From Candidatus Nomurabacteria bacterium (GTDB lineage: Bacteria; Patescibacteriota; Minisyncoccia; Phycocordibacterales; UBA9973), in NCBI GenBank assembly GCA_023267515.1, contig JAHFNF010000015.1:1-15008 (forward strand): a DNA stretch of 15,008 bases. Direction: 5' to 3'. The notes beneath the pieces were generated by a model. That model saw only the letters and a list, made by a program, of their open reading frames with translations, did not search any database and was not told the DNA's origin. The first letter of the stretch is position 1, and every line of letters starts with the position of its first letter. Made by a program: the position numbers and the translations under genes. Of this stretch, positions 1 through 15,008 are shown piece by piece.

Positions 1-180
1 CTGAACTCTAACCCAAGCAAGGTGAGTCCTACTTCCACCGCTGGCACGCAGATGATAAGCATTGCTTCTACTCTTGATAGCTACAACAACGGTATCACCG
101 GTCCAGGGCATTGTGGAACCACCACATCCACGACCACTTCTGGCACGGGCGGAACCGGAGGCACGGTAATTCCTTCCTAG
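1..180 (+). CDS. C-terminal end of a secreted surface protein (5' part outside window)
   Basis: Frame 1 is open from the window edge to a TAG at 178-180 and gives the last 59 residues of a larger protein. The segment LDSYNNGITGPGHC resembles the end of the GFWxTH-type C-terminal domain of the giant protein at 4537-9834, which has SFASQLDAYNNSND at the matching place. The last 20 or so residues are a Thr/Ser/Gly-rich low-complexity tail. A strong hairpin terminator follows 12 bp after the stop. I infer a third member of the surface-protein cluster, on the opposite strand to the two giants. Its N-terminus and number of repeats cannot be seen. Function beyond a cell-surface role is unknown. Confidence 0.75.
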   Translation: MNSNPSKVSPTSTAGTQMISIASTLDSYNNGITGPGHCGTTTSTTTSGTGGTGGTVIPS

Positions 181-192
181 GTGTTTTAATTC

Positions 193-227
193 AAACAAAA
201 ATCCCGCGTAATGCGGGATTTTTGTTT
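193..227. terminator. bidirectional rho-independent terminator
   Basis: A perfect 15-bp stem (193-207 with 213-227) surrounds the 5-base loop GTAAT. The core is CCCGC/GCGGG, flanked by A-tracts on one side and T-tracts on the other. It lies between two convergent genes, the + strand gene ending at 180 and the minus-strand gene ending at 240. It has a U-run in either direction, so it can serve both. Confidence 0.9.
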
Positions 228-239
228 TGGTTTTTTTAA

Positions 240-3200
240 TTATCTCAGATTAGGATTTTTGCTCCAAGGAATCAGGGTTGCAGGAACAGGAAGTTGCAAA
301 TCGGGACACATTACATTCTTTGCTTCGTTCAAGCTGGTAAGATAGAAAATACCAGTTCCCTTTGTCAGACCCCAAGGTGCTAAAATTTTCTGATTATGAG
401 GTGGTGTCTCTTGGAATTTCTTTACAAAGTTTTCGGTGATCGGACCAAATTTACCGTCAACCGCTATATTTACTTTCAAGTAATCCATCAAGAATTTCTG
501 CAAAGCTTCTACTTTTGTAATATCATTCTTTACATATCCTTTGCGAAGATAAGCGAAGTCCACATCACAGATAGTGCTCGCGCCCAACACTTCTCCTTGT
601 GTCTTCGGAGGTAGAGAACCGCCAACGGAAGTATTATGTACACATTCTCCTCGGCCATTTAAATGCCTGCCAGTTGGCACCTCAGTTTGAAGACCGTCTA
701 TGTTTGGACAAATATCATTTTCAATTACGGGGTACGTACAAGATTCATCATCTTGGGTAGCACTGGAATTATAGTTTGTAGCTCTTGGATCCGTGCAACC
801 GAGAAGGAAGAAAGTATTGGTAATGGTGCAAGATTTAGTGCCACCGAGTGAAAGAGTGACAACACCATTTGAATCACAGTCTCCACTTATAGAACCAATA
901 TAATTCTCAGGACCAGTTTCGTAAATAGTATATTCCCCCGCAGAAAGATTGCTGTAAGATGTACCAATTGCTGAACCAGGTTGTGGACTTCCGTCTACAT
1001 CCTGTAGCTGACCGGTAGTAACGTGAATTTGGAAGTCAGATGGCAATTTGGTTCCGCCAACCACATTTTTTATTACGGTCAATCCTGGCGCAAGATCACT
1101 GTTTGTAATCGTGCAAGATTTTACATCACCGATTGCAAGAGTGATTTTCCCTTCTGCATCACAATCACCTGAAATTACACCGACATATCCTGTTGGATTT
1201 GTTTCACTCACAGTGTAAACTCCGGCAGAGTAAAGGTTTTCTTCTCCTGAGGTCACCTGATCACCATTAACAAATAACGGAACATCTGATACTTCAAGCA
1301 AACCGCCGTGAGTGTTGTGAATCACTTTTGTGACTGTAAGTTTTGGCGCAACATCTTCGTTTGTAATAGTACAAGAAATATTTTGACCTTCTGAGAGCGT
1401 CACTGTGCCTCCGATTTCAGATGGACATCCATCATCCCCTCCTATTGAAACAAAAGAATATCCAGTAAGACTAAGTTCCATAATTTCTATCGGAACATTA
1501 GCATTGACAGTAAGGGTCTGACCTGAATTTACAGCTGTTCCTCCAATTGATAGACCAAAATCGTCCGGCCCTTTTGTCCCACCGTAATTATTATTTACAA
1601 CCTTGGTTAAAGTAACTGTCGGTGCAATGTCATTATTGTTTACAGAACAATTTATTGAATCACCAACTTCTAAGGTGATAGTGTCTCCATCCTGAGTTCC
1701 TCCATCGCAAGACCACTCTGATCCTTGATAGCCAGTTGCTCCATCTTCTGAAAGAGTGTACGTTCCAGCATCAAGCGCTTGGGTTGAATCCCAAGATACT
1801 GGTGATCCGTTAATATAAGCTTGGAAATTGTCTTGAGTAGCAAGGCCACCATTATCATTGGTAACTCCTTTATGAAGTGTAAGACCAGGGGCAGTATCGT
1901 AATTCGTAAGAGTGCAGTTCTTTACATCGCCTAGTGCTAAGGAAACATTGCCATCTACATTACAATCCCCTCCGAAAACTCCATAATATCCTGATTGATT
2001 GTCTTCAGTTACATTATAAGTTCCGACTGAGTAGGTATTTTGTTCACCTGAGGTCACTGACGTCCCATCTACATAAAGAGGGAAATCAGAAACAACCATA
2101 GTGCCACCGTGAGTATTTTCTACAGTCTTGGTGACAGTCAGCTTCGGCGCGATATCATCGTTAGTGATAGTGCAAGTCTTGGATTCTCCGTTTGCAATAT
2201 CCCCTGAGCAATCCTCTCCGAGGGTCTTTTGGTAACCAGTTGAAGAAACTTCGTCTGCATTGTACGAGCCAGCATCAAGAGTAACAGTGACACCAGTTTC
2301 AGAACCATTGAAAGAAGTAGAGGAAACATTTCCGCCGATAACATTCATTATAAAATCAATCGCTTCTTTAAGTCCGCCAAAATTATTATTAACGTGTTTT
2401 ATTACTGTAAGATTGGCTGGTTTATCATTGTTCGTAATTTCACAAGTTTTGTTTTCACCGACAGAAAGAGTAAATGAACCATCAGCCGCACAATTTCCGC
2501 TCCAACCAGATGCAGTATAAGCAGCAGGATTGGAAACTTCACTAGCAGTGTAAGAACCGGCGTTAAAACCAGTTGCGTCACCGCTTGAAACACTGGTGCC
2601 GTTCACAGAAAGAGGAAAATCAGAAACGCTTGCTGAACCGCCATTGTCATTCACGACGTGCTTTACGAGAGTAATGGTTGGTTGAATATCGTTGTTAGTT
2701 ATAGTGCAAGATTTTACATCACCGACTGCAAGAGTGATAGAACCGTTCGCTGAACAATCTCCGGAAATAGCACTGGTATAACCGGCACTAGAAGTTTCAG
2801 AAATAGTATAAGAACCAACGTTGAAACCATTTTGCACACCAGAAGTAACTCCAGTTGCATTCACAAATAGAGGGAAATCGGAAATTACTTTTGTCCCGCC
2901 ATTGTCGTTAGTAACAATCTTGGTGACAGTTAACTTTGGTTGAATGTCATTATTAGTTATTGTACAAGTCTTGTTTTTACCAAGTGCAAGTGTGATTGTT
3001 CCGTCAGGATTGCAATCCCCTCCCCATGTTCCAGCAGAGTAACCTGTAAGATTTGTCTCAGATGCAGTGTGTGATCCGACAGATACTATCTGAGCGGAAT
3101 CCCAAGTTACATTACTTCCATCTATTTTCCCTTGAAAGCTTGCTGTGGTAGCGATACCACCGTTATCATTGGTAACTGTCTTAATAAGAGTTAGGTGAGG

Positions 3201-3704
3201 AATAAAACTGGCGCAATCCGGGTCATCTAGATCTATTAGCGTGTCCCCATCATTGTCTATACCATCTGAACAAAGGATAAGTGTATTTTCAGCTGGGGGA
3301 ATAATAACATCACCAGTTGTAGCTGATGTACCAGATGTGGCTGCTCCTCCGTGATGCTCTCTTACCGTATAACGATAAATTGAACTCGGGGTTAACCCAG
3401 TATCAATGTGACTACCAGTAGGATAAATTGGGAGAAAGTTGCTTATCTGTTCAAAAATTGGTGTACCAGAAGTGTCTGGGGTACATCCTGTCCCTGAGCA
3501 ACGCCAAATATATAAATCATGTTGAGCGAGAGATGAACTTGTAGTACTTGTGCTAGTCCAAGTTAAAGTTACAGAGCTACTAGATAAAGCTGTTGCTGTA
3601 AAACCAATTGTTGATCCGACAGTATGCGCTGATGCACTATAAGCTGGCGCGAAAAGTGCTATTGCTAATACGACCGGAAGAAAACGTGATAATATTTTTT
3701 TCAT
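240..3704 (-). CDS. giant secreted repeat protein with 9 CnaB/SpaA-like domains and a peptidoglycan-binding-like C-terminus
   Basis: This is a 1154-residue secreted protein. Residues 1-26 are a signal peptide (MKKILSRF, hydrophobic core, cleavage after ASA). Residues 27-135 look like a fibronectin-III-type domain. At about 146-165 there is an Asp-rich CSDGIDNDGDTLID calcium-binding-like motif. Residues 169-966 hold nine domains of 85-95 residues (LTxxKxVxNDNGG ... SExxxxGY ... GDC ... CTITNND), a prealbumin/CnaB-like pattern. Each keeps Lys, Glu, Asn and two Cys. The tail has a GCTDPRATNYN motif (969 on), CPNIDGLQ (about 999) and, at about 1052-1098, a PG_binding_1-like helix pattern ending DGKFGPITENFVKKFQ. 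There is no LPXTG anchor. The TAA is at 240-242. The start is the only ATG giving a signal peptide; it has no Shine-Dalgarno but has a good promoter about 80 nt upstream. I infer a wall-attached fibre or adhesin; the ligand is unknown. Confidence 0.9.
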   Translation of the reverse strand: MKKILSRFLPVVLAIALFAPAYSASAHTVGSTIGFTATALSSSSVTLTWTSTSTTSSSLAQHDLYIWRCSGTGCTPDTSGTPIFEQISNFLPIYPTGSHIDTGLTPSSIYRYTVREHHGGAATSGTSATTGDVIIPPAENTLILCSDGIDNDGDTLIDLDDPDCASFIPHLTLIKTVTNDNGGIATTASFQGKIDGSNVTWDSAQIVSVGSHTASETNLTGYSAGTWGGDCNPDGTITLALGKNKTCTITNNDIQPKLTVTKIVTNDNGGTKVISDFPLFVNATGVTSGVQNGFNVGSYTISETSSAGYTSAISGDCSANGSITLAVGDVKSCTITNNDIQPTITLVKHVVNDNGGSASVSDFPLSVNGTSVSSGDATGFNAGSYTASEVSNPAAYTASGWSGNCAADGSFTLSVGENKTCEITNNDKPANLTVIKHVNNNFGGLKEAIDFIMNVIGGNVSSTSFNGSETGVTVTLDAGSYNADEVSSTGYQKTLGEDCSGDIANGESKTCTITNDDIAPKLTVTKTVENTHGGTMVVSDFPLYVDGTSVTSGEQNTYSVGTYNVTEDNQSGYYGVFGGDCNVDGNVSLALGDVKNCTLTNYDTAPGLTLHKGVTNDNGGLATQDNFQAYINGSPVSWDSTQALDAGTYTLSEDGATGYQGSEWSCDGGTQDGDTITLEVGDSINCSVNNNDIAPTVTLTKVVNNNYGGTKGPDDFGLSIGGTAVNSGQTLTVNANVPIEIMELSLTGYSFVSIGGDDGCPSEIGGTVTLSEGQNISCTITNEDVAPKLTVTKVIHNTHGGLLEVSDVPLFVNGDQVTSGEENLYSAGVYTVSETNPTGYVGVISGDCDAEGKITLAIGDVKSCTITNSDLAPGLTVIKNVVGGTKLPSDFQIHVTTGQLQDVDGSPQPGSAIGTSYSNLSAGEYTIYETGPENYIGSISGDCDSNGVVTLSLGGTKSCTITNTFFLLGCTDPRATNYNSSATQDDESCTYPVIENDICPNIDGLQTEVPTGRHLNGRGECVHNTSVGGSLPPKTQGEVLGASTICDVDFAYLRKGYVKNDITKVEALQKFLMDYLKVNIAVDGKFGPITENFVKKFQETPPHNQKILAPWGLTKGTGIFYLTSLNEAKNVMCPDLQLPVPATLIPWSKNPNLR
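807..3200 (-). repeat. array of 9 tandem prealbumin/CnaB-like domain repeats
   Basis: The array codes for nine head-to-tail repeats of about 255-285 bp inside the 1154-aa protein, with no linkers between domains. In protein order I see several sublineages. Repeats 2, 3, 5 and 8 have SDxPLxV. Repeat 4 has the ECSG-like CSGDIANGESKTC form. Repeat 1 has FQGKIDGSNVTW. Repeat 7 has GLSIGGTAVNSG and an extra CPSE turn. Repeat 6 joins the front of the repeat-1 type to the back of another type (WSCDGGTQ). Repeat 9 has an insertion. Sequence drift at DNA level is high, so the array is old rather than a recent slippage product. Confidence 0.9.
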
Positions 3705-3790
3705 AATTTATAAAAACTAACGTTAATAAAGACGACTTTTAATAAAATTAATAAAAATGGAACACTTTTTAAACACTTTGATTTTTTAGG

Positions 3791-3819
3791 AGTTTAGCAC
3801 AGCGCTAGAAACTTGTCAA
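3791..3819 (-). promoter_or_regulatory. sigma70-like promoter of the 1154-aa surface gene
   Basis: Read on the minus strand, a perfect TTGACA (3814-3819) is followed by a 17-bp spacer and TGC-TAAACT (-10 at 3791-3796, with the TG of an extended -10). The predicted start of transcription is near 3784, leaving a leader of about 80 nt before the ATG at 3704. The leader is AT-rich and has no clear ribosome-binding site. Confidence 0.75.
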
Positions 3820-3873
3820 GTACGTTGGGGATATCCGGTGGATGAGTGTGAATAACCAAAAACACCGAGTAAA

Positions 3874-3882
3874 TGATATAGT
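3874..3882 (+). promoter_or_regulatory. extended -10 promoter of the DedA-family gene
   Basis: TGA-TATAGT matches the extended -10 form TGnTATAAT at 8 of the 9 positions counting n as free. No good -35 is seen. Transcription would begin near 3889, 7 nt before the ATG at 3896. That places the earlier in-frame ATG (3842) outside the message. Confidence 0.5.
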
Positions 3883-3895
3883 ATATGGCAAGATT

Positions 3896-4495
3896 ATGTC
3901 AGCAACAGGAGACTTAATAAAACAACTTGGAAATTTATCATATTTTGGCATATTGGGTGTATCAATTATCGCCAATGTAATAGTTCCCTTTCCAGAAGAA
4001 ATCGTGCTTTTAGGACTCGGGTACTTGGCCGGCACCGGCCGAGTGCATCTTTTGATTTTAATGCCGATAGTCATCAGCGGGCTACTTTTAAGTGATGTGG
4101 TAATGTTTACCCTCTCAAAAAAAGGCAACCGTTTGGTAAAAAAATTTTACGAGAAAATATTCTCCAAAAAATTGGAGCCGAGGCGCGAATGGCTAGAAAC
4201 CCATATTGATAAGGTTATTTTTTTCTCTCGCTTTTTAGTCCAACTTCGTTTTTTAGGACCATTTTTAGCAGGCCAAATGCATATCACTTTAAAACGCTTT
4301 CTTAAATACGAAATAGCCGCACTTCTGATTTATGTGCCTCTTTACCTCTGGGTAGGATTTTATTTCAGAAATAGGATTGAATTCATCGCCAGTGGTATAG
4401 GCGCAGTTAAAAATATCATCTTGATTGCTGTTGGCATTGGCATACTAATATCGCTTTCAAAATTAATCCGACGAAAAGCCCTCAATATAAAATGA
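3896..4495 (+). CDS. DedA-family (SNARE-associated / VTT domain) membrane protein
   Basis: This is an integral membrane protein of 199 residues with the DedA/VTT pattern. It has a first hydrophobic re-entrant region with PFPEEIVLLGLGYLAG (about residues 30-45), a basic cytoplasmic stretch, and the family signature FFSRFLVQLRFLGPFLAGQM (about 110-129). Two more membrane segments and a basic tail follow. DedA proteins are linked to membrane homeostasis and lipid (undecaprenyl- or phospholipid-) flipping; the substrate here cannot be read from the sequence. An upstream in-frame ATG at 3842 would add 18 residues, but a TGA-TATAGT box lies inside that extension, so I prefer 3896. The gene sits alone between two minus-strand giant surface genes and ends inside a strong terminator hairpin. 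Confidence 0.85.
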   Translation: MSATGDLIKQLGNLSYFGILGVSIIANVIVPFPEEIVLLGLGYLAGTGRVHLLILMPIVISGLLLSDVVMFTLSKKGNRLVKKFYEKIFSKKLEPRREWLETHIDKVIFFSRFLVQLRFLGPFLAGQMHITLKRFLKYEIAALLIYVPLYLWVGFYFRNRIEFIASGIGAVKNIILIAVGIGILISLSKLIRRKALNIK

Positions 4496-4525
4496 AAAAC
4501 CCCCGTGCGGGGGTTTTTCATTTTA
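4488..4525. terminator. bidirectional rho-independent terminator
   Basis: A perfect 17-bp stem (4488-4504 with 4509-4525) surrounds the loop GTGC, with a CCCCC/GGGGG core and A/T flanks. It overlaps the stop codon of the DedA-family gene (TGA 4493-4495). It also follows the minus-strand giant gene ending at 4537, so both convergent genes can use it. Confidence 0.92.
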
Positions 4526-4536
4526 ACTATTCAAGT

Positions 4537-7500
4537 TTATGGAAGTATATTCCAGAAAGCTAGGCTGCTGTTTGCCAAAGATTGTGAAGTCTTAGGGGTT
4601 GCAGAACCTTGTCCGGAAATCGCGATCGCGTCATTGCTATTGTTGTAGGCGTCAAGCTGTGATGCAAATGATTGGATCAAAGCTGTATTCGTCCCTGCCC
4701 AAGCAGCGGCAGCATTAGCAAGCATCGTCGCTGTTCCCGCACTGCAAGTAAATGCCTTGCAGTTTAGCTCCGCACCGAGCCATTGCTGGAGCATTTGTAT
4801 ACGAGCTTTATCAAGTGCAGTACGTTGTGCCCCAGTAGTGGTCTTTGGAATACTTGCGTAGAATCCAGCAAATAATTTGGAAGTGCTATCAATAACATGG
4901 GTTCCAATTGTCAGTGGATTAATCCCTGCAAAAACTCCGGATGTATAAGTAGTGTGTGTCTGCCAGAAACCAATCGTCCGAGTCGCGTGCGGAAGATCGT
5001 TGTTTGTAATGGTGCAAGTCTTTGTCTCCCCATTTGCAATTGTTCCTGAGCAATCTGCGCTCATTGTCTTGACGTATCCGGCGCTTGAAACTTCGTCCGC
5101 AGTGTAAGCACCAGCATTCAAGGTGACGTTTACGCCTGATTCATTTCCGGCAAAATTATTTGTTGAGAGGTTTGTGCCAGTCAAATGCATTGTAAAGTCA
5201 CCAGCGACAGCCACATCTCCATCATCATTAATCACGTGCTTGATAACGATAAGGTGAGCTGGTTGATCATCATTAGTGATAGTGCAAGTTTTTGTCTGTC
5301 CTAATGCAATCGTGCCAGCACAATCTGTGGAAGCAGATGCTTGCGTGTAGCCGGTAAGGGAACTTTCAGTGACAGTATAAGCACCAGGGGTAACAATCTT
5401 AGTTGTACCAGGATTTTCCGCCCCGGCGAATGAGTTGCCACCAGTCGCTGTCACTCCCCCGATATTCATCGTGAATGCTCCCGCAACTGCTGTACCACCG
5501 TTGTCGTTGATTACGTGCTTGATCACTATCAAGTGTGCAGGAATATCATCATTTGTTATTGTGCAAGCTTTCACATCAGCAAGCCCTAGGGTGACAGCGC
5601 CATTTGGAGCGCAGTCGCCGGAAATCACAGAGCTGTAACCGGAATCAGTAGTTTCAGAAACAGTATATGAGCCTGCGTTGAAGTTATTTTGGACACCAGA
5701 GACTACTCCGGTTGCATTTACGAACAGTGGGAAGTCTGAAACTACTTTTGTTCCGCCGTTGTCGTTAATGACAATCTTGGTGACGGTCAATTTTGGAGAA
5801 ATATCGTCGTTTGTTATTTCACAAGTTTTAACGTCTCCAATCCCGAGTGTTACGGATCCATTAGCAGAGCAGTCTCCGCTCCAAGATGAAGCGGCATAAC
5901 CTGTCTGTGAAGTTTCAGAAGCAGTGTATGATCCTGCGTCAAATCCATTTTGCACTCCCGATACTACTCCTGTTGCGTTAACGAACAGTGGGAAGTCTGA
6001 AACAACTTTTGTTCCACCGTTGTCATTCACAACGTGCTTGATCAAAGTAAGTTTTGGCTGAATATCATCGTTTGTAATCGTACAAGTTTTGCTTTGACCA
6101 AGCGCAACTGTCGTATCGCCGTTTTGGTCACAATCGCCACTGAATCCTTCAAAGGCATACCCAGAAAATAATGTTTCGCCAGAAGTATAAGTGCCAGGAT
6201 TCACTGGTACTGGTGTTCCAGAAGTAGTAGCATTTCCTTCAAGGGTCAGAGCGAAGTCGTCTGGTTGTGCAGTTCCCCCATTATTATTAATGACAACCTT
6301 TACAACAGTAATGTACGCCTGTTGGTCATCATTAGTTATAGTACAAGTTGCTTCCTGTCCAAGACCTAATGTGATATTTGCTCCATTTTGCGTTCCGCCT
6401 ACACAGCTCCAAGCGGATGGAGTGTAGCCAGACATTGTCGTCTCACTTAGAGCGAATGTGTCAGCGAGTAACCCTGCCCCAGAATCAACTGGGCTCGTGC
6501 CAGAGATGTCATTTGTTCCGGTGCCATTTGCAGTCAGAGTGAAATCTGCAACAGTCGCAGATCCGCCATTGTCATTTATTACAACTTTTCTAAGGTGAAG
6601 AATTGGGGCAATATCATCGTTTGTGATGGTACAAGTAACAGTCTCACCTTCATCAAGCGTCACTGTGCCGCCCAAGATTGCCGGACATTTTGCATCGCCA
6701 GTAAGCGATACGAAATTATATCCTGCTAGCCCTGCTTCATTGAGAGCGATAGCCTGATTGGAATTTACAGAAGAATTAACTCCGGAGTTTACAGCATTTC
6801 CTCCGACAGTAAGACCAAAATCATTTATACCGGCAGTGCCACCGTTATTATTGATTACTACTTTGTTTAAGATGATATGAGCTGGTTGATCATTGTTCGT
6901 AATCGTACAGGCTTTTACATCTCCTAGGTTAAGGGTAACAGATCCATTGGTAGCGCAGTCCCCTGTCCAAGACCCAGCGGTGTAACCTGTAAGATTTGTT
7001 TCAGAAGCGGTGTAAGAACCAGCGTTAAAATTATTTTGTACTCCGCTCGTTACGCCAGTAGCATTAACGAAAAGTGGGAAGTCAGAAACTACTGCGTTAC
7101 CACCGTTATCATTTACCACAATTTTTGTAAGCGTAAGCTTTGGTTGAATGTCATCATTGGTGATTGTACAAGTCTTTGTCTCGCCGAGCGCGATCGTACC
7201 AGAACAATCTGCAGAAAGAGTTTTGTCATAACCAGTGTGTGCTCCTTCATCTACTGTGTAGGCTCCGACAGTAGTCAGGGTATTATTTACCCCAGGAGAT
7301 TCTACTCCAGCAGCTACTGGAGTCCCTGTTGTGACACCAGAAATTGTCGTGGTGAAAGTGTTGGCTAGTGCTGTGCCACCGTTATCATTTATTACATGTT
7401 TAATAACGATGAGATGCGCTGGTTGATCATTGTTAGTGATAGTACAAGTAGCATTCTGAGCAAGAGAAAGTGTAATTGTTCCGTTGGCTGCACAATCTCC

Positions 7501-9834
7501 TCCCCAATTTCCGGCAGTGTAGCCCGAAAGGTTGGTTTCAGATGCAGTGTGCGCTCCGGCTGTTGTAGTTTGAGCAACCGTCCATGAAACGTTTCCACTA
7601 TCAATCATTCCTTGGAAGTCTGTGGTGACGGCTGTTCCGCCATTGTCATTGATGACTGTCTTTACGAGAGTAAGAGTAGGAGCAATATCATCGTTTGTGA
7701 TTGTGCAAGTTTTTGTTTCGCCCTGAGCAATCGTTCCTGAGCAATCTGCTGATGCAGATGTCTGTGTATAACCAGCCATTGCTCCCTCGGTCACAGTGTA
7801 AGCACCAAGAGATGAAAGAGTTTTATCAGTGCCAGGGTTTTCAGCCCCCGCAAATGAATTTCCGCCAACAGCTGTCACTCCACCTATCGTCATTGTGAAG
7901 TTTGAAGCAGTAGCTGTACCGCCATTGTCATTAATGACATGTTTGATAACTATGAGATGGGCTGGATTATCATTATTATTTATCGTGCACGTAGCGCTCT
8001 GACCAGCAGCGAGTGTGATGTTGCTGCCATTCTGCGTACCGCCTGTGCAGCTCCATGAACCAGCTGTATACCCTGATGGTCCGCTGGTTTCTGATAGTGC
8101 GTAAGTGCCAGCGTTCACTGCTGCATTCGTAACTGCGCCACTTCCAGTCACACCAGAGATTGGTGTAGGACCAGAACCGTTAAGTGTCCAAGCGGTTGCA
8201 ACAGCTGTGCCTCCGTTATCGTTCGTAACTGTTTTAACTAAAGTTAAATGCGCTTGCTGAAGAGTGTTTGTGTAAATACAATCTACAACTCCACCACCAG
8301 CAGAACCAACGGTAATAGATACAGAACGAGTACCTACGTTTGGTGTAGCGCTAGTCCCTGTCCCTGTTGCCGTACAAGTCAAAGCTGTGTTTGCCCATCC
8401 AGAAAGGGTGCTTTCAGTAATTGAATAATTTCCCGGAGTAACGTTTTGCGTGTTAGATGTACCACCCGTTAAATTAAATCCACTGAAACCAGTTCCAGTT
8501 GTTGTATAAGTAAAGCTTGTTGTTGTGTCAGTTGAAGGGTCAGTAACTTTGTGAATCGTAATTGTATTTGGAATAACGATTGCACTCGCGGCCATTTGGT
8601 TGTCGCGATTACCGGTTGATCCACCATCAAGCTCAACTACTTTTACGTGATAAGGTGATCCATTAATATTCACGGCGGAAGTACCAGCTCCCCAGTCTGC
8701 CTGGCTTGAAACGTGCGCTCCCCAAGTTATAAAGACGGGGCATTTTCCTCCGCTTGCATCAGCACAAGTACTTGTGTTTACGGTGAAGTTAACAGCTATA
8801 TCAGTCAAACTATCGGCTCCATAAGAACCGTTTACAAGAGTAGGTGTTCCAAAAGAAGTGATCGTTCCATTTTTAATTTTAAAATGCTGGTTTCCGTCTG
8901 GTGTGCCAAGAGTGTTTAGTGGATCGTGAGGAATTGCTGGTGAGAGGTTTGAGGAAAGTGAAGTACATGATGGCATTGCAGTTGTTACTGGACCACTACA
9001 TAGATCTGCGTCAGTAACCCAAGTTTCTGAAGCTGTATCGTTAGTTAGAAAATCGTACGCGTGTTTACCCCCTTTGGTTGTTTGATATTCAATAACAACA
9101 GTGTGGGCTCCGTTTGATAAACCACTAAGTACTAGTCTCTGTACAGTTGAATCTTCTTCGGTATAAGTTGAGTTGCTTCCATTTAAGTCACCGTTTGTCC
9201 AATCACAAACTCCTGGATTGCCTGTATATCCATCCCCATCATCATTTGCGCATTGTGAATAGACATCAACACCAGCACCAGCCGCATCTGTAAATGTTGT
9301 GCTAGCAATTTGTTCTCCATCAAGGGTGCTCGCAGTAACAGTGTAAAGTGGACGGTACATATTATCTAATAGATAAGCGTAAGAGAAACTTCCAGCATTA
9401 TCAGAATTTACTGTGAAAGATGTGTCTGTGTAATGATTACCTACTTCTGAATTACCAAAAATTCTCAAAACAAAGTTTTGGAGTGATGGAAAAAAGTTTC
9501 CAAAAATATTAGCGGTATCTCCAGGCTCGTAGTCAGGCAAATCAGTTGAAAGTGTTGGGACAGGAGTAGGTGGAACATCTGCTGATGGTGTTACGTCTTG
9601 AGGGGCATCTGTGGGTGGAGTGGTATCAGCAGGTGGAGTTACGTCGCTTGGCGCATCCACTGGTGGAGTAACATCAGTCGGTGGAGTTGAATCTGCTGGC
9701 GGCGTTACATCATCGCCCGGTAAAGTATCTGTTGCAAGAGGGATAGGATCCGCTTCTTGCGCGCGAGAAATATTAAAAAGACCGAAGCTTATAATAAAAA
9801 CAAACACTAGCAAAATACCTATATATTTTTTCAT
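4537..9834 (-). CDS. giant secreted repeat protein with 12 CnaB/SpaA-like domains and a GFWxTH C-terminal domain
   Basis: This is a 1765-residue secreted protein. The start at 9834 (MKKYIGILL) opens a signal peptide ending near SRAQEA. A longer in-frame ATG at 9918 adds 28 residues but lies within the -10 box, so it is rejected. In order I see a Pro/Thr/Asp-rich stalk, a DLPDYEPGDTANIFG Ig-like domain, and a Cys-containing ectodomain (CANDDGDGYTGNPG, then NGSNSTYTEEDSTVQRL). A divergent repeat (ITIHKVTD...CIYTNT) and twelve tandem domains of about 90 residues (525-1613) follow, each with Lys, Glu, Asn and two Cys conserved. The final 150 residues begin RTIGFWQTH. They resemble GFWxxH domains of secreted proteins and share their end with the partial gene at 1-180. 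There is no LPXTG or C-terminal membrane anchor. I infer a long surface fibre; partner unknown. Confidence 0.9.
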   Translation of the reverse strand: MKKYIGILLVFVFIISFGLFNISRAQEADPIPLATDTLPGDDVTPPADSTPPTDVTPPVDAPSDVTPPADTTPPTDAPQDVTPSADVPPTPVPTLSTDLPDYEPGDTANIFGNFFPSLQNFVLRIFGNSEVGNHYTDTSFTVNSDNAGSFSYAYLLDNMYRPLYTVTASTLDGEQIASTTFTDAAGAGVDVYSQCANDDGDGYTGNPGVCDWTNGDLNGSNSTYTEEDSTVQRLVLSGLSNGAHTVVIEYQTTKGGKHAYDFLTNDTASETWVTDADLCSGPVTTAMPSCTSLSSNLSPAIPHDPLNTLGTPDGNQHFKIKNGTITSFGTPTLVNGSYGADSLTDIAVNFTVNTSTCADASGGKCPVFITWGAHVSSQADWGAGTSAVNINGSPYHVKVVELDGGSTGNRDNQMAASAIVIPNTITIHKVTDPSTDTTTSFTYTTTGTGFSGFNLTGGTSNTQNVTPGNYSITESTLSGWANTALTCTATGTGTSATPNVGTRSVSITVGSAGGGVVDCIYTNTLQQAHLTLVKTVTNDNGGTAVATAWTLNGSGPTPISGVTGSGAVTNAAVNAGTYALSETSGPSGYTAGSWSCTGGTQNGSNITLAAGQSATCTINNNDNPAHLIVIKHVINDNGGTATASNFTMTIGGVTAVGGNSFAGAENPGTDKTLSSLGAYTVTEGAMAGYTQTSASADCSGTIAQGETKTCTITNDDIAPTLTLVKTVINDNGGTAVTTDFQGMIDSGNVSWTVAQTTTAGAHTASETNLSGYTAGNWGGDCAANGTITLSLAQNATCTITNNDQPAHLIVIKHVINDNGGTALANTFTTTISGVTTGTPVAAGVESPGVNNTLTTVGAYTVDEGAHTGYDKTLSADCSGTIALGETKTCTITNDDIQPKLTLTKIVVNDNGGNAVVSDFPLFVNATGVTSGVQNNFNAGSYTASETNLTGYTAGSWTGDCATNGSVTLNLGDVKACTITNNDQPAHIILNKVVINNNGGTAGINDFGLTVGGNAVNSGVNSSVNSNQAIALNEAGLAGYNFVSLTGDAKCPAILGGTVTLDEGETVTCTITNDDIAPILHLRKVVINDNGGSATVADFTLTANGTGTNDISGTSPVDSGAGLLADTFALSETTMSGYTPSAWSCVGGTQNGANITLGLGQEATCTITNDDQQAYITVVKVVINNNGGTAQPDDFALTLEGNATTSGTPVPVNPGTYTSGETLFSGYAFEGFSGDCDQNGDTTVALGQSKTCTITNDDIQPKLTLIKHVVNDNGGTKVVSDFPLFVNATGVVSGVQNGFDAGSYTASETSQTGYAASSWSGDCSANGSVTLGIGDVKTCEITNDDISPKLTVTKIVINDNGGTKVVSDFPLFVNATGVVSGVQNNFNAGSYTVSETTDSGYSSVISGDCAPNGAVTLGLADVKACTITNDDIPAHLIVIKHVINDNGGTAVAGAFTMNIGGVTATGGNSFAGAENPGTTKIVTPGAYTVTESSLTGYTQASASTDCAGTIALGQTKTCTITNDDQPAHLIVIKHVINDDGDVAVAGDFTMHLTGTNLSTNNFAGNESGVNVTLNAGAYTADEVSSAGYVKTMSADCSGTIANGETKTCTITNNDLPHATRTIGFWQTHTTYTSGVFAGINPLTIGTHVIDSTSKLFAGFYASIPKTTTGAQRTALDKARIQMLQQWLGAELNCKAFTCSAGTATMLANAAAAWAGTNTALIQSFASQLDAYNNSNDAIAISGQGSATPKTSQSLANSSLAFWNILP
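4996..8262 (-). repeat. array of 12 tandem prealbumin/CnaB-like domain repeats
   Basis: Twelve repeats average about 272 bp, with one more divergent copy just before them. Sublineages recur. PAHLIVIKHVIND copies with CSGTIA are numbers 2, 4, 11 and 12 (number 11 has CAGTIA). SDFPLFVNATGV copies are 5, 9 and 10. WSCxGGTQNG copies are 1 and 7. Number 3 has FQGMIDSGNVSW, number 6 has GLTVGGNAVNSG, and number 8 is on its own. Neighbours 9 and 10 are the closest pair. The same subtypes occur in the other giant gene, so the arrays share ancestry or exchange units. Confidence 0.9.
9556..9714 (-). repeat. Pro/Thr/Asp-rich stalk repeat (TPPxD units)
   Basis: This is a low-complexity coding stretch just after the signal peptide of the 1765-aa protein. 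It repeats VTPPAD / TPPTD / DAPSDVTPP-like units. The DNA shows a degenerate GGTGGAGTTACATC repeat on the + strand. It probably forms an extended spacer between the membrane and the first folded domain. Its tandem nature makes copy-number change between strains likely. Confidence 0.8.
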
Positions 9835-9852
9835 AATATTTTTGCGATTAAG

Positions 9853-9869
9853 CCCGCGCCTAAGGCGGG
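9853..9869 (-). other. GC-rich hairpin in the 5' leader of the 1765-aa gene
   Basis: CCCGC (9853-9857) pairs with GCGGG (9865-9869) around a 7-base loop that can itself form CGCC/GGCG. It is an isolated GC-rich patch in an otherwise A/T-rich leader, 18-34 bases upstream of the ATG at 9834, with no U-run after it on either strand. It is therefore unlikely to be a terminator. It could stabilise the message or affect start access. Confidence 0.5.
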
Positions 9870-9916
9870 GCAAGTTAATAATAAATAATAATAAAGAGCT
9901 AAAAACCAACATTGGC

Positions 9917-9945
9917 ATTTTGGTCTAAATTGATAAAGAAGTCAA
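9917..9945 (-). promoter_or_regulatory. sigma70-like promoter of the 1765-aa surface gene
   Basis: On the minus strand, TTGACT (9940-9945) is followed by a 17-bp spacer and CAAAAT (9917-9922). The predicted transcription start is near 9910, giving a leader of about 76 nt to the ATG at 9834. The upstream ATG at 9918 overlaps the -10 box and cannot be on this transcript. Confidence 0.65.
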
Positions 9946-10008
9946 ATATTTTATGTGGAGATTGAGTGTATAAAATACCTATGTATTACAGCCTTAAAAA
10001 TAAGGGTT

Positions 10009-10755
10009 TTATGCCTCCATTTTTTCAAAAAGATGCTTCCCAATAAGGAGAAATAGAAAAGATACTCCCACTAAGACACCGAGGTCAAGCCAAGGGCTGA
10101 GAGTAGAAGCCCCGACAAAAGCATAACGTAAGCCATCTATACCGTAAGTGAGTGGATCAATTTTTCCTAAAATTTGCAGCGCTTTCGGCGCAGTAGAGAG
10201 CGGAAAGATTGAACCGGAAAGAAAAAATAACGGCATCACTAAGAAATTCATAATGATCGGAAAGGCTTGCATATCGGTAAGCTTTGAAGCGATTGCGGTG
10301 CCGAGGGCGGTAAAGAAAAAAGCGGTCAGGAACATAAAAACGAGCGCTGGAAAAATCATCAGTAAATTACCCATCTTAAAACCTACTAAAAAAGAAATAA
10401 GGAGCACAGCGACACCTTGAATGACAGATACAGTTGCCCCACCGAGAGTCCGCCCGAGCATAATATTAAAACGTGAGACTGGCGCCACCATTGTTTCTTT
10501 TAAAAAGCCAAACTGTCTGTCCCAAATGAGTTCAATACCGCCAAAGATAGCTGTGAAAACCACTGCCATCGCCACAATTCCAGGGACTAAAAATTGAATA
10601 TAGCTTCCACCCCCAGCTTTTTGGAAGATTGAGCCGAAACCAAAGCCAAAAACTAAAAGAAAGAGAAGTGGCTGCCCCAAAGAGCCGATAATTCTAGGCT
10701 TTGACCGCCAATACTTTTTTAGTTGTCTTATCCAAAGGATATAAATTGCATTCAT
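10009..10755 (-). CDS. ABC-2 type transporter permease (DrrB/NodJ-like)
   Basis: This 248-residue membrane protein has about six hydrophobic segments (roughly 23-43, 56-75, 105-125, 130-155, 167-187 and 222-242). The ABC-2 permease pattern is visible in GFLKETMVAPVSRFNIMLGR (about 83-102), the cytoplasmic coupling region, and in FFLSGSIFPL followed by DPLTYGIDGLRY near the end. The length is usual for the family. It lies 25 bp downstream of its ATPase on the same strand and is the last gene of the rpsT unit. Together they would form an exporter; DrrAB relatives export drugs or lipids and NodIJ relatives export oligosaccharides. The substrate here is unknown. No Shine-Dalgarno is seen before the ATG, and no strong terminator follows. 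Confidence 0.93.
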   Translation of the reverse strand: MNAIYILWIRQLKKYWRSKPRIIGSLGQPLLFLLVFGFGFGSIFQKAGGGSYIQFLVPGIVAMAVVFTAIFGGIELIWDRQFGFLKETMVAPVSRFNIMLGRTLGGATVSVIQGVAVLLISFLVGFKMGNLLMIFPALVFMFLTAFFFTALGTAIASKLTDMQAFPIIMNFLVMPLFFLSGSIFPLSTAPKALQILGKIDPLTYGIDGLRYAFVGASTLSPWLDLGVLVGVSFLFLLIGKHLFEKMEA

Positions 10756-10780
10756 AGTTTTTATTTCAGGTTAATTTTAT

Positions 10781-11578
10781 TTATTTTCTTCGGCCCCACA
10801 TTTTTGCTTGGGTACGAAGAGCATCCATTGAGGTAGCCTCATCTGCTCTAATACCGTGCCCGGTTAATTTCAAAAACGCTTCTTCAAGCGAAGTGGTACC
10901 TGTTTTATTTTTTAATTCTTCCGGGGTCCCAGAGCCGATAATTTTTCCGTGGTCAATAATCACGACATTGTCTGCCATTTTATCCGCTTCTTCCATATAA
11001 TGAGTAGTCAAAAATACGGTCACTCCTTCTTTTTTGGAAAGATTCACCACATAAGACCAAATATGATTGCGGGTTTGGGGGTCTAGCCCCACTGTCGGCT
11101 CATCCAGAAAAATAATTTTTGGCGTGTGTATTAGGGAACGAGCGATTTCAAGCCGGCGCTTCATCCCACCAGAAAAATTTTTCACAAAATCCCCACGTCT
11201 CTCCCACAAATCAACCAGTTTTAAAAGATCTTCAATTCTTTTTAATCGAGTTGTTTTATCCAAGCCATATAGTACCCCGTGAAATTCCATATTTTCGTAT
11301 GCGGTTAAATCGTCATCAAGACTGGGGTCTTGAAAAACTATACCAAACGAGTGACGAATACTGTCACGTTCTTTTTTTAAGTCAAAGTTGTTTATTAAAG
11401 CATCTCCCTCGGATGGTTCAAGTAGTGTCGTCAGCATTTTTATAGTCGTAGTTTTGCCAGCGCCGTTTGGGCCAAGAAAAGCAAAGATTTTCCCTTCTTC
11501 CACAGTGAAAGAGACACGGTCAACGGCTATAAAATCTCCAAACTTCTTTGTTAAATTTTTTACTTCAATTATTGGCAT
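10781..11578 (-). CDS. ABC transporter ATP-binding protein (DrrA/CcmA-like)
   Basis: This 265-residue nucleotide-binding subunit has all motifs intact: Walker A GPNGAGKT (36-43), Q-loop Gln83 in FQDPS, signature FSGGMKRRLEIARSL (about 135-149), Walker B IIFLDEP (155-161) with the catalytic Glu160, D-loop GLDP, and the switch His193 in TTHYMEEAD. The C-terminal 50 residues contain the SLEEAFLKLTG segment typical of DrrA-type subunits. It drives the permease encoded 25 bp downstream. Its start lies 7 bp after the stop of the glutaredoxin-like gene, so it is probably co-transcribed with rpsT. The exported substrate is not known. Confidence 0.96.
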   Translation of the reverse strand: MPIIEVKNLTKKFGDFIAVDRVSFTVEEGKIFAFLGPNGAGKTTTIKMLTTLLEPSEGDALINNFDLKKERDSIRHSFGIVFQDPSLDDDLTAYENMEFHGVLYGLDKTTRLKRIEDLLKLVDLWERRGDFVKNFSGGMKRRLEIARSLIHTPKIIFLDEPTVGLDPQTRNHIWSYVVNLSKKEGVTVFLTTHYMEEADKMADNVVIIDHGKIIGSGTPEELKNKTGTTSLEEAFLKLTGHGIRADEATSMDALRTQAKMWGRRK

Positions 11579-11585
11579 ATTTTTT

Positions 11586-11864
11586 CTAACTTTGGGTAAA
11601 TGGTTCTCCTTTTGCCCAAGCTTTCAGCACTTCATAAGAGTCTTCTCCACAAATAAATTTTTTAGTCTCAGTATTATAAAAGAATGGCACCCCTCCGCAC
11701 ATATCTTTATCTAATTCTTCAAGTTTTTTGGCATTCTCATCATTGTGCCAGACCTCATACGCATCCACTTTTACTTTCTCCTCAGTTTGGAGGCGCTCTA
11801 CAAGCTCGTGCATTACCACGCAGTGTGGGCATTCAGTACCATAAAATTCAAGCAAATTGCTCAT
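11586..11864 (-). CDS. glutaredoxin/thioredoxin-like small redox protein (CPHC)
   Basis: This 92-residue single-domain protein has the opening LLEFYGTECPHC, a first beta strand followed by a CxxC redox site (Cys12, Cys15). The matching cis-proline loop GGVPFFYN has Pro60, followed by a final strand and helix. The length fits a glutaredoxin-like fold. The CPHC active site is also seen in DsbA, but the helical insertion of DsbA is absent. There is no signal peptide, so it should act in the cytoplasm, reducing or sensing disulfides. The gene starts 2 bp after the rpsT stop and 7 bp before the ABC ATPase, so it is likely co-translated. Extra cysteines at 56 and 72 are notable for such a small protein. 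Confidence 0.85.
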   Translation of the reverse strand: MSNLLEFYGTECPHCVVMHELVERLQTEEKVKVDAYEVWHNDENAKKLEELDKDMCGGVPFFYNTETKKFICGEDSYEVLKAWAKGEPFTQS

Positions 11865-11866
11865 TT

Positions 11867-12118
11867 TTATTTTATGATTCTTGAAAGACGCGACTTTTTG
11901 CGGGCCGCATTATTTTTCTTAATAACCCCTGTCTTTACTGCTTTATCTATCGCTTTATACGCAGTCGGGAGCAGTTTAGTTGCTTCTTTTTTATCAGTTT
12001 TGACTAGCTTTTCTATCTTCTTCATTATCTCTTTCATTGTGCGCTTGCGACGGTCATTTATCACTTTTTTACGAAGTGATCCGCGCATGGCTTTTTGGGC
12101 TGATTTGGTTATTGGCAT
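11867..12118 (-). CDS. rpsT: 30S ribosomal protein S20
   Basis: This 83-residue basic protein binds 16S rRNA in the small subunit. It begins MPITKSAQKAMR, matching the usual MxxxKSAxKRxR start of S20. It ends GVIKKNNAARKKSRLSRI, the conserved S20 C-terminus. An in-frame ATG 39 bp upstream (12157) would add MFAFSRFFCYLYF. It is rejected because it lies upstream of a TGT-TATCTT promoter box and breaks the family N-terminus. It is the first gene of a probable four-gene unit with the glutaredoxin-like protein and the ABC exporter. It diverges from ruvA across 55 bp. Confidence 0.95.
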   Translation of the reverse strand: MPITKSAQKAMRGSLRKKVINDRRKRTMKEIMKKIEKLVKTDKKEATKLLPTAYKAIDKAVKTGVIKKNNAARKKSRLSRIIK

Positions 12119-12124
12119 AAAATA

Positions 12125-12153
12125 AAGATAACAGAAAAATCTTGAAAATGCAA
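12125..12153 (-). promoter_or_regulatory. promoter of rpsT, predicted leaderless
   Basis: On the minus strand, TTGCAT (12148-12153) is followed by a 17-bp spacer and an extended -10 TGT-TATCTT (hexamer 12125-12130). Six bases follow, then the ATG at 12118. A start 7 bases after the hexamer falls on the A of ATG. Confidence 0.65.
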
Positions 12154-12158
12154 ACATC

Positions 12159-12167
12159 TGCTATAAT
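12159..12167 (+). promoter_or_regulatory. extended -10 promoter of ruvA, predicted leaderless
   Basis: TGC-TATAAT is a perfect extended -10. Six bases separate it from the ruvA ATG at 12174, so transcription should begin at the A of ATG. A TTGAAA lies 14 bp upstream, which is too close to be a normal -35. The promoter overlaps the upstream half of the divergent rpsT promoter region. Confidence 0.75.
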
Positions 12168-12173
12168 AAGCTT

Positions 12174-12749
12174 ATGATTGGCAGTATAAAAGGAAAAATA
12201 ATTCTGCGCACTGATAAATACCTTGTGGTAGAAACTGGTGGAGTGGGCTATAAAATCAGTGCTTCGCCTGACACTCTGTCAAAGACTAAAAAAATTGGCG
12301 ACGAAATTTCTTTTTGGATTCATACTCACGTACGTGAAGATGCAATAGATTTGTACGGATTTTTAGAGAGAAACGAATTGGAATTCTTTGAAATGCTTAT
12401 AAACGTATCCGGTATCGGACCAAAATCAGCCCTTGTTGTATTAAGTGTCGCCTCAATTGAAACTTTGCGAAAAGCTATCGGCACCGGAGACACCAGCTAC
12501 CTTACTAAAATCTCCGGCATCGGCCGAAAGACTGCAGAGAAAATCGTGATTGAGCTCCGCGATAAAATGGGGAATAAAAATGGAGAACAAGGTGATGGCT
12601 CGCTCCAAGGCGAACTGGATGTATTAGAAGCACTTAAATCCCTCGGCTATTCCCAGAACGAAGCACGCGACGCGCTCAAAAAAGTAAACTCTGACGGAGA
12701 CACCAACGCCAAAATCCGCCAAGCACTTCAAATTTTAGGAGGGAAATAA
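12174..12749 (+). CDS. ruvA: Holliday junction branch-migration protein RuvA
   Basis: This 191-residue protein binds four-way DNA junctions as a tetramer and loads the RuvB motor during recombination repair. Domain I has VGYKI and HVREDAIDLYGF, with Glu55 and Asp56 in the acidic-pin position known from E. coli RuvA. Domain II has two helix-hairpin-helix motifs, INVSGIGPKSAL (76-87) and TKISGIGRKTAE (111-122). Domain III (about 146-190) is the RuvB-contact region with ALKSLGYSQNEA and ends IRQALQILGGK. The length is normal for the family. It diverges from rpsT and converges on the protease gene, whose stop codon is one base away. RuvB and RuvC are not in this window. Confidence 0.97.
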   Translation: MIGSIKGKIILRTDKYLVVETGGVGYKISASPDTLSKTKKIGDEISFWIHTHVREDAIDLYGFLERNELEFFEMLINVSGIGPKSALVVLSVASIETLRKAIGTGDTSYLTKISGIGRKTAEKIVIELRDKMGNKNGEQGDGSLQGELDVLEALKSLGYSQNEARDALKKVNSDGDTNAKIRQALQILGGK

Positions 12750-12750
12750 A

Positions 12751-14784
12751 TTACGGAACTACATTTAATAAAGCATTTTGAACTGTTTGAAAGCTCGGGA
12801 AATCTACATTGTATGTAGTGATAGTAATAGGATAAGTGCCCACTTGAATACTGGGTAATAAGTCAATGTATGCATAACTTAAATCGGCAGCGAGATCATA
12901 TGGTTCCAGATACACGCCATATTCAGGGGGCTGAGATGAAACAATATTTGATGGAACTTGTATTATTATATTGAAAGCTGAAGGTCCACATAGAACAGGA
13001 TCACTGTTAAAAATTTTTAGTTCAATAGGATAACTATAATTATTTGAACTTAAGCTATATGTGTAGGGTGAAAAATTTGTAACAGTTGGGGCAACATGAG
13101 CACATGGCGGAAGACTGGGGTTAACTGTTACATTAAATGTAATAGCGGAAGGTGTGACATTTAGTATCGGTCCAATTTGTATTCCACGAGCAAGATCAGA
13201 GAAAGCGTTTGGCTGAACTAAAGCAGCATCTACAATATCATCGTACCAAAAACTTGAGCTTGCAGTACTATCAATAAGACGAGTTATTTTAGGTGCCCAT
13301 GTGTAAGGCTGATAAACTCTGTTAATTAAAAGTCCATTTTGATTACCTGTAAGTGGAGCCACATTGAGAGTGCTATCAAAATTAATTGCCCTTCTATTCT
13401 CCACCGAATAGCTTATTGATTGTGCTGGTAAAGCAGGATTACTGATGCGCGCGTATTTTTTGTTACCGCCAACTGCTTCAAGAGGATTAATAGTATATGT
13501 ACCGGTAGAAGTGATATTAAGAACTTCTGATGGTTTTATCCAATTAAGAATACTCTTATAAACTCCATTAAACTCTAGTGCATAACCAACACTAGTCCCC
13601 ATAGTGTCAAAGTTATTACCATATTCAATATGGGTACAGTCTGGTCCTAAGGGGACAGAGTCACAATCAATGCCATTTGCATGCCAAAGCCCTAAAGCGT
13701 GACCTATCTCGTGGGAAAGCAAGTAATCAAAATCTGTCCAAGGAAATGGTTTTATAAAAGGAGGATAATCTAGTTGCCAAAGTGTAGAACTAATATTTAC
13801 CCAGGACTCAGAAAAATTGTACTGTACATTATTTACTGTTTCAATATAAGGACCTACACTTGACCAACCATTACTACCTCCACAGTTAAGTACAAAAAGA
13901 ATATGATTATAACTCGCAAGGTTGACGTTGTTTGTATTAATATAATTTAAAACTTCTGGTGTATAAAAACCTATATTCCAACAAGTTTCCTCTGGCACTT
14001 GAATCCAGCCAAATGTATCTCCAATAAAATGTTTTCTATTATATGAAGATTGTTTTATGAAATCATTGAATTGCCCGTGAAATATTGTCTGATCTCCCAC
14101 AGTAGCTGTAAAAGGCGTAGTCGCACCTACGGGAGTGACGAGAAACACCGCCATTTTATAAACTTCGCTACCCTGCCCTAATTTTTGAGATCCATTCTCA
14201 GGATTAGTTTTTGATATCACCCGTGCTTGACCGAAAACCTCTTGGTCAACTTGCAAACCAGTAACTTCAACATTTACGTTCGGAGAAAAAGAATTCTGAG
14301 AAAAAGGATAAAAGCGTTGTTTTGAACTAGAAGAAACTATATAGTATTGAAAAACAGATTTTTCAGGATGATCAAAGTCATCATAATGCATTATTTCAAT
14401 TTTCCCACTTAAAGTAACATCTTGTTCTAAGTCTCTATAACCATTTTTTGACAATTCGTTTAACAAACCACTCGGAAGTTTAAAAGTATTTATAGCTATC
14501 GGGTTTAATCTGATTTCTGTCAATAATGCTGTTTTTCTTCTTGAAAGTAAATCTTGTATCGCTGGATTTTGGGGAGTAACTTCCTTACTAGTAATTTCAA
14601 AGATTTGTTTATTTAAATCTTGAACAGTACTTTTATCTGTTGTTGTTTCTCCAATTTTTGAACTTACTGCTTGCCCCAGCTGCCCTCCACTTTTCACGTT
14701 TGGGAATAAAAAATAACCAAGTACCACAACAACCAAAGCAAAAATAATAGTCGGAACGAGTGCAAACCCTTTGTTGTTTTTCAT
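12751..14784 (-). CDS. membrane-anchored M11 (gametolysin)-like zinc metalloprotease
   Basis: This is a 677-residue protein. The N-terminal MKNNKGFALVPTIIFALVVVVLGYF is a membrane segment with a Lys-Gly-Phe start. The region to about 250 resembles a pro-domain. The catalytic domain has VTPVGATTPF...FGWIQVP and the metzincin zinc site HEIGHALGLWH (358-368; three His, catalytic Glu359). EYGNNFDTMGT carries the Met-turn Met395 in the arrangement typical of family M11. A C-terminal beta-rich domain (from about 560; PPCAHVAPTV onward) follows. Earlier in-frame ATGs at 14838 and 14790 lie upstream of the predicted transcription start, so 14784 is chosen. All zinc ligands are present, so it should be active outside the cell, cutting surface or host proteins; the target is unknown. 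It converges on ruvA and diverges from mutM. Confidence 0.88.
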   Translation of the reverse strand: MKNNKGFALVPTIIFALVVVVLGYFLFPNVKSGGQLGQAVSSKIGETTTDKSTVQDLNKQIFEITSKEVTPQNPAIQDLLSRRKTALLTEIRLNPIAINTFKLPSGLLNELSKNGYRDLEQDVTLSGKIEIMHYDDFDHPEKSVFQYYIVSSSSKQRFYPFSQNSFSPNVNVEVTGLQVDQEVFGQARVISKTNPENGSQKLGQGSEVYKMAVFLVTPVGATTPFTATVGDQTIFHGQFNDFIKQSSYNRKHFIGDTFGWIQVPEETCWNIGFYTPEVLNYINTNNVNLASYNHILFVLNCGGSNGWSSVGPYIETVNNVQYNFSESWVNISSTLWQLDYPPFIKPFPWTDFDYLLSHEIGHALGLWHANGIDCDSVPLGPDCTHIEYGNNFDTMGTSVGYALEFNGVYKSILNWIKPSEVLNITSTGTYTINPLEAVGGNKKYARISNPALPAQSISYSVENRRAINFDSTLNVAPLTGNQNGLLINRVYQPYTWAPKITRLIDSTASSSFWYDDIVDAALVQPNAFSDLARGIQIGPILNVTPSAITFNVTVNPSLPPCAHVAPTVTNFSPYTYSLSSNNYSYPIELKIFNSDPVLCGPSAFNIIIQVPSNIVSSQPPEYGVYLEPYDLAADLSYAYIDLLPSIQVGTYPITITTYNVDFPSFQTVQNALLNVVP

Positions 14785-14792
14785 ACACATTA

Positions 14793-14822
14793 AGTATACC
14801 TCTACGCTTCTAAATAGTACAA
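14793..14822 (-). promoter_or_regulatory. promoter of the M11-like protease gene
   Basis: On the minus strand, TTGTAC (14817-14822) is followed by an 18-bp spacer and TATACT (14793-14798). Transcription would start near 14786, 2-3 nt before the ATG at 14784, so the message is almost leaderless. The upstream end comes within 2 bp of the divergent mutM promoter box. Confidence 0.5.
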
Positions 14823-14823
14823 G

Positions 14824-14832
14824 TGATATAAT
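14824..14832 (+). promoter_or_regulatory. extended -10 promoter of mutM, predicted leaderless
   Basis: TGA-TATAAT is a perfect extended -10, followed by CCCCAT and then the ATG at 14839. The 6-bp gap is the same as at ruvA and rpsT and predicts transcription from the A of ATG. No matching -35 is seen at 16-18 bp. Confidence 0.75.
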
Positions 14833-14838
14833 CCCCAT

Positions 14839-15008
14839 ATGCCAGAACTACCAGAGGTAGAAACAACAACCAGAGGACTGCGTAAAGAGACTATCGGCCT
14901 CAGAATTTTGGACGTTTGGACGGATTTGGCGACAAAAGACAAAAGAAAGCACGACACAGTAGCTAATCCTAAATATTTTTCTACTTTCAAAAAGAAAATA
15001 AAGTACTC
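14839..15008 (+). CDS. mutM: formamidopyrimidine-DNA glycosylase, 5' part (runs off the window)
   Basis: The first 56 residues of a base-excision repair enzyme that removes 8-oxoguanine and formamidopyrimidines and nicks the DNA. It opens MPELPEVETTTRGL, the diagnostic Fpg start in which Pro2 becomes the N-terminal catalytic amine and Glu3 is the catalytic acid. The conserved helix VETTTRGLRKE follows. The rest of the gene, including the H2TH and zinc-finger regions, is beyond the window. It has its own promoter in the 54-bp gap shared with the divergent protease gene. Confidence 0.93.
   Translation, partial: MPELPEVETTTRGLRKETIGLRILDVWTDLATKDKRKHDTVANPKYFSTFKKKIKY

Follow-up and report, generated by a model that had tools for sequence, protein, structure and literature searches.

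Two long proteins encoded on one short contig of an uncultured bacterium with a small genome carry the same five residues (a Lys, a Glu, an Asn and two Cys) in every unit of their tandem repeats, and the question raised by this locus is whether each unit is cross-linked twice, by a Lys-Asn isopeptide bond and by a disulfide. The window, by which we mean the whole stretch of DNA analysed, is 15,008 bases long and is one complete contig (C76) of a 644 kb genome that is 92.6% complete. Protein A (240..3704, 1154 aa) and protein B (4537..9918, 1793 aa) are both encoded on the minus strand, with one gene between them which we take to be DedA-like. In A, a hydrophobic signal-like N-terminus is followed by 9 SpaA_2 repeats, a GCTDP motif and a PG_binding_1 domain; in B, a similar N-terminus leads into a Pro-rich stretch, an N-terminal cap (N-cap), 13 repeats and a C-terminal domain. 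With the Pfam profile (cut-off 25), both proteins belong to the SpaA_2 family (PF19403), A with 218.6 bits over 9 stretches and B with 472.4 bits over 13; the first repeat of B, designated B0, matches Pfam SpaA_4.

Within a sample of the phylum, SpaA_2 matches occur in 51 of 379 genomes and exceed the cut-off in 45. The other two genomes of the same genus have, respectively, a single match below the cut-off and none, so A and B are no fixed feature of the genus. A third SpaA_2 gene is present in the same genome (L124, contig C44, 2010-3974, cut by the contig end); it has a single SpaA_2 domain with repeats on both sides that are presumably propeller-like. Two further genes were noted on the minus strand of the window. 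One (12751-14838) encodes a protein with a hydrophobic N-terminus, an HEIGHALGLWH motif and weak matches, all below the cut-off, to the metallopeptidase families M10 and M12. The other (11586-11864) encodes a small protein that has a CPHC motif and lacks a signal-like start; we assume it to be thioredoxin- or glutaredoxin-like.

Repeats were delimited by cutting after the conserved last strand and were then aligned, giving 9 in A (block 810-3203) and 13 in B (block 4996-8562), all on the minus strand. Those of A are A1 (2946..3203), A2 (2688..2945), A3 (2424..2687), A4 (2154..2423), A5 (1896..2153), A6 (1629..1895), A7 (1353..1628), A8 (1095..1352) and A9 (810..1094). The series in B opens with the divergent B0 (8260..8562), which was placed by profile and alignment and has the triad and two Cys, and continues with B1 (7969..8259), B2 (7687..7968), B3 (7426..7686), B4 (7150..7425), B5 (6889..7149), B6 (6613..6888), B7 (6325..6612), B8 (6064..6324), B9 (5803..6063), B10 (5545..5802), B11 (5266..5544) and B12 (4996..5265). 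Only four columns are invariant in all 22 repeats, namely K9, E50, C81 (the second Cys) and N85 in B9 numbering. The first Cys is likewise found in 22 of 22, at one of two alternative positions: a GDC-type column in 19 repeats and a WSC position in three (A6, B1 and B7). An earlier note on this DNA had described 22 repeats, each with a Lys-Glu-Asn triad and two Cys, and the alignment bears out that description together with its exceptions at the aromatic position after Glu (GW in B0, AY in A3, NY in A9). The range that it gave, 807..8262, needs correction at one end: it rightly counted the divergent repeat, but stopping at 8262 leaves B0 out.

An AlphaFold model of B9 and B10, computed jointly, reached a pLDDT of 98.3, and its strands 4-12, 44-50 and 78-87 contain K9, E50 and N85, respectively; by alignment, Lys falls in the first strand and Asn in the last, with Glu at its conserved place, in all 22 repeats. 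The three residues are in phase with the hydrophobic positions of their strands, which, like the couplings given below, would agree with a triad gathered in the hydrophobic core. No solved-structure relative of the SpaA_2 repeats was found by sequence search; the model itself resembles CnaB pilin domains, and superposition sets its Lys and Asn on residues known to form the bond in most comparisons that could be checked.

Since the window repeats are alike by descent, their uniform conservation is the weaker evidence, and a wider set of domains carries the argument. In the search profile, which was built from the window repeats, every Cys was set to X, as were the K, E, C1, C2 and N columns; the residue columns were thus hidden from the profile and the matches were not selected for those residues. 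It was run against the best 120 of 2268 proteins and the open frames of loci L003 to L110. From 2217 domain matches, 138 were removed before counting because they belonged to the protein itself (P0006), had more than 20 gaps, or were gapped where K, E, C2 or N should align; the last of these grounds could conceal some losses. This left 2079. A 70% identity filter reduced the 2079 to 962 domains from 204 proteins or open frames. The first Cys was scored as present anywhere within profile columns 57-75. All five residues are kept in 920 of the 962 non-redundant domains, and in 2032 of 2079 before the identity filter. Nearest among the matches are records titled Daviesbacteria, Woesebacteria, Nomurabacteria and others.

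Lys, Glu and Asn are all lost with both Cys kept in 17 of the 962 domains, and partial losses of the triad are few: Lys only in 9, Asn only in 6, Lys and Glu in 6, Glu and Asn in 2. Five of the nine domains scored as lacking only Lys have a Lys one position off, and these five are probably alignment slips. Odds ratios of co-occurrence are 1186 for K-E, 491 for E-N and 131 for K-N; the control pairs of K with Y56 (p 1), G16 (p 0.47) and G55 (p 0.16) are unassociated. The 17 triple losses are spread over 9 proteins or frames, and 2000 within-protein shuffles gave 2.8 on average and 7 at most. One protein, P0015, accounts for 5 of the 17; its removal leaves 12 of 943, and the removal of six loss-rich proteins leaves 5 of 879. 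In a mean-field direct-coupling analysis (2079 domains, effective number 1435, 3321 pairs), the three strongest couplings are K9-E50 (rank 1, z 15.8), E50-N85 (rank 2, z 15.1) and K9-N85 (rank 3, z 10.1), a signal that must stem largely from the same joint losses and is not independent of the loss count. Joint losses, top-ranked couplings and the CnaB-like model together support the CnaB-type triad that had been proposed for these repeats.

The Cys pair is more tightly conserved than the triad. Among the 962 domains both Cys are present in 960, neither in 2 and a single one in none, so the pair proposed for each repeat is retained or lost as a unit in relatives also. The number of Cys per domain is 2 in 949, 4 in 10, 3 in 1 and 0 in 2. 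Both domains that lack the Cys keep the triad; they come from L092 and L095, and the L092 record is titled Desulfosporosinus, a genus of anaerobes. C65-C81 is uncoupled in the direct-coupling analysis (rank 1558 of 3321), where the first Cys shifts column between subtypes. As far as sequence comparison can tell, these patterns support the view that the triad and the Cys pair each evolve as a unit, independently of one another. Taken with the model, they make one isopeptide bond and one disulfide per repeat very likely.

Could the residues persist merely because the repeats are recent copies, with no cross-link under selection? The window repeats are similar through common descent and share 27 to 78% identity with B9, which would agree with this, but the five residues also recur in 920 domains of less than 70% mutual identity, the wider set spans records whose titles name several bacterial phyla as well as archaea, and the losses are correlated, the 17 triple losses standing against a shuffle maximum of 7. 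We give recent copying next to no weight. An alternative with more substance is that only the disulfide forms, Lys, Glu and Asn making a buried network of salt bridges and hydrogen bonds with no covalent bond. Such a network would likewise produce joint loss; the Cys are the most conserved residues (960 of 962), and the 17 domains without K, E and N are still recognisable. Against it, the same residue types stand at the ends that match known Lys-Asn bonds, and Costa et al. 2025 (PMC12617251), in the parts considered here, predict the SpaA_2 bond from structure templates. On balance we regard a disulfide-only repeat as unlikely.

Sortase pilins, too, typically contain CnaB-like domains, and several such pilins matched the model structurally; A and B might accordingly be read as pilin subunits that sortase polymerises covalently. 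What speaks against this is the cell context: sortase (PF04203) was not detected in the genome, at 92.6% completeness, and the last 60 residues of A and of B have neither an LPxTG-like motif nor a hydrophobic tail. A sortase pilin is, in our judgement, very improbable. VKOR was likewise not found in the genome. The genome does carry a gene for a DsbA-like protein (Thioredoxin_4), which has a CPFC motif and a stretch of hydrophobic residues at its N-terminus, and a DsbB gene that adjoins a CPHC thioredoxin-like gene, which makes disulfide formation outside the membrane plausible.

We next ask how the proposed stalks might be held. Protein A has a PG_binding_1 domain (PF01471) near its C-terminus (residues 1064-1099, 408..515, minus strand; 25.7 bits vs a cut-off of 23), a candidate peptidoglycan anchor. 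Flanking the repeats of A are an acidic double-disulfide repeat match that falls below its cut-off (3207-3284, minus strand, before the repeats; 36.6 bits vs 41) and, after them, a stretch (240-806, minus strand) with a GCTDPxAxNYN motif in addition to PG_binding_1. Protein B has no PG_binding_1 match and no hydrophobic C-tail. Its N-cap, searched as residues 136-455 (8554..9513, minus strand), has no Pfam match, overlaps the first residues of B0 and is conserved in relatives; it is a candidate distal, binding tip. The C-terminal domain of B (residues 1642-1793, 4540..4995, minus strand) also lacks a Pfam match, is predicted to be helical with a pLDDT of 93.0, and gave no clear structural relative from its predicted structure.

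Among the best 120 of 2268 proteins, B itself included, the N-cap occurs in 32, the C-terminal domain in 38 and both in 22, and those 22 have 9 to 16 SpaA_2-like domains. An LPxTG-like motif lies within the last 60 residues of 17 of the best 120; one of the 17 has the C-terminal domain and five have the N-cap. A search with the C-terminal domain, which covered proteins between 0.55 and 1.75 times as long as B, found it in 62 proteins including B. Each of the 62 has one copy, which stops 0 to 3 residues short of the C-terminus; 47 also have the N-cap, and 5 have no SpaA_2-like domain. In all 62 proteins T1646, R1647, G1650, F1651, W1652 and the two Cys are unchanged, and 61 have Pro in the final aligned column. 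The domain has a TRTxGFWQTH motif, two invariant Cys and a final Pro. Matches occurred in 2 of 379 genomes of the phylum, this one and one other. Its tie to the terminus and not to the type of stalk, and its rare co-occurrence with LPxTG, would suit a role in sorting or anchoring, and we propose the domain as a candidate sortase-free anchor or sorting domain. That B represents a sortase-independent class of doubly cross-linked fibre, in which an N-cap and a stalk of variable length are joined to a new helical C-terminal domain which takes over anchoring or sorting from LPxTG, is a tentative suggestion, and we would sooner doubt it than assume it.

Considerably firmer is the reading of A and B as secreted, fibrillar-adhesin-like SpaA_2 stalks with a Lys-Asn isopeptide bond and a disulfide in each domain, which we consider highly probable; the fibrillar adhesin assignment itself is inferred from architecture. 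Both proteins would be exported, and their SpaA_2 domains, arranged head to tail, would form the stalk. After export each domain would fold into a CnaB-like beta-sandwich in which a buried Lys on the first strand meets the Asn of the last, Glu aiding the expulsion of ammonia, to yield an intramolecular isopeptide bond. A separate disulfide, for which the DsbA/DsbB-like proteins could provide oxidation, would tie the last strand to the preceding stretch, the two cross-links being mutually independent and the resulting fibre presumably stiff. In B the cap would probably be exposed at the tip and the C-terminal helical domain would hold the protein, and A would be held by its peptidoglycan-binding domain.

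In the earlier note a fibre with both bonds in every unit was expected to be unusually rigid and protease-resistant; 'unusual' overstates the case. Costa et al. 2025 (PMC12617251), in the parts considered, list SpaA_2 (PF19403), the family of A and B, among predicted isopeptide families with the same Lys, Glu, Asn triad, and report disulfides as prevalent in SpaA_2 and SpaA_4; the doubly cross-linked SpaA_2 domain is thus already predicted for the family and is not new. By its authors' account, a substantial fraction of the SpaA_2 predictions in that survey has low confidence, a shortage of templates being the likely cause. The survey used template matching on AlphaFold Database models of at most 1280 residues, outside which a protein of the length of B falls; the word Patescibacteria is absent from its text, and the parts considered leave joint residue loss untouched. 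In the open literature, as far as it was accessible, nothing related was found for isopeptide bonds with Patescibacteria or the candidate phyla radiation. An isopeptide bond and a disulfide in one domain are also known from experiment, again as judged from the passages considered. In the giant adhesin of Mobiluncus mulieris (PMC10619420), likewise a giant tandem-domain surface protein, both were established in one domain by mass spectrometry, the disulfide being partly formed in crystals; that protein differs in that its disulfide joins strands 2 and 5 and in its alternating ester-bond domains and predicted thioester domain. FimP of Actinomyces oris (PMC3485203) has a CnaB-fold C-domain with one isopeptide bond and one disulfide, but is a three-domain pilin with an LPXTG motif, and its C385-C449 disulfide joins a sheet to a hairpin. 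Spy0128 (FctA) of Streptococcus pyogenes (PMC7900414) resembles the repeats in its two in-line CnaB domains, whose first and last strands provide Lys and Asn, respectively (K36-N168, K179-N303); unlike A and B it is sortase-polymerised, and the passages considered mention no Cys pair per domain. Set beside these systems, what is new here is the joint-loss evidence for the SpaA_2 triad, which is independent of structure templates, the distinction drawn between the two cross-links, and a candidate anchor. An unnamed terminal domain may hold such fibres on sortase-free cells, and natural domains that have lost the residues of one cross-link and kept those of the other exist and are directly comparable.
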